Of a stretch of 64,000 nucleotides of DNA, positions 1 through 64,000 are shown in pieces. The position numbers and the translations under genes are program-made. This stretch comes from Streptantibioticus silvisoli (lineage in GTDB: Bacteria; Actinomycetota; Actinomycetes; Streptomycetales; Streptomycetaceae): the NCBI RefSeq assembly GCF_027947535.2, contig NZ_JAAGKO020000024.1, positions 1 to 64,000 of the forward strand, written 5' to 3'. Numbering within the stretch: the stretch's first letter is position 1; each line of letters begins with the position of its first letter. The notes under the pieces are model-generated. The model saw only the letters and a list, made by a program, of their open reading frames with translations. It did not search any database and was not told the DNA's origin.

Positions 1-389
1 CGTGGCACCGACCCCGGCATTTCGAGGAGCTGGGCGATGAGGTGGTTGACCTGGTCGGCGATGGGTGCCGGGGCCTGGGGTCGGGGTGCGCCGTCCTCCG
101 CTTCGCCGGCGTCGGCGGTGGGCGCCGTGGGCGCCGCAGGAGCCGGGAGCGTGCGTTCCTGCTCGATCCAGCGGGTGATCGCCTCAATGGTGACGATTTC
201 TTCGAAGAGCTGGACGACGGTGATGTCGACGCCGAAGGTGTGCTGGATTTTGTCGGCGAGTTCGATGAGGACGAGGGAATCCGCGCCCAGATCGAGCAGC
301 GGAACATCCCGTGGCACCGACCCCGGCATCTCAAGGAGCTTGCCGACCACCTCGTCAACCTGTTCCACAACCTGTTCCACGACGGTCAT
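1..389 (-). CDS. tandem acyl carrier protein, C-terminus off the window
   Basis: Carries acyl or polyketide intermediates as phosphopantetheine thioesters, presumably for the ketosynthase encoded 15 bp upstream at 405-1631. Read from ATG at 389, residues ~1-80 form an ACP with DLGADSLVLIEL; Ser38 is the attachment site. An Ala/Pro linker (~81-108) follows, then a second ACP begins at ~110 and repeats the peptide LLEMPGSVP at the same place in the domain. The start has a good ribosome binding site (AAAGGGGG on the minus strand). The stop lies beyond base 1, so the number of ACP repeats is unknown. Tandem ACPs are typical of iterative or polyunsaturated-type synthases. Confidence 0.85.
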   Translation of the reverse strand, partial: MTVVEQVVEQVDEVVGKLLEMPGSVPRDVPLLDLGADSLVLIELADKIQHTFGVDITVVQLFEEIVTIEAITRWIEQERTLPAPAAPTAPTADAGEAEDGAPRPQAPAPIADQVNHLIAQLLEMPGSVP

Positions 390-404
390 TGCAACAGTCC
401 CCCT

Positions 405-1631
405 TTACTTGCGCGGTGCCCGGGCAGGGGCAACGATCGCGTGAACATTGGTGCCACTCATGCCGAACGCGCTGACGCCCAGAACCGGTTCGACGTCATC
501 CGGCAGCGCGGTGTTCTCCTGTACCAGCGCGATGTTCAGTCCCGCCCAGTCCACCAGCGGGCTGGGAACTCCCTGCGACCGTGTGCCGGGAATCCTCGCG
601 GTGCGCAGCACGCAGACGCCCACCAGGAGGGACAGCAGACCTGAGGCGGCCTCAAGATGGCCGAACCGCGGTTTGTTGGAGCCGATCAGCAGCGGCGCCG
701 GGGAATTGCGGGTGGCCGTTTCGTACGCGGTGGCGAGTGCCTGTACCTCGATGGGGTCGCCGAGTTTCGTCCCCGTGCCGTGCGCCTCGACGTAGACGAC
801 CTCGTCGCTGCCGACGCCCGCCCGCTGCCGGGCCCGGGTCACCACGTCCTCCTGCGCGACCTTGTTCGGTACGGCCAGGCCGGCGGTGCGCCCGTCGTGG
901 TTCGCCGCCGACGCGACGCGCGCGTAGCCTCCGCCGGCGGGGGCGGCACCGGTGGCCTCCGGTTCGAGTACGAACGCGATGACGCCCTCGCCCACCACGA
1001 ACCCGGCGGCGTGGTCGGTGAACGCGTTGCAGCGTGACGCGGGGTCCATCGCACCGGTGGCCCGGCGCAGGGTGCGTCCCTTGTCGCTCCGCACCAGGTG
1101 CGACGCCACGACCAGGGCGCGGTCCACCTCGCCGTCCCGCAGCGCGGCGGCGGCGAGGTGCAGCGCCAGGAGCCCGGAGGAGCAGGTCGAGTCGAGCTGC
1201 ATGCTGGGACCGTGCAGGTCGAACGCGTACGAGATGCGGCCGGCCGCCACCCCGCGGTTGTTCCCGACGCCGACCGAACTCAGGTTGGACTCCGGGACGT
1301 CCGCCAGATCGATCCCGGTGAGATGGTCCGACTCCGTCATGCCGACGTAGACACCGGTACGCGATCCCCGCAGGGACTCGGCGGGCAGCCCGGCGTCCTC
1401 GAACGCCCGGCGGGCCACGTCCAGCAGCAGCAGATGCTGCGGATCGGCGAATCGGGCCTGGCGCGGCGATATGGCGAACTGCACCGGGTCTATCAGAAGT
1501 TCGTGGTCGGCGAACGCCAGAGTGCTCTCCGGCGAGTCCGCCGGAGCGTAGAGAAGGTGCTCGAATTCCGCGAGGGAGCGCACATCGCCTGGAAGTGCGA
1601 CACCCACGCCCGTAAGGTGCGCATAGGGCAT
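405..1631 (-). CDS. stand-alone beta-ketoacyl synthase (PKS type)
   Basis: Decarboxylative Claisen condensing enzyme, 408 residues, one KS domain and nothing else. The catalytic triad is visible: Cys150 in DSTCSSGLLALH, His284 in VEAHGTGTKLGDPIE and His325 in NKPRFGHLEAASG, with the C-terminal GTNVHAIV signature. The last histidine motif reads FGHLEAASG where IGHxEAAAG is usual. No acyltransferase or reductive domain is attached, so malonyl loading must be in trans or on genes outside the window. It is cotranscribed with the tandem ACP (15-bp gap). Sequence style is type I PKS rather than FabF. The start has only a weak ribosome binding site. Confidence 0.9.
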   Translation of the reverse strand: MPYAHLTGVGVALPGDVRSLAEFEHLLYAPADSPESTLAFADHELLIDPVQFAISPRQARFADPQHLLLLDVARRAFEDAGLPAESLRGSRTGVYVGMTESDHLTGIDLADVPESNLSSVGVGNNRGVAAGRISYAFDLHGPSMQLDSTCSSGLLALHLAAAALRDGEVDRALVVASHLVRSDKGRTLRRATGAMDPASRCNAFTDHAAGFVVGEGVIAFVLEPEATGAAPAGGGYARVASAANHDGRTAGLAVPNKVAQEDVVTRARQRAGVGSDEVVYVEAHGTGTKLGDPIEVQALATAYETATRNSPAPLLIGSNKPRFGHLEAASGLLSLLVGVCVLRTARIPGTRSQGVPSPLVDWAGLNIALVQENTALPDDVEPVLGVSAFGMSGTNVHAIVAPARAPRK

Positions 1632-2421
1632 GATCAGTCTTGGATCTTCCGACTCAAATATTCTGAAGCCGGCCGTTCATCCGCGTATCACCGCGCGGCT
1701 GACATAACGGGGCCGACTCTCGCCTGGTGCTTGACTGCCTTGCCCGTCACGCGTCTCGCGTCGGGCAATGAAGGGCGAAAGAATACCGTAACGTCGTGGC
1801 CAAGATCGCCGCCCCCGAATGAAACATCTGTAAAGAGATTTCCATCATCCAGCATGAGTGTTGCGGCGCCTCTCTGAGCATGTCAAGTCTCGCATGTCTC
1901 AACTCTCTGTGGTAAGAAGCGGTTCCGCTTGAGGGGGCGGTGGGTGGGCAGCGGGGTTGGCGGTCTCGCGGGACGCGCGCTCCGGGGATGGCAGGTCGCG
2001 GGCGCAACGAACGGCGGCGGCCGCCGAGTTCGCCGGCAGGCGTGCGGCCCGGCCGGCCGCCGTTCCGGTCGCTCTCGTCTGCGGCCGTGCTGCGAGGCGT
2101 CGTTGGGCCGTCGCACGCGTTGACGCCGGGGCTGGGGCGAGCCGGGTCGGCCCCGCGTCCTCCGCCGGCGGCGCGATGTGCCCTGCGGCCGCGGGACGTG
2201 GTGAGTTTCTTTTGGGTCCGCGCCCGGAGTTCGTCGCCAGGTCGGGCCGGCTTTGCGGCGGACGGCGGCCTGGACGGGCTCAGTTTCGAACCGTGGAGGG
2301 TGCATTGACCTGCGGTGACTTCATGCGGCCAATGGCAACTTTCCTGATTTGAGTTGAGCTTTCCGGGTGTTTAGGTTTGCTGTCATCACATGGCCCGCAC
2401 GGTGGGCAGGGGGCGGCAGAG
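1632..2421. other. intergenic region between ketosynthase and EACC1 gene
   Basis: No reading frame here has convincing coding character or a recognisable product. The part near 1640-1900 is relatively AT-rich and should hold the minus-strand ketosynthase promoter; 2300-2400 is also AT-richer and holds the candidate EACC1 promoter. 1900-2280 is extremely GC-rich with no clear structure. Confidence 0.5.
2349..2377 (+). promoter_or_regulatory. candidate promoter of the EACC1-caspase pair
   Basis: TTGAGT at 2349-2354, a 17-bp spacer, then TAGGTT at 2372-2377, about 45 bp before the EACC1 start. This is a reasonable vegetative-type -35/-10 pair sitting in the least GC-rich part of the gap. Confidence 0.4.
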
Positions 2422-2781
2422 ATGCGTGTGGCACTGTCGGTGGAATCAGGTGCTGCGGACGGCGAGATGCGTTCGCTGTTCGACTGGCTGTGCGAGGACT
2501 CGGCGGCGCGGCGGCACGGACGGCCGCAGTGGGAGGCGAGCACTCCGCACCGTCCCGACCTCATGGGCGGGGTTTTCGACGTCATCACCCTGGCACTCAA
2601 CTCCGCCTTCAGCGCCGGGCAGTTGCTGTTGGCGATCGCCCAATGGCGGGCCGGTCGCCGGGGCGATGGACCGGCCGTGACGGTGACGTATCCGGACGGG
2701 GTCACCATCACCCTGAGCGGCCCGGCGCCGCAGAACGTCGAGGAACTGGTGTGCCGGCTGACCACCATGTCGCGGGGATGA
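2422..2781 (+). CDS. effector-associated constant component EACC1-like protein
   Basis: A 119-residue cytosolic protein of the EACC1 type: MRVALSVESG, then a short helix with RSLFDWLCED, a hydrophobic middle (GVFDVITLALNSAFSAGQLL), and a C-terminal strand pair TVTYPDGVTITLSG. In known actinobacterial conflict systems EACC1 genes stand directly before variable effectors such as caspases or trypsins and are thought to link them to a common signal. Here the next gene, 7 bp downstream, is a caspase, exactly that arrangement. I chose ATG 2422 because family members start with a strand like MRVxLxV and a GGGGGCGG stretch lies just upstream. The molecular function of EACC1 itself is not established. 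Confidence 0.75.
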   Translation: MRVALSVESGAADGEMRSLFDWLCEDSAARRHGRPQWEASTPHRPDLMGGVFDVITLALNSAFSAGQLLLAIAQWRAGRRGDGPAVTVTYPDGVTITLSGPAPQNVEELVCRLTTMSRG

Positions 2782-2788
2782 GACGGGC

Positions 2789-4582
2789 ATGACCGGTGCG
2801 CCTGATGCCGGGCCTTCCCGCGCGCTGCTCATCGGGGCGGGCGGTTACGCCGCGCTGCCCGCCCTGCCGGCGGCGGTGAACAACGCGCTCGCGTTGCGTG
2901 ACGTGCTGATGTCGGACGCCGTGCTGGGGGTGCCTCCGGAGAACTGCCGGGTGGTGCTCGATCCCCGGGCGCGGCTCGTCCTTTCCGAGGCCGTGCGAGA
3001 GGCCGCGGCCGCGGCGCAGGACACGCTGCTCATCTACTATTCCGGCCATGGGATCGTCGATCCCGAGGTCGACGGGCTGCATCTGGCGGCGCACGACAGC
3101 GATACCGGGGAAATCGACCTCACGGCCTTGCCGTACGAGTGGATCAACCGGGTGCTGAAGGCCTCACCGGCCACGCGGCGCGTCATCATTCTGGACTGCT
3201 GCTTCAGCGGATTGGTGTTGCGGAATTACGGTGCTCTCGGTACCGATGGGACCTACATCCTCACGGCCACCTCGGCCAGCCTGCCCGCCCATTCCCCGGT
3301 TGGCGAGACACATTCGGCTTTCAGCGGTGCGCTGCTCCAGGTCCTGCGCGAGGGAATTCCCGGGGCCGGCCCCTGCCTGACGCTCGGCCGGATCTACCAG
3401 GCGATGTGCGAGATCCTGCGCGAGGCGGGCCGACCGCAACCGCGGTGCCTGGACGGGAACGGCGCGGGTTCGCTGCCCTTCGTCGGCAACCCGGCGCACG
3501 GAGCGGTCCGTTCGCCGCCGCTTCCTCCTGCGCCGCTTCCTCCTGCGCCGCCTCCGCCGCAGCCGTGGTGGCGGAAGGTGCTCCCGGTCGTCGCCGGGGC
3601 CGGTGAAGCCGCTGCGGGGGCGATGCGTCATCCCTTCGGGTCGGCCCGGCGTGCTGTCACGGTGGCCCTGTGCCTGGCGGCCGTGGTCGCTCTCGGCAGC
3701 CGGCTGTGGTGGCCGCACCACGTGGAGCGGGAGGTGCCGCCGAAGACTCCCGTGCGGGCGGCCGTGATGGAAGGCGACCCCCGAACGGCCGACCCGTGCG
3801 CGTTGCTCAGCCCCACGTCGTTGAGCCGCTTCGGCGACGCCTCGATCGACCCCGCCTACGGGGCGCCGGAGAGGTGCGACGTACTGGTGAAGGCGTCCGA
3901 CGGTGAAGTGACCGACGTCAACGCGGAGTTCGCGCTGACCGACACGGCGCGGGCGCCGACCGGGGTGACGCGTTTCCAGCACGTCAGGGTCACCATGGAG
4001 ACGGCTGACGGGAGCGAGTGCGACCGGGACATCGGGTTGCCCGGCGGCTTCCACATCGCGATCACCGCCAAGCAGGGCAAGGCCGCCGACCGGTGCGCAC
4101 TCGCCGACGCCGTGACCGACCATGCGGTCGACCTGCTCAACGCGGGCCCGGTACCCCGGCGTTCGGCACCGTCGGCCGCCTCCCTCATGGCGAAGCCGGC
4201 CTGCTCCCTGCTGGACCGCACCGCGTTGGGCAAGGTCGCCTGGCTCGGCACGCCGCAGCCGGAGCCCGGTTTCGCGGGGTGGAGTTGTGCGTGGGACAGC
4301 GACACCGCCGGCGCCGGTGTCCAACTGCGCTTCGATCTGGGGCAGTTGGACGACCTGGGGCAGCCGACCGTGCTGGGCGGCCGCCGCGCCTACGTCCTGC
4401 CGGCGAACAACGGCCCCGACGACTGCGGCGTCGTGGTGGTCCACCGCGTCACGGACGCCGACGGCGGCGACAACGCGGAGACCGTGCGGCTTGATGTGTC
4501 GGCAGGGCGTTCGACGACCCAACTCTGCGACGCCGCCAAGGTGTTCGGGACCGCGGTGGCCGGGAAACTGGCGGACACCTGA
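2789..4582 (+). CDS. membrane-anchored caspase-like protease (C14) with two DUF3558-like outer domains
   Basis: 597 residues. The caspase fold spans ~10-235: ALLIGAGGY first strand, His87 in LIYYSGHGI, and Cys138 in ILDCCFSG, both catalytic residues present. A proline-rich hinge (~240-262) and a single membrane segment (~288-308) follow. Two copies of a domain resembling DUF3558 lie outside: one from ~335 (ADPCALLSPTSLSRFG) and one from ~475 (KPACSLLDRTALGKVAW), each with paired cysteines. The protease would be cytosolic and the repeats outside. Coupled to the EACC1 gene (7-bp gap). Probable role: a regulated suicide or defence protease that may sense an envelope signal; that role is inferred from the family, not shown. 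Confidence 0.85.
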   Translation: MTGAPDAGPSRALLIGAGGYAALPALPAAVNNALALRDVLMSDAVLGVPPENCRVVLDPRARLVLSEAVREAAAAAQDTLLIYYSGHGIVDPEVDGLHLAAHDSDTGEIDLTALPYEWINRVLKASPATRRVIILDCCFSGLVLRNYGALGTDGTYILTATSASLPAHSPVGETHSAFSGALLQVLREGIPGAGPCLTLGRIYQAMCEILREAGRPQPRCLDGNGAGSLPFVGNPAHGAVRSPPLPPAPLPPAPPPPQPWWRKVLPVVAGAGEAAAGAMRHPFGSARRAVTVALCLAAVVALGSRLWWPHHVEREVPPKTPVRAAVMEGDPRTADPCALLSPTSLSRFGDASIDPAYGAPERCDVLVKASDGEVTDVNAEFALTDTARAPTGVTRFQHVRVTMETADGSECDRDIGLPGGFHIAITAKQGKAADRCALADAVTDHAVDLLNAGPVPRRSAPSAASLMAKPACSLLDRTALGKVAWLGTPQPEPGFAGWSCAWDSDTAGAGVQLRFDLGQLDDLGQPTVLGGRRAYVLPANNGPDDCGVVVVHRVTDADGGDNAETVRLDVSAGRSTTQLCDAAKVFGTAVAGKLADT

Positions 4583-4620
4583 CGTCGGGCCCACTCCATG
4601 CCGGACATCCGCTCACGGGC

Positions 4621-4664
4621 CGGCCCCGGATGCACCGGGAACCGGCCCCGGATGTACCGGGAAC
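4621..4664. repeat. 22-bp tandem repeat, two units
   Basis: Positions 4621-4642 and 4643-4664 are identical except for one C/T difference. They lie 38 bp after the caspase stop and just before the transposase remnant. Confidence 0.9.
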
Positions 4665-4678
4665 CGGACGCCGTGAAG

Positions 4679-5038
4679 TCAGGGCGTGCGCCGGGACGTC
4701 CGGACTCCGACGGCGTCGATGGCCTGGCGGGACCACTCCCACTGGTCGCCGGGCGTGCGTTCGGCGAGGATGACGTGGTGCAGCCGGGCCCAGACCCGGC
4801 CCCGGCGCCACTCGGCGAAACGCCGGTAGACCGTCGGCCACGCCGGGCCGAAGACCGTCGGCAACTCCCGCCAGGTGCAGCCGGTGACGGACACGTACAC
4901 GATCGCCGCGAGCACCTCGCGGTCACCGGTACGCCGTCGGCCACCGCCCTGCGGCCGCGTCACGACCGTCTGCGGCACCACCCGCCGGAACAGCTCCCAC
5001 AACTCGTCCGGTACCAACCGCTCGGTAAGACCACTCAT
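4679..5038 (-). pseudogene. IS5-family transposase N-terminal remnant
   Basis: 119 residues starting MSGLTERLVPDELWELF. It contains only the N-terminal DUF4096-type domain of Streptomyces IS5-family transposases (TWRELPTVFGPAWPTVYRRFAEW). The frame ends at the point where WSRQAIDAVGVR should lead into the DDE domain, and no catalytic core follows downstream, so the element is truncated. No matching terminal inverted repeats were found around it. Confidence 0.8.
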
Positions 5039-5100
5039 ACGCGGTAGAACGACCGGGCGGACCAAAGGAAACGCCGGCGCGCCCGCCGTGTCGGCTCCCG

Positions 5101-5142
5101 TGCCAGAGGGGGTCTGCCCACCCGGGCAGACCCCCTCTGGCA
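5101..5142 (-). terminator. strong hairpin, probable terminator of the cold shock gene
   Basis: A perfect 19-bp inverted repeat (5101-5119 with 5124-5142) around a 4-base loop ACCC, about 50 bp past the cold-shock stop codon. It also separates that gene from the transposase remnant. Confidence 0.85.
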
Positions 5143-5190
5143 TGAAGCACCGTTCCTGTGACCGTTTCCGGTCAGGTCGTGCCGGTACCG

Positions 5191-5532
<342 letters not shown>

Positions 5533-5676
5533 TTACCCGAACACGCCACAGGACAGGGGATCTTCACGGTGGAAACCGGTGGATACCGGCCAGGTGACCG
5601 CTTCGGGTCGAACGGGACTCGTCCACGTGACGTGCCTTCCCCGAGGCGGGACACCCCGCCGGCGCGGTGAACGGCG

Positions 5677-7083
5677 TCAGCCGCGGGTTCCGTCCGCGCT
5701 GACGGTGACCGTGCCGGACCCGCCCCCGCCCGACCGCCACTTCGCCAGGGCCGCGCGGGCCGACGGTGCGTACAGCGGGCTGAAGTGCGGGTTGATGGCC
5801 AGGGCCGCGGTGAGGTCGGACCGTGCCGCGGCGGCGTCGCCCAGGGCGTGTTCGATCATGCCGCGGTGGTAGTGGAACAGGGCGTTGCGGGTGCCCTGGG
5901 CGAGGGCCCGGTCGTCGGCCGTGAGCGCTTCGCCGTCGCGGCCGTTGGCGTGCAGGGCCCAGGCCAGGGCGTCGTAGGTCTCCAGGAAGGGGCGGCTCCT
6001 CAGACCCTGCCGGGCGATGCCGAGGGCCCGCCGGGCGTCGCCGTGGTCCGCCTCGAAGAGCGCAGCGTCGGAGTCGAGCGCCACGCCGTTGTCGGTGAAG
6101 AGCTTCTGCTCGGCCCGGAAGACCCGGTACTCCCGGCCGGCGTCACGGGTGCGGCCCAGTGACTGGTACAGCTCGCCGAGCTGGAGTACGTACTCGGGCT
6201 GCGGGACCCGTTCCACGGCGCGGGTCAGGTCGGTGATCGCCGCGCCCGTCCTGCCGAGGGCCGCCTCGGCCCTGGCCCGCGCCTGCCACAGGGCCGTGTA
6301 GCCGGGGGCGACGCGCAACCCGGCCTGCGCCTCGGCGAGTTCGGTCGCGGGATCGCCGTTGTTGAACGCCAGCTCCCCCAGGTAGTAGTGGGCGAACGCC
6401 TCGTCCGCGGGACCGGTGGAGTCCTGGAGCGCCCGCCGCATGTCGGTGCGGGCGGTGCCGGTGTCGCCGCGCAGTTCCGCGACGTAGGAGGCGCGCGACA
6501 GCGACGGCGATCCGGGCCTGAGGTCGACCATCGTCTGGACGGCGTCGGCGGCGTCGGAGTAACGGCCGAGCTGGGTGTAGGCGTCGGCGAGCGTGCCGTA
6601 CAGCGAGGAGCTGTAGGGATCGACGGCGACGGCCCGCCGCGCCCAGCGCAGTGCCTGCCCGAAGTGGTGCCGGGCCGCCTCCAGCGCCGCCATCCCGCCC
6701 ATGGCGGTGAAGTTGTCCGCCGGGTCCAGCTCCAGGGAACGCCGCAGCACCGCCTCGGCCGTGGGGTAGTAGGTCGGGTCGACGGTGTTCTTCGCCTGCT
6801 GGACGTAGTCCAGCCCGAGGGTGCCCAGGGCGACGGCGTCCCGCGGGTCCTGGCGCAGGTGCGTCTGGATGCCGCTGATGTCCTGGCCCAGCGGGTCCGC
6901 GGCGGTGATCGCGGCGCCGGTGTCGCGGGATGTGTCCGCGGTGCGGCCGGTGTGCGGTGCCGGCCGGGGCGCCAGGCCCGGAGCGCCGGCGAGGAACAGC
7001 CCCACGCCCAGCACGGCGCTGACGGCGGCGCAGAACAGCATGCGGCGCCGGCGCTGCGAGCGCCGGCGGGAAAACGTGGTCAA
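5677..7083 (-). CDS. membrane-anchored tetratricopeptide repeat protein
   Basis: About 468 residues. A basic N-terminus (SRRRSQRRRR) is followed by one hydrophobic segment (MLFCAAVSAVLGVGLFLAGA, ~15-34), then an extracytoplasmic array of TPR units from ~70 to ~455 (for example AVLRRSLELDPADNFTAMGG, ALRWARRAVAVDPYSSSLYG). Likely a protein-interaction scaffold at the cell surface. I favour the TTG at 7083 because it overlaps the sortase stop as TTGA, implying translational coupling, and keeps the basic anchor; ATG 7041 is the alternative. Cotranscribed with the sortase-like gene. Confidence 0.85.
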   Translation of the reverse strand: MTTFSRRRSQRRRRMLFCAAVSAVLGVGLFLAGAPGLAPRPAPHTGRTADTSRDTGAAITAADPLGQDISGIQTHLRQDPRDAVALGTLGLDYVQQAKNTVDPTYYPTAEAVLRRSLELDPADNFTAMGGMAALEAARHHFGQALRWARRAVAVDPYSSSLYGTLADAYTQLGRYSDAADAVQTMVDLRPGSPSLSRASYVAELRGDTGTARTDMRRALQDSTGPADEAFAHYYLGELAFNNGDPATELAEAQAGLRVAPGYTALWQARARAEAALGRTGAAITDLTRAVERVPQPEYVLQLGELYQSLGRTRDAGREYRVFRAEQKLFTDNGVALDSDAALFEADHGDARRALGIARQGLRSRPFLETYDALAWALHANGRDGEALTADDRALAQGTRNALFHYHRGMIEHALGDAAAARSDLTAALAINPHFSPLYAPSARAALAKWRSGGGGSGTVTVSADGTRG

Positions 7084-7430
7084 TTCCCGCTCCGGTGGGG
7101 GAGTGCTGAGGGTGGTCCTGTCCCGTCGGTACGCCCGGTCGTGCCGGTGGCGTGGACGACGAGGTCGGCGCGGTATTCGGCTTGCCGCCGGTCGTAGGTC
7201 CCGCCGCAGGTGATGAGCCGCAACGACGGGGTGCCGGTGGCGGCGTACACCTCGTCGTCGGGGAAGGTGTCCTTGTCGTACTGCCGCAGGGCCCGCACGG
7301 TGAAGGTGGCACGGGTGCCGTCGGCGCGGTCGATGGATATCTCGTCGCCGGGGCGCAGGGTGGACAGGCCGTAGAAGGCGGCCGGGCCGGTGAGCGAGTC
7401 GACGTGGCCGACGATGATCGCGGCGCCCGG
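7080..7430 (-). pseudogene. class F sortase, N-terminal part missing (probable pseudogene)
   Basis: The C-terminal two thirds of a class F sortase is intact: IIVGHVDSLTGPAAFYGLSTLRPGDE with the catalytic His, LITCGGTYDRR with the catalytic Cys and following Arg. The first ~90 codons of the open frame (up to 7706) do not contain the membrane anchor or the IPAIGV strand and GPTPGE segment that normally precede GHVD, and neither other minus-strand frame supplies them. The frame also runs into the start of the divergent transporter, leaving no promoter. Either a deletion or sequence error removed the N-terminus, or this is a non-functional relic. In related genomes TPR, class F sortase and NicO transporter genes sit together. 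Confidence 0.6.
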
Positions 7431-7704
7431 GCGCCGTGCGGGCGGTGAGCGGTGATCCCGTGAGCGGTGGTCCCGATGGCCGTGAGCGCTGAGCCGACCG
7501 CCGACCGGTGCGGTCCGGGCCCGGGGCCGGGCGTTCCGTGGGCCGCTTCGGTGGCCGTGTTGGGCTGCGGGGGTGACGGGAGCGGCCGGCCGGCGAACGG
7601 GGGCGGGGTACCGGGGTACCACTGCGTTCACCGGGGCGGGCGGTGCCGTCGATGCCGTACGGCGTCCTCCGCCGTCCCCCACCGCACCGACGCGGAGGCG
7701 TTCC

Positions 7705-9627
7705 ATGCATGGCGGTCAGCTCGGACGGCGTGCGGCGGCCGTGGCCGGCATCGCGCTCTGGCTGCTCGGCGCGGCCCCCGGCGCCCAGGCCCACCCGCTC
7801 GGCAACTTCTCGGTCAACCACTACACCGGGTTCACCGTGCGGGCCGACCGCCTCGACGTGCTCGCCGTGACCGACACCGCCGAGATCCCGACGCTCCAGG
7901 CGGCGACCGCGGTCGACACGGACGGCGACGGGCGGCAGAGCGGGGCCGAACGCGCCGCGTGGGCCACGGCACGCTGCCGCGAGACGGCCGCGCGTCTGCG
8001 CGTCACCGGCGGGCGGCGGCAGAACCGTACCGTCCGGGCCGTCTGGACCGTTGATTCGGCCGTCTTCGCGTACCGGCCCGGCCAGGCGGGGTTGCGCACC
8101 AGCCGCCTGGAGTGCCGGCTGCGGTCCCCGCTGAGGCTGACCGGGAGCCCCCTGGAACTGCGGGTGGACACCGGTGCGGACCCGACGCGCGTCGGGTGGA
8201 ACGAGATCACCGCGACGGGCGCGGGCGCCCGGCTGGCGGAGTCCACCGTGCCGCGGACCTCGGTCACCGACGAACTGCGCCGCTATCCGCGCGATCTGCT
8301 GTCCACGCCCCGCGGTGACACCCGCGCCCGCTTCACCGCGGTCGCCGGCGGCGGCGCGTCGGGTGCCGCCGGCGTGGCGGACGGGCCGGGCTCCGCCGAC
8401 GGTCCGACCGGCCGGGTCGAAGCCCTGTCCCGGCGTCTGACGTCGCTCACCGGCGCCCGGCGCCTCACCGTGCCGGTGGGCCTGCTGGCCGTGCTGCTGT
8501 CGATCGTCCTGGGTGCCGGCCACGCGCTCCTGCCCGGTCACGGCAAGACGGTCATGGCCGCCTACCTGGCCGGCCGGCGCGGCAGGACGCGGGACGCCGT
8601 CACCGTCGGCGCCACCGTGACCGTCACGCACACGGCGGGAGTCCTCGTCGTCGGCCTGTGCCTGACGGTCTTCTCCTCGCTGGCCGGCGACAGCCTGCTG
8701 AACTGGCTGGCGGTGCTCAGCGGCGCGCTGGTCGCCGCGGTCGGCGTGACGCTGCTGACCGACGCGGCCCGGCGTTCACGCCGCCGCCCCGAGCCCCCAG
8801 GCGCCCCCGTCACCGGCCCGCCGCGTTCCGTCCCGGTGCCGTCCGGCGCGACGGGTCACGTCACGATCGGCCTCGGCGACCCCGGACCGGGCAACGGTCC
8901 GGGCTCGACGCCGGGCAACGGTGCAGGCTTGACGCCGCAGGAACACGCGCGCCTGACGCCTCCTGAGCACGTACGCCCGACGCGGCAGGAACACGCGCAC
9001 GCGACGCCGCATGCGCACGATCACCTGACGCCGCAGGAGCGGCCGGCCGGTCATGCTCACGACCACGCCATCGGTCATCCGCACGCCCACCCCCACGGCC
9101 CGGCCGACCCCGACCTCTCCCTCCATCCCCACGACCCGACGCCAGCCGCCACCCGCCTCCACTCCCACGGCCCGGCCGACCCCCATCCCCACTCCCACGG
9201 CCCGGGCGAGCCGCACCGCCACGGGTTCCTCGGCGGTCACCGGCACCACCACACCCACGCGCCGACCGCGCCGGCCGCCTCGTCCCAGGCCCAGCCCTTC
9301 ACCACGCGGGGGCTGGTCGGCCTCGGCGTCGCCGGCGGCCTCGTGCCCAGCCCGTCGGCCCTGGTCGTCCTTCTCGGAGCGATCGCGCTGGGCCGGACCG
9401 TCTTCGGCGCCTTCCTCGTGGTCGCCTACGGCCTCGGCATGGCGGCCACGCTCACCGCGGTCGGACTGCTCCTGGTGCGGCTCGGTGGCCGCGCCGAACG
9501 GCTCGGCGGCCGTTCGCTGGTCGCGCGGGTCCGCCGGCTCGCCCCCTGCACCGCGTTCCTCACCGCCACCCTCGTCCTCGTCGTCGGCCTGGGCATGATG
9601 GCCCGGAGCCTGCCGGCGGTCTGGTGA
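7705..9627 (+). CDS. NicO/RcnA-type nickel-cobalt transporter with His-rich loop
   Basis: 640 residues. A signal peptide (to ~AQA, residue 29) leads an extracytoplasmic domain (~30-250). The membrane part begins at ~255 with the family motif GHALLPGHGKT and TVTHTAGV. A loop of ~85 residues (~430-518) is extremely rich in His (HPHAHPHGPAD and similar), a probable metal buffer, and the C-terminal bundle carries GLVPSPSALVVLLGAIALG, typical of NicO. ATG 7705 is preceded by GGAGG at ideal spacing. Export versus uptake cannot be told from sequence; the resemblance to RcnA favours efflux. A lipoprotein gene follows after 16 bp. Confidence 0.88.
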   Translation: MHGGQLGRRAAAVAGIALWLLGAAPGAQAHPLGNFSVNHYTGFTVRADRLDVLAVTDTAEIPTLQAATAVDTDGDGRQSGAERAAWATARCRETAARLRVTGGRRQNRTVRAVWTVDSAVFAYRPGQAGLRTSRLECRLRSPLRLTGSPLELRVDTGADPTRVGWNEITATGAGARLAESTVPRTSVTDELRRYPRDLLSTPRGDTRARFTAVAGGGASGAAGVADGPGSADGPTGRVEALSRRLTSLTGARRLTVPVGLLAVLLSIVLGAGHALLPGHGKTVMAAYLAGRRGRTRDAVTVGATVTVTHTAGVLVVGLCLTVFSSLAGDSLLNWLAVLSGALVAAVGVTLLTDAARRSRRRPEPPGAPVTGPPRSVPVPSGATGHVTIGLGDPGPGNGPGSTPGNGAGLTPQEHARLTPPEHVRPTRQEHAHATPHAHDHLTPQERPAGHAHDHAIGHPHAHPHGPADPDLSLHPHDPTPAATRLHSHGPADPHPHSHGPGEPHRHGFLGGHRHHHTHAPTAPAASSQAQPFTTRGLVGLGVAGGLVPSPSALVVLLGAIALGRTVFGAFLVVAYGLGMAATLTAVGLLLVRLGGRAERLGGRSLVARVRRLAPCTAFLTATLVLVVGLGMMARSLPAVW

Positions 9628-9643
9628 CCACCCGGGAGTTCCC

Positions 9644-10024
9644 ATGGCATACCGACCGTTCCTCACCCTCGTCGCGCTGTTCGGCGCCGTCGCCCTCGGC
9701 GGCTGCGCCGGACCGGGCGACGGCAACCTGGACGCGCAGCCCGGCAACCCCTACCCCAGCTGCCGGGTCCACCAACTCCAGCCCCCGGGCAGCCGGTACA
9801 CCTCCGGTGCCCAGGCCGACCCGCGGTCCGTGCTGGAGATGCTGCACTACTACACGGTCAACGGCAGGAAGCCCTTCTGCGACGGGAAGGCGCCCACCGA
9901 CTTCGACGACCGCTGGGCCGGCCTGTACGTGAAACTCGGCGGTCGGCCGGACAACGTGACCCTGCGTCAGGACGGGGTCGGGCGCGTCGCCGGGCCGTCC
10001 CACGCGGGCACGGATCACCTCTGA
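9644..10024 (+). CDS. small putative lipoprotein
   Basis: 126 residues with a lipoprotein signal: FLTLVALFGAVALGGC, lipobox LGGC, Cys about residue 24. The mature part has a cysteine in SCRVHQL and one in KPFCDGKAP that could form a disulfide. No family recognised. It probably shares the transporter's transcript (16-bp gap), so it may be an accessory metal-binding or envelope factor. Its last 10 bases overlap the end of the convergent gene at 10015-10524. Confidence 0.7.
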   Translation: MAYRPFLTLVALFGAVALGGCAGPGDGNLDAQPGNPYPSCRVHQLQPPGSRYTSGAQADPRSVLEMLHYYTVNGRKPFCDGKAPTDFDDRWAGLYVKLGGRPDNVTLRQDGVGRVAGPSHAGTDHL

Positions 10025-10524
10025 CCCTTCCGCCGCGCGTCCGTCGTGCTGTCCGGGGGACCGGTGACCGCGGGGCGGCGGTGCCAGGAGCGCACCGCGT
10101 AGCACAGCGCGGACAGGGCGAAGAGCGCGGCGGTGATCAGCAGCCAGTGCTCCCAGAAGCGGTCGGCCGGCAGCCCGGTGGCCGCGGTGTAGTGGCCGAC
10201 CAGGCGGAGGACCAGGGGGAACCAGACGAGCAGCAGCAGGCCGGACAGGAACACCGGGACCCGGACGTAGTTGACGGCCGTGCCACCGCCGGCACGCCGC
10301 CCGCCGCGGCGGCGGGTGACGCCCTGCAACGCGCGGTCCAGCACGCCGTAGACCGGCAGCAGGACCAGGTCGTGCAGGACGGCCGCGCCGACGAACCAGA
10401 TGACGACGCCGAGCGTGTCGCCGTTCAGCAGCCGCACACCCGCGTAGCCGGCGAGGGCCCAGGAGCACAGTGTCAGCAGCAGGTGCAGCACGGAGGCGCC
10501 GTAGCGGCGGCGGAAGGCATTCAC
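10015..10524 (-). CDS. small integral membrane protein
   Basis: 169 residues with about four membrane segments (LHLLLTLCSWALAGYAG, VVIWFVGAAVLHDLVLLPVYG, VFLSGLLLLVWFPLVLRLV, WLLITAALFALSALCYAV). No family recognised with confidence. The GTG start at 10524 overlaps the stop of the molybdenum oxidoreductase as GTGA, so it is translationally coupled and probably belongs to that enzyme system as an assembly or membrane partner. Confidence 0.8.
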   Translation of the reverse strand: MNAFRRRYGASVLHLLLTLCSWALAGYAGVRLLNGDTLGVVIWFVGAAVLHDLVLLPVYGVLDRALQGVTRRRGGRRAGGGTAVNYVRVPVFLSGLLLLVWFPLVLRLVGHYTAATGLPADRFWEHWLLITAALFALSALCYAVRSWHRRPAVTGPPDSTTDARRKGQR

Positions 10525-11828
10525 GCGGGCTCGCCGAAGCTGAGGCGGGTCACCCATTTGGTGTTGTGGACGCCGGGGGCGCCGGGGACGATGATCCGCG
10601 CGGGGTAGCCGTGGTCGCGCGACAGGACGCCGCCGTTGACGCGGACGGCGAGCAGGGAGCGGTCGTCGCGCGCCTGGGCGGCGGCCAGCACCACGGAGGA
10701 GAAGGGCCCGCCGCGCTGGACGGACTCCACCAGGACGTGCGGTGTGCGTTCGCGCAGCCCGACGAGGCCCGCCAGGTCGGTCAGCCGCACGCCGCTCCAC
10801 AGCTGGTCGTCGGTGGACCAGCCCTCGACGCAGGCGATGGGCAGCGCCGCCCGGTGCCGGGGCAGCGCGAGCAACTCGTCGTAGGTCAGGACGGCCTGCC
10901 GGCCGCCGCCGCGCACGGTCAGCCGCCAGTGCGGCCCGATGTCGGCGTCGCGGATGCCGACGGCGGCGGCGGTCTTGTTGATCTGGAAGCCGTTCTCGCC
11001 CGGTCCCGGGTCCTGGCCGTGCGGGGCGAGCAGGGCCGTCGTGCGCAGCGGACCGCCGACGCTCTGTCCGACGGTGACCACCAGGAGGGCGGCGGACCCG
11101 GCGCCGACCATGCCGAGGGCGCCACGCCGCGACACCGTCGGCGGCGCGGGGGCCGGCGTGACGAGCCCCGAGTCGTCGGAGGCCGCGTACTCGCCCGCGG
11201 GGCCCGCTCGCACCGCCCGCAGCGCGCGGCCCAGCCGGAACGCCACGTGGACCACGAAGGCGCCGGCGAACACCCAGGCGCCGTAGAAGTGCAGGGTGTA
11301 GAACGAGCCCGGGAAGACGTAGTACAGCTGGATGTTGAGAATGCCGGTGACGAACTCGAAGATGACGCCGCCGACCAGGAGCAGCAGTGAGACACGCTCC
11401 AGCGCCTGGCCGGCCGAACGGACCGGCGGCCAGGCGAACAGCTTCGGGATGACCGACCACAGCTTGGCCAGCAGCACCGGCACCAGCACGATGCCCAGGG
11501 TGACGTGCACGCCCTGGGTGAGCCGGTACAGCCAGTACGGGGACGTCGGCCAGTCGAACAGGTAGAAGCCGAGCAGGCCCTTGTCGGGGGTCTGGTCGTT
11601 GAGGCGGGCCAGGTCCGGGTCGTAGGCCGCGTAGGACAGCAGGCCCGTCACGAACATCACCACGACGCCGCCCAGGAGCACCAGTCCGAGGACCGCCGTC
11701 AGCCACGGGCCGCGCAACGGGCTGCGCCAGAACTCCGGCCGTGCCGGGCCCGGTGGCGGCCGGTCGCCGCCGGGCCCGGGGCCGGCGGTCGGCCCACCGC
11801 TGTCGACCGGCTTGTCGGCTTCCCGCAT
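10521..11828 (-). CDS. membrane molybdopterin oxidoreductase (sulfite oxidase fold) with cytochrome b-like region and internal Tat motif
   Basis: 435 residues. Four N-terminal membrane segments (~43-66, ~106-126, ~146-170, ~178-198) carry histidines suited to b-type haem (TQGVHVTLG, YTLHFYGAW, VVHVAF). A cytosolic linker ends in TVSRRGALGM (Arg234-Arg235), a twin-arginine motif before a fifth membrane segment (~239-256). The C-terminal ~175 residues are a sulfite-oxidase-type Moco domain with Cys333 in IACVEGWS as the Mo ligand. This layout matches dual Sec/Tat-assembled actinobacterial proteins: Sec inserts the first segments and Tat exports the folded cofactor domain. Substrate unknown. Coupled to the small membrane protein downstream. 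Confidence 0.87.
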   Translation of the reverse strand: MREADKPVDSGGPTAGPGPGGDRPPPGPARPEFWRSPLRGPWLTAVLGLVLLGGVVVMFVTGLLSYAAYDPDLARLNDQTPDKGLLGFYLFDWPTSPYWLYRLTQGVHVTLGIVLVPVLLAKLWSVIPKLFAWPPVRSAGQALERVSLLLLVGGVIFEFVTGILNIQLYYVFPGSFYTLHFYGAWVFAGAFVVHVAFRLGRALRAVRAGPAGEYAASDDSGLVTPAPAPPTVSRRGALGMVGAGSAALLVVTVGQSVGGPLRTTALLAPHGQDPGPGENGFQINKTAAAVGIRDADIGPHWRLTVRGGGRQAVLTYDELLALPRHRAALPIACVEGWSTDDQLWSGVRLTDLAGLVGLRERTPHVLVESVQRGGPFSSVVLAAAQARDDRSLLAVRVNGGVLSRDHGYPARIIVPGAPGVHNTKWVTRLSFGEPA

Positions 11829-12069
11829 GGGGCTCCCTCCCTCGGCGCTCCGCCCGGTACGGCGGACGGTTTGCGACGTTATGCGCCGAGGGGGCCCGTA
11901 TGCCGCAGGAGACCGTCCGCACGGCCCGAGTTGAGCCGTTCGGCGGGCACGCGCTGGTCGGCCCGGCCGGAGCCGCCGCCCGTCGCCGCGCCGGTGCCGC
12001 GGTCGGGCTCCTCGGCCGGACGAACGCCAACGCGCCGGTGCGCCGGGCCGGTTGGGCGCCGGGGAGGGT

Positions 12070-13251
12070 TCAGGCCGCGTGGTGGGCCAGGAGGGTGTGG
12101 GGATCGGCGCCGTGTGCGACGTGGTCGGTGTGGACGGTGGCGGCGGTCAGGCGGGGGACGGCGTGGATCAGGGCGTGTTCCGCGGCGACGGCGCGTTCGT
12201 GGGCCTGGACGACGGTCAGGTGCGGGTCGACGACGATCTCGGCCTCGGCGCGCAGGGCGTGGCCGATCCACCGCATGCGCACGGTGCCGATGTCCAGCAC
12301 GCCGTCGACGTCGCGCAGCGCGGTCTCGGCGGCGTCGACGAGGGCGGGGTCCACGGAGTCCATCAGGCGCCGGTAGACCTCGCGGGCGGCGTCCTTGAGG
12401 ACCATGAGGATGGCGGCGGTGATCAGCAGTCCGACGATCGGATCGGCCAGCCGCCAGCCGATCGCCGCGCCGCCGACGCCGAGCAGGACCGCCAGCGAGG
12501 TGAACCCGTCGGTGCGGGCGTGCAGTCCGTCGGCGACCAGCGCGGCCGAGCCGATCCGCCGGCCGGTGCGGACGCGGAGGCGGGCCACCCATTCGTTGCC
12601 CGCGAAGCCGGCCACCGCGGCCAGGGCGACCGCGGGCAGGTGGGTGATGTCCCGCGGCGCGACGAGGCGTTCGACCGCCTGGTAGGCGCTGAACCCGGCG
12701 GAGGCGGCCATCACCAGCAGGATCGCGATGCCGGCCAGGTCCTCGGCCCGGCCGAACCCGTAGGTGTAGCGGCGGGTGGCCGCCCGCCGGCCCAGGACGA
12801 ACGCGACGCCCAGCGGGACGGCCGTCAGCGTGTCGCCCGCGTTGTGCACGGTGTCGCCCAGCAGCGCCACCGAACCGGAGGCCGCCACGATCACCGCCTG
12901 CACGGCCGTGGTCAGGCCGAGGACGACCAGCGAGACCCACAGCGTGCGGATGCCCTCGCGGGAAGTCTCCAGCGCGGAGTCGACCTTGTCCATCGCCTCG
13001 TGACTGTGCGGCCTGAACAGGTGCGCGACCTGGTGCCGGAGCCGCCGCGCCGGTCCGGCGGCGTGCTCGTGGCGGGGGTGGCCGCTGCCGTGGCCGTGAC
13101 TGTGGTGGCGATCGATGTGACCGCCGTCGCCACCGTCGTGGTCGGGGTCGTCGCTCCGGCCGCCGTGGCCGTGCCCGTGGGGCCGGACACCGTCGTGCCG
13201 GTGCCCGGCCCGGGTGTCCGGCTGTTCGTGGTGGTGGGACTGCTCGTTCAC
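12070..13251 (-). CDS. cation diffusion facilitator metal exporter
   Basis: 393 residues. An N-terminal His-rich tail (~3-75, HGHGHGG, HHSHGHGSGH) precedes six membrane segments with the two metal-site motifs of the family, DTVHNAGDT and DGLHARTDG (each HxxxD), and a C-terminal cytosolic domain (~300-393) ending in more His (HTDHVAHGADPH). Proton-coupled efflux of Zn, Co or a similar ion. I chose the GTG at 13251 (VNEQSHHHEQ), with GAGAGGTG upstream, over an ATG at 13362 that would overlap the divergent repressor. The ArsR repressor at 13345 is its likely regulator. Confidence 0.92.
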   Translation of the reverse strand: MNEQSHHHEQPDTRAGHRHDGVRPHGHGHGGRSDDPDHDGGDGGHIDRHHSHGHGSGHPRHEHAAGPARRLRHQVAHLFRPHSHEAMDKVDSALETSREGIRTLWVSLVVLGLTTAVQAVIVAASGSVALLGDTVHNAGDTLTAVPLGVAFVLGRRAATRRYTYGFGRAEDLAGIAILLVMAASAGFSAYQAVERLVAPRDITHLPAVALAAVAGFAGNEWVARLRVRTGRRIGSAALVADGLHARTDGFTSLAVLLGVGGAAIGWRLADPIVGLLITAAILMVLKDAAREVYRRLMDSVDPALVDAAETALRDVDGVLDIGTVRMRWIGHALRAEAEIVVDPHLTVVQAHERAVAAEHALIHAVPRLTAATVHTDHVAHGADPHTLLAHHAA

Positions 13252-13338
13252 GGCGTGACACCTCTCGGCTCGGATCTCGGCTCGGAACTCGGTTCGGCGC
13301 TGGTTCGGCTGGACCTCCCGGAGCCATTGAAGCATCAT

Positions 13339-13354
13339 GTGCGTATGGACGCAC
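13339..13354. promoter_or_regulatory. candidate ArsR operator
   Basis: Inverted repeat GTGCGT / ACGCAC with a 4-bp centre in the CDF-arsR divergent region. It spans the repressor ATG at 13345, so binding could block both transcription and initiation; alternatively the true start is the next Met codon at 13357 and the repeat is upstream. Confidence 0.45.
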
Positions 13355-13704
13355 GCATGCACCTATCAGGTGCGCAAGGGTCGCAACAGCCAACAGATGG
13401 CGAGCGTCTCACCGTTGCCGTCGAGGTGCTGGGGCTGCTGGCCGACCGCACCCGGCTCGCCCTCGTACGACGGCTGGGGGAGGGCGAGGCCGACGTGACC
13501 ACGCTGACGGAGGCGGTGCCCGGCGCGGCGCGCACGTCGGTCAGCCAGCACCTGGCCCGGCTGCGGCTGGCCGGCCTCGTGGTCACCCGTAAGGACGGCC
13601 GCCGGGTGATCTACGCCCTGCGCCTGGGCCACCTGCGCCGCCTCGCCGACGAGGCGCTGAACGTCGCCGACCACCACATCGGCCACCTCCCGGCCCACGA
13701 TTGA
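13345..13704 (+). CDS. ArsR/SmtB-family metal-sensing repressor
   Basis: 119-residue winged-helix dimer. The recognition region is visible as ARTSVSQHLARLRLAGLVVTRKDGRRVIYAL (residues ~55-86). The C-terminal helix ends NVADHHIGHLPAHD, with an Asp/His set placed like the alpha-5 metal site of Zn/Co/Ni sensors. Divergently transcribed from the CDF exporter with a 93-bp gap, the usual repressor-exporter layout. Start could be 13345 or 13357. Confidence 0.92.
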   Translation: MDARMHLSGAQGSQQPTDGERLTVAVEVLGLLADRTRLALVRRLGEGEADVTTLTEAVPGAARTSVSQHLARLRLAGLVVTRKDGRRVIYALRLGHLRRLADEALNVADHHIGHLPAHD

Positions 13705-13819
13705 CGCGTCGGTGCGGTGGCGGTCCGGAGCCGGAGCCGGAGTCGGGGGATGGGGGACGGGACGGGGGATGGGACCGTGCGGGGCAAGTGCGTGAGTAAA
13801 TCGGCCGGCCATCTTGTTT

Positions 13820-13833
13820 TGCAAGCGGTTGCA
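13820..13833. promoter_or_regulatory. LacI-type operator candidate upstream of a GH87-like gene
   Basis: TGCAAGCGGTTGCA is a near-perfect palindrome of the LacI/GalR type, about 150 bp before the hydrolase start in an AT-richer stretch (13795-13905). It suggests sugar-responsive control of the enzyme. No LacI regulator gene lies in the window. Confidence 0.5.
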
Positions 13834-13980
13834 GTTCCTTGAGGTAATTCGCTGTAAAACAGAGGTCACTTACGTAACTAACGTTAATTTCTTTCACTTC
13901 GCGCTCAGGTCTTTTCGGGGCGCGTTCGTGCAACTACCGTTCTGCCCGCCCAAGGTCTCTCCCCCCACACTTGGAGTGCC

Positions 13981-15720
13981 ATGTACCGCCCCCTCGCGCC
14001 CCGCGGCGCCCTCGCAGCGCTCCCGGCCCTGACCCTCGTCCTGGCCGGAGCCGCCGGCTGGTCGTCGGCCGGTGTCTCGTACGCGTCCGAGACACCGCAC
14101 GGCGGCGTCAAGCCCGCAGCCGCCGGCGCCAGCCTTCCCTACGACGAGTACCGCGCCGCCGACCAGCAGACCAACGGCACTGTCCTCAGCGCGAGCACCA
14201 CCTACCCGAGCCTCGCCTCCGAGTCGAACGGCCGCAGCGCGGTGCAGCTCACGTCGACCGGCCAGTACGTCGAGTTCACCCTGGCGCACGCCGCGAACTC
14301 GATCGTGGTCCGCTACTCCATCCCCGACAACAGCGACGGCTCGACGGCCACCGCGCCGCTCGCGGTGTACGCCGGCGACACCCACGTCAAGGACCTGTCG
14401 CTCACCACCAAGTACTCCTGGCTGTACGGCGACGGCTACAACGACACCCACTCGCCGAGCAGCGGCGACGCCCACCACTTCTACGACGAGGCGCGGGTCA
14501 TGATCGGCGATCAGCCGGCCGGCACCGTGATCAAGCTCCAGAAGGACGCCGCGGACACCGCCGCCTCGTACACGATCGACACCGTGGACACCGAGCAGGT
14601 CGCCGCGGCCGCCACCATGCCGTCCGGCTACGCGTCGGTCACCGACTACGGCGTGACCCCGGACAGCGGCGCCGACGACACCTCGGCGATCAACAGCGCG
14701 CTCGCCTCGCTGTCCGGCACCGGAAAGGGCCTGTGGTTCCCGGCCGGCACCTACGACATCTCGGGCCAGATCAGCCTGCAGAACGTGTCGGTGAGCGGCG
14801 CCGGCGAGTGGTACTCCACGATCCAGTCGACGGCCGAGAACGGCTCCGGCGGCCTGTACGCCACCGGCGGCACCAACAAGATCTCCGACCTGTCGATCTT
14901 CGGCGACCAGACCAGCCGCAACAACAACTCCGGCGCGGCCGGCATCGAGGGCGTCTTCGCCTCCGGTTCTGCCATCTCCAACGTCTGGATCGAGCACACC
15001 AAGGTCGGCGTCTGGACCGACGCCGGCACCTCCGGCCTGGACGTCAGCGGCGTCCGCGCCCGCGACATCTTCGCCGACGGCATCCACTTCAACGGCGGCA
15101 CCACGAACTCCACGGTCGAGCAGTCCGACGTCCGCAACACCGGTGACGACGGGCTCGCGCTCGACACCGAGGGCGGCGACGTCACCGGCTGCACGCTGTC
15201 CGACAACACCGTGCAGGACCCGATCCAGGCCAACGGCATAGGTGTCTACGGCGGCGGCGGCAACACCGTCACCGGCAACGCGGTCTCCGACGTCGTCGCC
15301 TACGGCGCCGGCATCACCGTCAGCACCCGGTTCGGCGCCGGGTTCGACGGCACCACGACCGTCAGCGACAACACCCTGACCCGCACCGGCTCGTACAACT
15401 CCGAGCTCGGCACCAACCTCGGCGGCCTGTGGATCTACGCCGACCAGTCCGACATCACCCAGCCGGTCGACGTCACCGGCAACACCATCACCGACAGCAC
15501 CTACCAGGGCATCATGGTCAGCGGCACCAAGTCGGTCACCGCCCTGACGCTCGACAAGGACACCGTCGACGGCGCCGGCACCTACGGCATCGACATCGAG
15601 GGCGTCGGCGGTTCGCTGTCCGCCACCAACACCGCCGTCAGCAACGCCGCCTCCGGCGGTCTGAACAACGCCGGCAACAACTTCACCGTCAACAGCGGCT
15701 CCGGCGACACCGGCTTCTGA
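13981..15720 (+). CDS. secreted GH87-like alpha-1,3-glucanase (parallel beta-helix)
   Basis: 579 residues with a signal peptide (cleavage near residue 32-36). Residues ~50-205 form a CBM35-like beta-sandwich (GASLPYDEYRAADQQTNGT to TIDTVDTEQV). Residues ~215-579 form a right-handed beta-helix. Asp366 (in ADGIHF), Asp389 and Asp390 (in RNTGDDG) have spacing 23 and 1, as I recall for the three catalytic aspartates of the GH87 enzyme Agl-FH1. Expected to cut alpha-1,3-glucan of fungal walls. It is a clear paralogue of 26143-27948. The exact GH family should be confirmed; related beta-helix lyases share the fold. Confidence 0.75.
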   Translation: MYRPLAPRGALAALPALTLVLAGAAGWSSAGVSYASETPHGGVKPAAAGASLPYDEYRAADQQTNGTVLSASTTYPSLASESNGRSAVQLTSTGQYVEFTLAHAANSIVVRYSIPDNSDGSTATAPLAVYAGDTHVKDLSLTTKYSWLYGDGYNDTHSPSSGDAHHFYDEARVMIGDQPAGTVIKLQKDAADTAASYTIDTVDTEQVAAAATMPSGYASVTDYGVTPDSGADDTSAINSALASLSGTGKGLWFPAGTYDISGQISLQNVSVSGAGEWYSTIQSTAENGSGGLYATGGTNKISDLSIFGDQTSRNNNSGAAGIEGVFASGSAISNVWIEHTKVGVWTDAGTSGLDVSGVRARDIFADGIHFNGGTTNSTVEQSDVRNTGDDGLALDTEGGDVTGCTLSDNTVQDPIQANGIGVYGGGGNTVTGNAVSDVVAYGAGITVSTRFGAGFDGTTTVSDNTLTRTGSYNSELGTNLGGLWIYADQSDITQPVDVTGNTITDSTYQGIMVSGTKSVTALTLDKDTVDGAGTYGIDIEGVGGSLSATNTAVSNAASGGLNNAGNNFTVNSGSGDTGF

Positions 15721-15751
15721 TCCCGGGTCACCCGCCCGCACGCACCTACCA

Positions 15752-15794
15752 CGGCCGGCCGCCGCCCCCGACATCCCGGGGCGGCGGCCGGCCG
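15752..15794 (+). terminator. terminator after GH87-like gene
   Basis: Perfect 17-bp GC stem (15752-15768 with 15778-15794), 9-base loop, starting about 30 bp past the stop codon. It lies between convergent genes and may serve both. Confidence 0.8.
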
Positions 15795-15865
15795 TCGCGT
15801 CGGCGGGGTGCGCGTCCGCAGTCCGAACGCCTGCGCCTGCGCAAGCCGGCCGCGGCGCCCCCGCG

Positions 15866-16315
15866 TCAGCTGCTCGCGGCGGCCTTCGCCTGCGCGGCCT
15901 GCCGGGCGAGGGCGGTGAACTCCTCGACGCCGAACGCCGTTCCCGCCAGGCCCCAGCCACCCTCGGCGGCCTCGGTCAGGATGACCCAGGTGCGTGCGGC
16001 GAGGGCGGGGTCTCCGGCGATCCCGGCGACGATGGCGGTCGCCTCGCGGACGATCTGCCGCTGGCCGTCCCGGTCGAGCGAACCGGGCGGTGTGACGATC
16101 TGAACGCGGACGGCCCGCGCCGAGGCGGTGTTCGCCGTCGAGATCGCGGTGGTCGGCAGGCGGTGGACGAACGCGGCCGTGTTGTCCAGGTGGAACGGGC
16201 CCGGCTCGGCGACGCCTTCCGCACGCAGGACCGCGTGGGTGAGCTCGTTGCCGAGCTTCTCGTCCGCGTCGGCGGGGAAGAGGTCGGCCGGTGCGTAGAC
16301 GTCGATCATGGGCAT
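15866..16315 (-). CDS. tautomerase superfamily protein (4-OT-like)
   Basis: 149 residues. After Met removal the chain begins Pro-Met-Ile-Asp-Val-Tyr; Pro1 is the catalytic base of this superfamily. The size fits two fused beta-alpha-beta units (VQIVTPPGSLDRDGQRQIV begins the second). ATG 16315 is fixed by AGGAGA at ideal spacing and by the Pro1 requirement. Substrate unknown, probably an unsaturated keto acid or xenobiotic. Divergent from the TetR gene at 16422, whose product likely represses it. Confidence 0.85.
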   Translation of the reverse strand: MPMIDVYAPADLFPADADEKLGNELTHAVLRAEGVAEPGPFHLDNTAAFVHRLPTTAISTANTASARAVRVQIVTPPGSLDRDGQRQIVREATAIVAGIAGDPALAARTWVILTEAAEGGWGLAGTAFGVEEFTALARQAAQAKAAASS

Positions 16316-16335
16316 GGTGATCTCCTTGCCAGGAA

Positions 16336-16378
16336 CTATGACGGTCGTCATAGAACGTAAAGTATGAAGATCTACATA
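16336..16378. promoter_or_regulatory. paired TetR operators between tautomerase and tetR genes
   Basis: Site 1 is a perfect palindrome, CTATGACG-GT-CGTCATAG (16336-16353). Site 2 is imperfect, TATG-AAGATCTA-CATA (16363-16378). Both have the ~16-18 bp size of TetR operators and fill the 106-bp divergent promoter region. Confidence 0.75.
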
Positions 16379-16421
16379 GTCAACGCGGTGTCAGAAACCG
16401 CGCGAGCACGAGGAGGACGGC

Positions 16422-16991
16422 GTGGCCGGTGAGGTGCGCAGGCAGATGATCGAGGGGGCCGTCCAGCTGCTGGCCCGGCGAGGGCTTCAGGGCACCTCGT
16501 TCTCCGAGGTGCTGGAGCTGACCGGGGCGCCGCGCGGGTCGGTCTACCACCACTTCCCCGGTGGCAAGGACGAACTCGTCGGCGCCGCGGTCGACACCGC
16601 CGTGGCCCAGGTCGTCGCGTTCCTCGACCGCAAGGAGGGCGCGCCGGCCGTCGAGGTCGCGGAGCACTTCTTCACCGCCTGGCGCCTGCTGCTCACCCGG
16701 TCCGGCTTCCAGGCGGGCTGCGCCTTGGTGGCCGTCGCCGTGGCCACCGACTCCCAGGAACTGCTGGACCGCACGGCTGCCGCCTTCGACGCCTGGCGGC
16801 TGCGGCTCGCCGAACTCCTCGAACGCGGCGGTCTCCCGCCGGCCGCCGCCACCAGCTTCGCCGCGGTGCTGCTCGCCGCCAGCGAGGGCGCGGTCGTCAT
16901 CTGCCGGGCCCGGCGGAGCCTGGAACCCTTCGAGAAGGTCACCGCGCACCTGCTGGACCAGATCCGGGCGGCGTCGAACGGCACGGGCTGA
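16422..16991 (+). CDS. TetR-family transcriptional regulator
   Basis: 189 residues. The N-terminal HTH is clear (LQGTSFSEVLELTGAPRGSVYHHFPGGKDEL, ~24-54), followed by the ligand-binding domain of the TetR_C type (FQAGCALVAVAVATDSQEL). The GTG start has AGGAGG six bases upstream. Divergent from the tautomerase gene, with two palindromes between, so it probably represses both and responds to the tautomerase substrate. Confidence 0.93.
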   Translation: MAGEVRRQMIEGAVQLLARRGLQGTSFSEVLELTGAPRGSVYHHFPGGKDELVGAAVDTAVAQVVAFLDRKEGAPAVEVAEHFFTAWRLLLTRSGFQAGCALVAVAVATDSQELLDRTAAAFDAWRLRLAELLERGGLPPAAATSFAAVLLAASEGAVVICRARRSLEPFEKVTAHLLDQIRAASNGTG

Positions 16992-17028
16992 CCGGGCACA
17001 CCGGCGGGCGGCCCCTCGGGACGCCATG

Positions 17029-17117
17029 CCTGTCACGTGTCCGCCTGCTGCGTGTCGCCTGTTACGTGTCCACCTGCTGCGTGTCCGCCTGTTACGTGTC
17101 CACCCGCTACGTGCCCG
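17029..17117. repeat. six-unit degenerate 15-bp tandem repeat
   Basis: Units at 17029, 17044, 17058, 17073, 17088 and 17103 follow the pattern CCTGYTRCGTGTCCR; one unit is 14 bp. Forms TTACGTG and CTGCGTG alternate. It lies between the convergent ends of tetR and the sigma factor gene. It also encodes a Cys-Pro-rich frame, which I judge to be chance. Confidence 0.85.
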
Positions 17118-17228
17118 TCCCCGCCGGGCACGCCGTGCGGCTGCCCGCGACCCGCCTGCTCACGGTCGGGCGACCGCTCCGGCCGCGGAACCGCGCCGAG
17201 TGCCGCCGGAAGGTGCGAGCGCGCCCGG

Positions 17229-18416
17229 TCAGCTGCTCCGGCGGGCGTTGAGCCGGGCCGCCTGGCGGGTCAGGTGGTCGCGTTCGGCGAGGTTGGACGC
17301 CTCGCGGGCCGCCTCGGCGTACAGCCGCGCCGCCGTCGCCAGGTCGCCGTCGCGCTCGCGGAGGTACGCCGCCACCGCGGTGTACCGGGGCAGCGAGCCG
17401 TCCAGCGCGGCCAGCGCCGCCAGACCGGCACGCGGTCCGTCGGCCTCTCCCACGGCCACCGCGCGGTTGAGCCGGACGACCGGGCTGCCGGTCAGGCGCG
17501 CGAGCTCGTCGTACCACTCGACGATCTGCACCCAGTCGGTCTCCCCGGCGGTGGGCGCGTCGGCGTGCAGCGCCGCGATGGCGGCCTGGGCCTGGAACTC
17601 GCCCAGCCGGTCGCGGGCGAGAGCCGCCTGGAGGATGCCGACCCCCTCGGCGATCGCCCCGGTGTCCCACCGGCCGCGGTCCTGCTCGGCGAGCGGCACC
17701 AGACTGCCGTCGGGCGCGGTCCGGGCGGCACGCCGGGCGTGGTGGAGCAGCATGAGGGCGAGCAGGCCCGCCACCTCCGGGTGGTCGATCGCGGCCGCCA
17801 GCTGCCGGGTGAGCCGGATGGCCTCGGCGGCGAGGTCGACGTCGCCGGAGTAGCCCTCGTTGAACACCAGGTACAGGACGCGCAGCACGGTGGCGACGTC
17901 ACCGGGCCGGTCGAACCGCACGCCGCAGACGGTGCGCTTGGCCCGGCTGATGCGCTGCGCCATGGTCGCCTCGGGCACCAGGTAGGCCCGGGCGATCTGG
18001 CGGGTGGTGAGCCCGCCGACGGCGCGCAGGGTGAGCGCGACCGCGGACGACGGCGTCAGCGACGGGTGGGCGCACAGGAAGTAGAGCTGGAGCGTGTCGT
18101 CCACCGAGGACGCGGGTCCCGGCGCCGGCTCCTCGTCGAGGAGGTCCTCACGCCGGCGGCGGGCGGTGTCCGCCCGGGTAGCGTCGAGGAACCGGCGCCA
18201 GGCCACGGTGACCAGCCAGCCCTTCAGGTCCCGCACGGGCTCTCCCGTACCCGCGGAGCCGGGGGAGCCGGCGGCCGGCCGGACGCGGACCGCCTCGACC
18301 AGCGCGTCCTGCACGGCGTCCTCGGCCGCCGCGAAGTCGGCTCCGCGACGCACGAGGATGCCGAGCACGCTCGGGGTGAGGCTCCGCAGCAGCGCCTCGT
18401 CCACCTCGGAGGTCAC
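17229..18416 (-). CDS. ECF42-type RNA polymerase sigma factor
   Basis: 395 residues: sigma-2 (~8-75, with AAEDAVQDALVEA and DLKGWLVTVAWRRFLD), sigma-4 (~115-170, LPEATMAQRISRAKR-type HTH), then a long C-terminal domain (~190-395, FNEGYSGDVDLAAEAIRL onward) characteristic of the ECF42 group, which has no anti-sigma factor and is instead linked to YCII/DGPF proteins. The GTG at 18416 overlaps the stop of the upstream YCII gene as GTGA, so the pair is translationally coupled. Confidence 0.93.
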   Translation of the reverse strand: MTSEVDEALLRSLTPSVLGILVRRGADFAAAEDAVQDALVEAVRVRPAAGSPGSAGTGEPVRDLKGWLVTVAWRRFLDATRADTARRRREDLLDEEPAPGPASSVDDTLQLYFLCAHPSLTPSSAVALTLRAVGGLTTRQIARAYLVPEATMAQRISRAKRTVCGVRFDRPGDVATVLRVLYLVFNEGYSGDVDLAAEAIRLTRQLAAAIDHPEVAGLLALMLLHHARRAARTAPDGSLVPLAEQDRGRWDTGAIAEGVGILQAALARDRLGEFQAQAAIAALHADAPTAGETDWVQIVEWYDELARLTGSPVVRLNRAVAVGEADGPRAGLAALAALDGSLPRYTAVAAYLRERDGDLATAARLYAEAAREASNLAERDHLTRQAARLNARRSS

Positions 18417-18820
18417 TCCGTGACGGTGGGCGGCGCGGTCAGGAACGGGCGCAGTTCGAGCCACTCGTGGATCGGCTTACCGCCCGCCCCGGGGGCCGCC
18501 GACAGCTCCCCGGCCAGTTCGACGGCGCGGTCGTGGCTGTCGACGTCGATCACCATCCAGCCGGCGATGAGGTCCTTGGTCTCGGCGAAGGGGCCGTCGG
18601 TGACCGGCGGGCGGCCCTCGCCGTCGTACCGGACGAACATCCCCTCCGGTGCGAGCGCCTGGCTGTCGACGAACTCGCCGGTCTCCTCGAGGCGGGCCGC
18701 GAAGTCGTTCATGTACCGCATGTGGGCCGAGATCTCCTGCGGCGTCCACCGGTCCATGGGCACGTTGTTCACCGCGGCCGGGGCGCCGCGGTAGTGCTTG
18801 AGCATCAAATACTTGGCCAT
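18413..18820 (-). CDS. YCII/DGPF-domain protein
   Basis: 135 residues, single YCII-related (DGPF) domain: MAKYLMLKHY start, PPVTDGPFAETKDLIAGWMVID in the middle (the DGPF signature) and HEWLELRPF at the end. Small ferredoxin-like fold with unknown biochemical role. Genes of this type almost always accompany ECF42 sigma factors, as here (4-base overlap). Confidence 0.93.
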   Translation of the reverse strand: MAKYLMLKHYRGAPAAVNNVPMDRWTPQEISAHMRYMNDFAARLEETGEFVDSQALAPEGMFVRYDGEGRPPVTDGPFAETKDLIAGWMVIDVDSHDRAVELAGELSAAPGAGGKPIHEWLELRPFLTAPPTVTE

Positions 18821-19866
18821 CGTGGTTCTCCTCGGTGCCGTGCGACCCATTGTGGTCGCGTTCACCCCGGGGACGGAGCCGGTCACGGGTTCTCGACATC
18901 CCCGCCGGATTTTTTTGCCCCGCGTGGACGAACCGGGTGAACCGCCGCACCGCCGAGTGCCGCACCGCTGCACCGCGGCCCCGCACCGCCTCCGTCCCGT
19001 CCGACCACGAGGTCCGATGCCGTGTCCACCGGGCCACGCTCGAACGTCGTGGCCCAAGGACGCCCCGCCCCGCCCGCTCGCCGCCCGGCCCGGCGCGGCG
19101 ACGACGGCGGCGGCGCCGGGAAAAGATGCCGGGGGATGAAAGCCGCGCAGAGGTCGGCGGAAAGGCCGCCGGACGCACGACCCGGGAATCGGCGCGGAAC
19201 GCGGCACACGGCGCAACCTCGAACTCGACAACGTAGCGCGGCAGTTCAAAAAATGCGGTGACCGTGCACCGGAATCGCCATGCGGCCTGACGGTCAGGCG
19301 GTCGCGCCATGACTCTTCGGAATGCGGACGCCGATGCGTACCCACGGAAAGTCATCGCGGAGGCACAAGGCCGCCGGGAATGCGGATTCGGCCTGATGGG
19401 CGCGTTGTCCGACACGTCGTCCCGCCTGACGCGGAATGCGTTTCCCGCTGACCCGACGTCTCGCCGGGCAAGGATGGCCGACGGATCGCCGAGCGGATTC
19501 CGATGCCCCGGTGCGGTCGGCGCGACGGGGCGTCGGACAAGGGGAGCGCTGCGTTCCGGGCCGGGCGGGTGAATGCGTCGGGGGCGGGAGAATGATTGCG
19601 GGAATCGACGGTGTCGCGCCGGCGGCGGACGCCGTCCGCCTGTTGCCGGCGAAAACGGCCGGAGCGGAATTCCGGGTGGCCGCGAACGTGTCCGCCGCGG
19701 CGTCGGCGCGGGTGCTCAAGTGAGGGGGTCCGGGCTCCGAAGTCCGCTGTGCGCACCGCTCTTGACCAGGTGATTGGTTCAGTCCAATAGTGATCGGGAC
19801 CCGAACTATCCGGCAGGGACGGGTTACGGGGAAACCGTCCCTGTATCTCCCCCTCAGGAGGAGCAC
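18821..19866. other. 1-kb non-coding region before the GH64 gene
   Basis: No credible gene on either strand. A small inverted repeat, ATTGG / CCAAT with a 6-bp centre, sits at 19773-19788, about 80 bp before the GH64 start, and could be an operator. Base composition drops slightly in 19200-19700. Nothing else recognised. Confidence 0.5.
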
Positions 19867-21537
19867 GTGCGTTCCAGACGGTCCTTCCTCGCAACGGCCG
19901 CCGCCGGCGTCGCCGCGGCGGCCACCGCACCCCTGTGGTCCGGCGCCCTGGCGCCGCGCGCCTACGCCGCCGGCGCCTCGCTGCCGATCTCGTTGCACAA
20001 CAACTCCGGGAACAACACGGTCTACGCGTACATCAGCGGCTCCGACAGCACCGGCTGGCCCGGCTTCGTCGGGGCCAACGGGCAGTTCCAGCGCCTGCCG
20101 AGCCCGTCGTCGGTGCTCACCCCCGTCGCCGACTACTCCATCCCGCTCGGCGCGTCGGGCTCCGCCACCAACTTCACCCTCGCCGAGTACGTCATCGGCG
20201 GCCGGGTGTGGTTCTCGGTCGGCCAGAAGATCCAGTTCTTCGTCAACCCGCCCGGCGGCAACGGCGGCGTCCCCGGCCTCGTCCAGCCCGGGTTCACCAG
20301 CTCCGACCCCAACTGGCAGACGGACTGGACGTTCTGCGAGTTCACGTACAACAGCGCCAACCTGTACGCGAACATCAGCTACGTCGACCTCGTCGCGCTG
20401 CCGATCTCGATGGCCACCACCGGCAGCAGCGGGAGCCAGTCGGTGAGCCCGCTGCCGTCCGGGGCGCTCGCCTCCATCGCCTCCGGGCTGCGCGCCCAGC
20501 ACGCCGCCGACGGAGCGCCCTGGGACCAGCTGGTCGCCACCGACTCGGCCGGCAACGTGCTGCGGGTGCTGTCGCCCACGCACTCGCCCACCGACTTCGG
20601 CTCCTACTGGAACTCCTACCTCGACTCGGTGTGGACCCACTACGAGACCAACACGCTGACCATCGACGGCCAGGGCAGCATCGGCTCGTACTCGGGCACC
20701 GTCTCCGGCAACGTCCTGACCTTCGCCGGCCTCAACGACGACGGCGTGGCGTTCACCAAGCCCAGCGCCGCCGACATCTTCGGCTGCGCCAGCGGCCCGC
20801 TGTACAACTCCGGCGGGGACGCCCGCGGCGCCATCGCCGCCCGGCTCGGCGCCGCGCTCAACCGCAGCTCCCTGCTGGTCAGCGGCGGCTCCTCGCAGCC
20901 GAGCGGCGTCAACGCCTCGCAGTACTACCAGGGCGCCACCACCAACCACTACGCCCGGCTGGTGCACCAGTACGCGAACGTCGGCTACGCCTTCCCCTAC
21001 GACGACGTCGGCCCGACCGGCGCCGCGCCGGTCGACGGCCACCTCCAGGACGGCGCGCCCACCTCCTGGACGATCACCCTGGGTGCCGGAGGCGGCGGTG
21101 GTACGACCCCGCCGCCCACCGGGGGAACCGGCGCGTACGCCACCATCCAGGCGGAGTCCTACAGCGCGCAGAGCGGCAGCCAGACCGAGAGCTGCTCGGA
21201 CACCGGCGGCGGCCAGGACGTCGGCTTCCTGTCCGCGGGCGACTGGCTGAAGTACTCCGGGATCGACTTCGGCTCCACCTCGCCCAAGCAGTTCGTCGCC
21301 CGGCTCGCCTCCGGCGCCGCCACCGGGATCAGCGGCGCGGTCCAGGTCCACCTGGACAGCACGACCGGGACCAAGATCGCCGAGATCGACATCGGCAACA
21401 ACGGCGGCTGGCAGAGCTGGCAGAGCGTCCCGGCGAACACGACGGGAACCACGACCGGCGTCCACGACGTCTACCTGGTCTTCGCCGGCTCCACCACGGA
21501 CTTCGTGAACATCAACTGGTTCACCTTCACCAAGTGA
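19867..21537 (+). CDS. secreted GH64 beta-1,3-glucanase with CBM6
   Basis: 556 residues. Twin-arginine signal peptide (SRRSFLATAAAG, cleavage near AYAA). Residues ~37-400 match the GH64 laminaripentaose-producing beta-1,3-glucanase fold (ISLHNNSGNNTVYAYISG start, GGRVWFSVGQKIQFFV, DWTFCEFTYN, HTY-type C-terminal region ending SWTITL). A Gly/Thr/Pro linker (~412-425) leads to a CBM6 (~428-556, ATIQAESYSAQSG, GDWLKYSGIDFG, WFTF). Cuts beta-1,3-glucan of fungal walls or curdlan. The GTG start has AGGAGGAG just upstream. Confidence 0.92.
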   Translation: MRSRRSFLATAAAGVAAAATAPLWSGALAPRAYAAGASLPISLHNNSGNNTVYAYISGSDSTGWPGFVGANGQFQRLPSPSSVLTPVADYSIPLGASGSATNFTLAEYVIGGRVWFSVGQKIQFFVNPPGGNGGVPGLVQPGFTSSDPNWQTDWTFCEFTYNSANLYANISYVDLVALPISMATTGSSGSQSVSPLPSGALASIASGLRAQHAADGAPWDQLVATDSAGNVLRVLSPTHSPTDFGSYWNSYLDSVWTHYETNTLTIDGQGSIGSYSGTVSGNVLTFAGLNDDGVAFTKPSAADIFGCASGPLYNSGGDARGAIAARLGAALNRSSLLVSGGSSQPSGVNASQYYQGATTNHYARLVHQYANVGYAFPYDDVGPTGAAPVDGHLQDGAPTSWTITLGAGGGGGTTPPPTGGTGAYATIQAESYSAQSGSQTESCSDTGGGQDVGFLSAGDWLKYSGIDFGSTSPKQFVARLASGAATGISGAVQVHLDSTTGTKIAEIDIGNNGGWQSWQSVPANTTGTTTGVHDVYLVFAGSTTDFVNINWFTFTK

Positions 21538-21590
21538 CCTGCACCAGGTGGACCGCTCCAGGTGACTTCCACCAGGTGACTTCCACCAGG
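21535..21590. repeat. four 14-bp tandem units starting at the GH64 stop codon
   Basis: Units begin at 21535, 21549, 21563 and 21577; the last two are identical (TGACTTCCACCAGG) and the first contains the stop codon TGA. The coding sequence just before (TTCACCAAG) resembles a further decayed unit. Confidence 0.85.
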
Positions 21591-21597
21591 TGAACGT

Positions 21598-21630
21598 GGC
21601 GGGCGGCGGCCTCCGGAGCCGCCGCCCGCC
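21598..21630 (+). terminator. terminator after GH64 gene
   Basis: 13-bp GC stem, 21598-21610 with 21618-21630, 7-base loop, 60 bp past the stop codon. Confidence 0.75.
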
Positions 21631-21908
21631 CGGATCGTCCGCACCGGCGCGCCCGCCCGCGCCGCCCGGACGCCTATGGACAGGTCGAGGATGTGACCCA
21701 CGTCACACTCCCTGTCGTCATACGGATCGCCCGCCTCGCACGTTCAGTGGGTGAGAGTTCGCAAAAGGGCATGAAAGCGGCGATATCACGCGCTGACGGC
21801 CCGTCACCGAACCTGCCCGGGGAGCCCGTTACGGGCTCCGAACGATCGCCTGTTGCGCGCCGGCCGCCGTGCGGCCGCGTGTTCAGCGGGTGGAAAGGCG
21901 AAGAACAG

Positions 21909-22247
21909 ATGATCCGGAACAGAAGAGACGTCATCGGCGCCGCGCTCGCCACCGTCGTGGCAGTGGCCGGACTCGGCCTGGCGGCCGCCCCCTCGGCCTG
22001 GGCGGCCGGCACGGCACCGCGGACGGCCGGGGACTTCACCGCCACCGGAGTGCGCATCCACTCCGACTCCTTCAGCGGATCGCCCGGCCTGGGCGAGGGC
22101 AACCGGGGGGACGGCCTCACGTTCTACCGGGCCACCGAGGGCGAGTACGTCGCGGACTGCGGCAACGACCAGTGGGCCCTGATCACGGACAACCGCACGC
22201 ACGTCCACGGCTGGGTCAGCGTCTGCTTCATCCACGTCAACGGCTGA
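21909..22247 (+). CDS. small secreted SH3-like protein
   Basis: 112 residues: signal peptide (cleavage near AWA, ~30), then one bacterial SH3-like barrel (TGVRIHSDS, YVADCGNDQWALITDN, HGWVSVCFIHVNG) with two cysteines that may pair. Likely a cell-wall binding or secreted ligand module. It stands 62 bp before the NlpC/P60 gene, whose own C-terminal domains are similar in type. The open frame extends upstream to 21693, but ATG 21909 gives a clean signal peptide and GGAAAGG upstream. Confidence 0.75.
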   Translation: MIRNRRDVIGAALATVVAVAGLGLAAAPSAWAAGTAPRTAGDFTATGVRIHSDSFSGSPGLGEGNRGDGLTFYRATEGEYVADCGNDQWALITDNRTHVHGWVSVCFIHVNG

Positions 22248-22309
22248 CGGCGCGTCGACGACGGGCGCCGCGCACCGGCGCACCACTTCTCACCACCACG
22301 AGGGAACCG

Positions 22310-23443
22310 ATGACCCATACCCATCCGTGCCGTCTCGCCATCTGGGCGGCGGCCGTCGTGACGGCGCCGGCCCTGGCGCTGGCCGTGCCGATCGCCGCCG
22401 GGGCGGCGCCGGCGGCCGATTCGTGCGGCGTGCTCTCCTCCGGCGCGTCGGCCGCCGCGCAGGCCGCGGTCCAGGCGGCGTGTTCGCAGCTCGGGGTCTG
22501 GTACACCTGGGGCGGCGGCCACGGCGCCACCCCGGGCGCGACCTTCGGCTACTACGACGGCAGCGACCCGGCCAGCAAGGACGACGGCAGCCGTCGCGGG
22601 TTCGACTGCTCGGGGCTGACCCGGTACGCGTACTACCGGGCGACCGGGCGCGACATCCTGGACGGCACCGCGAGCGACCAGCACAGCAGTCCGCTGGCGG
22701 TGCAGCGCTTCAGCGCCGGGCAGGGAGCCGGGCCGCTGCTGCCCGGCGACCTGATGTTCTGGGGCGGCGGCTACGTCCACCACGTGGCGATGTACATCGG
22801 CGCCGGCCAGATGGTCGAGGCGTACGAGTCCGGCACCCGCATCCGGCAGACCGCGGTACGCACCGGTGGCGACTACGCCGGGGCGATCCGGCTGGCCGCC
22901 TCGCCCGGCAACCCGCCCCCGCCGCCGGCCGGCGGCGGCGCCGTCTTCCAGACCTGGGGCACCGGCGTACGCACCCACAACGCGCCGTCCACCGGCGCCG
23001 GGGTGGTCGACGACTTCGCCGGCCCCACCCAGGTCGGGGTGATCTGCCAGGAGCACGCCCAGAAGGTGACGGCCGAGGGCTACACCAACGACGCGTGGTC
23101 GAAGCTGTCCGACGGCTCGTGGATCACCAACATCTACCTCAAGGGCCCGGCGTGGCTGGCCGGGGTGGCCGACTGCGGCGGGACCCCGCCGCCCTCCGGC
23201 GGCATCACCGAGTCGACCTGGGGCAGCGACGTACGCACCCACAGCGCCGCCAGCACCGACGCCGGCGTCGTCGACCTGTTCCCGGGCCCCACCCGGGTCG
23301 GGGTGGTCTGCCAGGAGCACGCGCAGAAGGTGTCGGCCGAGGGCTACACCAATGACGCGTGGTCGAAGCTGTCCGACGGTTCGTGGATCACCAACATCTA
23401 CCTCAAGGGCGACGCCTGGCTGGCCGGCGTGCCCGGTTGCTGA
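22310..23443 (+). CDS. secreted NlpC/P60 peptidoglycan endopeptidase with two SH3-like repeats
   Basis: 377 residues. Signal peptide to ~AGA (residue ~33). NlpC/P60 domain ~45-200 with catalytic Cys100 in RRGFDCSGL and His158 in HHVAMYIG. After a Pro linker come two near-identical ~75-residue SH3-like units (~215-290 and ~300-377) sharing YTNDAWSKLSDGSWITNIYL. Cleaves D-Glu-DAP-type peptide bonds; the SH3 units probably anchor it to the wall. Follows the SH3 gene at 21909 and may share its transcript. Confidence 0.92.
   Translation: MTHTHPCRLAIWAAAVVTAPALALAVPIAAGAAPAADSCGVLSSGASAAAQAAVQAACSQLGVWYTWGGGHGATPGATFGYYDGSDPASKDDGSRRGFDCSGLTRYAYYRATGRDILDGTASDQHSSPLAVQRFSAGQGAGPLLPGDLMFWGGGYVHHVAMYIGAGQMVEAYESGTRIRQTAVRTGGDYAGAIRLAASPGNPPPPPAGGGAVFQTWGTGVRTHNAPSTGAGVVDDFAGPTQVGVICQEHAQKVTAEGYTNDAWSKLSDGSWITNIYLKGPAWLAGVADCGGTPPPSGGITESTWGSDVRTHSAASTDAGVVDLFPGPTRVGVVCQEHAQKVSAEGYTNDAWSKLSDGSWITNIYLKGDAWLAGVPGC
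22961..23440 (+). repeat. internal direct duplication in the NlpC/P60 gene
   Basis: About 220 bp at 22961-23179 is repeated at 23216-23440 with high identity including synonymous positions, indicating a recent duplication of one SH3-like unit. Confidence 0.85.
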
Positions 23444-23578
23444 CGCCGCTTCGGGGGCAGGCGACGAAGGAGGCCGAGCGGTAACGCGGTCGCGGCGGTC
23501 CACGGCCGGGTACCCGTGGACCGCCCCGGTCCGTTTACGCTCGCGGGTGAGACCACCGGACCCGAGGGGGAAGAACCC

Positions 23579-23851
23579 ATGAGCGACAGCGGTCAGGACG
23601 GCGTGGTCGTCTACTGGCGACCCATGTGCACCTACTGCCTGAAACTCCTGCTGCTCCTGCGGTTCACCCGCCTGCGGTACACCAAGGTGAACATCTGGAA
23701 GGACCCCGGGGCCGCGGCGTTCGTCCGCTCGGTGGCGGACGGGAACGAGACCGTGCCGACCGTCACCGTGGCCGGCCGGCCGATGGTCAACCCCTCCAAG
23801 CGGCACCTGATGGAAGCGGTCCGGACCCACGCGCCGCGGTCGCTCCGCTGA
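23579..23851 (+). CDS. mycoredoxin (glutaredoxin-like)
   Basis: 90 residues, thioredoxin fold with the CTYC active site (Cys17, Cys20) after VVVYWRPM, cis-Pro region ETVPTVTVAG and C-terminal MVNPSKRHLMEAV. Actinobacterial mycoredoxins reduce protein-mycothiol mixed disulfides. Monocistronic. ATG 23579 follows GAGGGGGAAG. Confidence 0.9.
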   Translation: MSDSGQDGVVVYWRPMCTYCLKLLLLLRFTRLRYTKVNIWKDPGAAAFVRSVADGNETVPTVTVAGRPMVNPSKRHLMEAVRTHAPRSLR

Positions 23852-24080
23852 CGGGGCGCGTCCCCGGCGGCACCCCGCCCCTGTGCCGGGCGGCATCCCG
23901 CTGGTGTCCCTGCCGGTGCGCGTCCACCTCCCGCGCCGGCCGGTCCGCTACGCTGCCTTGCCCGTTGCCACGTCAAGGGGCCCGCGTCCACCGCCTGTCG
24001 AGCGGTCGGCGGTTGACCGAATATCCGGCCGCGGGGCACAGGGGCCCGGCGGTGACCCGATGCTTGGAGTTGGTGCGGGC

Positions 24081-25067
24081 ATGCTGAGCGAGACCGTGTT
24101 CCGGAGCGAGGACCTGGCGGTGGCCGACCGGTTCGACGCCTGGCGGGCGTGCATGAACGACACGCACGCGCCCCTGGATCTGAGCAGCGATCACGCGGCG
24201 GACTTCCGGGCGCACCAGCGGCTCATCCGGCTCGGTGAGGCGTCGGTGTGGCCGGCGACCTTCCAGCAGCTGATCTTCCGGCGCACGCCGAAACTGATCC
24301 GGCAGTCCGATCCGGAGGTCTACCACCTCTCCCTGCTGGTGAAGGGGGAGGCGCGCGTCTCGTGGGGCCGGCAGGGAGCCGCCTACAGCGCGTACGACTT
24401 CCATACCAACGACTCCGGCCGCCCCTACGAGATATGGACCGGCGCGCAGCCGATCACCTCCGTGGGCGTCGAAGTCCCCAAGGCCCTGCTGCCGTTGCCC
24501 CGCAACAAGGCCGGCCAGGTGCTCGGGCGCCGGATGTCGGGGCGGGAGGGGATCGGTGCCCTGCTGGCGCAGTTCCTGGCCCAGATGGCGGCGGACACCA
24601 GCGCCTACCGGCCCGCCGACGGCCCCCGGCTCGGCCTGGTCCTGACCGATCTGGTCACGGCGCTGTTCGCCCACACCCTCGACGCGGACTCCAGCCTGCC
24701 GCCGGAGACGCGCACCCGGACCCTGACGCTGCGGATCAAGTCGTTCATCCGCCGGCACCTGCACGACCCGGAACTGACACCGGCCGGCATCGCCGCCGCG
24801 CACCACATCTCGCGCAGCTACCTGCACCGGCTGTTCCAGGCCGAGGACACCACCGTGTCCGCCTACGTCCGCCACCAGCGCCTCGAAGCAGCCCGCCGCG
24901 ACCTCGTCGACCCGGCCCTGCGGACCACGCCCGTCCACGTCATCGCGGCCCGCTGGGGGTTCCCCCGCGCGGCCGACTTCAGCCGTGCCTTCCGCGCCGC
25001 CTACGGCTCGACGCCCACCAGCCACCGCCACCAGGCGCCGCACCCCGGTACCGGGCCCGGCCGCTGA
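24081..25067 (+). CDS. AraC-family transcriptional regulator
   Basis: 328 residues. N-terminal AraC_binding_2-type sensor domain (~1-200; FRSEDLAVADRFDAWRACM, YHLSLLVKGEARVSWGRQG) and C-terminal double HTH (~222-318; LTPAGIAAAHHISRSYLHRLF and VIAARWGFPRAADFSRAFRAAYG). I use ATG 24081 because family members begin close to MLSETVFRSEDL; ATG 24060 is in frame upstream. No obvious neighbouring target; the flanking genes are separately promoted. Confidence 0.93.
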   Translation: MLSETVFRSEDLAVADRFDAWRACMNDTHAPLDLSSDHAADFRAHQRLIRLGEASVWPATFQQLIFRRTPKLIRQSDPEVYHLSLLVKGEARVSWGRQGAAYSAYDFHTNDSGRPYEIWTGAQPITSVGVEVPKALLPLPRNKAGQVLGRRMSGREGIGALLAQFLAQMAADTSAYRPADGPRLGLVLTDLVTALFAHTLDADSSLPPETRTRTLTLRIKSFIRRHLHDPELTPAGIAAAHHISRSYLHRLFQAEDTTVSAYVRHQRLEAARRDLVDPALRTTPVHVIAARWGFPRAADFSRAFRAAYGSTPTSHRHQAPHPGTGPGR

Positions 25068-25340
25068 CCCGCGGCGCCGAACGCCGACGCCCGCGGGGAG
25101 CGGACCGCCCCGCACCGCGTGTGTGCCTCCAGTGCACTGATTGCAAAGCATCCGTGTACCGAGTGACAACGACAAGGGCCGCGCCACCGGGCAGTGTTGG
25201 CGCAGGCGCTTCGGCAACGCGGGGCCTGCGGGCCCGACGGCCCGTGAACGAGGACACCGGGGCGGGAGCCCGGTGACCGGTGGTGAACGGGCGACGGCGC
25301 GGCCGGTGCCCGACAGTGCAGTGACACAAAGGGGAGAACC

Positions 25341-25709
25341 GTGGTCCGTCACAGAAGAGTCCTGGCCCTCGCCGCGAGCGCGGCACTGATCGTCCTCGGC
25401 CTGACCGAGCCGGCCGGCGCGGTGACGCCGGCCGCCGAGGGCAGCTTCCCGATCGAGCTGTCCGGCTGCCATGTGACGGAGGAGATCGAACTCCAGGGGT
25501 CCCCGGCCCACGACTACATGCGCTGGGAGACCACCAGCAACTCCACCGGTTGTGAGGCCGCCATCTACACCAACGGCGCCGAGGTCGAGCACCAGGACAT
25601 CACCACGTCCGGGTACCACGTCAGCGGCTGGTACTACGACGGTCCCGGCGACACCGACCAGGTGTGCGTCTCCTCGGGCGACGCGGGGAAGTGCGGACCG
25701 GCCAACTGA
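25341..25709 (+). CDS. small secreted protein with four cysteines
   Basis: 122 residues: signal peptide (ending near PAGA, ~27), mature chain with cysteines in SGCHVTEE, TGCEAAIY, QVCVSS and KCGPAN, suited to two disulfides, and an aromatic-rich end (GYHVSGWYYDGPGDTD). Looks like a compact extracellular beta-protein; no family recognised. GTG 25341 is preceded by AAAGGGGAG. Confidence 0.7.
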   Translation: MVRHRRVLALAASAALIVLGLTEPAGAVTPAAEGSFPIELSGCHVTEEIELQGSPAHDYMRWETTSNSTGCEAAIYTNGAEVEHQDITTSGYHVSGWYYDGPGDTDQVCVSSGDAGKCGPAN

Positions 25710-26142
25710 TCCACCGACTCCCGGGGCGGGGAGCCCCGGGTGGGGGGACGGCGGCAGGGGGGAGCGGCGGTGGCTCGGGGAGGTTCCCGGGTCGCCCGGC
25801 AGGTGCCGGGTGGTCCGGGGCGGGACCTCGCGGGCCGCGGCCGGCTTGCCGCCGGAAGGGACCGCGGGCGGGCGGCGCCGCCCGCCCGCGGTCCCGTCGC
25901 GCCGTTCCGCGGCACGCGCCGACCGGAAATGCCGTGCGCGCGGGGGCGCACGGTCCGGCAGCGCCGGTCGGCGGCGCTGCCCGGCACCGGGCGCGAGCGC
26001 GCCGATGCGACGACGAAGGGCTCCACCCTGGGGTGGAGCCCTTCGCCTTGCCGCCCGGACGGAGCCGGGTTCCGTCCGGGCCGGTCCGCCGGCCGCCGGT
26101 GCGGGTGTGACGAGACCGGCCGGCGGCCGTTCCGTGCGGGGG
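25710..26142. other. convergent intergenic region
   Basis: Very GC-rich, no gene. It holds the hairpin at 26014-26045 between the two convergent genes. Confidence 0.6.
26014..26045 (-). terminator. terminator of the second GH87-like gene
   Basis: Perfect 14-bp stem (26014-26027 with 26032-26045), 4-base loop, about 100 bp past the minus-strand stop; may also act on the plus-strand gene. Confidence 0.8.
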
Positions 26143-27948
26143 TTACGAGGCCGGGGTCGGCCAGGGACCGCAGAACGGGGTGCCGTCGACGCCGGAGTTG
26201 CCGCCGCCGTCGGTGACGGTGAAGTTGCCGCCCTCGCAGTTGTAGACGGGCGAGGAGGCGCCGACCCCGGTGGCGGTGACGCCGGTGAGGGTGGCCGCGC
26301 CGCCGGTCTGCTCCTGGAGGGCGAAGGTGCCGGTGCCGTTGATCGTCACGTTGTTGAGCGAGACACCGCTGATGGTGCCCTCGACCCACTGGACGGCTTC
26401 GTAGGGGCTCTGCTCGATCAGCGTGTCGGACACGTTGACCGGGCCGGTGATGGCGCCCTGGCTGCCGTCGAACCACAGCGCGCCGACGCCGAACTGCCAG
26501 TTCGGGTCGAGGTCGCCGTCCCGCACGAGGGTGTTGCCGGAGACGGTGGTGGTGCCCACGGGGGTGGAGGTGAAGCGCTGCGCGACGGTGATGCCGCCGC
26601 CCTGGTTGATCCCGGTGTCCTGCACGAGGTTGCCGGAGACGGTGTTGTCGTGGCCGCCGTAGATCGCGATGCCGTTGGCGAGCATCTGGAGCTGGACGGT
26701 GTTGTTGGAGATGGTGTCGTTGGCGTCGGCGCCCAGGCTGGAGTCGGCCCAGGTGGCGATGCCGTCGTCACCGGTGTTGCGGATGTCGCTGTTGGTGACC
26801 TTGGAGTTGGTCACGCCGCCGTGGAAGTTGATGCCGTCCGCGGTGGTGTCGCGGATCCGCATGCCGGAGAAGGTCAGGCCGTCCATCGGCCCGTCCATCC
26901 AGGCGCCGACCTTGTCGTGCTCGATCCAGATGTTCGAGACGGTCGAGCTGCTCATCGCGCCGCCGATCCCGTTGACCTGGGCGCTGTCGTCCCGCTCCTG
27001 GACGTTGCCGAAGATCGCGAAGTTCTGCAGGTGCACGTTGGTGCTCGGCGACGGAGCGGAGTTGCCGTAGAAGCCCGGCGCCGCACCGGTCACCGTCGAG
27101 TACCACATGCCGGCACCGGCGACGGTGACGTTGTTGACCGCGATGTGGCCGGGGATGTTGTACGTGCCCGGCGGAATCCACACCGTGCCGCCCGAACCCG
27201 CCGCCGCGATCGCCGCGTTGAACGCGCTGGTGGAGTCGGCCACGCCGCTGGAGTCCGCGCCCTTGTCGGTCACCGAAACCGAACCGGCCGGCTGCGACTG
27301 TGCCGCGCCGACCTGCTCGAAGTCCGCGAAGTCGATCGTGTACGAGGACGCGCTGTCCCCGGAGTCCACCTGGAGCTTGAAGGTGGTGCCCGCCGGGTAC
27401 GTCGTGTCGAACAGCCGGTGCACCTCGTCGAAGAAGTGGTGCTGGCCGCCGCTGCTGGGGGTGTTGGTGAACGGGTAGCTGCCGTAGTACCAGCTGTAGG
27501 CGTTCGTCAGGCTGAAGTCGGACTGCTTCGTGCCGTTGACGTACAGCGACAGCGGAGCGTTGTACACCGAGCCGTCCGAGGAGTCCGGGATGCTGTACCG
27601 GAAGTCGATCGAGTTGGTGGCGACCGGCGTGGTGAACGTGACGTACTGCCCGCTGCCGTTGCCGCTCAGCGTCACCGCCTTGCGGCCCGACGCCTCGTCG
27701 GCCAGCTGGCCCTGGGCGTAACTCGGGCCGATGACCGACCCGTTGGTCGCGGAGCTCTCCGCCTGGACCTCGGAGTACGGCAGGGACGCGCCGCTGCCAC
27801 CGGTGGCGGCGGCGGGGGTGGTGTCCGTCTGCACCGGCATGGCCGCGGCCGGCTGGATCGCCAGTCCGAGGACGCCTCCGGAGGCCAGCAGCGCGGTGCC
27901 GCCTCCCAGCGCGACCACACGCTTGAGACTTCTGAGGGACGTGAACAC
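26143..27948 (-). CDS. secreted GH87-like alpha-1,3-glucanase, second copy
   Basis: 601 residues, same plan as 13981-15720: signal peptide (to ~AAAM, residue ~36), CBM35-like domain (~52-215, GASLPYSEVQAESSATNGS to TIDFADFEQV), beta-helix (~222-601). Asp371 (in ADGINF), Asp394 and Asp395 (in RNTGDDG) reproduce the catalytic spacing of 23 and 1. The C-terminus has an extra stretch with two cysteines (YNCEGG, PFCGPW). Opposite in orientation to its paralogue. Expected role: digestion of alpha-1,3-glucan in fungal walls. Confidence 0.75.
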   Translation of the reverse strand: MFTSLRSLKRVVALGGGTALLASGGVLGLAIQPAAAMPVQTDTTPAAATGGSGASLPYSEVQAESSATNGSVIGPSYAQGQLADEASGRKAVTLSGNGSGQYVTFTTPVATNSIDFRYSIPDSSDGSVYNAPLSLYVNGTKQSDFSLTNAYSWYYGSYPFTNTPSSGGQHHFFDEVHRLFDTTYPAGTTFKLQVDSGDSASSYTIDFADFEQVGAAQSQPAGSVSVTDKGADSSGVADSTSAFNAAIAAAGSGGTVWIPPGTYNIPGHIAVNNVTVAGAGMWYSTVTGAAPGFYGNSAPSPSTNVHLQNFAIFGNVQERDDSAQVNGIGGAMSSSTVSNIWIEHDKVGAWMDGPMDGLTFSGMRIRDTTADGINFHGGVTNSKVTNSDIRNTGDDGIATWADSSLGADANDTISNNTVQLQMLANGIAIYGGHDNTVSGNLVQDTGINQGGGITVAQRFTSTPVGTTTVSGNTLVRDGDLDPNWQFGVGALWFDGSQGAITGPVNVSDTLIEQSPYEAVQWVEGTISGVSLNNVTINGTGTFALQEQTGGAATLTGVTATGVGASSPVYNCEGGNFTVTDGGGNSGVDGTPFCGPWPTPAS

Positions 27949-29030
27949 GTTCTCTCCTTTCCGCGCACAACGCCTGGCCCGTACCCGTCGGCATCCCGGT
28001 CAGGACTGGACGGAAACACGAACAGCACGGTCAGGAAAGGCGGTTGGGCGCTGCCCCTGCGCCTCAAGGGCTCAACGAGCCGGTGGGGGCGAGGTGGTGC
28101 AGGGACACGTGGGGACGGTGGGGGGTGACCGGGGGGTGGCGACGCAGTGGAACGTAGTCTCTTCGACACATGCTTGCAATATGCGTACCAAAGTTCGTGG
28201 AAAATTGACTGTTTGCAGCAAGAAGCCGCGCAAGAACGCAAGACCTTACTCAACCTGCGGCTTCGGCCCCTTGGGTGCCGCCGCCGCGGTCGACCCGCCA
28301 GGGCGGCCCTCCGAGGCAGGGGAGGGTCGGTCGCCGGCGTCCGGCACGGCGTACGGGAGGGACTGCCCGGCGCCGGCAGCCGTGCGCGCGGGGGCGTGGC
28401 GGCGAGGTGATCGACGCCACCGGAGTCCGGTCGGCGATCCGCGTCACCGGGCGTTCCGGCCGACCCCTGCGGAACGCCCCCCGGGCGGCCGTCGACGGGC
28501 ACGGACCTCTCGCACCCGCTCCCCGGCGGTGGTCTCGTCTCTCTCGGCGGATTCATCGCGCCGGACTTCTCCGATCCGACGGCCGTCGAATTGCGCCGCC
28601 CGTGCGAGGAGCGTACCGAATCCCCTTTCTTCGGGAGGCTGTTCCTCCGCAAGGTGTTTTTCCGCCGGATCGCCTGAGCCGTCGCGCCCCGGTCGGCGGC
28701 GACAACTCCCGCCTTGCGCTGGGGAGTGTGCGCCGGGCGGAGGCTGGCGGGGGAAAGTCCATGCTTGACGGGCCGCACGCGGGTACGCCGGGCTGTCGTG
28801 GCTTCCCCGTTCCGCGAGGCGCCGAGGAATCGCACGGCTGAGTTGGCGGCGTCGGCCGGAGGCAACGGCATTGCCGCCGCGAGATCCTTCACCCGTTGGC
28901 GGTGCACCCTCGCGAACGGAATCCGAATAAACATCGTTCCCAACTCCCCGGAGGTCACTGGAAATACGGGAAGTGGCGCCCGGAACCGCAGGTCGCTTGC
29001 AGCGGCTGACCATGAGCTGCGTCGTTGGTG

Positions 29031-29117
29031 GGTGGGGAGGCGGGGCAGCGGTGTGTCGAGACGGGGGCGCGTTGCTGTCTTCGGAAACCGTTGACTGGTC
29101 GTTGACATCGGCAACGG
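29031..29117 (-). repeat. 97-bp repeat family, copy C (minus orientation)
   Basis: Read from 29117 down, it begins CCGTTG, contains CAACGACCAGTCAACG and GCAACGCG, and aligns without gaps to copy B at 61816-61912 (52 of the first 70 positions identical by hand). The inner end is 15 bp from copy A, so the two form a large imperfect palindrome. The outer boundary near 29031 is uncertain. Confidence 0.65.
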
Positions 29118-29132
29118 CCTCGCGTCGCCAAA

Positions 29133-29229
29133 CCGTTGACCTTCGCAACGACCAGTCAACGAATGTGCGAACCGGCACTGCCGCTCCTGCTCGACACGCC
29201 GGAACGAACACCGCTGGCCCGGTTCGTTC
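29133..29229 (+). repeat. 97-bp repeat family, copy A (plus orientation)
   Basis: Aligns gap-free to copy B at 61816-61912 over all 97 positions, 78 identical by hand count. Conserved blocks: CAACGACCAGTCAACGAAT, CGACACGCCGG and CCCGGTTCGTTC at the far end. It lies 165 bp before marR. Confidence 0.75.
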
Positions 29230-29342
29230 GCGGCCGGGCGCGCGTCCCGACGAGTCGTTGCGCGATCCCGTGTGGCGGTCGGGCCGCAGCACCTGCCGGT
29301 GGCGGGGGCGTCCGGAGGTCGCTTGTAGGCCGCGCAGGCAAT

Positions 29343-29366
29343 ACTGTACAGGTGAAACTGGACAGT
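29343..29366. promoter_or_regulatory. candidate MarR operator
   Basis: ACTGTnCAG, 6-bp centre, CTGnACAGT: a 24-bp inverted repeat ending 27 bp before the marR start. Size and position suit autorepression by the encoded MarR dimer. Confidence 0.65.
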
Positions 29367-29393
29367 TCAGGCTGCGGAAGTTAGCGTGCGGGC

Positions 29394-29840
29394 ATGCGTG
29401 AGAACCCGGGCCTTTCGTCCTCGGCCGTTCAGGCGTCGCGCGAGGTCCGTGCGGTCATCAGCCGCTTGCGGCGCCGCATCCTGAACGCCGCCGAGGTGGA
29501 GGACATCACCTTGGGCCAGGCGTCCGTCATGGCCCGGCTGTCCGGCAAGGAGGGCGTCACGGCGAGCGAACTCGCCGCCGCCGAAGGCGTGCGGCACCAG
29601 TCGATGACGGCGACGGTCGCCGCGCTGGCCGGGATGGGGATGGTGGAGCGCAGCCCCGACCCGGATGACGGGCGGCGCCTGCTGATCACGCTGACCGCGG
29701 AGGGCCACCGCCGGGTGGAGGAGGGACGGCAGGCCCGCACGGAATGGCTCGCCGGCCAGTTGCAGGGCCAGTGCACGGAGGAGGAACGCCGGACCGTGAT
29801 CGCCGCCATGGCCGTCCTGGAGCGGCTGACCCACGACTGA
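29394..29840 (+). CDS. MarR-family transcriptional regulator
   Basis: 148 residues: dimer helices (VRAVISRLRRRILNA), winged HTH (~58-100, VTASELAAAEGVRHQSMTATVAALAGMGMVERSPDPDDGRR with the wing DPDDGRR), C-terminal helices (EERRTVIAAMAVLERL). Its likely operator lies just upstream. The downstream isochorismatase-like gene (236-bp gap) is a possible target. Confidence 0.93.
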   Translation: MRENPGLSSSAVQASREVRAVISRLRRRILNAAEVEDITLGQASVMARLSGKEGVTASELAAAEGVRHQSMTATVAALAGMGMVERSPDPDDGRRLLITLTAEGHRRVEEGRQARTEWLAGQLQGQCTEEERRTVIAAMAVLERLTHD

Positions 29841-30076
29841 TCCGACGACGGGCGCGGTGAATCCGACGACGGCAGCCGTGGTTCCGACGGCCGATGCCAC
29901 GGGTCCGCGCCCGGCACCGGCGTGCTCCACCTCCCACTGAGCGTCCTCGACCGCACGCCCGGCCACCGCTCCGTGCCCGCCAGCACTGCCGGCCCACACC
30001 ACGAGACGTCCCCCTACCGCGCCCTACCGCGTCCCACCGCGCCGCACCGCGCCCCCCGTACCCGAAAGGCATCACC

Positions 30077-30637
30077 ATGTCCCGTACCGCCCTGCTGCTG
30101 ATGGACCTCCAGCGCACCCACATCGCCCACCTGCCCGCCGACTACCTGCCCCGCGCCGTGCGCGCTCTTAACACGGCCCGCGCGGCCGGCGTCCCGGTCA
30201 TCCACGTGGCCCTTCAGCTGCGGCGCGGTCACACGGACGTCCACCCCCGCAACAAGATCTTCGGCGCCCTTCCGCCGCACCTCTTCACGGCCGACGACCC
30301 CGGTGCCGCCATCCACCCCGACGTCGCCCCCGCCGACGGGGAGATCGTCGTGCACAAGAACCGCGTCAGCGCCTTCGCCGGCAACAACCTCCAGCAGATC
30401 CTGACCGCGCAGGACGTCGGCCACCTCGTCCTGGCCGGCCTGTCCACCGGTGGCATCGTCCTGTCCACCGCCCTCCAGGCCGCCGACCTCGACTACCGGG
30501 TCACCGTCCTGTCCGACGCCTGCGCGGACCCCAGCCCCGCCCTGCACGACACGCTGATCAACGAGGTCCTGGCCCGGCGCGGTGAGGTCGCCACCGTCGG
30601 CGAGTGGGAGCGGAGTCTCAGCCGAGACGGGCGGTGA
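30077..30637 (+). CDS. isochorismatase-like hydrolase lacking the usual Cys
   Basis: 186 residues, Rossmann-like isochorismatase fold. The catalytic Asp (LLLMDLQRTH, residue 10) and Lys (VVHKNRVSAF) are present, but the nucleophile position reads LSTGGIVLSTALQAA, with Ile where Cys stands in cysteine hydrolases. A TSGVVLST-type subgroup like this is widespread; its reaction is unclear and may be non-thiol or non-enzymatic. It overlaps the convergent phosphatase gene by 20 bp at the 3' end. Confidence 0.85.
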   Translation: MSRTALLLMDLQRTHIAHLPADYLPRAVRALNTARAAGVPVIHVALQLRRGHTDVHPRNKIFGALPPHLFTADDPGAAIHPDVAPADGEIVVHKNRVSAFAGNNLQQILTAQDVGHLVLAGLSTGGIVLSTALQAADLDYRVTVLSDACADPSPALHDTLINEVLARRGEVATVGEWERSLSRDGR

Positions 30638-32219
30638 GCAGGGCGATGTCGTCGTCGCGGTCCTCGCCGAACGCCAGCAGCAGGGCGTCGCACAGCGCTT
30701 CGGGGTCTGCGGGGCCGCGGGCGGCGGCGGACAGGAAGTCGGCGAGGCTGTCGTCGAGGTCCCGGGAGCGTTCCTCGACGAGGCCGTCGGTGATGAGGAC
30801 GAGCCGGGTGCCGGGTGCGGTCTCGTGCGGTGTGGAGGGCGGGTGGGCGACGCCGAGCCCCAGCAGTGGGCCGTGCTCGTGCAGGAAGGCGGCCTTGCCG
30901 TCGGGACCGAGCATGAGCGGCGGTATGTGGCCGGCGTTGGCCACCTGGATCCGCCGCCCGCCGGGTTCGACGAGGATCAGGCACATCGTCACGGTGATGC
31001 CGGGCTGCGAGTAGGCCATCAGGTTCTCCAGCCGGTCGAGCACCTGGTGCGGGGCGTGGCCCTCCACGCCGTACGCGCGCAGGGCGTGCCGGATCTCGCC
31101 CATCACGGTGGCCGCGGCCAGCGAGTGGCCGGCCACGTCGCCGATGGCGAGCAGGGTGCCGCTGGCCGTCTCCAGCGCCTCGTAGAAGTCGCCGCCGATC
31201 TCCGCGTGGTCCGAGGCGGGCCGGTAGCGGAAGGCCAGGTCCAGGCCGGGAACGACCGGCAGCCGGGCGGGCAGGAAGGTGCGCTGGAGGGCGAGGGCGA
31301 GCGAGTGCTCGTCGTTGTAGGAGCGCAGGGCCTCCAGGGACAGGGCGCAGGCGTGGGCGAGTTGCTGGAAGAGTTCCTCATCCTCGGTGCCGCGGACCGC
31401 GTCGGCCGGAATGGCCAGGCAGGTGGGCGGCCGGCCGGCCTGGGTGCGCGCCAGGACCACCGCCACGTCGCCGTCCAGGTGGTCGTCGGGCAGCAGCGCC
31501 TTCCACCGGGCCCGCCGCACCCGCACGGTCGCGGCGCCGGTGGCCGACCCCAGCGGTGCGGCGAGCTGCTTCAGCAGGTCCGCGCCGGCCGGCAGTGACC
31601 GGGGTGTTTCCCCCGGGCCGGTGACCTGGCTGTGCACGGCCTGACCCTGCGGGCTGAGGAAGACCGCGCTGGCGGCGCACGACATCAGGGCGGCGGCCCC
31701 GCCGGTCGCCGCGGCGGTGAACGAGTGGAAGCCGATCGCCCGGTAGACGTCCAGCGTCGTGCGGTTCAACGTCGTCAGCCGGTCCGCCAGCCGCTCGGCC
31801 CGGCGCCGCACCCTCGCGTAGCGCAGGGAGGCCGTCACCGTCGCCAGCAGCTCGTCGCGGTCGATCGGCTGGTCGAGGTAGGCGTCGGCGCCCCGGCGCA
31901 GCCCCTCGGCGTGGTGCTCCGGGGTGATCGCGCAGGCCGACACGTGGATGACCGGCAGCCCGGCGGTCCCCGGGGCGCTCTTGATGCGTTCGCAGACCTC
32001 GAAACCGCTCATGTCGGGCAGCCGCACGTCGATGAGCGCGACCTCCGGCGGCGTGTGCTGGGCCGCCATCAGCGCCAGCCCCTGAGCGCCGTCGACCGCC
32101 TCGATCACGGTGTGGCCGCCGCGGCGCAGCCAACTGGCCAGCAGGTAGCGCGTGCTGTCGTCGTCGTCGATCACCAGCACGGTGGCGGGGGCGCTGTCGA
32201 GCGCGGCGTCATCGGTCAC
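30618..32219 (-). CDS. response regulator with GAF and PP2C (SpoIIE) phosphatase output
   Basis: 533 residues: receiver (~13-130, phospho-acceptor Asp64 in LIDVRLPDMSG), GAF-like region (~150-310) and PP2C/SpoIIE serine phosphatase (~325-533; IGGDFYEALE, AIGDVAGHS, DDDIALLTARLG metal-binding Asp). Dephosphorylates an anti-sigma antagonist or STAS protein when its receiver is phosphorylated. Last gene of the stressosome operon; the GTG start overlaps the histidine kinase stop by 11 bp, so the two are a cognate pair. Confidence 0.92.
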   Translation of the reverse strand: MTDDAALDSAPATVLVIDDDDSTRYLLASWLRRGGHTVIEAVDGAQGLALMAAQHTPPEVALIDVRLPDMSGFEVCERIKSAPGTAGLPVIHVSACAITPEHHAEGLRRGADAYLDQPIDRDELLATVTASLRYARVRRRAERLADRLTTLNRTTLDVYRAIGFHSFTAAATGGAAALMSCAASAVFLSPQGQAVHSQVTGPGETPRSLPAGADLLKQLAAPLGSATGAATVRVRRARWKALLPDDHLDGDVAVVLARTQAGRPPTCLAIPADAVRGTEDEELFQQLAHACALSLEALRSYNDEHSLALALQRTFLPARLPVVPGLDLAFRYRPASDHAEIGGDFYEALETASGTLLAIGDVAGHSLAAATVMGEIRHALRAYGVEGHAPHQVLDRLENLMAYSQPGITVTMCLILVEPGGRRIQVANAGHIPPLMLGPDGKAAFLHEHGPLLGLGVAHPPSTPHETAPGTRLVLITDGLVEERSRDLDDSLADFLSAAARGPADPEALCDALLLAFGEDRDDDIALLTARLG

Positions 32220-33696
32220 CGGTGGGTCTCCTTGGGGTCGGCACGCTGGGGACCGCGTCGGGGCCGGGGGCGGGCGGGGCCGGTTCGGGGGAGCGTTCCG
32301 GGGCGGGGGTATCGTCCGGCGGCCGAACGAGGGCGGCGGCCGGGCGGCCCGGCAGCTGGACCTCGACCCGGGTGCCGGCGCCCGGGGCGCTGGTCAGGGT
32401 GAGGCCGCCGCCGAGCAGTTCGGCCAGCGCGCGGGCGTACGGCAGGCCGATGCCGGTGCCCTGACGGCCGCGGTGGCGCGGGCCCGGCACCTGGTAGAAC
32501 TCCTCGAAGACCCGGGTCACGTCCTGTTCGTGGATGCCGATCCCGGTGTCGGTGACGGTGAACGTCAGCCAGTGCTGCGGTCCGTCGGTCATGGTGTCGA
32601 CGTCGAGGCGGATCTCGCCCTTCTCGGTGAACTTCACCGCGTTGGACAGCAGGTTGCGCAGGATGCGGGTGAGCAGCTCCTCGTCGGTGACGATCACCGG
32701 CAGCGTCGCGGGCTCCGGGGTCAGCAGGCGGACCCCGTCCGCCAGTCCCACGCCGTTGAAGGTCCCCCGCAATTGGCCGATCACCGAGCGCAGGTCGACC
32801 GGTCCCAGGTGCGGCTCCAGTTGTCCCGCCTCCGCCTTGGCGACGTCCAGCAGGTCGCTGACCAGTGCCAGCAGCGTGTGGCCGGACGCGGCGATCAGGC
32901 GGACCTGCTCGTGCTGCTCGGTGTGCAGCACGGGCGAGTCGGGGGCCAGCAGCAGCTGCGAAAGACCGACCACCGCGTTGGCCGGGGTGCGCAGTTCATG
33001 GCTGACGTTGGTCCAGAACCGGGTCTTGGCCTCGCCGGCCTCCCGCAACTGGCGTGATTTGTCCTCCAGTTCGGAGTGCAGGGCGACCACTCCGCTGTTG
33101 GTCTCCTCCAGTTCCTGCGACAGCTCCGCGTACAGCGCCATCACGCCCCGGTTGGTCTCCTCCAACTCCTCGTTGAGACGCCGCAGTTCCTCCCCCTGGG
33201 CCCGGGTCTCCTCCAGCGTCGCGATCAGGTCGCGGGTCTGGGCCCGCAGGTCGTCGGCGAGCGTCGTGTCGGCGGTGGGGCGCAACGCCTCCCGGACCCG
33301 TTCGTACCGGGCCTCCGCCGCGGGGCCGCCGGCCGGCACCGGCTGCCGCACCAGCAGGCGGTGCGGCGGCCCGGGCCGGTGGGCGACGTGCGGCACCAGG
33401 CGGGCGGCCAGCCGCAGCGACTCGGGACTGGGGGCCGGGCCGTCGGTCCACTCGAAGGCCACCGACAGCACGGCCGGATCACCGGGTTCCATGGTGAACG
33501 TCACCACGAGCCCGGCGCAGCCCAGCCGGTCGCGGCCCAGCTCGCTCAGGGCGGTCGCCAGCCGCACCTGGTCCTGGCGTTCCATGCCGAGCGCCTCGCC
33601 GGCCGCCTGCGCCTCGCGGCGCAGCGCGAAGACGTCCTGCGCCGAGGTCAGGTACTGGGTGAGCAGCGGATGGCCGTCCCGCTCCCGCACGCTCAC
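32209..33696 (-). CDS. soluble sensor histidine kinase
   Basis: 495 residues. N-terminal region (~1-140) resembles an HATPase-like fold of RsbT type (VRLATALSELGRDRLGCAGLV), then a coiled coil (~160-225; repeated LEETNRGVMALYAELSQ and LEETNSGVVALHSEL), HisKA with His233 in FWTNVSHELRTP, and HATPase (RNLLSNAVKF, DTGIGI, GTGIGLPYARAL). A Pro-rich tail follows. No membrane segment: it senses a cytoplasmic signal, perhaps through the stressosome. GTG 33696 overlaps the preceding stop as GTGA. Confidence 0.92.
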   Translation of the reverse strand: MSVRERDGHPLLTQYLTSAQDVFALRREAQAAGEALGMERQDQVRLATALSELGRDRLGCAGLVVTFTMEPGDPAVLSVAFEWTDGPAPSPESLRLAARLVPHVAHRPGPPHRLLVRQPVPAGGPAAEARYERVREALRPTADTTLADDLRAQTRDLIATLEETRAQGEELRRLNEELEETNRGVMALYAELSQELEETNSGVVALHSELEDKSRQLREAGEAKTRFWTNVSHELRTPANAVVGLSQLLLAPDSPVLHTEQHEQVRLIAASGHTLLALVSDLLDVAKAEAGQLEPHLGPVDLRSVIGQLRGTFNGVGLADGVRLLTPEPATLPVIVTDEELLTRILRNLLSNAVKFTEKGEIRLDVDTMTDGPQHWLTFTVTDTGIGIHEQDVTRVFEEFYQVPGPRHRGRQGTGIGLPYARALAELLGGGLTLTSAPGAGTRVEVQLPGRPAAALVRPPDDTPAPERSPEPAPPAPGPDAVPSVPTPRRPTGDR

Positions 33697-34985
33697 CAGG
33701 CTCCCTTGACGACCACGATCCCGGCGTCGTCGCGGCGTACGGCCGCTTCCCGCAGCAGCTGTCCCGCCACCACGGCGGGGAGGTGCCCGAGCAGGCCGGG
33801 CAGCGCGCCGGGGGTCCACTTCTCCGTCAGGCCGTCGGAGTGCATGACGAGGGCGCCGCCCGCCGCGAGCGGATACTCGAAGGTCCGCAGGCCGCGCATC
33901 TGCTGGCCCACGATCCCCGGCGCCGATGTCAGGCCGCTGCGCGAGTCCGGGCCCACCAGGAACCCGCTGATGTTGCCGACACCGCAGTACAGCAGCCGCC
34001 CCCGCTCCGGCTCGATCCGCGCGACGGCGACCGCGCCGCCCCGCGTCCCGCGCAACGCCCGGTGGATGTCACCCATGACGGCCTCCGGATGCCGCCCGGA
34101 GGTCGTCCGGAACGCCTTGAGCGCCGCCTCGCCGGCCAGGGCGGCCTGCGGACCGTGGCCCAGCCCGTCGCACATCACGGCGAGCAGCGCGGGCCCGTCC
34201 GAGACCGCCGTTCCCGTCCCGTACGCGGCCGTGCCGCCGAGACGGGGTGACACCGCGCCGCCGAACCGTCCCGTAGCCGCCGCGCCCACGTGCCCGGCGC
34301 CCGCGCCGGGTCGCCCCGAAAGCGCTCCGCCGGACCGCTCCGGGGACCCGGCGCCGAAGCGGCCCCGCTCCGCGCCGCCGGCGTCCCCGGAGCCGGTCGC
34401 GCCGCCGTGGACCGGACCGGTCTCGCCGTCGGCCCCGTCCCGGCCGCCCGGGTCGACGCGGACGGCCCAGGCATCCCCGCAGGTGGTCTCCCCGCTGATC
34501 GGCCGGGTGATCCCGGCGGCCACCGAGGCGACGGCGTTCGCGCCGCCGACCGTACCGCGCGGCCAGAACTGGGCCGCCATGACCGTGCCGCGACCGGGCA
34601 GGGAGTGGATGTCGAACACGTCCGCGAGCCGGGCCACCGCGCCCAGCCCGATGCCCAGGGTGCCCGCCGTGGAGTTCCCGTCGGACATCGCCGCGTCCAG
34701 GTCGTCGATGCCGGGGCCGGCGTCGACCGTCACGAACTCCACCGCCGCCTGTCCCCGGCTGCGCAGCACCCGCAGCAGCAGCGAGCCGTCGACCGCGTGC
34801 CGCCGCAGGTTGGTCGCCGCCTCGCTGACCGCGAGCGCCACCTCCGAGGCCCGGTGCGCCGACAGGCCCACCCGGCGTGCCAGGGTGGCGGCCGCGCCGC
34901 GGGCCGAGGCCGCGACGGACTCGTCGTCGCGGAACCACGCGATGTCCTCGCAGTCGAGCACGGACAGCGCGTTCAGCGCGCCCAC
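33693..34985 (-). CDS. HATPase-PP2C fusion (RsbT/RsbX-like)
   Basis: 430 residues: N-terminal anti-sigma-type HATPase (~10-140; VALAVSEAATNLRRHA, DAGPGIDDL, GTLGIGLGAVARLAD), a long Gly/Ala-rich linker (~160-265) and a C-terminal SpoIIE-type PP2C (~268-430; VMCDGLGHGPQAALAG, HSDGLTEKW, DDAGIVVVKG). Acts as switch kinase, phosphatase or both on stressosome STAS proteins, resetting the module. Starts 13 bp inside the rsbT gene. Confidence 0.9.
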   Translation of the reverse strand: MGALNALSVLDCEDIAWFRDDESVAASARGAAATLARRVGLSAHRASEVALAVSEAATNLRRHAVDGSLLLRVLRSRGQAAVEFVTVDAGPGIDDLDAAMSDGNSTAGTLGIGLGAVARLADVFDIHSLPGRGTVMAAQFWPRGTVGGANAVASVAAGITRPISGETTCGDAWAVRVDPGGRDGADGETGPVHGGATGSGDAGGAERGRFGAGSPERSGGALSGRPGAGAGHVGAAATGRFGGAVSPRLGGTAAYGTGTAVSDGPALLAVMCDGLGHGPQAALAGEAALKAFRTTSGRHPEAVMGDIHRALRGTRGGAVAVARIEPERGRLLYCGVGNISGFLVGPDSRSGLTSAPGIVGQQMRGLRTFEYPLAAGGALVMHSDGLTEKWTPGALPGLLGHLPAVVAGQLLREAAVRRDDAGIVVVKGAW

Positions 34986-35395
34986 TTGATCACCGTGACC
35001 TTCGTGCCGCGCCCGGCCTCGGTGTCGAGCGCGAACTCGTCCACCAGGCGCCGCGCGCCGCTGAGTCCGAGCCCCAGACCGCCGCCGGACGTCCAGCCGT
35101 CGGTCATGGCCAGTTCGATGTCCGGGATGCCCGGACCGAAGTCCTCGAAGACGGCGGCGACACCGAGCCGCCCGCGACCGCGCACCAGCCCGGCGGTGCA
35201 GCTGCCGCCGCCGCCGTAGACCAGGGTGTTGCGGGCGAGTTCGCTGGCCGCGGTGATGAACTTCGTCTGGTCGACGAGCGACAGCTTGCAGCGCTGGGAC
35301 AGCCCCCGCGCGAACTGCCGCACCCGCACGACGTCGTCGTTCATCACCACCGGCTGTGTCTGCGGCTCGTCATCCGCCGCCCAGGGAACGTTCAC
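34973..35395 (-). CDS. rsbT: RsbT-like serine kinase / anti-sigma regulatory factor
   Basis: 140 residues, HATPase_c of the RsbT type: VRQFARGLSQRCKLSLVDQTKFITAASELARNTLVYGGGG (N-box), FEDFGPGIPDIELAM, GGLGLGLSGARRLVDEF and a final strand GTKVTVIKWA. It phosphorylates the STAS scaffold proteins RsbR and RsbS and is released to act downstream. The GTG start overlaps the rsbS stop (GTGA). Confidence 0.93.
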   Translation of the reverse strand: MNVPWAADDEPQTQPVVMNDDVVRVRQFARGLSQRCKLSLVDQTKFITAASELARNTLVYGGGGSCTAGLVRGRGRLGVAAVFEDFGPGIPDIELAMTDGWTSGGGLGLGLSGARRLVDEFALDTEAGRGTKVTVIKWAR

Positions 35396-35763
35396 GTCCG
35401 CTCCGAACGGCCGGATCGCCGCAGCAGGGCCAACCCCTTCTCCAGGTTCAGCGCGGTACGCACCCCGCCCAGCGACAGACCCAGTTCGACGAGGGTGATG
35501 GCCACGGCGGGCCGCATGCCGACGACCACCGTCTCGGCGTCGAGCATCCGGGAGATGGCGGCGATGGTGGCGAGCATCCGGCCCACGAACGAGTCGACGA
35601 TCTCGACGGCGGTGATGTCGATGACCACGCCCCGCGCGCCCTGGTCCACGATCTGCTGGGCGAGGTCCTCCTGGAGGTTGAGGACCGTCTGGTCGTCGAG
35701 GTCGACCTGGATGGAGACGAGCAGGACGTCGCCGATGCGCAATACGGGAACACGCTCGCTCAC
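35392..35763 (-). CDS. rsbS: RsbS-like STAS scaffold protein
   Basis: 123 residues, a bare STAS domain: VPVLRIGDVLLVSIQVDLDD, then RGVVIDITAVEIVDSFVGRML with the Ser phosphorylated by RsbT in the DSF motif, and TVVVGMRPAVAITLVELGLSLGGV. Forms the stressosome core with RsbR. GTG 35763 overlaps the rsbR stop (GTGA). Confidence 0.94.
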   Translation of the reverse strand: MSERVPVLRIGDVLLVSIQVDLDDQTVLNLQEDLAQQIVDQGARGVVIDITAVEIVDSFVGRMLATIAAISRMLDAETVVVGMRPAVAITLVELGLSLGGVRTALNLEKGLALLRRSGRSERT

Positions 35764-36611
35764 CGGCCGACGCCCCCGCCGCGCGTGATCTCGACACCCG
35801 ACTTCTTCAGCGCAAGACGGAGCGCGTCCGCCAGGCTGGCCTTGGTCACGATGTCGCCGAACTCGATGCCCAGCGCCACGATGGTCTGCGCGATCTGCGG
35901 GCGGATGCCGGACACCGTGCACTCGGCGCCCATCAGGCGGGCGGCCACGATGGTCTTCAGCAGGTGCTGCGCGACCTGGGTGTCGACGGCCGGCACCCCG
36001 GTGATGTCGATGATCGCCTGCTCGGAACCGGTGTCCACCAGGGCCTGGAGCAGCTTCTCCATCACCACCTGGGTCCGGGCGGAGTCCAGTGTCCCGACGA
36101 GCGGCACCGCGATGACGCCGTCCCACAGCTTGATGACCGGGGTGGACAGCTCCAGCAGCTGGTCCGCCTGGCTGCTGATGATCTCCTCGCGGGTGCGGCT
36201 GTAGGTCTCGATGGTGAACAGGCCCAGGTCGTCCAGGAGTCGTCCCAGCCGCAGGTAGGCCCGGATGTCCTGGTCGGAACCGTCCTGGAGCACCGGCTCC
36301 AGCACGTGCTTGAGGGCGAAGACGCTGATCGCGGTCTCCGTCGGGGAGAAGCCCTGGCGCGCCCGGTTGCGGGACAGCTCGGTGAGCAGCGCCCGCACCT
36401 CGGACATCCCGTCCGCGTGCGCGTCGGCGACGCCGTCGCGCAGGGCCTCCACCAGCGCGGTGTACAGCTCGGTCAGCTCGCGGTCGAGCTCGTTCCTGCT
36501 GATCCGCCCCTTCAGGGAGCCCGCGACCCGGTCCACCCAGCCGGTCGCCAGCTCCTGACCGTCGGCCGTGAGCAGTTTCACCATCCCAGGAAAGGCATCC
36601 TGCTGCGTCAT
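35760..36611 (-). CDS. rsbR: RsbR-like stressosome sensor-scaffold
   Basis: 283 residues: N-terminal all-helical RsbRD/RsbRN-type sensor domain (~1-150), helical linker (SRTREEIISSQADQLLELSTPVIKLWDGV) and C-terminal STAS domain (~160-275; IIDITGVPAVDTQVAQHLLKTI with a phosphorylatable Thr). First gene of the operon; ATG 36611 has AAGGAG upstream. It should perceive the signal and gate RsbT release. Confidence 0.94.
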   Translation of the reverse strand: MTQQDAFPGMVKLLTADGQELATGWVDRVAGSLKGRISRNELDRELTELYTALVEALRDGVADAHADGMSEVRALLTELSRNRARQGFSPTETAISVFALKHVLEPVLQDGSDQDIRAYLRLGRLLDDLGLFTIETYSRTREEIISSQADQLLELSTPVIKLWDGVIAVPLVGTLDSARTQVVMEKLLQALVDTGSEQAIIDITGVPAVDTQVAQHLLKTIVAARLMGAECTVSGIRPQIAQTIVALGIEFGDIVTKASLADALRLALKKSGVEITRGGGVGR

Positions 36612-36934
36612 CCCGGTACTCCTTGCGCCTGAAAAAGTTGCATTCCGACAATCATCGGGAAGCGTACGGCATGCCGGGCCCCGCCCACCCCGTCCGGTCG
36701 GAAGAGTGACGTAACCGCACAGGGGAGGAGAATCCGCGGTCCGCCGGACGCACCCCGGGCGCCGAGATGGGTGCGACGGGTGCGACGGGTGCGGTGGTGT
36801 GGCGGCCGGGGCGGTTGCGGTGGATGCGGTGTGGTGGCCGGGGTGGCCGGGGTGGGCGCGGCGGCCGGAGCGGGGCGACCACCCCCGCCGTTGACGCGCC
36901 GCCCGGCGGGGAACGCGGTCCCGGCAGAATCCGG
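36612..36934. other. stressosome promoter region and low-complexity DNA
   Basis: 36612-36720 should hold the rsbR promoter. 36765-36890 is strongly G-rich and simple in sequence (GGTGCGACGGGT, GGCCGGGGTGGCC patterns), with G runs that could form G-quadruplexes on the plus strand. No gene. Confidence 0.45.
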
Positions 36935-37960
36935 TCAGCCGGGGCCGACGAGCGTCCAGGGGGTGGGGGTGGCGAGCGCCTGGCGGGGTTTGCCGGCGGC
37001 CCAGCGGGCGACCGAGGCGGCGACCACCGCGCCCGGGTCGCGGACCGGGCGGGTGGGCTCGAACGGCTCCGCCATGCTGGTGTAGCTCTGGAACATCGCC
37101 AGCAGGTCGACCGCCTGCTGCTGCATGGGGGAGAGCCACTGCCGGGTCAGCGGCAGGTAGAACCGGTCCCAACTGTCGGTCGGCACCGTCGGAGGCGTGG
37201 CGATGGGCTCGGCGCCGTGTGCCGCCCGGTACTCGTTGACGGTCCGGCAGACGATGTCCACCATCGTCGACAGCCGCAGACTGTCGCGGCCCGCGGCGAC
37301 CACCTCCGTGCACGGCGCGGCCGGCGGTGCCCCGAGCGCCGCGGACACGACGGCCTCGGCGACCTCGTCGACCGGCGCGATCTCCGCGTAGCCGTCCGGG
37401 TCGCCGATCACCACCGCGGCCAGCCCCGACACCAGGGCGGAGAACAGGGTGTACGGGCCGGAGAACCGCGCGATGCGGCCGTCGGCGCGGCGGCCGACGA
37501 CCAGCGGGGGCCGGACGATGGTGAGGGGACCGCGGTGTTCGGTGCCGGCCACCTCCTCGCAGACCGCCTTCGACCACTCGTAACCGTTGCGGTAGCCCTC
37601 GAACTCCGCGCCGCGCAGGTCCGAGGCGTTGCGCCCGCCCGCCACGTAGGCGGTGGAGAGGTGCACCAGGTGGGTGTCCGGCCCCGCCAGCCCCAGCACC
37701 TCGCGCAGCGTGGTGACGTTGGCGTCGGCGGCCTCCGCGCGGGTCAGGGTCCAGCGGGTGGAGGCGGCGGTGTGCACGATGACGTCCCACCCGCCGGTCA
37801 GCCGTGGCGGCGCCGGCTGCCGGCCGATGTCCCAGGGCACCGCCACCCCGGCCGCCGGCCGCCGCGCGGTGGTGACCGGGACCGGGCCGGCGGCGAGCCC
37901 CAGCCGCGCGGTCACCTCGCTGCCGATGACACCGGACGCGCCGGTGACCAGGATGCGCAC
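36935..37960 (-). CDS. extended SDR / thioester-reductase-like NAD(P)-binding protein
   Basis: 341 residues. Rossmann motif GASGVIG (residues 7-13), DVIVHTAAST, LVHLSTAYVAGG and the Tyr127-Lys131 pair (YEWSK). The middle and PTPWTLVGPG end resemble NAD-binding-4 proteins, which reduce carrier-bound acyl thioesters or act on acyl substrates. Last gene of the biosynthetic cluster (45 bp after the ketosynthase). Possible role: reductive release of the ACP-bound chain as an aldehyde or alcohol, or a ketoreductase step; sequence alone does not decide. Confidence 0.85.
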   Translation of the reverse strand: MRILVTGASGVIGSEVTARLGLAAGPVPVTTARRPAAGVAVPWDIGRQPAPPRLTGGWDVIVHTAASTRWTLTRAEAADANVTTLREVLGLAGPDTHLVHLSTAYVAGGRNASDLRGAEFEGYRNGYEWSKAVCEEVAGTEHRGPLTIVRPPLVVGRRADGRIARFSGPYTLFSALVSGLAAVVIGDPDGYAEIAPVDEVAEAVVSAALGAPPAAPCTEVVAAGRDSLRLSTMVDIVCRTVNEYRAAHGAEPIATPPTVPTDSWDRFYLPLTRQWLSPMQQQAVDLLAMFQSYTSMAEPFEPTRPVRDPGAVVAASVARWAAGKPRQALATPTPWTLVGPG

Positions 37961-38005
37961 AACGTTCCCTTTCGTCGGATGCCCCGCCCGCGGGCCGCCG
38001 GAGGC

Positions 38006-39253
38006 TCAGCCCGCGGGCGTCAGCACGAGGCAGGAGTTCTGCCCGCCGAACCCGAAGGAGTTGGACAGCACCGGGGCCCGCGTGACGTACCGCGGGGTGC
38101 CCGCCACGACGTCGATCCGGTCGGCCACGTCGCTCGCGGTGAGGTTGGCGACCGGCGGCACCACGAGCCGTTCGGCGCAGCGCAGGGCGATCGCGGCCTC
38201 CAACGCCCCCGATCCTCCGATGAGATGACCGCTGACGCCCTTGACGGCGGTCACCGGCGGCGCCTGGCCGGCGAAGCAGCGGTGGATGGCGGTGGCCTCG
38301 GCGTCGTCGTTGAGGCGGGTTGACGTACCGTGCGCGCTGATCTGCCCGATGTCGCGCGGGGTGAGGCCGGCGTCCGCGATGGCGGCCGCCATGCAGGCCG
38401 CGGCGGCCACCCCGTCCGGGCCCGGCGCCACGATGTGGTGGGCGTCGGAGTTGGACGCGTAGCCGGCGATCTCGCCCAGCACGCGCGCGCCCCGGGCCAG
38501 CGCGGCCTCCCGGCGTTCCAGCACGAACAGCGCCGCGCCCTCCCCGATGACGAAACCGTCCCGTCCGGCGTCGAAGGGCCGGCTGGCGTGCTCCGGGTCG
38601 TCGACGCGGGTGGACAGCGCGCGCATGCGGGCGAAACCGCCGACGAGCACGTGGGTGATCGCCGCGTCGTAGCCGCCGGTGACCACCGCGTCGAGTTCGC
38701 CGTACCGCACCCGCCGCGCCGCCTCGCCGATGGCGGTCGTGCCGCTGGCGCAGGCGGTGCAGTACGTCAGGCACGAACCGTGGAAGCCGTACCGCAGGGC
38801 GACGCGCGCGGCGGCGGCGTTGGCCATGGTGGCGGGGACGGTGTGCACCGGCATGCGCAGCGGGGCGTCGCCGTAGTCCAGCGCGGTGTTCTCCATGAGC
38901 GACAGCCCGCCGATGCCGGTGCCGAGGTGGACCCCGACGCGGTCGGCCGGCAGCCCCTCGGGCAGGGCCGCCTCCCGCAGCGCGTCGGCCGCGGCGCACA
39001 GGGCGAGCGCGGTGGGCCGGTCGACCTGCCGCAGTTCCCGCCGGCTGACGTCGGCCTCCATGGCGAACGGCGGCACCTGGCAGCCGATCGGCACGGGGGC
39101 GTCCCGTTCGATCAGCCGGTCGACGATCGCGGCCGCCGACTTGGCGGCCAGCACGGCGTCGAACGCGTCGTCGAGGCTGTTGCCGGCCGACGTCCGCAGT
39201 CCGATGCCGGTGACCACGACCCGGACGCGGCCGGCGCCGGCGGTGCGGCTCAC
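38006..39253 (-). CDS. beta-ketoacyl-ACP synthase (FabF-like) of the cluster
   Basis: 415 residues. Triad Cys168 (in YCTACASGTTA), His308 (in SAHGTSTRLND) and His343 (in VSGHLIGGSGA); the C-terminal GFGGQNSCLV is KAS II-like. A single ketosynthase without a chain-length-factor partner, so an iterative or priming role with the adjacent ACP is likely. The GTG start overlaps the ACP stop (GTGA), so the two are coupled. It is clearly different from the ketosynthase at 405-1631. Confidence 0.93.
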   Translation of the reverse strand: MSRTAGAGRVRVVVTGIGLRTSAGNSLDDAFDAVLAAKSAAAIVDRLIERDAPVPIGCQVPPFAMEADVSRRELRQVDRPTALALCAAADALREAALPEGLPADRVGVHLGTGIGGLSLMENTALDYGDAPLRMPVHTVPATMANAAAARVALRYGFHGSCLTYCTACASGTTAIGEAARRVRYGELDAVVTGGYDAAITHVLVGGFARMRALSTRVDDPEHASRPFDAGRDGFVIGEGAALFVLERREAALARGARVLGEIAGYASNSDAHHIVAPGPDGVAAAACMAAAIADAGLTPRDIGQISAHGTSTRLNDDAEATAIHRCFAGQAPPVTAVKGVSGHLIGGSGALEAAIALRCAERLVVPPVANLTASDVADRIDVVAGTPRYVTRAPVLSNSFGFGGQNSCLVLTPAG

Positions 39254-39504
39254 GCCGTGGCCACCCGTCCGCCGAGCAGTGCGACCGCCTGCCCCACGGT
39301 CCTGGCCCGGGCCAGCTCACCGGCGTCGATCCGCACCCCCAACACCTGCTCCAGGCGGGTGCCGACGGCCATCAACTCCAGGCTGTCGATGCCGTATTCG
39401 GCCTCCAGGTCGGTCTCGTCGCGCAAGGCGCCGGGTTCGACGCCCAGCACCTCGCAGATGGTGTCGCGGACCACGGCGGCCACGTCTTCGGGCGGTACTC
39501 GCAT
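39250..39504 (-). CDS. acyl carrier protein
   Basis: 84 residues, one ACP domain with the phosphopantetheine site at Ser41 in EYGIDSLELM. Acidic helix 2 region, normal length. It carries the chain built by the coupled ketosynthase and probably presents it to the aminotransferase, cyclase and reductase encoded around it. ATG 39504, 24 bp after the aminotransferase stop. Confidence 0.94.
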   Translation of the reverse strand: MRVPPEDVAAVVRDTICEVLGVEPGALRDETDLEAEYGIDSLELMAVGTRLEQVLGVRIDAGELARARTVGQAVALLGGRVATA

Positions 39505-39528
39505 CGGTGACTCCAGGGGTGGGTGCGG

Positions 39529-41010
39529 TCAGACGGTGACGGCGGACCCGGCCAGGGTGAGGGCGCCGTCGAGGATGCCGAGTGCCTCGGCCAGCTGCGC
39601 GTGGGTCGTGGCCAGCGAGGGCAGCAGCCGGACCGTCGTGGGGCGGCTGAGGCAGGGGGAGACGACGAGCCCGGCGCTGGCCAGCTCCACCACGACCTCG
39701 CCGGCGGCGTGCGGTACGGCGAAGTCGACGCCCCACAGCAGTCCGCGGCCGGTGACGCCGCGCACGAGGCGGGAGTGCCGGGCGGCGAGGGTCCGCAGCC
39801 CGGCCTCGATCGCGGTCGCCAACCCGGCACCGTGCGCGGCGCGCTCCTCGATGGCGGTCAGGGCGGCGGGCAGCGCCGCGCAACTGAGCGGATGACCGCC
39901 GAAGGTCGCCGAGTGCAGGAACGGGTCGGCCGCCAGCGGCGCGTACAGCTGCGGCGTGCAGACCACGGCCGACAGCGGCACCACCCCGCCGCCCAGCGGT
40001 TTGCCGACCAGGACGGCGTCCACCGCCAGCCCCTCCGCGAGGGCCACCGACCGCTCACCGCAGCGGCGCAGCCCGCACTGGATCTCGTCGGCCACCGCGA
40101 ACACCCCGTGCGCCCGTGCGTCCCGCGTCCAGCGCCGCAGGACCTCCGGCGCGATCGGCCGGGCGCCGTTCTCCCCCTGCACGGGTTCGAACACCACGGC
40201 GGCGACGTCGCCCCGGGCCGCCTCGCGGGCGACGGCACCGGGGTCGGCGGCGTCGATGTGCGTGACGTCCACCGCGCAGCCGCGCAGGCCGGCCCGGAAG
40301 AGCGGACTGTGCGTCAGGGCCAGGGCGCCCAGCGTCTTGCCGTGGAAGCCGCCGTTCACCGCCAGGACGCGATCGCGCCCCGACGCCAGCCGGGCCAGCT
40401 TGACCGACACCTCGACGGCGTCCGAACCGTTCAGCCCGAAGTACACCTTGGGCAGCACACCGCCGAAGTAGGCCGCCAGACACTCCGCCGCCGCGGCCGT
40501 GACCGGGTTGGCGAGACTGCGCGTGGAGGTCGGCATGACGTCGAGCTGGCGGCGCACCGCGGCCGTGACGCCGGGGTGGCGGTGGCCGAGCAGCGTGACG
40601 GCGTAGGACCCGAAGTCGAGCATGCTGCGACCGTCGGACAGCTGGACCCGGGCGCCCTGCGCGCCGGTCTCCACCGCACCCCGCCCGGCGAACCTCCCGG
40701 TGAGGGCGAGCTTGGCCGACTGGTGCGCGCGCAGCCGGCCGAAGACCACGTCGGCGTCGGCGTCCCGGGTGTCCGGGTGGGCGGGGTGGGCGGGGTGGGC
40801 GGGGCGGACGGAGGGGGCGGGATCGGGGGTGGCGGCGGCGGTACGGGTGTCGGGGCGGGTGGGGGAGTGGGTGCCGGGTTCGGGGCTGATGGCGGTGCCG
40901 GCGTCACGGTCGGCGGGGGAACGGGCGCCGGAGTCGGGGCTGACGGTGTCCGAGCCGGTGCCGGAGCTGACGGTGCCGGTGCCGGGGCTGACGGTGGCCG
41001 GGTCTGCCAT
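39529..41010 (-). CDS. class III PLP-dependent aminotransferase with disordered N-terminal extension
   Basis: 493 residues. Residues ~1-75 are a low-complexity Thr/Pro/Ser/Gly tail ending HPAHPAHP (encoded by GGGGTGGGC-type repeats). The enzyme core (~80-493) has SYAVTLLGHRHPGV, FHGKTLGALALTH, EPVQGENGARPI, DEIQCGLRR and the PLP lysine Lys337 in VLVGKPLGGG. Class III enzymes aminate aldehydes or keto groups, including carrier-bound acyl chains. I use ATG 41010 because AGGAGG lies 8 bp upstream; ATG 41055 overlaps the previous stop as ATGA but has no binding site. Confidence 0.92.
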   Translation of the reverse strand: MADPATVSPGTGTVSSGTGSDTVSPDSGARSPADRDAGTAISPEPGTHSPTRPDTRTAAATPDPAPSVRPAHPAHPAHPDTRDADADVVFGRLRAHQSAKLALTGRFAGRGAVETGAQGARVQLSDGRSMLDFGSYAVTLLGHRHPGVTAAVRRQLDVMPTSTRSLANPVTAAAAECLAAYFGGVLPKVYFGLNGSDAVEVSVKLARLASGRDRVLAVNGGFHGKTLGALALTHSPLFRAGLRGCAVDVTHIDAADPGAVAREAARGDVAAVVFEPVQGENGARPIAPEVLRRWTRDARAHGVFAVADEIQCGLRRCGERSVALAEGLAVDAVLVGKPLGGGVVPLSAVVCTPQLYAPLAADPFLHSATFGGHPLSCAALPAALTAIEERAAHGAGLATAIEAGLRTLAARHSRLVRGVTGRGLLWGVDFAVPHAAGEVVVELASAGLVVSPCLSRPTTVRLLPSLATTHAQLAEALGILDGALTLAGSAVTV

Positions 41011-41051
41011 GGCGGTGGCCTCCTGCGCGGCGCGGGCGGTGGGCGCGGGCG

Positions 41052-41501
41052 TCATCCGGTGCTGCCGACGAGTCGTTGTTCGAGTGCGGTGAGCATCTGG
41101 TGGGCGTTGTCGCGCAGCGCCTTGGCGGCCACCGGGTTGAGCATGTCGGCCAGCAGCGGGATGCCGATCTCGAAGTCGACGCTCAGCGTGACGACGCTGC
41201 CCCCGTCGTCGCCGTGGCGCACCCCCCAGTAACCGCTGAAGTCGGTCAGGTCTCCGCTGAGTTGGTGGAAGTCGAAGCGCATCGCCGCGTGGTCGAGCCG
41301 TTCGGACTCCGTCCACTCCAGGACGGACCCCTTGAGGTCCACCGACCAGGCGGTGGTGCGGGTGTCGGGTGCGGTGGTCGCGGTGATCCGCACCGCCCGG
41401 ACGTTGTCCATGACGTGCGGGTAGCTCTCGACGTCCATGACGGCGGCCCAGCTGTCGGCCACCGGTGCGGCGATGCGCAGTTCCACCTCGACGTGCGGCA
41501 T
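41052..41501 (-). CDS. SRPBCC polyketide cyclase/aromatase-like protein
   Basis: 149 residues, one START/SRPBCC domain: VEVELRIAAPVADSWAAVMDVESYPHVMDNVRAVRI at the N-terminus and VVTLSVDFEIGIPLLADML near the end, as in polyketide cyclase/dehydrase proteins. Such proteins bind hydrophobic chains and promote cyclisation, dehydration or aromatisation. Between the acyltransferase (84-bp gap) and aminotransferase genes, so a role in folding the cluster's acyl chain is likely. Confidence 0.9.
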   Translation of the reverse strand: MPHVEVELRIAAPVADSWAAVMDVESYPHVMDNVRAVRITATTAPDTRTTAWSVDLKGSVLEWTESERLDHAAMRFDFHQLSGDLTDFSGYWGVRHGDDGGSVVTLSVDFEIGIPLLADMLNPVAAKALRDNAHQMLTALEQRLVGSTG

Positions 41502-41585
41502 GCGGGGGTTCCTCTCGTACGGGTTGGGGAGCGGGTCGTTCGGGTGCCGGCGGGGCGGCCGGCCGGCGCTGCTCCGGCCGGCCGG

Positions 41586-42725
41586 TCAGGAGCGGGGCGC
41601 GAGCGCCTCGGCGTGGGCGGAGCGCAGCGCGGCCGGCAGCAGGGCGCGCAGCGCCGCCCGGGGCAGCGGACGCAGATGGGTCATGGCGTAGGACTGCTCC
41701 ACCAGGACGCAGCCCATCTCCCGCTTCGGCTCGTACGCGGTCTGCGCGAAGCGGATGTGCTCGCGGCCCTCCGCGATCCCGAGCGCGATGGCCGCGTAGT
41801 GCAGGTTGTGGTAGAGCCGGGCGGCGTGCGCGAGCCGGTAGTCCATGCCGATCCGCGCGGCGACCATGCCGCGGCCGCGCAGGAAGCAGTGCAGGTAGCC
41901 CACCAGCCGCCGGCCCTCGAAGCAGGCGACGAGCCGCTCGTCGAGCCCGTCCGCCTCCTGGAGCGCCCGCAGGAACGAACCGTCGATGACGTCCAGCACC
42001 TGGTCCGCGCGGTCCATGACCTGCCGGTAGAGGCCGAGCATGTCGGGTAACAGCGGTCCGAACGCGGTCAGCGTCTCCATCCGCAGCCCGCTGCCTTCGA
42101 ACACCCGGATGTTGCGCCGGGCATTGCGGCGCGGCTTGGCCGGCAACGCGGCCAGGTACGCGTCGAACGACCCGTGCCCCAGGGCGAGTTCGGTGTCCGG
42201 CAGCGCCGGGGCGAAGAAGAAGCCGTGGGCGTGCAGCGCCGGGCGCAGCGGCGTCAGGTCCCGCTCGCCGAAGTCCTTGAAGACCACCGTCCCCAGCCTG
42301 TGGCGGCGGGCGAAACCGAGCGCCGCCGCCACCAGGGCCTCCAGCGCCGGTCCGGACAGCGGCTCGCGGGCCAGCAGGTGGCCCTGGCCGATGAAGTGGC
42401 CGCAGAAGAGCATCGGAACGCCCAGCGTCCGCGGCGCCCACCGCACCACCGGAGCCAGCAGCCGCCGCTCGCGGGGACCGACCACGTTCTCCAGCCGCAG
42501 GGCGCGCTGCCCGCTCATCGGCAGTACGGCGCTGATCCGGGCGCCCTCGCGCAGCACCGCGTAGCCGAACCGGTCCACGCCGATCGCGCCGCGTTCCATC
42601 GCGTCGAACACCTGCCACGCCCACATCGGGTCGTCCGGCGGCGCCAGCTCCTGCCAGACGTCGACCGGGATGTCCCGGATGCCGGACAGCACCTCCACGG
42701 TGGGCCGCTCGTTGTGGGAATCCAT
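41586..42725 (-). CDS. FemAB/GNAT-like N-acyltransferase
   Basis: 379 residues of the FemAB-like (peptidogalycan biosynthesis) acyl-CoA N-acyltransferase superfamily: VDVWQELAPPDDPMWAWQVF start, LGTVVFKDFGERDLTPLRPAL, RRNARRNIRVF and the GNAT-type core RLVGYLHCFLRGRGMVAARIGMDY. It should transfer an acyl or aminoacyl group to an amine. In this cluster it may couple the aminated chain to another building block. Starts 127 bp after the dehydrogenase stop. Confidence 0.8.
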   Translation of the reverse strand: MDSHNERPTVEVLSGIRDIPVDVWQELAPPDDPMWAWQVFDAMERGAIGVDRFGYAVLREGARISAVLPMSGQRALRLENVVGPRERRLLAPVVRWAPRTLGVPMLFCGHFIGQGHLLAREPLSGPALEALVAAALGFARRHRLGTVVFKDFGERDLTPLRPALHAHGFFFAPALPDTELALGHGSFDAYLAALPAKPRRNARRNIRVFEGSGLRMETLTAFGPLLPDMLGLYRQVMDRADQVLDVIDGSFLRALQEADGLDERLVACFEGRRLVGYLHCFLRGRGMVAARIGMDYRLAHAARLYHNLHYAAIALGIAEGREHIRFAQTAYEPKREMGCVLVEQSYAMTHLRPLPRAALRALLPAALRSAHAEALAPRS

Positions 42726-42852
42726 CTCTTCTCACCTGTCCGGGTCGTCGACGAGCGGGGAGTCTGCGGGGGCGGCCGGGCCGCGGGGCGTCGGGTGGTC
42801 GGGGGCGGATGGCGAGGGTGCCGGGTGGTCGGGGTGTCGCGCGACGCGGCCG

Positions 42853-43983
42853 TCAGGTGATGCGCAGCGGCGCGCCGTCCAGCGCCGCGCACAGCGACTC
42901 GGCCATCCGGCCGCGCGATGGCGGGTGGAAGGCCAGCGCGTTGGCGGCGGAGGCCAGGTACGTACCGTCACCGGAGGTGATGAAGGCCATGCCGCCCAGC
43001 GCGTCCAGCGCCGTCCGGGTGGTCCGGGCGATGGCGTCCTGCGCGGCGTAACGGGCCACCAGGGCGTCCACCAGCAGCCGTTCGCCGTGCTCGCCGTCGG
43101 TCATCGCGCCGGCCACCGCCTCCAGCGCGAGCGTCGCGGCGCCCAGCTCGGTGACCATCGCGGCCCGCTCGGCCGCCGGCACGCCCCCCTTGGCCACGAC
43201 CCGTTCGACCAGCGCGCCGGCCGCCCCCAGGTAGCCCGCGGTGATGAGGAGTTCGAACCACAGGAAGCCGGCGACGTTCAGCGGGTCGAGGACCGAGTCC
43301 GCGGTGACGTCGGTGCGGACCACCATCCGCTCGTCGAGGACGACGTCCGCCAGGACGACCTCGTCGCTCTCCGCACCGGCCAGCACCGGGTTGCCCCAGA
43401 ACGGCCGCACCGACACCCCTTCGGTCCCGGCCGGCACGATGCCCACCGCCAGCCTGCCGACCCCGTCGGGGCCCGGGAGCACCAGCGAGACGGTGAGCAG
43501 GTCCATCGAACGGGCCAGGCTGCACGGCTTCTTGCTGCCGTTGAGCACCACCCGCCCGTCGCGCAGCCCGGCGCTGACGGCCGGCCGCAGGATCGACTGC
43601 CCGGTGCGGCCCTCGGAGAAGCCGGAGGCCAGCAGCAGCCCGTCGCCCGCGATCGCCTCCAGCAGCATCCACTCCAGCCCGGACCCGTGCGCGGCCGCCG
43701 CCACCAGCCCGGCCACCGAGAAATGGTGCATGGCCGTCGCGGCGGCCAGCGAAGGACTGCGCGCGCCGATCGCCCGCTGCACGCGCACCGCCTGGAGCGG
43801 CGTGGCACCGCGGCCGGCGTTGCCGGCCGGTACCACCAGCGCCGGGCCGCCCGCCTCGCGGAACAGCTTGATCCCCGGCCCCGACGGGCTCTCCAGCTGG
43901 TCGAGCGGGTGGGCGGCGAGGGCGGCGTCGAGGCCGGGCATGAAGGCGTCGAGCTGCTGGCGTTCCGCGTCGAGGAGGCTCAT
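42853..43983 (-). CDS. acyl-CoA dehydrogenase-like flavoprotein
   Basis: 376 residues with the acyl-CoA dehydrogenase fold: helical N-terminus, beta-domain (GFSEGRTGQSILRPAV, VLNGSKKPCSLARSMDLLTV) and C-terminal helices (LDALGGMAFITSGDGTYLASAANALAFHPPSR). The usual catalytic Glu position is not obvious, and the end is typical of biosynthetic members acting on carrier-bound chains. Likely installs a double bond in, or oxidises, the acyl intermediate. The ATG overlaps the P450 stop as ATGA. Confidence 0.85.
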   Translation of the reverse strand: MSLLDAERQQLDAFMPGLDAALAAHPLDQLESPSGPGIKLFREAGGPALVVPAGNAGRGATPLQAVRVQRAIGARSPSLAAATAMHHFSVAGLVAAAAHGSGLEWMLLEAIAGDGLLLASGFSEGRTGQSILRPAVSAGLRDGRVVLNGSKKPCSLARSMDLLTVSLVLPGPDGVGRLAVGIVPAGTEGVSVRPFWGNPVLAGAESDEVVLADVVLDERMVVRTDVTADSVLDPLNVAGFLWFELLITAGYLGAAGALVERVVAKGGVPAAERAAMVTELGAATLALEAVAGAMTDGEHGERLLVDALVARYAAQDAIARTTRTALDALGGMAFITSGDGTYLASAANALAFHPPSRGRMAESLCAALDGAPLRIT

Positions 43984-45203
43984 GCCGCGGCCACCGCCCG
44001 GACGGTGACCGGCAGCCGGTCGAAGGACCGCAGCGTGACGCTGTCGCGGCGCACCGGCGGCCCGGCCGGGGACAGACCGGGGAAGCGTTCGAACAGCCGC
44101 CGGACCAGTACGGACGCCTCCAGCCGCGCGAGCGCCGCGCCCATGCAGAAGTGCGGTCCCGCGGCGAAGCTCAGCAGCCGGGTGCCGGTGCGCCGCACGT
44201 CGAAGCGGTCCGGGTCGGCGAACTCCTGCGGATCACGGTTGGCGGCCGACAGCACGGTGGTCACGCTCGCGCCCCGCGGCACCTCCACCCCCCGGATCCG
44301 CGTCGCCCGCCGCGCGACCCGCTCGGTCATGTGGACCGGCCCGTCCCAGCGCAGTGACTCCTCGACGCTCCCCGGGACCGCTCCGGGATCGGCGAGCAGC
44401 AGGCCGAGCTGGTCGGGGTGCCGCAGCAGGGCGTGGACGGTCAGTCCCAGCAGGCTCGTGGTGGTCTCGAAGCCGGCGACGAACACCAGGAGCAGCAGGT
44501 CGGCGAGTTCGGCCCGGGAGGTGTCCTCGTCGCCGGCCTCCAGCAGCGCCGACGTCAGGTCGTCCGCCGGACGGCGCTCCCGGTGCGCCAGCAACTCCAG
44601 GAAGTAGGACCGCAGTTCGCCCACCGCGCGGTCGGTGCGCACCCAGTCCTCCGGGGAGCGGACCGGCTCCAGCAGCCGGGTGGCGTCCTGCCCGAGCTGC
44701 GAGAACCCCGGCTGGTCGGCGGCCGGCACGCCGATCAGGTCCCCGACGACCGACACCGGCAGCGGCAGGCCCACCAGTTCCTGGAAGTCGGCGGCCGAGC
44801 CGTGCGACGCCGCGTCCGCGAGCCCGTCCAGCAGCCGGTCGGTGGTCGCCAGGACGGCCGGCTCCAGGGCCGCGACCCGGCGCGGGGTGAAACCGCGGCC
44901 CACCAGTCTGCGCAGCCGGCTGTGGTCCGCGTCGTTGGCCAGCAGCAGCGACGAGTAGAAGAACTCCGCCGAGGGGTGCTCGCGCCACTCGGGGTGGCGG
45001 TCCTGGCACCACTGCGCGTCGGGGGTGGCGAAGGACGGGTCGCTGAGCACCGACTGGCAGTCGGCGTAGGAGGTCAGGAAGACCATGTCGAGGTCGCCGT
45101 CGTAGTAGGCCGGGGCGATCTCCCGCAGTCTCGCCAGAGCCGGGAACGGATTCTCCCGCCCCTCGGGGGTGAAGATCGAGAACAGCACGTCCTGGGCTTT
45201 CAT
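43980..45203 (-). CDS. cytochrome P450
   Basis: 407 residues, soluble bacterial class I P450. I-helix LLVFVAGFETTTSLL (with the acid-alcohol pair replaced by Glu-Thr), ExxR in VEESLRWDG, haem Cys353 in FAAGPHFCMGAALARLE. First gene of the 36.9-45.2 kb cluster and translationally coupled to the dehydrogenase. Probably hydroxylates or desaturates the product or an ACP-bound intermediate. No ferredoxin gene nearby. Confidence 0.95.
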   Translation of the reverse strand: MKAQDVLFSIFTPEGRENPFPALARLREIAPAYYDGDLDMVFLTSYADCQSVLSDPSFATPDAQWCQDRHPEWREHPSAEFFYSSLLLANDADHSRLRRLVGRGFTPRRVAALEPAVLATTDRLLDGLADAASHGSAADFQELVGLPLPVSVVGDLIGVPAADQPGFSQLGQDATRLLEPVRSPEDWVRTDRAVGELRSYFLELLAHRERRPADDLTSALLEAGDEDTSRAELADLLLLVFVAGFETTTSLLGLTVHALLRHPDQLGLLLADPGAVPGSVEESLRWDGPVHMTERVARRATRIRGVEVPRGASVTTVLSAANRDPQEFADPDRFDVRRTGTRLLSFAAGPHFCMGAALARLEASVLVRRLFERFPGLSPAGPPVRRDSVTLRSFDRLPVTVRAVAAA

Positions 45204-45888
45204 CGAGCGATCCCCTTACGGCGCGGGCGGGTTCGGGTCGGCTGGTCCGGTGACGATCGGCGGCGTTGCGGAGCGGAGGGCGCGCGGCCGGCGCACCCCG
45301 AGGCGCCCCCGGAGGACGACCTCGCGTCAGGCGCCCGGTGCTCCGGGACGCACCGGGACCCGCGCGGGCGTGACGACTGGTAATCGGCACCCTCGCACCT
45401 GCGACGTTGAAACCGGCGACCACCCGCTGACGCGGCCTGACGATTCGTCCGGGGGGATGACGGACGGGCGGGCGACGGCGAACATGCGGGGGGACGGCGA
45501 ACAGGTGGGGCGTGGCGGGGTGGTCGCGGGGCGTGGCCTGCTGTGGCGTGGGCCGGTGGCTCCGGGCCTCCGGCGGGTTCGGCGATCCCGATGCCTTCGA
45601 TGGCTGAGGGGCTCCGACGGATTCGGGGCTGCGGAGTTCTGGCGGGTTCGGGGCTCCGGTAATTCCGGTGGCTCCGGTGGCTCCGGGCGATCCCGACGCC
45701 TGCGGCGACCCGGGTGACTCCGGCGGCGGCCGGTGCGGCACGGCACCCCGTGTTTGCCGGAGTGGCAACGGAACTCGCGGGGTTCCGGCGGCCGGCGCAT
45801 CATCGGTGCCGGAGCGGTCGGTCGGCGTCCCGCCGGGGGCGGCCGGTGGCGTGCCGGCGTACGGCGGACCCACGGACCAGGAGGACTC
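45204..45888. other. divergent intergenic region with low-complexity GGCTCCGGT repeats
   Basis: 45204-45430 should contain the promoter of the P450-led cluster; I see no clear operator. 45480-45740 is a simple-sequence stretch (GGCTCCGG and GGGGCGTGGC patterns) with no credible gene. Confidence 0.5.
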
Positions 45889-46887
45889 ATGTCGCGCGAC
45901 ACCCGGGCAGCGGATGCCACCCACCGTCTCGTCCCGTCACCCGCCGGGCGGATCCACCTGGTGGAGCAGGGCAGCGGACCGCTGGTGCTGCTGGTGCACG
46001 GGTTCCCCGAGTCCTGGTACTCCTGGCGCCATCAGCTGCACGCGCTGGCCGCGGCCGGATACCGCGCGGTCGCCGTCGACGTCCGCGGCTACGGGCGTTC
46101 CTCCCGGCCGCAGGCGCCGGACGCCTACCGGATGCTCGACCTCGTGGAGGACAACGTCGCCGTGGTCCACGCCCTCGGTGAGCGGACCGCGGTGATCGTC
46201 GGGCACGACTGGGGTTCGGCCATCGCCGCGAACTCCGCCCTGGTCAGGCCGGACGTCTTCCGCGCCGTCGGACTGCTGAGCGTTCCCTACACCCCGCGCG
46301 GCGGGCCGCGGCCCAGCGAGATCTTCGCCCGGATGGGCGGCGACGAGGAGTTCTACGTCTCCTACTTCCAGGAGCCGGGCCGCGCCGAGGCCGAGATCGA
46401 GCCGGACGTCCGCGGCTGGCTCGCCGGCTTCTACGCGGCGCTGTCCGCCGACACCATGGCCGCGCCCGGCGCGCCCGACCCGCACTTCGTGGGCCCGGGC
46501 GGAACGCTGCGTGACCGGTTTCCGGCCGGCCGGCTGCCCGGCTGGCTCAGCGAGGACGAACTCGACGTCTACGCCGGGGAGTTCGAACGCACCGGCCTGA
46601 CCGGAGCGCTCAACCGCTACCGGAACATGGACCGCGACTGGCAGGACCTCGCCGCGTTCGACGGCTCGCCCGTCACCCAGCCCTCCCTGTTCGTCGGCGG
46701 AGCCCTCGACGCCTCCACCACCTGGCTGGCCGACGCGATCCGGGCCTACCCCGCCACGCTGCCCGGCCTGGTCTCCTCGCACCTCCTCGACGGCTGCGGC
46801 CACTGGATCCAGCAGGAACGCCGTGACGAGGTCAACGAGATCCTCACCGGCTGGCTCTCCGCGCTGCCGACCGGCACGACCGCCTGA
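45889..46887 (+). CDS. alpha/beta hydrolase, epoxide hydrolase type
   Basis: 332 residues. HGFPESWYSWRHQL (oxyanion-hole HGxP), nucleophile Asp107 in VIVGHDWGSA, lid domain (~140-240) with tyrosines suited to epoxide protonation, and catalytic His in DGCGHWIQQERRDEVN. Asp as nucleophile in GHDW is typical of soluble epoxide hydrolases. ATG 45889 has GGAGG upstream. Divergent from the P450 cluster; P450 plus epoxide hydrolase could act in sequence on one substrate, but that is inference. Confidence 0.9.
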   Translation: MSRDTRAADATHRLVPSPAGRIHLVEQGSGPLVLLVHGFPESWYSWRHQLHALAAAGYRAVAVDVRGYGRSSRPQAPDAYRMLDLVEDNVAVVHALGERTAVIVGHDWGSAIAANSALVRPDVFRAVGLLSVPYTPRGGPRPSEIFARMGGDEEFYVSYFQEPGRAEAEIEPDVRGWLAGFYAALSADTMAAPGAPDPHFVGPGGTLRDRFPAGRLPGWLSEDELDVYAGEFERTGLTGALNRYRNMDRDWQDLAAFDGSPVTQPSLFVGGALDASTTWLADAIRAYPATLPGLVSSHLLDGCGHWIQQERRDEVNEILTGWLSALPTGTTA

Positions 46888-47244
46888 CGGGGTCCGTTCG
46901 GCGGTGCTGTCGGGGCGGTCGCTCCGGTGGGGTGGGCGGGGCTGCGCGGGTCGGCGGGGCCGCGCGGTTCGGTGGTTCCGCCGCTGTCGTGCAGCCGAAC
47001 GGTGCGGTGCCTACCCCGGGGGTCCTGGTACGGCGGCGGAGTCCCGGTACGGCGGAGGGGCTCTGACACGGTGGAGTGGCCTCGGCACGGCGAAGGGCCC
47101 GCCCCGCCGAGGAGTGGCGGGACGGGCCCCGGTGCGGTGTCCGGTGCGGGCGGCGGGTCGCGGTCGCGGTGCGCCCGGTCCGCCCGCCCGGTGCGTCAGC
47201 GGTCAGTGGTCAGCGACCCGTGGTCGGCCGTCGGTCGTCGGCCG
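46888..47244. other. convergent intergenic region
   Basis: GC-rich, no gene; contains the hairpin at 47095-47129. Confidence 0.6.
47095..47129. terminator. bidirectional terminator
   Basis: 14-bp stem with one mismatch (47095-47108 with 47116-47129), 7-base loop, between the convergent epoxide hydrolase and GH27 genes. Confidence 0.7.
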
Positions 47245-49071
47245 TCAGAGCGTCCACTGCTCGTTGGCCCCGCCGTTGCAGGGCCACAGTTCCAGGCCCG
47301 AACCGTTGGGGTTGGTGGTGCCGGTGACGTCCAGGCACATCCCGGACTGCACGCCGGTGATGGTGCCGTTGCTGTTGATGTTCCACTGCTGGTTGGTCTG
47401 GCCGTTGCAGTCGAACATCTCGACCGCCGTGCCGGCCGTCGTCTGGTTGTTGTAGGCGTCGAAGCACTTGCCCTCCAGCACCAGGGTCTTGGCCGAGGCG
47501 TTGGAGACGACGTTCTGGTTGGCGTGGCCGTTGCAGTCCCACACCTCCAGCTGGGTGGTGTTGTAGGTGGTGCCCTGCGGGGAGTCGACGCAGCGGCCGG
47601 ACAGCTTGCTGACCATCGGGGCGCCGATCGTGCCGTGCCCGGCGGCCGGGGTGACGCGCAGCAGGCGGGACCCGTGGCTGGGCAGCGACGCGGTGAAGGA
47701 GCCGCTGGAGGAGCCGAGGTCGGTGTGGCTCCACAGGTCGCGGACCGCCGCGCTGCCGGTGAAGCCCAGGTCGGACCAGTTGGCGGTGACGTTGGCAGTG
47801 GAACCGCTCAGGTTGAACAGGCCGACGGTGTACGTGCCGTCACCGTTGTCGGCCCACCAGGTCTGCTGCTGCGCGCCCTGCACCACCGGGTGGGCGGGGT
47901 GGCCGGCCCGGTCGACGCCAAGCACCTCGTCGTTGGTCAGCAGCGCCAGGTCACCGGAGTCCATGTGGGTCAGGTCGGTGCCGAGGGTCAGCGGGGCCGA
48001 CGAGATGGCCCACAAGGTCATCTGGGTCTGGCGCTCGTCGGGGGTCAGGCCGGTGCTGGTGCCGTTGCCGACCTCGATGGAGTCCGGGTCGCCCCAGCCG
48101 CCGGGGCCGTCGTAGCGCACCCAGGCCGGCAGGTCGTTGAATCGCTGGGAGACGTTCGACCAGTTGGTCAGGGTGCTGCAGTAGCACTCGACGTCGCCGT
48201 CGATGCGCCAGCCGTTGGCGTTCGTCTCCCAGGTCGTCCCGTTCTTGACGTCCAGGGAGTTCGACAGCTGGAAGTGAATGGTCCGCCCGGACTGCTTGAG
48301 CGCCGTCGACCACGCCTGGACGTCGGCGATGTCGGAGTCCCCGACGCCGTCCATCTTCAGGTAGTCGACGCCGTAGGAGGCGAGCAGGTCGGCCCACGAG
48401 TTGACGTACGCCTGCGCCGCGGCCGGGTTCTTGGAGTAGTCGATGTAGTACATCGCGCCGTTGCCGAAGTTGTAGTTCGCCTCGTAGCTGCTGGTGTTGG
48501 AGACGATGTCGCGCGCGTGGTACGAGGTGCCCTGGATCGGGGTGTTCTGGTTGTACGCCGCCACCGGGATGCCCGGCGTCAGGTACATGCCGAACTTCTC
48601 ACCCAGACCGTGCACGTAGTTGGCCACCGACGCCATGCCGTCCGGGAACCGGCTGGTGTCGACCACCCAGCGCCCGTAGGAGTCGACGTTGGTCGAGGGG
48701 TTGAGGTAGTAGAAGTCGTCGATGTTGACGTAGGTGTACCCGTGGCTGACCAGGCCGGTCGACGACATCGCGGCGGCCTGCGCCTCGATGTTCGCCTCCG
48801 TCGGGTTGTTGCGGATGAAGCTCCAGCTGCTCCATCCCTCCTGCGGGGTCGCGGCGGCGCCGTTGCCCTCGTCCGGGGTCACCGCGGCGGCGGTGCTCGC
48901 GGCCGGGGTCGCCGCAGTGCTGGTGCCGGCGGCCTGGGCGGTGGGCGCGGTCGCCACGCCCGCTCCGTACAGGAAGGAGACGAGCAGGGCGGCCACGGCG
49001 AGCACGCACAGCCGGCCTCTCTGCCGGGGGCCGCCTCTGTACCGGAGCCATTGCTGTATCGAGGAAGTCAT
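47245..49071 (-). CDS. secreted GH27 alpha-galactosidase with ricin-type CBM13
   Basis: 608 residues: signal peptide (to ~AQA, ~48), GH27 barrel (~75-385; GWSSWSFIRNN, YVNIDDFYY, nucleophile Asp241 in YLKMDGVG, acid Asp293 in WRIDGDVE), beta-domain (~390-470) and a C-terminal ricin-B lectin domain (~480-608; CVDSPQGTTYNTTQLEVWDCNG, WNINSNGTI, LELWPCNGGANEQW). Releases alpha-galactosyl or related beta-arabinosyl groups from plant polysaccharides. ATG 49071 has AAGGAG upstream. The promoter region 49140-49215 is unusually AT-rich. Confidence 0.9.
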   Translation of the reverse strand: MTSSIQQWLRYRGGPRQRGRLCVLAVAALLVSFLYGAGVATAPTAQAAGTSTAATPAASTAAAVTPDEGNGAAATPQEGWSSWSFIRNNPTEANIEAQAAAMSSTGLVSHGYTYVNIDDFYYLNPSTNVDSYGRWVVDTSRFPDGMASVANYVHGLGEKFGMYLTPGIPVAAYNQNTPIQGTSYHARDIVSNTSSYEANYNFGNGAMYYIDYSKNPAAAQAYVNSWADLLASYGVDYLKMDGVGDSDIADVQAWSTALKQSGRTIHFQLSNSLDVKNGTTWETNANGWRIDGDVECYCSTLTNWSNVSQRFNDLPAWVRYDGPGGWGDPDSIEVGNGTSTGLTPDERQTQMTLWAISSAPLTLGTDLTHMDSGDLALLTNDEVLGVDRAGHPAHPVVQGAQQQTWWADNGDGTYTVGLFNLSGSTANVTANWSDLGFTGSAAVRDLWSHTDLGSSSGSFTASLPSHGSRLLRVTPAAGHGTIGAPMVSKLSGRCVDSPQGTTYNTTQLEVWDCNGHANQNVVSNASAKTLVLEGKCFDAYNNQTTAGTAVEMFDCNGQTNQQWNINSNGTITGVQSGMCLDVTGTTNPNGSGLELWPCNGGANEQWTL

Positions 49072-49767
49072 GAACACTCCTTGCATGGCGCATGCGGGTG
49101 AGGGGAGGGGCGCGGGAATGCCCGACGACCCCCGAGCGAACGTGTTGCATAGTGATTGCCCTTGAGTAAACGAGTCAAGACATATGACAGAAAGTCAAAG
49201 ATCCAAACACAAAGCACCAGCATGGCGGTTACTCGCCCACCACGCCACGGGCCGCACCGACGAGCGCCGGCCCCTGCGGCCAGGCCTTCGCGGCCCGCGC
49301 GGACCCGGTACGGATCGGCCCATTCTCCGCGCGGTCGCCGAAAGAGAACGGTTCGGCCCGGACGCCGACGTCGACCGGCGGCCTGCCCGGTGAGCGCCCC
49401 GCCGCGCCGATATCGACCGGCGGCCTGCCCGGAGCGCGGCCTGCGGGAACCGTGTCGCCGCCCGCCGGGTGAGCGGGGCCCGGACCCCGGTGCCGGAAAC
49501 CGTCGTCGGCCACGCCGCACGACGGTTCGGCGGGCTGCCGCCCCTGTTGCGCGCGTCGGCTCCGGCGCCGCCGCCTCCACCCCGCGCGCGCCGGTTCCGG
49601 GAGCCGGTTCTCGCGTCGGCTCCGGCGCCCGGTCCACCGCGACGTGCGCGGCAGCGTCATACCGTCCGGGTCAACTACGTGCCCTGGCAATGTAGTTACG
49701 TGCAGGGCACTACCATCGGAATGACTCTGCGTGTCCCGGCCGGGGCGCCCGCGTGATTGGAGACGAC
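49072..49767. other. divergent intergenic region
   Basis: 49140-49215 is AT-rich and holds the minus-strand GH27 promoter, with TTGACT motifs on that strand. 49230-49660 is GC-rich without a credible gene. 49673-49710 carries interlocked inverted repeats. Confidence 0.5.
49673..49710 (+). promoter_or_regulatory. interlocked inverted repeats: possible RNA pseudoknot or compound operator
   Basis: AACTAC (49673-49678) pairs with GTAGTT (49692-49697), and GTGCCCTG (49679-49686) pairs with CAGGGCAC (49703-49710). The arms alternate A-B-A'-B', the topology of an H-type pseudoknot or of two mutually exclusive hairpins. It ends 57 bp before the methyltransferase ATG, where a leader structure could act; as DNA it could be two overlapping operators. 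Confidence 0.45.
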
Positions 49768-50607
49768 ATGGCCGACGAGTCCATGGCCTGGGCGATGAGG
49801 CCGCCGCGCCCGCCCAAGGAACTGTCCGACAAGAAGGCGCACAGCGCCCGGATGTACGACGTCTACCTGGGCGGGAAGACCAACTACCCGGCGGACCGCC
49901 AGGCGGCGGAGCAGGTCAAGACGGTCTGGCCGACGGTGCAGATAGCGGCGCGGGCCAACCGCTCCTTCATGCACCGCGCCACCGGAGTGCTGGCCCGCGA
50001 CCACGGCATACGCCAGTGGCTGGACATCGGCACCGGCATCCCCACCGAACCGAACCTCCACCAGGTCGCCCAGAGCATCCTCCCGCAGGCCCACGTGGTG
50101 TACGCCGACCACGACGAGATCGTGCTCGCCTACGCCCGCGCGCTCATGGACAGCACCCCCGAGGGCCGGACCGCCTACGTCCAGGGCGACCTGCGCCACC
50201 CCCAGGACATCCTGACCGCGCCGGACCTGCTGGACACCCTCGATCTGGACCAGCCGGTCGCGCTGAGTCTCAACGCGGTGCTGCACTTCATGACGGACGA
50301 CGACCGGCCCTACGACATCGTGGCCACCCTGCTGGACGCGCTCCCCTCCGGCAGCGCCATCGCGCTCTCCCACTGCACGCCGGAGTTCGAGCCCGAGACC
50401 TGGGCCGGTATCGCCGACATCTACAACAACGGCGGCACTCCGGTGCAGTTCCGCACCAAGCCCGAGTTCGAGCGGTTCTTCGACGGCCTGGACCTGCTGG
50501 AGCCGGGTATCACCGTGTGCCATCGCTGGCGCCCGGACGGCGGCCCCGAGTCCGAACTGACCGACGGCGCCGTCAGCCTCTGGGGCGGCGTCGCGCTCAA
50601 GCCGTAA
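49768..50607 (+). CDS. DUF574-type SAM-dependent methyltransferase
   Basis: 279 residues of the actinobacterial DUF574 (PF04672) family: KKAHSARMYDVYLGGKTNYPADRQAAEQV, FMHRATGVLARDHGIRQWLDIGTGIP (SAM motif I region), AHVVYADHDEIVLAYARALM, and VALSLNAVLHFMTDDDRPYDIVATLLDALPSGSAIALSH. These are abundant in streptomycetes but their substrates are mostly unknown. I use ATG 49768, with GGAG upstream, over the in-frame GTG 49753. Confidence 0.93.
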   Translation: MADESMAWAMRPPRPPKELSDKKAHSARMYDVYLGGKTNYPADRQAAEQVKTVWPTVQIAARANRSFMHRATGVLARDHGIRQWLDIGTGIPTEPNLHQVAQSILPQAHVVYADHDEIVLAYARALMDSTPEGRTAYVQGDLRHPQDILTAPDLLDTLDLDQPVALSLNAVLHFMTDDDRPYDIVATLLDALPSGSAIALSHCTPEFEPETWAGIADIYNNGGTPVQFRTKPEFERFFDGLDLLEPGITVCHRWRPDGGPESELTDGAVSLWGGVALKP

Positions 50608-50945
50608 CCCGGCCACGGTTCCCCCGGCCGTAGGCGTACGGCCGGGGCCGCGCCGGGGTGGCGCCGCGCTCAAGCCGTGATCCGGCCACCCCCGCGAGCC
50701 GCGCCGGCCCGCACCGTCCGCAGCCGTTCCGCCCTCTCCGCCCCACCTCCGGCCCCGCGTCCGCCCGCACCACCGCGTCCGCCTCCGCCCGCGTCCCCCG
50801 TGCCCACCCCGCGCCCACCCGTCCCGCCGAAGGCGCCGTCACCGGGGCGGGGGCCGGACGGGCGGCGCCGGACAGTACGTGGGGATCAAAACCGTCGAGC
50901 CGGGTAGGCCCACCAGCAGGACAAGGCTGACGAACGGAGATCGCC
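50608..50945. other. intergenic region with terminator and duplicated gene end
   Basis: Contains the hairpin 50622-50647 and a 24-bp copy of the methyltransferase gene end (50666-50689 repeats 50593-50616 with two mismatches). The rest is GC-rich without a gene. Confidence 0.7.
50622..50647 (+). terminator. terminator of the DUF574 methyltransferase gene
   Basis: Perfect 11-bp stem (CCCCGGCCGTA with its complement) and 4-base loop, starting 15 bp after the stop codon. Confidence 0.85.
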
Positions 50946-51494
50946 ATGGCGGAATTTCTGACCGATATCAAGGTCATCAGGGAGCGGGCGCGCCAGGAGA
51001 TCGGCAAGGGGCCCATCACCGACGCCTACGGTGCCGACCTGCAACGCGTGCTCCAGGTCCTCAACGAGGCGCTGGCCACGGAGATCGTCTGCACCCTCCG
51101 TTACAAGCGGCACTACTACACGGCGACCGGCCTGTACTCCGAGCCGGTGGCCGCGGAGTTCCTGGAACACGCCGGCGAGGAGCAGGAGCACGCCGACCGG
51201 CTCGCCGAGCGCATCGTCCAGCTCGGCGGTGAACCGGACTTCAACCCCGACACCCTCACCAGCCGCTCGCACGCCGAGTACGACGCGAGCGCCGGGCTGG
51301 TGGAGATGATCAAGGAGGACCTGGTGGCCGAACGGGTCGCCATCGCCTCCTACACCGAGATCGTCCAGTGGCTGGGCACGGGCGACCCCACCACCCGCCG
51401 GGTCTTCGAGGACCTCCTGGCCCAGGAGGAGGAACACGCCGACGACCTGCGCGGCCTGCTGGAACGACTCCCGAGCGACCTCGGCGGCAGCTGA
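50946..51494 (+). CDS. ferritin-like/bacterioferritin-type protein
   Basis: 182 residues, four-helix bundle with paired Glu/His di-iron motifs: LNEALATEIVCTLRYKRHYY, FLEHAGEEQEHADRLAERI, MIKEDLVAERVAIASYTEIVQW and LLAQEEEHADDLRGLL. The two EExxH-type motifs (EEQEH, EEEEH) show an intact di-metal site. Likely a Dps/bacterioferritin relative for iron handling or peroxide defence. ATG 50946 follows CGGAGATC. Confidence 0.9.
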   Translation: MAEFLTDIKVIRERARQEIGKGPITDAYGADLQRVLQVLNEALATEIVCTLRYKRHYYTATGLYSEPVAAEFLEHAGEEQEHADRLAERIVQLGGEPDFNPDTLTSRSHAEYDASAGLVEMIKEDLVAERVAIASYTEIVQWLGTGDPTTRRVFEDLLAQEEEHADDLRGLLERLPSDLGGS

Positions 51495-51824
51495 CCCCGA
51501 ACCCCGCCGCGCCCCCGGCCCTCCCGCGTGGCAGGGGCAGCGGTGACCACGACCCGGGCAGCGGTGATCCACGGCCCGGGTGGCGATGAGGGCGGCGACG
51601 TCGGTCGGCACCCCGGTCCGGATCCGCGACGCGGTACGGCGACGCGGACCCGCGAAGCGGCACGCGAACCCCAACCCGCGCCCGGCGACGTGGCCCCGGG
51701 ACCCGGACCCGTGACGCGTCACGGCGACCCGGTCCCGGAGTCGTAAAACATGGCACGGTGACGCGGACCGGCCGGCCGTTGGGGCGGCCCGGCGTTGAAG
51801 CGGCTGTGGTCCGGGGAGCGTTCG
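51495..51824. other. intergenic region
   Basis: GC-rich with many short GACGCGGTACGGCGACGCGG-like near-repeats; no gene and no clear hairpin recognised. Confidence 0.45.
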
Positions 51825-52148
51825 TCAGGGCTGGTCGCCGGCCGGCAGGCCCACCCCTCCCAGGACGGTGAGGTCCGTGCGGTGCGGTGGGGCCGACAGC
51901 AGGGCGAGGACGTCGGCGGGGGCGGGGGCGCCGGCCGGCGGGGGAGCGGCGAGGGCGGCCCGGGCGTCGTCCTCGGCCCGCCAGACCTCGGTGACGCGCA
52001 CGGTGTCGGGGTCGGCGGCGTCCTGGCCGATCAGGTAGATCTCGCAGCCGGCGCAGCCGCGCAGCCCCTCCGCGACCCGCAGCAGCAGGGCGGCGAGTTC
52101 GCCTCCCCGGCCGGGGAGTGCGGTCATGGTCATCAGCCGGCCGATCAT
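51825..52148 (-). CDS. antibiotic biosynthesis monooxygenase (ABM) domain protein
   Basis: 107 residues, ferredoxin-like ABM fold: MIGRLMTMTALPGRGGELAALLLRVAEGLRGCAGCEIYLIGQ, then DTVRVTEVWRAEDDARAAL and a Pro/Ala loop before the last strand. Members are cofactor-free oxygenases or haem-degrading enzymes, many without known substrate. The ATG overlaps the VOC gene stop as ATGA, so both are made together. Confidence 0.85.
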   Translation of the reverse strand: MIGRLMTMTALPGRGGELAALLLRVAEGLRGCAGCEIYLIGQDAADPDTVRVTEVWRAEDDARAALAAPPPAGAPAPADVLALLSAPPHRTDLTVLGGVGLPAGDQP

Positions 52149-52552
52149 GACGCCGCCAGGGTGGAGATGCAGAACGGGTGGCCGGCCGGGTCCAGCAGGA
52201 CCCGCCACCGGTCCGGGTCCGGCTGGCCCGGCGGCTCGACGGCGCCCAGCGCCAGCAGCCGGGCCTGCGCGGCGTCGAGGTCGTCCACACCCAGGTCGAG
52301 GTGGGCCTGCTTCTCCCGGGAGGGATCGGGCCAGGTCGGACGCTGGTAACCGGCCAGCCGGCAGAAGCCCAGCGCGGGCGAGCCCGGCCGGCCGAGCAGG
52401 ACGAAGTCGTCGCCGGAGTGCAGGACCGGCAGGCCGAGCGCTTCGCCGTAGAAGCGGGCCAGGACGGCGGGGTCCGGGCAGTCGAAGGTGACGGCCGCGT
52501 AGCGGATCGCGGGGACGGGCGCCGTCGCGGTGTTCGTGGTCGTGGTGCTCAT
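52145..52552 (-). CDS. VOC (glyoxalase/bleomycin-resistance) family protein
   Basis: 135 residues, paired beta-alpha-beta-beta-beta units: IRYAAVTFDCPDPAVLARFYGEALGLPV, then HLDLGVDDLDAAQARLLALGA and WRVLLDPAGHPFCI. Metal-binding His and Glu positions are partly kept. Possible ligand binding, isomerase or resistance function. Coupled to the ABM gene and divergent from the WYL regulator, which probably controls the pair. Confidence 0.9.
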   Translation of the reverse strand: MSTTTTNTATAPVPAIRYAAVTFDCPDPAVLARFYGEALGLPVLHSGDDFVLLGRPGSPALGFCRLAGYQRPTWPDPSREKQAHLDLGVDDLDAAQARLLALGAVEPPGQPDPDRWRVLLDPAGHPFCISTLAAS

Positions 52553-52571
52553 GGGGAAGACGTTAGGACGC

Positions 52572-52596
52572 GACCAGGACAGATCCGGTCCTGGTC
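52572..52596. promoter_or_regulatory. candidate WYL-regulator operator
   Basis: GACCAGGAC and GTCCTGGTC, a perfect 9-bp inverted repeat with a 7-bp centre, in the 63-bp gap between the divergent VOC and WYL genes. Confidence 0.65.
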
Positions 52597-52615
52597 ATGG
52601 AGGACACTTCGGAAG

Positions 52616-53566
52616 GTGATCAGCACCTCCGCCCGCCTCCTGCGCCTGGTCTCGTTGCTGTCCGCGCGGCCGGCGTGGACCTGCGCCGAGCTGGCCGCGC
52701 GGATGGACGTCACCGAACGCACGGTCCGCCGGGACGTCGCCCGGCTGCGCGAACTCGGCTACGGCGTCGAGTCCGACCCCGGCCCGTGGGGCGGCTACCG
52801 CCTCGGCGGCGGGTCCCGGGTGCCGCCGCTGATCCTGGACGACGAGGAGGCGCTCGCCGTCGCCGTCGCCCTGCGGGAGGCGGCGCTCAGCGGTGTCCTG
52901 GGCGGTGACCAGGCCGCGCTGTCGGCACTGCTGAAACTGCGCCAGGCGCTGCCGCCCCGGATCGCGGACCGGCTGGGCGCGATGGACGCCGCGTTCGTGC
53001 ACGTCCCGCGGTCCGGCGAGCGGCAGATCGCGTCCGGCACGTTGCTGGAGCTGGCCTGCGCCTGCCGCCTGGGCGAGCGCGCCCACCTGTCGTACCGCGA
53101 CCGGGAGGGGAAGGCCACCACCCGGGACGTCGACCCGTACCGCCTGGTGCGCAGCGGCCGCCGCTGGTACTTCGTGGCCCGCGACGTGGCCCGGGGCGAA
53201 TGGCGGACGTTCCGGGCCGACCGGGTGGAGCGGATCCGCCCGACCGGCCGGGCCGCCGAACTCCTCGACCCGCCCGATCCGGTGCTGCTCGTCTCCCGTT
53301 CGATCGCGACCGGCCGGTACCCGCTGTACACGACGGTCCGTCTGCCGCTGCCCCTGGACGAGGCCCTGCGGCGGGTCCCGCCGACGGTCGGCTCCCACCG
53401 CCCGGACGGGCCCGACGCGACCACCGTCGAGATCGGCGGCCCCGACGCCGACGGCCTCGCCCGCTACCTCCTCGGCCTGGGCACCGCACTGCGTGTGCTG
53501 TCGCCCGACTCCGTACGGGAGGCGCTGCTGCGCCGGCTCCGGGAGATGGCGGCGCAGAACGAGTAG
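52616..53566 (+). CDS. HTH-WYL domain transcriptional regulator
   Basis: 316 residues: N-terminal HTH_11 (~8-60; TCAELAARMDVTERTVRRDVARLRELGYGVESD), WYL domain (~140-225; HLSYRDREGKATTRDVDPYRLVRSGRRWYFVARDV) and C-terminal WCX-like domain (~225-310). WYL domains bind ligands, often nucleotides or metabolites. GTG 52616 begins the protein; GGAGG lies slightly far upstream. Confidence 0.93.
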   Translation: MISTSARLLRLVSLLSARPAWTCAELAARMDVTERTVRRDVARLRELGYGVESDPGPWGGYRLGGGSRVPPLILDDEEALAVAVALREAALSGVLGGDQAALSALLKLRQALPPRIADRLGAMDAAFVHVPRSGERQIASGTLLELACACRLGERAHLSYRDREGKATTRDVDPYRLVRSGRRWYFVARDVARGEWRTFRADRVERIRPTGRAAELLDPPDPVLLVSRSIATGRYPLYTTVRLPLPLDEALRRVPPTVGSHRPDGPDATTVEIGGPDADGLARYLLGLGTALRVLSPDSVREALLRRLREMAAQNE

Positions 53567-53573
53567 CCGCGGC

Positions 53574-53603
53574 GCCGTCGGCCGGGGTGCCCCGGCCGAC
53601 GGC
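53574..53603. terminator. bidirectional terminator after the WYL gene
   Basis: Perfect 14-bp arms (53574-53587 with 53590-53603) in the 51-bp gap between convergent genes; the tip must open to form a loop. Confidence 0.8.
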
Positions 53604-53617
53604 ACCGCGCGGTGCCG

Positions 53618-53974
53618 TCAGCAGTGGTTGGGCACGTTGCCGTTCTCGTTTCCGTGCAGCGCGCCGCCCCACACGTAACCGAACCCGCCGGCCCGCAGGG
53701 CCAGCTTCACCCAGTGGTCGGTGGTGACCGGCGGGTCGTAGAAGGTCTGGGTCTTGCCCGTCGTCCAGCAGACGCCGGGGTAGGAGGAACCGGCGTACGC
53801 GGTGCTGAGGTTGGTGGAGTCGTTGGTGGGCTGCGACCAGACGCCGGCGGTGTGCCACATGGTCACGGTGGTGGTGTCGGGCCGCTGGGGTGCGGCGTTC
53901 GCCGGGACCGCGCTGGTGACGGTCGCCAGCGCGGCGGCCGCGAGGATTCCCGCGATGACATGGTGGTTGGGCAT
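53618..53974 (-). CDS. small secreted SH3-like protein
   Basis: 118 residues: signal peptide (cleavage near ANA, ~29), then an SH3-like beta-barrel (TVTMWHTAGVWSQPTNDSTNLS, GVCWTTGKTQTFYDPP, HWVKLALRAGGFGYVWGGALHG) with cysteines in GVCW and at the C-terminus. A third protein of this general type in the window (compare 21909 and 22310). ATG 53974 has AAGGGGGATC upstream. Confidence 0.8.
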   Translation of the reverse strand: MPNHHVIAGILAAAALATVTSAVPANAAPQRPDTTTVTMWHTAGVWSQPTNDSTNLSTAYAGSSYPGVCWTTGKTQTFYDPPVTTDHWVKLALRAGGFGYVWGGALHGNENGNVPNHC

Positions 53975-54064
53975 GTGATCCCCCTTGATGCGTTGTGGGT
54001 TGGCTGTCGCCTTGCATACGTATTGCGGTGGTTCGCCGTATGACGCCATCCTGTGTGACCTGCG

Positions 54065-54658
54065 TCACATCACCTGGAGGGTCGATCGCTCCTGCGCGGC
54101 GTCGCAGTCCGGTACCGGGGTGGTGTTGCGCGTACGCACCCCCGGCAGCCAGCCGCGGACACCGGCCGCCGTGGCCACCAGGTACCAGCGCCGGGAGGTG
54201 ATCCCGCTCTCGTCCAGCACCAGGGTGCCGTCGGTGACCACGCAGGTCACCCCGAGCCGGTCACCGTGCCACACCTCGCCGGCCCCGTTGCCGGCGGCCG
54301 CGTACCGGCCGTGCGGGTCGCGGGCCAGCCGCAGCGCGCACTCCATCGTGCGCAGCGCACGGCAGGGCGCCTCCGCGTTGTAGACGGTGAGCGTCGGCGC
54401 CGGCCGGACGGCGGCCTGCGAGCCGGGCGGCCGGATCAGCAGCCGGCAGCCGATCGCCAGGACGCAGACCGCCACCACCGCGGCCACCACCCACCCCGCG
54501 GTCCGGTGCCGCTGCCCCGGCCCGCCCGCCGCGGCCGGCGCCGCGGTGACGCGTTCGAACAGCCCGGCGGGGACCGTGATCTCCCGGTCCGCCGCCAGCA
54601 GCCGCTCGCGCAGGGCGGCGGTGTCGGTCAGGTCGTCGGACGACCATCCGCTGCGCAT
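54065..54658 (-). CDS. membrane-bound partner of the ECF sigma factor (putative anti-sigma)
   Basis: 197 residues: cytosolic N-terminal helix region (~1-55), one membrane segment (WVVAAVVAVCVLAIGCRLLI, ~57-76) and an extracytoplasmic domain (~85-197) with cysteines in APCRALRTMECAL, VTCVVTDG and PDCDAA and an SH3-like look (WYLVATAAGVRGWLPGVR). No zinc-type HCC motif. Overlaps the sigma gene by 31 bp, so it is coupled and could be its membrane anti-sigma or signal partner. Confidence 0.75.
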   Translation of the reverse strand: MRSGWSSDDLTDTAALRERLLAADREITVPAGLFERVTAAPAAAGGPGQRHRTAGWVVAAVVAVCVLAIGCRLLIRPPGSQAAVRPAPTLTVYNAEAPCRALRTMECALRLARDPHGRYAAAGNGAGEVWHGDRLGVTCVVTDGTLVLDESGITSRRWYLVATAAGVRGWLPGVRTRNTTPVPDCDAAQERSTLQVM

Positions 54659-55218
54659 GTTCCCCTCCCGTTCCCGGCGTTCGGATTCCCGGCGCTCGAA
54701 AGGCGGCGTTCCGTCAGCACGCCGCGCAGCTTGTCCAGCGATCGCGCCCGGGTGCGCGAGACCGTGCCGCGGTGCAGGCCGAGGATCTCGGCGGCCTGGT
54801 CGATGGTGTAGCCGTCGAGGTCGACCAGCAGCACGACGGCGGCCTGCCGCACCGACAGCCGGCTCAGCAGCCGCACGACCTCCAGCTCCGCCGAGCGCCG
54901 CTCGATCTCCATCCCCCAACCGCCCCCGCCGCCGACCGGTGGCGCCTGAGCCTCCGGCTCCGCGAGCGGCACCTGCCGCCGCTCGCGCCGGAAGCCGTCG
55001 CGCACCACGCTGGTCAGGGCGGCGAACGCGTAGGCGTACGGCTCCGGGTGCGCCAGGAAGCGCTCGGGCCGGGCCGCCAGCTTCAGGTACGTCTCGTGCA
55101 CGGCGTCCTGCGCCGTCTGCCCCGCCAGCAGGGAGGCCCGCCGGTACAACCGCGGCAGCAGCCCGCAGAACCGCTCGTCGAACGTGGCCGCGGGAGTGGC
55201 GTCCTGCCGCTTCTCCAC
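54628..55218 (-). CDS. ECF-type RNA polymerase sigma factor
   Basis: 196 residues: sigma-2 (~15-75; AQDAVHETYLKLAARPERFLAHPEPYAYAFAALTSVVRDG) and sigma-4 (~105-165; LSVRQAAVVLLVDLDGYTIDQAAEILGLHRGTVSRTRARSLDKL). GTG 55218 has GGAGGG upstream; ATG 55236 is in frame as an alternative. Overlaps the membrane partner gene downstream. Confidence 0.9.
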   Translation of the reverse strand: MEKRQDATPAATFDERFCGLLPRLYRRASLLAGQTAQDAVHETYLKLAARPERFLAHPEPYAYAFAALTSVVRDGFRRERRQVPLAEPEAQAPPVGGGGGWGMEIERRSAELEVVRLLSRLSVRQAAVVLLVDLDGYTIDQAAEILGLHRGTVSRTRARSLDKLRGVLTERRLSSAGNPNAGNGRGTCAADGRPTT

Positions 55219-55698
55219 GGGCGTCCCTCCCCCCATCCGGTCTGTGACAAGGACCCGCACGGCACCGGACCACCGGTCACCGAACGGACGATCCGTGCCG
55301 TTCCGTCAGCGTGCCGGACGAACCCGGCGACGGGGTGCCGGACGAAGCCGGTGTCCCCGGGACGGCGGAGCGGCCGTCCGGCGCCGCGCGCCCCCGGACG
55401 GCCTCGCGCGCGCCCCGCCTGAACCGCGCGCCCCCGAATGGCGGGGCGCCCGGAGCTCGCGGGGCGGGGCCGATGCCGGTGACCGGGCGGGCGCCGCCGA
55501 GCTCCCCGACGCCGGTCAGGCCAAGGCGTCCGACCGCCGTCGTACAGGCGGCGGCGGGGGCGGGACGGGTCGGGGCCCGGCGTCGGGGGAGCGCTTGACG
55601 CGGTGTCACACGGTTTCCACAAGATGGCGTCCTACGGTCTTTCGTGTACGAACCGACGCACGGGCAGGGGGAACGCCTGCCCAAGGAGGATCGACACG
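55219..55698. other. divergent intergenic region
   Basis: No gene. TTGACG at 55595-55600 could be a -35 box for the DUF5666-like gene, without a convincing -10 at the usual distance. Confidence 0.45.
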
Positions 55699-56253
55699 AT
55701 GAAGATCACTCGCAAGCTCGGCCGGCGCGGCACCGTGGTGACCGGGATCGTCCTCACCGGCGCGCTGGTCGCCGGCGGAGCGACCGCCTTCGCCGCCACC
55801 TCGGACTCCGGCTCCGCCGCGAAGACCCCGGCCGCCGGCCAGCAACAGGCCAAGACCGCCAAGCACCCCACCGCCCGCCAGCGCAAGCTCCGGCGCGCCC
55901 TGCGCCGCGCCGCCCTGCGCGGCGTACACGGCCAGGTCACGGTGCACGGCAAGAAGGGCACCTACGTCGTGCGCGAATGGCAGCGCGGCAAGGTCACCGC
56001 GGTCGACGGCTCGAAGCTGACCGTCAAGAGCACGGACGGCACCAGCTGGACCTGGACGGTGGACAAGGGCGCCAAGGTCACCCGGGCCGGCAAGAAGATC
56101 ACCGAGTCCGCGGTCCACAGCGGTGACACCGTCCTGCTCACCGGCCGCCGCAGCGGTTCCGCGAACGACGCCGGCCGGGTCTTCGCCCCCTCGGCCGCGC
56201 AGGTCGCCGCGATGCAGAAGCGGGCCGCCGCCCACCACAAGTCCGCCGGCTGA
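55699..56253 (+). CDS. secreted DUF5666-like protein
   Basis: 184 residues: signal peptide (VVTGIVLTGALVAGGATAFA), a Lys/Arg/Ala-rich stretch (~50-85) and one small beta-domain (GKVTAVDGSKLTVKSTDGTSWTWTVDKGAKVTRAGKKI, ~108-145) of the DUF5666 type, then an Ala/Lys/His tail. Function unknown; the basic segment suggests binding to nucleic acid or anionic wall polymer outside the cell. ATG 55699 has AAGGAGGA at good spacing. Confidence 0.75.
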   Translation: MKITRKLGRRGTVVTGIVLTGALVAGGATAFAATSDSGSAAKTPAAGQQQAKTAKHPTARQRKLRRALRRAALRGVHGQVTVHGKKGTYVVREWQRGKVTAVDGSKLTVKSTDGTSWTWTVDKGAKVTRAGKKITESAVHSGDTVLLTGRRSGSANDAGRVFAPSAAQVAAMQKRAAAHHKSAG

Positions 56254-56272
56254 CCCGCCCGCCGCTCAACCG

Positions 56273-56301
56273 TGGCCCCTCCCGTCCGCCGGGAGGGGCC
56301 A
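56273..56301 (+). terminator. terminator after the DUF5666-like gene
   Basis: Perfect 12-bp stem (56273-56284 with 56290-56301), 5-base loop, 20 bp after the stop codon. Confidence 0.85.
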
Positions 56302-56471
56302 CACCGCGTCTTCGCCGCTCCGGCCGCGGCGGCGGGCCCGCGTGGGGGACACCCGCCAGCTCGCCGTCGCCCTCCCCGAACGCCTCGCCTGCTGACGTGA
56401 CGGCGAAGGAGAGGCCCAGTCGTGGTGGCCGGCCCGGGCGGCGGAACGGGGGACCGCCGCCGCACGTGAAA

Positions 56472-56498
56472 GGGCGCGGGAACGTTGTTCCCGCGCCC
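56472..56498 (-). terminator. terminator of the GH54 gene
   Basis: Perfect 12-bp stem (GGGCGCGGGAAC with its complement), 3-base loop, 40 bp past the minus-strand stop. Confidence 0.85.
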
Positions 56499-56538
56499 CC
56501 TCATGGGCACCGGTGCGGTGCGCCGGCCCGGCAGGGCC

Positions 56539-58431
56539 TCAGCTCAGCGCGAACTTCTGCGCGGCGGAGCCGTTGCAGTCGTAGATCTGGAGCCGGGTGC
56601 CGTTGGCGGTCGCGCCGTTGGGCGAGTCCAGGCACCGGCCCGACTGCGGGTTGAGCAGCGAGCCGTCGGACTGCTGCTGCCACACCTGTCCGCCCGCGCC
56701 GTCGCAGTCCCACAGTTCGACCTGCGTGTTGTCGGCCGTGCCGTTGCCGTCGATGTCCAGGCAGCGGCCGAGCGTCTCCAGCGTACCGTTGGCGTTGTGG
56801 TACCAGTGCTGGTCGACGGCCCAGGACTGGCAGTCCCACAGCTCCACCGCGGTGCCGTCGACGCCGGTGTCGTCGGACAGGACGTCGGTGCACTTGCCGC
56901 CCGGGCCGGCGATCGGGCCGCCGCCGTTGACGGAGAACTTCTGCGCGGCGGAGCCGTTGCAGTCGTAGATCTGCAGCAGGGTGCCGTTGGCGGTGGCGCC
57001 GCTGGGCGAGTCCAGGCAGCGTCCCGACTGCGGATTACGCAGGGAGCCGTCGGACTGCTGAACCCACTTCTGGCCCCCCACGCCATTGCAGTCCCACAGC
57101 TCGACCTTCGTCCCGTTGGCCGTGCCGTTGCCGTCGATGTCCAGACAACGCCCCAGCGTGCTCAGGGAGTTGTCGGAGTTGTGGGTCCAGTGCTGGTCTT
57201 CGGCGTAGGTCTGGCAGTTCCACAGTTGGACGGCTGCGCCGTCGACGCCGGTGTCGTCGGCGGCGACGTCGACGCATTGTCCGCCGGGGCCGGTGATGGT
57301 GCCCTGGGGGCCGTTGGGGATGTTGGTCTCGCCGGTGTAGCCGACGGAGACGATGTTGGCCTGGACGGCGTTCTCGGCTGCGTCGGTGGGGTAGCCGGCG
57401 ACCATGACGCCTTCGAAGAAGGTGCCCATGTTCCAGTTGCTGTTGTCGCCGCCGGTGCCCAGGATGATGCCGCCTTCCTGGTGCATGGGGGTGTAGCCGC
57501 CGCGGGTGGGCAGGGCGCCGTTCCACCAGGTGGACAGGTTGCCGCTTTGGGAGTTGCCGCCCTTGATGGCGTAGGTGGTCTGTCCGTTGTTCTTCAGTAC
57601 GGCGGTGACGAAGGGGGTGTTGTTGCCGGCGTTGGCGGTGTTGGAGCCGTTGTTCCCTTGGAACATGCCGTTTTCCATGTCGGCCTCGACCCAGGGGCCG
57701 TTGCCGGTGCAGGGGGAGAAGTAGCAGGTGGTGGCGATGCTGACGGCGTCCATGTGGCCGTTGCCGGTGTCGGCGGGGGTGCTTTCGGCGTTGCCGTAGT
57801 CGAAGCAGCAGGCGGAGCCGACGTGGGTGCCGCTGGCGACCATGTAGGCGCCTTCGGCCTGGCCGTTGGTGGCGGTGCCGGAGGCTGCGCCGTTGGAGCG
57901 GTAGCCGACGCCGGGGGAGATCCAGATGCCGTAGACCTTGTGGCCGCCGGCGGTGACCGACAGTTCGGCGGCGTCGGCGCCGCGGTCGGCGCCCATGCCG
58001 GAGGTGCCGGCGGGGCCGGGGTTGAGGTCGTTGTGGCGGGAGGTCTGGTCGTAGATCTTGGTGATGCGGCAGGTGGTGTTGGCGCAGAAGGTGTCCTGGG
58101 CTGCGGCGTTGGCGTAGCCGCCGGTGGCCAGCAGGCCGATGTCGGTGGTGGTGTTGTCGGAGGCCCGGGTGACTTGGTAGAGCGGGCCGTCGTAGGCGGA
58201 GAACAACGCCCGGGTCGTGCTGTGCGCGGCGACACACGGGGTACCGGCGGCCGCGTAGATGTCACACGGCAGCGAACCGGCGGCCTGCGCCGCGCCGGGA
58301 AGACTGATCAGGGCGCCGAGCACGACCGCGAGGGTCGCCACGGCGGACAGCAGGGTTCTCCAGTACCGGCGGGCCGGTCCGGCCGCGCTGCCCGGCACGG
58401 TTCTCGGGCCGGCGGATCTCTTTCTGCGCAT
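56539..58431 (-). CDS. secreted GH54 alpha-L-arabinofuranosidase with two CBM13 domains
   Basis: 630 residues: signal peptide (to ~AQA, ~50), GH54 catalytic domain (~52-375; GSLPCDIYAAAGTPCVAAHSTTRALFSAYDGPLYQV start, SACCFDYGNAES disulfide turn, WVEADMENG with the probable nucleophile Glu, GGDNSNWNMGTFFEG with the probable acid Asp) and two nearly identical ricin-type CBM13 domains (~385-505, ~510-630) in place of the CBM42 common in fungal enzymes. Removes arabinose from arabinoxylan or arabinan. Confidence 0.88.
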   Translation of the reverse strand: MRRKRSAGPRTVPGSAAGPARRYWRTLLSAVATLAVVLGALISLPGAAQAAGSLPCDIYAAAGTPCVAAHSTTRALFSAYDGPLYQVTRASDNTTTDIGLLATGGYANAAAQDTFCANTTCRITKIYDQTSRHNDLNPGPAGTSGMGADRGADAAELSVTAGGHKVYGIWISPGVGYRSNGAASGTATNGQAEGAYMVASGTHVGSACCFDYGNAESTPADTGNGHMDAVSIATTCYFSPCTGNGPWVEADMENGMFQGNNGSNTANAGNNTPFVTAVLKNNGQTTYAIKGGNSQSGNLSTWWNGALPTRGGYTPMHQEGGIILGTGGDNSNWNMGTFFEGVMVAGYPTDAAENAVQANIVSVGYTGETNIPNGPQGTITGPGGQCVDVAADDTGVDGAAVQLWNCQTYAEDQHWTHNSDNSLSTLGRCLDIDGNGTANGTKVELWDCNGVGGQKWVQQSDGSLRNPQSGRCLDSPSGATANGTLLQIYDCNGSAAQKFSVNGGGPIAGPGGKCTDVLSDDTGVDGTAVELWDCQSWAVDQHWYHNANGTLETLGRCLDIDGNGTADNTQVELWDCDGAGGQVWQQQSDGSLLNPQSGRCLDSPNGATANGTRLQIYDCNGSAAQKFALS

Positions 58432-58479
58432 GGTGTGCTCCTGAGGGAGGAATGGAGCTTCAACTCGTCTCCGCGGCCG

Positions 58480-58600
58480 CTGAGTTCACGCCGCTCGACG
58501 ACTCGCTCGGAAGTTACGCGCAATGGTCGATTAGGGCAATATTTGTTGCTTTTATTTTCCACTCTTCGTTCCACTGTCCGAATCTGTTGTTTTCCTACCG
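58480..58600 (-). promoter_or_regulatory. AT-rich promoter region of the GH54 gene
   Basis: Markedly AT-rich against its surroundings. Holds GCAATATTTGTTGC (58536-58549), an inverted GCAA/TTGC pair that could be a LacI-type operator; no paired -10/-35 was assigned. Confidence 0.35.
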
Positions 58601-58668
58601 CTGCCGGGCCTGCTGACCGGGGTTGCTGCGGGACTGCTGCGGGGTCGCGACCGCGGCCGGATCGGCGA

Positions 58669-61617
58669 TCACACCAGGTCGGGGGAGCGCAGCTGCTCGG
58701 TCCAGATGCACTTGCCCGAGTCGGTGTACCGGGTGCCCCAGCGGTGGGACAGCGACGCGACGAGTTGCAGGCCGCGGCCGCCCTCGTCGGTGTCGGACGC
58801 GTGCCGGACCCGCGGCGTGGTGAGGCTGTCGTCGGAGACCTCGCAGATCAGCGTCCTGCCACGGATCATCCGCAGCCGCGCCGGTCCGCTCGCGTGCCGC
58901 ACCACGTTGGCGACCAACTCGCTGACCAGCAGTTCCGTGGTCATGGCGAGGTGGTCGAGGGACCAGGCGTCCAGCTGGTCCCGTACGTGCTCGCGCGCCT
59001 GGCCCGCCGCGACCGGGTCCTGCGGGAGCTCCCAGCAGGCCACGTCGCGCTCGGGCAGCCCGTGGGTGAGCACGGCCAGCACGGCGGCGTCGTCGGTGCG
59101 CCGGCCGGGCGGCAGCACACCGGAGGTGAGGCTGTCGCAGAGCACGCCCAGCGGAACGCCGCCCGGCTCCCCCGGCCCCGGGCCGTCCGGCCGGCCGGCG
59201 ATCCGCGCCGCCAGCCGGTCCATGCCGGCCTCGATGCCGCTGCCGGGCGCCTCGACCAGGCCGTCGGTGTAGAGCACGAGCAGGCTCTCCGGCGGCAGGA
59301 CGGTCTCGTTGACCGAGAACGGCGGCACTCCCGCGCCCAGCGGCGGATCCGGCTGCATCTCCAGGAAGCGCACCGTGCCGTCGGGCAGGCGCACGGCCGG
59401 CGGCGGATGCCCGGCGCTCGCGTACGCCAGCGAGCGGTTCGTCGGGTCGTAGACGGCGTACAGGCAGGTGGCGTACGCACTGTCGCCCAGGTCGGCGACC
59501 ATGACACCGAGCCGGGCGAAGAGCTCGTCGGGCGGTATCTCGGGGTCGGTCAGCGTACGCACGGCGGTCCGCAGCCGCCCCATGGTGACCGCCTCGGTCA
59601 GCCCGTGGCCCATGACGTCGCCGACCACCAGGGCCACCCGTTCGGCCGACAGCGGGATCACGTCGTACCAGTCGCCGCCCACCTGGCTGCCGGTGTCGGC
59701 CGGCACGTAGCGCGCGGCCGGGGTGACCGCGGGCAGGGCCGGAAGGGTCTGCGGCAGCAGGCCCCGCTGGAGTTTGTCGGCGCGCGAGTGCTCCTCGTCG
59801 TAGAGCCGCGCGCGCTCCAGAGCATGGGCGACCAGGCCGCTCAGCGCCATCAGCAGGGTGCGCTCCTCCTCGCCGAGCGTGCGGGGCCGGTCGAAGCGCA
59901 GCACGCAGCAGCCGGTCGGCCGGCCGGAGGCGATGAGCGGGAGGAAGAGCCAGGACTCGCCGTCCACCGACGAGACGTCCATCGACGGGTGCGCGGCGTC
60001 GAGTTCCTCCCGCGAGGCGATGAGCTTCGGCACCCGGTCGCGCAGCGCGTCCCCGGCCGGCCCGGGGGCGGTACCGCTCATGGTGGAGAACCGCCCGCCA
60101 CGGCCCGCCAGCGCCTCCGCGCCCCCGTCGCCGGGCCGCAGGCCCTCCTCGACCAGCAGCAGCCGCAGGTCGGCCGCGCCCGTCAACGGCACGATGCCGT
60201 CCGCCGTCACCCGCACCACGTCCTCCACCGTCAGGGCCTGGGCGAGCGCCCCGGTCAGCTCCGCGAGGCGGGTGGCCCGTTCGGAGCGGACGTGGTCGGC
60301 CCGCGCGCCCTCGATCGCCTGGGCCCGGCGCGCGGTGATGTCGGTGAAGTACACGGTCAGGCCGCCGGGCACCGCCACCAGCCGCATGTGGTACCAGCTC
60401 CCGGTGCCGGGCGCGCGCACCTCGAAGCCGACCGCGGTGCCGCGCGCGACCGCCTGCTCGTAGCGCTCCGGGAGCCCGAAGGAGGCGGTGTCCGGGGCGG
60501 CGTCCCACAGCACCCGGCCGAGTAGCCGTCCGTCGGCCCCCAGGACGCGTTCGGCCTCCACGTTGCAGTAGACGACCCGCCACTGGTCGTCCACGGCGAG
60601 GAAGGCGTCCGACATGTGCCGCAGGGCGCGGCTGACCGAGTCGAGTGCCTGCCGTGTCCCGGTGGTCTCCCACACCGTGCCGCTCATGCGCCGGACCTCG
60701 TCGTGCGCGCCGAAGGTGAGGTATCCGCGCGCCTCCAGCCAGATCACCGCGCCGTCCGGCCGGCAGATCCGGTATTCGAGGCTGTAGGCGTTCCGGTGCC
60801 GGATCGCCCGGTCGACCTCGGCGAGCACCCCGGCCGCGTCGTCGGGATGGATCAGCCCGACCCACGTCTCGACCCGGTCGTCGAAGTCCTCGCGCGGCAG
60901 TCCGAAGACCTCCAGCGCCGCGTCGTCGGCGATCAGGCGGCCCGTTCCCACCTCCCACTCCCAGGCGCCCACGTCGATGGCCCGCATGGCCCGCAGGAGC
61001 TGGGAACCGGAGGGTTCCTGCCACCAGGTGGGGCGCGCGGTCTCCGCGGTGCCGCGCGAACGCCGCAGCCGGTCGCCGATCCGGTCCGCGAACCGCCGCA
61101 GGAAGTCCTCCGACGCGGCGTCGGGCGGCTCGGCCGCGGAGGTCAGTACGGTGAGCACCCCGAGCGGCGAACCGGTCGTCGTCACCGGTACGGCGACCAG
61201 CGCGGTCCCGGTCGGCAACCGCCCGCCGTCCTCCCCCTCGCCGTTCTCGCCATCGCCCTCGGCCCCCTCGCCGGCCCGCCGCCCACCGTCCACCCGAGCG
61301 CCGGCCGCCGTCCGCACGATCCGCCGCTCCCGAACGGCCCTGGCCGGCGTCGCGGCGTCGGCCGCGCCGAGCTCCTGCCACGGCTCCGCCAGCCGCCGCG
61401 GAAGGCCGCAGACGGCCGCGAGCCGCAGATCGCCGTCCGCGCCCTCGCCGACGTGCGCCATCCCGCCGACCCCGCCGAGGAAGGCCACCGCCTGATCGAT
61501 GGCGAACGACCAGACCTCCCCGTCGGCCAGACCGCCGGCGACGGTTTCGACCAGGCGCAGCCGGGCGGCCTCCCGGTCACCGAGCCGGCGGCCGGTGCTC
61601 GCGCGCTGCTCCGTCAC
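58669..61617 (-). CDS. multi-domain PAS/GAF PP2C phosphatase with anti-sigma HATPase
   Basis: 982 residues: GAF-like region (~15-190), PAS with PAC (~210-330; WEWEVGTGRLIADDAALEVFGL, YSLEYRICRPDG), second PAS (~340-440), GAF (~455-625), SpoIIE/PP2C (~640-850; GGDWYDVIPL, VGDVMGHGLTEAV, YTDGLVEAPG) and a C-terminal RsbW-type HATPase (~860-982; LLVSELVANVVRHA, GGRGLQLVASLSHRWG). A soluble signal integrator that combines switch kinase and phosphatase acting on anti-sigma antagonists. Common in streptomycetes. GTG 61617 has GAGGAG upstream. Separate from the stressosome operon. Confidence 0.93.
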   Translation of the reverse strand: MTEQRASTGRRLGDREAARLRLVETVAGGLADGEVWSFAIDQAVAFLGGVGGMAHVGEGADGDLRLAAVCGLPRRLAEPWQELGAADAATPARAVRERRIVRTAAGARVDGGRRAGEGAEGDGENGEGEDGGRLPTGTALVAVPVTTTGSPLGVLTVLTSAAEPPDAASEDFLRRFADRIGDRLRRSRGTAETARPTWWQEPSGSQLLRAMRAIDVGAWEWEVGTGRLIADDAALEVFGLPREDFDDRVETWVGLIHPDDAAGVLAEVDRAIRHRNAYSLEYRICRPDGAVIWLEARGYLTFGAHDEVRRMSGTVWETTGTRQALDSVSRALRHMSDAFLAVDDQWRVVYCNVEAERVLGADGRLLGRVLWDAAPDTASFGLPERYEQAVARGTAVGFEVRAPGTGSWYHMRLVAVPGGLTVYFTDITARRAQAIEGARADHVRSERATRLAELTGALAQALTVEDVVRVTADGIVPLTGAADLRLLLVEEGLRPGDGGAEALAGRGGRFSTMSGTAPGPAGDALRDRVPKLIASREELDAAHPSMDVSSVDGESWLFLPLIASGRPTGCCVLRFDRPRTLGEEERTLLMALSGLVAHALERARLYDEEHSRADKLQRGLLPQTLPALPAVTPAARYVPADTGSQVGGDWYDVIPLSAERVALVVGDVMGHGLTEAVTMGRLRTAVRTLTDPEIPPDELFARLGVMVADLGDSAYATCLYAVYDPTNRSLAYASAGHPPPAVRLPDGTVRFLEMQPDPPLGAGVPPFSVNETVLPPESLLVLYTDGLVEAPGSGIEAGMDRLAARIAGRPDGPGPGEPGGVPLGVLCDSLTSGVLPPGRRTDDAAVLAVLTHGLPERDVACWELPQDPVAAGQAREHVRDQLDAWSLDHLAMTTELLVSELVANVVRHASGPARLRMIRGRTLICEVSDDSLTTPRVRHASDTDEGGRGLQLVASLSHRWGTRYTDSGKCIWTEQLRSPDLV

Positions 61618-61815
61618 TGTCGACTCCTCGGCGTCACCAGGCTTGTCATCCGTGGAACCAGAGGTGCAAAAGATGCATATCTGACTATACGGGTGCCGAC
61701 CGTCCGAGGTACGGGAAACGGCTGCCGGTCATCGCGCGGGGCTTCGGGGGGCAGCAGATGGCGCATGTGCGCGGATCTTCATCGGACAGATGCCCCGTGA
61801 CACCGGCCAGGTCGT

Positions 61816-61912
61816 GAACGAACCGGGCGACTGGCGGTGGCCCCGGCGTGTCGGGCCGGAGTCGCGTTGCCGGTTTGCGAATTCGTTGACTGGTCGTTGT
61901 GAATGTCAACGG
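61816..61912 (-). repeat. 97-bp repeat family, copy B
   Basis: Read from 61912 down, it aligns gap-free with copy A at 29133-29229 (78/97 identical) and with copy C near 29031-29117. Its inner end is one base from the CTAG target duplication of the adjacent IS element. Confidence 0.75.
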
Positions 61913-62477
61913 TCTAGGTTCTGCCTGTTGATCATGGTTTTCGTAGCCAGAGGACGAGTGAGGCGAGGTGGAGCCCGGCGAGGTAGCGGTCGGCGAGTTC
62001 GTCCGAAGCGGGTGGCGACGGCGCGGAACTGATTGAGGCGGCAGAAGCAGCGTTCGACGACGTTGCGGGCCTTGTGGCTTTCGGTGTCGAACGCGGGTGG
62101 CCGTCCGCCGACGCAACCGCGCCGCTTGCGGTTGGCGATCTGGTCGGCGCGTTCGGGGATGACGGCCCGGATGCCCCGGCCGCGCAGGGCGATGCGGATC
62201 GCGCGGCTGGAATAGGCCTTGTCGGCCAGGACCTGCGGCGGACGGGTTCTGGGCCGTCCGGTGGTCGACCGGGGGACGCGGACGGCGTTCATCAGGGTGT
62301 CGAAGACGGTCGAGTCGTTGACGTTGCCGGGTGTGACCGTGATGGCCAGTGGCAGGCCCCGTCCGTCGGCGGCCAGGTGGACCTTCGTCGTCAGTCCGCT
62401 GCGGGAGTGTCCGAGCGTCTGGCGAGCCTGCGAGCGTGACGGATCTTCCAGTTCGTCCCCGGTACTCGCCCCCTTTT
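61906..62477 (-). CDS. IS5-family transposase, second frame (orfB, made by -1 frameshift)
   Basis: Continues the catalytic domain in the -1 frame from the AAAAGGGGG run: LGHSRSGLTTKVHLAADGRGLPLAITVTPGNVND, DKAYSSRAIRIALRGRGIRAVIPERADQ and the last catalytic Glu in ARNVVERCFCRLNQFRAVATRF. About 190 residues; no start of its own is needed. Programmed frameshifting is usual in this IS group. The stop at 61906 lies just outside the element. Confidence 0.85.
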
Positions 62478-62821
62478 GCGGGCGCCGGCAGCGTGCCGGT
62501 GGGCACGGCTGATCGTGGAGTCGGCCGAGACCGTCCACTCCACCGCCCCGACCGCGTCGTCTCGGACCTGGGCGTGCTCCAGCAGCCGGGCCCAGGTGTC
62601 GTCCGCCTCCCAGCGCGCGAACCGCTCGTACACGGTCTGCCGGGGACGGTAGCGTTTCGGCAGGTCACGCCAGGGCACACCGGTCCGCAGCCGCCACAGC
62701 ACCCCGTCGATCACCTGCCGGTGATCACGCCACGGACGCCCCCGCCCGTCCGCCGTCGGCAACAACGGCGCTGTCCAACCCCATGCCGCATTGGTCAATT
62801 CACCATGACCAGCCACAGGTC
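61918..62821 (-). mobile_element. IS5-family insertion sequence, complete, 904 bp
   Basis: Flanked by CTAG at 61914-61917 and 62822-62825, a 4-bp target duplication fitting the YTAR preference of IS5 elements. The ends are imperfect inverted repeats that converge on TCATGG about 15-20 bp inside each end. It carries a transposase split over two frames. The second frame reads 12 bp past the left end into host DNA before stopping. Confidence 0.75.
62391..62816 (-). CDS. IS5-family transposase, first frame (orfA)
   Basis: 141 residues: DUF4096-type N-terminal DNA-binding domain (LTNAAWGWTAPLLP, GVPWRDLPKRYRPRQTVYERFARWE) and the first catalytic Asp region WTVSADSTISRAHRHAAGARKRG. After the run AAAAGGGGG (62469-62477) the frame becomes unrelated sequence. 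The full transposase needs a -1 shift into orfB. Confidence 0.88.
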   Translation of the reverse strand: MAGHGELTNAAWGWTAPLLPTADGRGRPWRDHRQVIDGVLWRLRTGVPWRDLPKRYRPRQTVYERFARWEADDTWARLLEHAQVRDDAVGAVEWTVSADSTISRAHRHAAGARKRGRVPGTNWKIRHARRLARRSDTPAAD

Positions 62822-62852
62822 CTAGTGACGCCAGAGACTGTCCCCTTGACGG

Positions 62853-63110
62853 CTATGGGCGCCATTCCTGCTGGTGGGCGGGGTGTTCGGCGTATGACTG
62901 GCCAAGGACTCGCAGCGCGTATGCCAGGCCGGCCGGGCGGGAGTCCGAGGGGTCCATGGCTTTGTAGCTGTTCGCCAGTTGCTCGATCAGGTCGAGCATG
63001 GGGAGATGGCTGTCGAGAAGGGCCTCGCCGCTCAGGGTGCCGGCCGCGTAGGCGTAGGCGTGGTTGTCGTCCATGATGCGTGCGACGAGGAACTCCAAAA
63101 GATCGTCCAT
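62853..63110 (-). CDS. DUF6221-like small protein
   Basis: 85 residues: MDDLLEFLVARIMDDNHAYAY start and an ALRVLGQSYAEHPAHQQEWRP end matching the LRxLAxPYADHPxYxxEWRP close of streptomycete DUF6221 proteins, but shorter than most because the middle is reduced. Function unknown; often in mobile or accessory regions. The 5' end lies immediately beside the second IS element, which may have removed its promoter, and the first IS ends 28 bp past its stop. Confidence 0.75.
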   Translation of the reverse strand: MDDLLEFLVARIMDDNHAYAYAAGTLSGEALLDSHLPMLDLIEQLANSYKAMDPSDSRPAGLAYALRVLGQSYAEHPAHQQEWRP

Positions 63111-63650
63111 GCGGCCATCTCGCGGGTGAGGCGCTTCGGTGGTCGAGCGGCTGTCCGGATGAGGATGGCGGCGAGGTGGCGTGCGGCCTGTTGGGCGATG
63201 GCGAGCTTGTCCGTTCGCATGGCCGGGCCGCGCGATTGCTTGAGGCGGTTGATGTGCCGTTCGGCAGGGTTGCGCTGCTTGTATGCCTCGGCGTCGAAGG
63301 GCGGTGGGCGGCCTCCGTCGCGGCCTCGCCGCAGCCGGTGGCCGACCTGGTCGGACGGCCGGGGGACGACAGCGCGGATTCCGCAGCGCCGGAGGTGATT
63401 GCGGGTCGCGCGGGCTGAATGCGCACGGTCCGCCAAGGCGGCATCGGGTCGGCCTGGTCCGCTTCGCGGAACACGGATGCTGGCCATGACAGTCTCGAAG
63501 GAGGAGGCGTCACCCACCTGGCCTGCGGTGACGCGAAGGGCCAGGGCCCGTCCACCGCTGTCGCCGGCGAGGTGAACTTTCGTACTCCGGCCGTCGCGGG
63601 AGCGTCCGGGGGCGTGATCGTCAGGTTCGGCCCCGGCCCGGCGCCCCTTT
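63032..63650 (-). CDS. IS5-family transposase orfB (by -1 frameshift)
   Basis: In the -1 frame from AAAGGGG the catalytic core continues: GRSRDGRSTKVHLAGDSGGRALALRVTAGQ, LADRAHSARATRNHLRRCGIRAVVPRPSDQ and RNPAERHINRLKQSRGPAMRTDKLA with the final Glu. The last ~25 residues run into the DUF6221 gene, so the true protein end near 63032 includes host sequence. Confidence 0.8.
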
Positions 63651-64000
63651 GTCCTGGCACCGGCACCGCTGTCCTGGCACCGGCACCGCGCTGGTGAGCC
63701 CGGCAGACGGTGGAGTCCACCGAGACGGTCCAGCCGTTGTCGGCATCAACGTCGGCCGCTGCCAGAACTGCGGCGAGGACACGCTCCCAGGTGCCGTCCA
63801 TGGCCGACCCGATCAGGCGTTCATGAGCGGTCCGGAACGAGCCGAGCTCGTCCGGCAGGTCCCGCCAGGGTGAGCAGGTGCGGTACTTCCACGCGACGGC
63901 TTCCAGGGTTCGGCGGTGGTCGGCCCAGCGCCGACCGCGGACCGGATCGGCCGCCATCAGCGGCTCGATCCGGTCCCACGTCGCATCAGTGATCGTTGAT
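63117..64000 (-). mobile_element. second IS5-family insertion sequence, cut by window edge
   Basis: Encodes a different IS5-type transposase, again in two frames. The left end is estimated near 63117, just before the DUF6221 start; I could not define the inverted repeat because the other end is outside the window. Confidence 0.65.
63644..64000 (-). CDS. IS5-family transposase orfA, N-terminus at window edge
   Basis: Reads TDATWDRIEPLMAADP, WKYRTCSPWRDLPDELGSFRTAHERLIG and WTVSVDSTVCRAHQRGAGAR, the N-terminal domain and first catalytic Asp. The start codon lies upstream of base 64000. The useful frame ends at the AAAGGGG run (63644-63650); in frame it continues as unrelated sequence. Confidence 0.85.

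Follow-up and report, generated by a model that had tools for sequence, protein, structure and literature searches.

REPs and REPINs are best known together with a dedicated Y1 enzyme, and bacterial MITEs of DDE transposons are small, non-coding elements with terminal inverted repeats. The GI REPINs of P. fluorescens SBW25 contain, according to the parts of Bertels and Rainey (2011, PMC3116915) used for comparison, invariant inverted 16-mers whose first residues lie 71 bp apart. CGTC REPs, as portrayed in parts of Di Nocera et al. (2013, PMC3733652), occur without a dedicated transposase, mostly as inverted dimers and mostly downstream of genes. The same parts report untagged REP-like families in M. 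tuberculosis, and a term search of that paper's main text was negative for Actinobacteria, Streptomyces and Frankia. No Streptomyces REP family appears in the parts of PMC4681348 and PMC6006769 used here. In the literature searched, mostly outside subscription journals, nothing was found on a REPIN combined with a RAYT in Actinobacteria, and no description was recognised of Streptomyces REPINs or of the family of 34 cores reported below.

The element studied here lies at 29.1 kb of a 64,000-nucleotide stretch of Streptantibioticus silvisoli DNA, referred to as the window. It is probably (at a rough probability of 0.6) a member of a lineage-specific, non-coding, REPIN-like hairpin family which is mostly decaying. 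With the GI REPINs, as far as they are covered in those parts of PMC3116915, it shares a 16-mer spacing of about 71 bp, a variable spacer, one long hairpin, the occurrence of doublets and singlets, and an extragenic position. It differs from them in that no RAYT or Y1 gene and no conserved GTAG tag were found, that there are 34 cores as opposed to 1,422 REPs, that additional 10-bp terminal repeats stand 30 bp outside the cores, and that the host is an actinomycete. CGTC-tagged and untagged REP-like repeats resemble the family, in the parts of PMC3733652 used, as short palindromes that are mostly inverted dimers and mostly downstream of genes; unlike CGTC REPs, it has no fixed CGTC tag and, by eye, no stem of 8-9 bp with a loop of 4-5 nt.

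Anatomy of the 29.1-kb element and of copy C

The element and its surroundings comprise the following features (window positions; basis in brackets).

29049..29201, no strand: whole doublet, an imperfect palindrome of 153 bp consisting of two inverted half-elements (identity profile, folds)
29049..29058, plus strand: left terminal repeat of the CGGYGTGTCG type, kept in six of eight aligned doublets
29089..29116, plus strand: left core, 16-mer CGTTGACTGGTCGTTG followed by N7 and CAACG (pattern search)
29117..29133, no strand: central spacer, variable, forming the hairpin loop (doublet alignment)
29134..29161, minus strand: right core, 16-mer CGTTGACTGGTCGTTG (29146-29161) followed by N7 and CAACG (pattern search)
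29192..29201, minus strand: right terminal repeat, reading CGACACGCCG on the plus strand (identity profile)
29202..29231, no strand: extension past the right terminal repeat, conserved in part (identity 0.41-0.63, background about 0.3; BLAST extensions)
29394..29840, plus strand: gene labelled MarR-like after the sequence-only reading, a neighbour outside the element, with 192 bp from the element to the gene start

The sequence-only reading had described three copies of a 97-bp repeat, A and B at 29.1 kb and C at 61.8 kb. The repeated sequence and the third copy are both present, and the perfect 16-bp inverted repeat CGTTGACTGGTCGTTG lies where it had been placed (29089-29104, plus strand; 29146-29161, minus strand). 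A and B turned out to be the arms of one 153-bp imperfect palindrome and not two separate copies. An ungapped 97-bp match between them with 78 identities was not recovered, A (29031-29127) against B reversed giving 22 of 97; the 78 identities are those of the right arm B (29133-29229, reversed) with copy C (61816-61912). In the registers tried, the left arm A matches C at 62 of 97 positions at best, and in the best A/B register searched (63 of 97) the stretches run into each other, so that the palindrome is compared with itself. As the next-best ungapped matches of B in the rest of the window reach 53 of 97 (with the other arm of its palindrome), 51 and 47, the match between B and C is far beyond background. 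In the window doublet, the 28-nt cores are 17 nt and the 16-mers 41 nt apart.

Copy C is likewise a real repeat, though only half of a second palindrome whose left half lies at C48:64055-64123, past the end of the window (sites outside the window are given as contig:position). This palindrome is interrupted at its centre by two adjoining IS-type insertions, the ends of which were placed by eye.

61844..61911, plus strand: copy C, right half-element of the second doublet (terminal repeat 61844-61853, core 61884-61911)
61917..62821, no strand: first insertion, 905 bp, with a DDE_Tnp_1 transposase match and CTA on both sides
62825..64000+, no strand: second insertion, next to the first, matching DUF4096 (IS4/5-type) and extending to about C48:64049
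C48:64055-64082, minus strand: core of the left half of copy C, past the second insertion

Because both insertions sit at the centre of the doublet, the doublet is older than either of them. REPs have been reported as IS targets (in part of PMC1525189).

Family size, conservation and genomic placement

The source assembly comprises 8.7 Mb in 130 contigs and is 98.11% complete with 2.88% contamination. The exact 16-mer CGTTGACTGGTCGTTG occurs 21 times in this 8.7-Mb genome. With up to two mismatches the number rises to 57, compared with five for the reversed-pattern control; the 57 are not all members, and matches without the second core half (on C2, C37, C61 and others) were left uncounted. 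CGTTGACTGGTCGTTG could encode V-D-W-S-L, and the look-alikes with one or two mismatches on these contigs are taken to be unrelated coding sequence, presumably in polyketide synthase genes. The pattern CGTTG-N6-CGTTG-N7-CAACG with one mismatch yielded 35 matches in the genome and none in the reversed control. Two of them (C48:29123 and C56:72078) were dropped as opposite-strand shadows of listed elements, and a broken copy outside the pattern (C76:35239) was added. The family thus counted consists of 34 copies of the 28-nt core CGTTGACTGGTCGTTG-N7-CAACG, in some of which a base differs, at 24 element sites: 20 cores form ten inverted doublets and 14 are singlets. These pattern searches of the genome, for which the sequence-only reading had recommended BLASTN, disclosed many further copies beyond its three, and the repeat family is beyond chance.

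In eight of the nine uninterrupted doublets, the distance from first residue to first residue of the two 16-mers is 72, 72, 72, 73, 72, 72, 72 and 71 bp, a range of 71-73 bp, and in the remaining, short doublet it is 53 bp; the tenth doublet is the split copy C. An inverted pair of conserved 16-mers at fixed spacing and with a variable spacer, as in a REPIN, is therefore present. The half-element of about 68 bp runs from the terminal repeat (CGGYGTGTCG / CGACACGCCG) through some 30 bp to the 28-nt core. In an alignment of eight doublets, identity to the left of the core is 0.59-0.67 over 40 bp and about 0.3 beyond, which sets a sharp left border at -40. To the right it is 0.52-0.78 up to +30, 1.00 at +31..+40, 0.41-0.63 over +41..+70 and at most 0.34 thereafter, so that this border is soft; extended flank similarity in some copy pairs (BLAST) likewise gives soft edges. 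The left terminal repeat has diverged in doublets C76_173 and C103_10. AAC precedes the left core and ATT the right core in six of nine uninterrupted doublets, AAT being found at one core in C98_43 and C38_64, and TTT in the short doublet. Since left and right arms differ consistently, the doublet has polarity.

Within the eight doublets, the 16-mers deviate at 4 of 256 positions; for the outer arms of 37 bp the figure is 117 of 592 (Fisher p 2e-15, a statistic that ignores shared ancestry). All 20 doublet 16-mers together contain six deviations in 320 positions, five of them C12 to T, and those of the singlets eight in 224. Likeness of the 16-mer is 0.969 in doublets versus 0.934 in singlets (permutation p = 0.051), the direction predicted by REPIN theory.

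Two of the singlets (C76:35239 and C98:45658) each correspond to a left half broken close to the palindrome centre (arm identity 40/40 and 36/40, respectively); the breakage is clear, and the core is mutated in both. Right-type arms were recognised in C38:15932 and two C56 singlets (0/300 shuffles as good); the C41 singlet resembles both arm types (0/300 shuffles) and that on C120 the left type (p 0.003). Arm likeness is weak or absent in seven of the 14 singlets, with p-values of 0.013 (C97), 0.013 (C69:71585), 0.047 (C18), 0.067 (C89), 0.293 (C72:63787), 0.433 (C72:19522) and 0.690 (C69:63784); these p-values are the best of two arm types, uncorrected for two tests. In the singlets of C69 and C89, the core is enclosed by a common short stem with 14-16 of 20 positions complementary. 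C69:63784/71585 and C72:19522/63787 are pairs of singlets in opposite orientation with private core variants (CTGCTC; CGTTGTC).

Genes were predicted with a codon-bias caller of our own, not a published program, for which 22 window ORFs served as the training set. By these calls, 33 of the 34 cores lie outside genes and one, C72:19522, reaches into the final bases of a gene; a coding fragment was rejected on these grounds. Among the 15 sites formed by the 14 singlets and the short doublet, eight contain a predicted stop codon or lie at most 120 nt past one, as REPs tend to do. The distance is 47 nt for C56:71754, 53 nt for C41, 58 nt for C120, 65 nt for C69:63784 and 65 nt for the short doublet C72:8345, which follows a weakly predicted 63-codon gene. 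C89 (108 nt) and C97 (115 nt) lie past stops on the opposite strand, and C72:19522 has the stop within its core. Sites placed otherwise are C18, C38:15932, C56:72067, C69:71585, C72:63787, C76:35239 and C98:45658. Most long doublets have surroundings that are poor in predicted genes, in some cases with IS remnants. An IS110-family transposase gene (C54:28168-29202, L059) is located about 1 kb from a doublet.

Judged by eye, the proteins encoded next to the copies have no common pathway or single function, which was the outcome of the flanking-gene check that the sequence-only reading had called for. A regulator-like predicted neighbour (MarR, AsnC, Crp, TetR, XRE and sigma-70 types; by eye) is present at about nine of the 24 sites. 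At L048 (C72:60864-61684), three tandem predicted 73-codon genes stand downstream of a DNA-binding regulator-like gene; we assume that their products may be of the DUF397 type. A separate palindrome, ACTGTACAG-GTGAAA-CTGGACAGT, at 29343-29366 ends 27 bp before the start of the MarR-like gene and looks like that gene's own operator. A simple consensus scan of 28900-29450 detected no promoter-like site. With no such site, no common neighbours and the separate palindrome nearer to the MarR-like start, the proposal of a promoter cassette or marR-specific site found no support; that of a dispersed miniature palindromic element was supported by the many copies, the fixed geometry, the sharp left border and the hairpin. 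A marR operator as the role of the family was rejected; by eye, only the C18 singlet has another MarR-like neighbour, a MarR-GNAT-like fusion.

Folding, transposase searches and rival explanations

Folded as RNA, the window doublet reached -90 kcal/mol (z -8.2), and as DNA -48.2 (z -5.8); 0/200 shuffles were as good in either case. One long hairpin formed from the doublet, the fold expected of a REPIN, was obtained both for the window copy and in the consensus fold of eight doublets. Six of the 41 pairs in this consensus fold have a compensated change, with a covariation term of +0.39. The check for covariation proposed with the sequence-only reading thus gave a weak signal, and the fold is therefore without covariation support; the 16-bp stem has too little variation to be informative in this respect. 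Five singlets folded with z values of -5.0, -0.9, -2.1, -1.9 and -0.5, and a strong fold is not general.

No match to the Y1 transposase domain PF01797 was found in the genome at E<=10 (assembly 98.11% complete). The same search was positive in 10 of 14 control genomes (six over the cut-off), and PF01797 was found in four of 31 genomes searched, a set that includes the present one without a match. Because the search works in the control genomes, the negative result carries weight. With no Y1 match in the assembly, a RAYT flanked by the repeats was not found either. The Y2 transposase PF04986, looked for as the mark of an IS91-type (HUH) element, had no genome match at E<=1, by a weak model which detected two of 14 controls, none over the cut-off. 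Five of the 34 cores have GT[AG]G in the 12 nt that precede them or the roughly 12 nt that follow, with at most two at one offset. CGTC accompanies six of 34 cores (at most three at one offset, no fixed place), TGTC is near nine of 34 and CCTC near five of 34, so a conserved tag like that of CGTC REPs was not seen; the commonest offset, 20 (three CGTC and five TGTC), falls within the core rather than at its end. As neither a Y1 transposase nor a conserved GTAG tag was found, the family, though it works like a REPIN, is not to be filed as a RAYT-type REP. CGTC REPs also occur without a dedicated transposase, and a missing enzyme alone is therefore compatible with a REP-like family. Possibly the family is an orphan: its enzyme may have been lost, may lie in sequence absent from the assembly or may belong to a different type.

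The half-element of about 68 bp is the building block, two of which, inverted and with the starts of their 16-mers 71-73 bp apart, make up the 153-bp doublet. The doublet may have been copied within the lineage by an enzyme that acts on the single-stranded hairpin and recognises the core. Singlets are half-elements or cores alone, many of them presumably decayed or broken doublets, and the family would now be mostly immobile.

Several observations could also be accommodated by a classical MITE, that is, by a remnant of a DDE transposon whose two ends were joined when the centre was lost and which the transposase of that transposon mobilises in trans. Like DDE MITEs, the family is small, non-coding and equipped with terminal inverted repeats (CGGYGTGTCG/CGACACGCCG), and it has distinct left and right arm types, a size of 153 bp and a sharp left border. 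Unlike them, it has a conserved block, the core, inside the element, a soft right border, and neither a target duplication nor a parent element that could be found. At a tight border, duplications of 4-8 bp were seen in none of the six doublets examined out of ten (permuted control 2.8 at 4 bp and 2.0 at 5 bp), the copies being diverged and old duplications possibly decayed; with a loose right border there were three of six at 4 bp and one of six at 5 bp, below the control (5.0 and 2.4). All eight outer-arm pattern matches with up to three mismatches adjoin counted cores, so that no larger, autonomous parent with the same ends is among them; a diverged or unassembled one may exist. The mutator-type IS between two C98 copies (L057:7609-9077; PF00872, partial match) has 25-nt imperfect inverted repeats of its own and a seemingly interrupted reading frame, and it was rejected as mobiliser. 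Taken with the foldback structure and the geometry of the doublets, the failure to find target duplications favours a single-strand, REPIN-like route over a DDE MITE, which we regard as an unlikely explanation.

It is similarly improbable that the copies are sites recognised by a DNA-binding protein peculiar to the lineage, be it for a regulon or for chromosome organisation. The core is conserved where the flanks are unalignable, and its unit CGTTGAC-N4-CGTTGAC, a direct repeat with an 11-bp period, would suggest contact on one DNA face; the regulator-like neighbours at about nine of 24 sites agree with such a role, but the genome is rich in regulators. Neighbours without a common pathway, the eight of 15 singlet and short-doublet sites after or at stop codons, and the core mutations in both clearly broken half-elements speak against it, and homology that extends through the arms to the terminal repeats is unexpected for simple operators. 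The strong hairpin of the window copy and the five sites 47-65 nt past a predicted stop on the same strand as the core would fit a structured RNA or terminator cassette in 3' untranslated regions. This we consider very unlikely, given that Rfam returned no match at E<=1 (window 28400-29900), that covariation is weak and that most long doublets are in gene-poor stretches. A scan of 28900-29450 that requires a T run found no terminator-like site; Streptomyces terminators often have no T run.

Distribution and significance

The core pattern with up to one mismatch was absent from 393 other genomes of the taxonomic family, which were drawn evenly from a larger group and include none of the same genus. 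A looser pattern allowing no mismatch matched 29 times in the own genome and in none of the 393 others, its reversed control giving one match each in two other genomes. The exact core had no match in the GTDB collection of 84,980 species. No match was obtained in a core scan of viral contigs or by BLAST against plasmids; the own or very near genomes possibly fall outside these scans. In a similarity search of 40 relatives, six contained short matches only (25-42 bp, E 1.2e-4 to 7.1e-4), which are regarded as chance. The copies in related genomes for which the sequence-only reading had suggested looking were thus encountered neither among the 393 family genomes nor in the GTDB scan. An empty-site comparison of the C120 intergenic region (crp-like/MBL-fold, labels by eye) with Streptomycetaceae loci revealed no insertion border; intergenic lengths of this type differ greatly among relatives (72/80 loci; 12 sequences, unalignable by eye). 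The family was seen in this one genome only, and its lineage may be one species or one genus.

Tentatively, and as a possibility we hold to be the less probable one, a hairpin population may have arisen in a single actinomycete lineage with a geometry near that of gamma-proteobacterial REPINs but without a RAYT, and have been spread and kept uniform by some enzyme or DNA-binding protein. If the enzyme was simply lost, the family would be an ordinary relic. As a family restricted to one genome that has the doublet geometry of REPINs, but neither a RAYT nor a tag that could be detected, it would allow one to test whether such populations arise or persist RAYT-free, and its copies would provide strain-level markers for the lineage.
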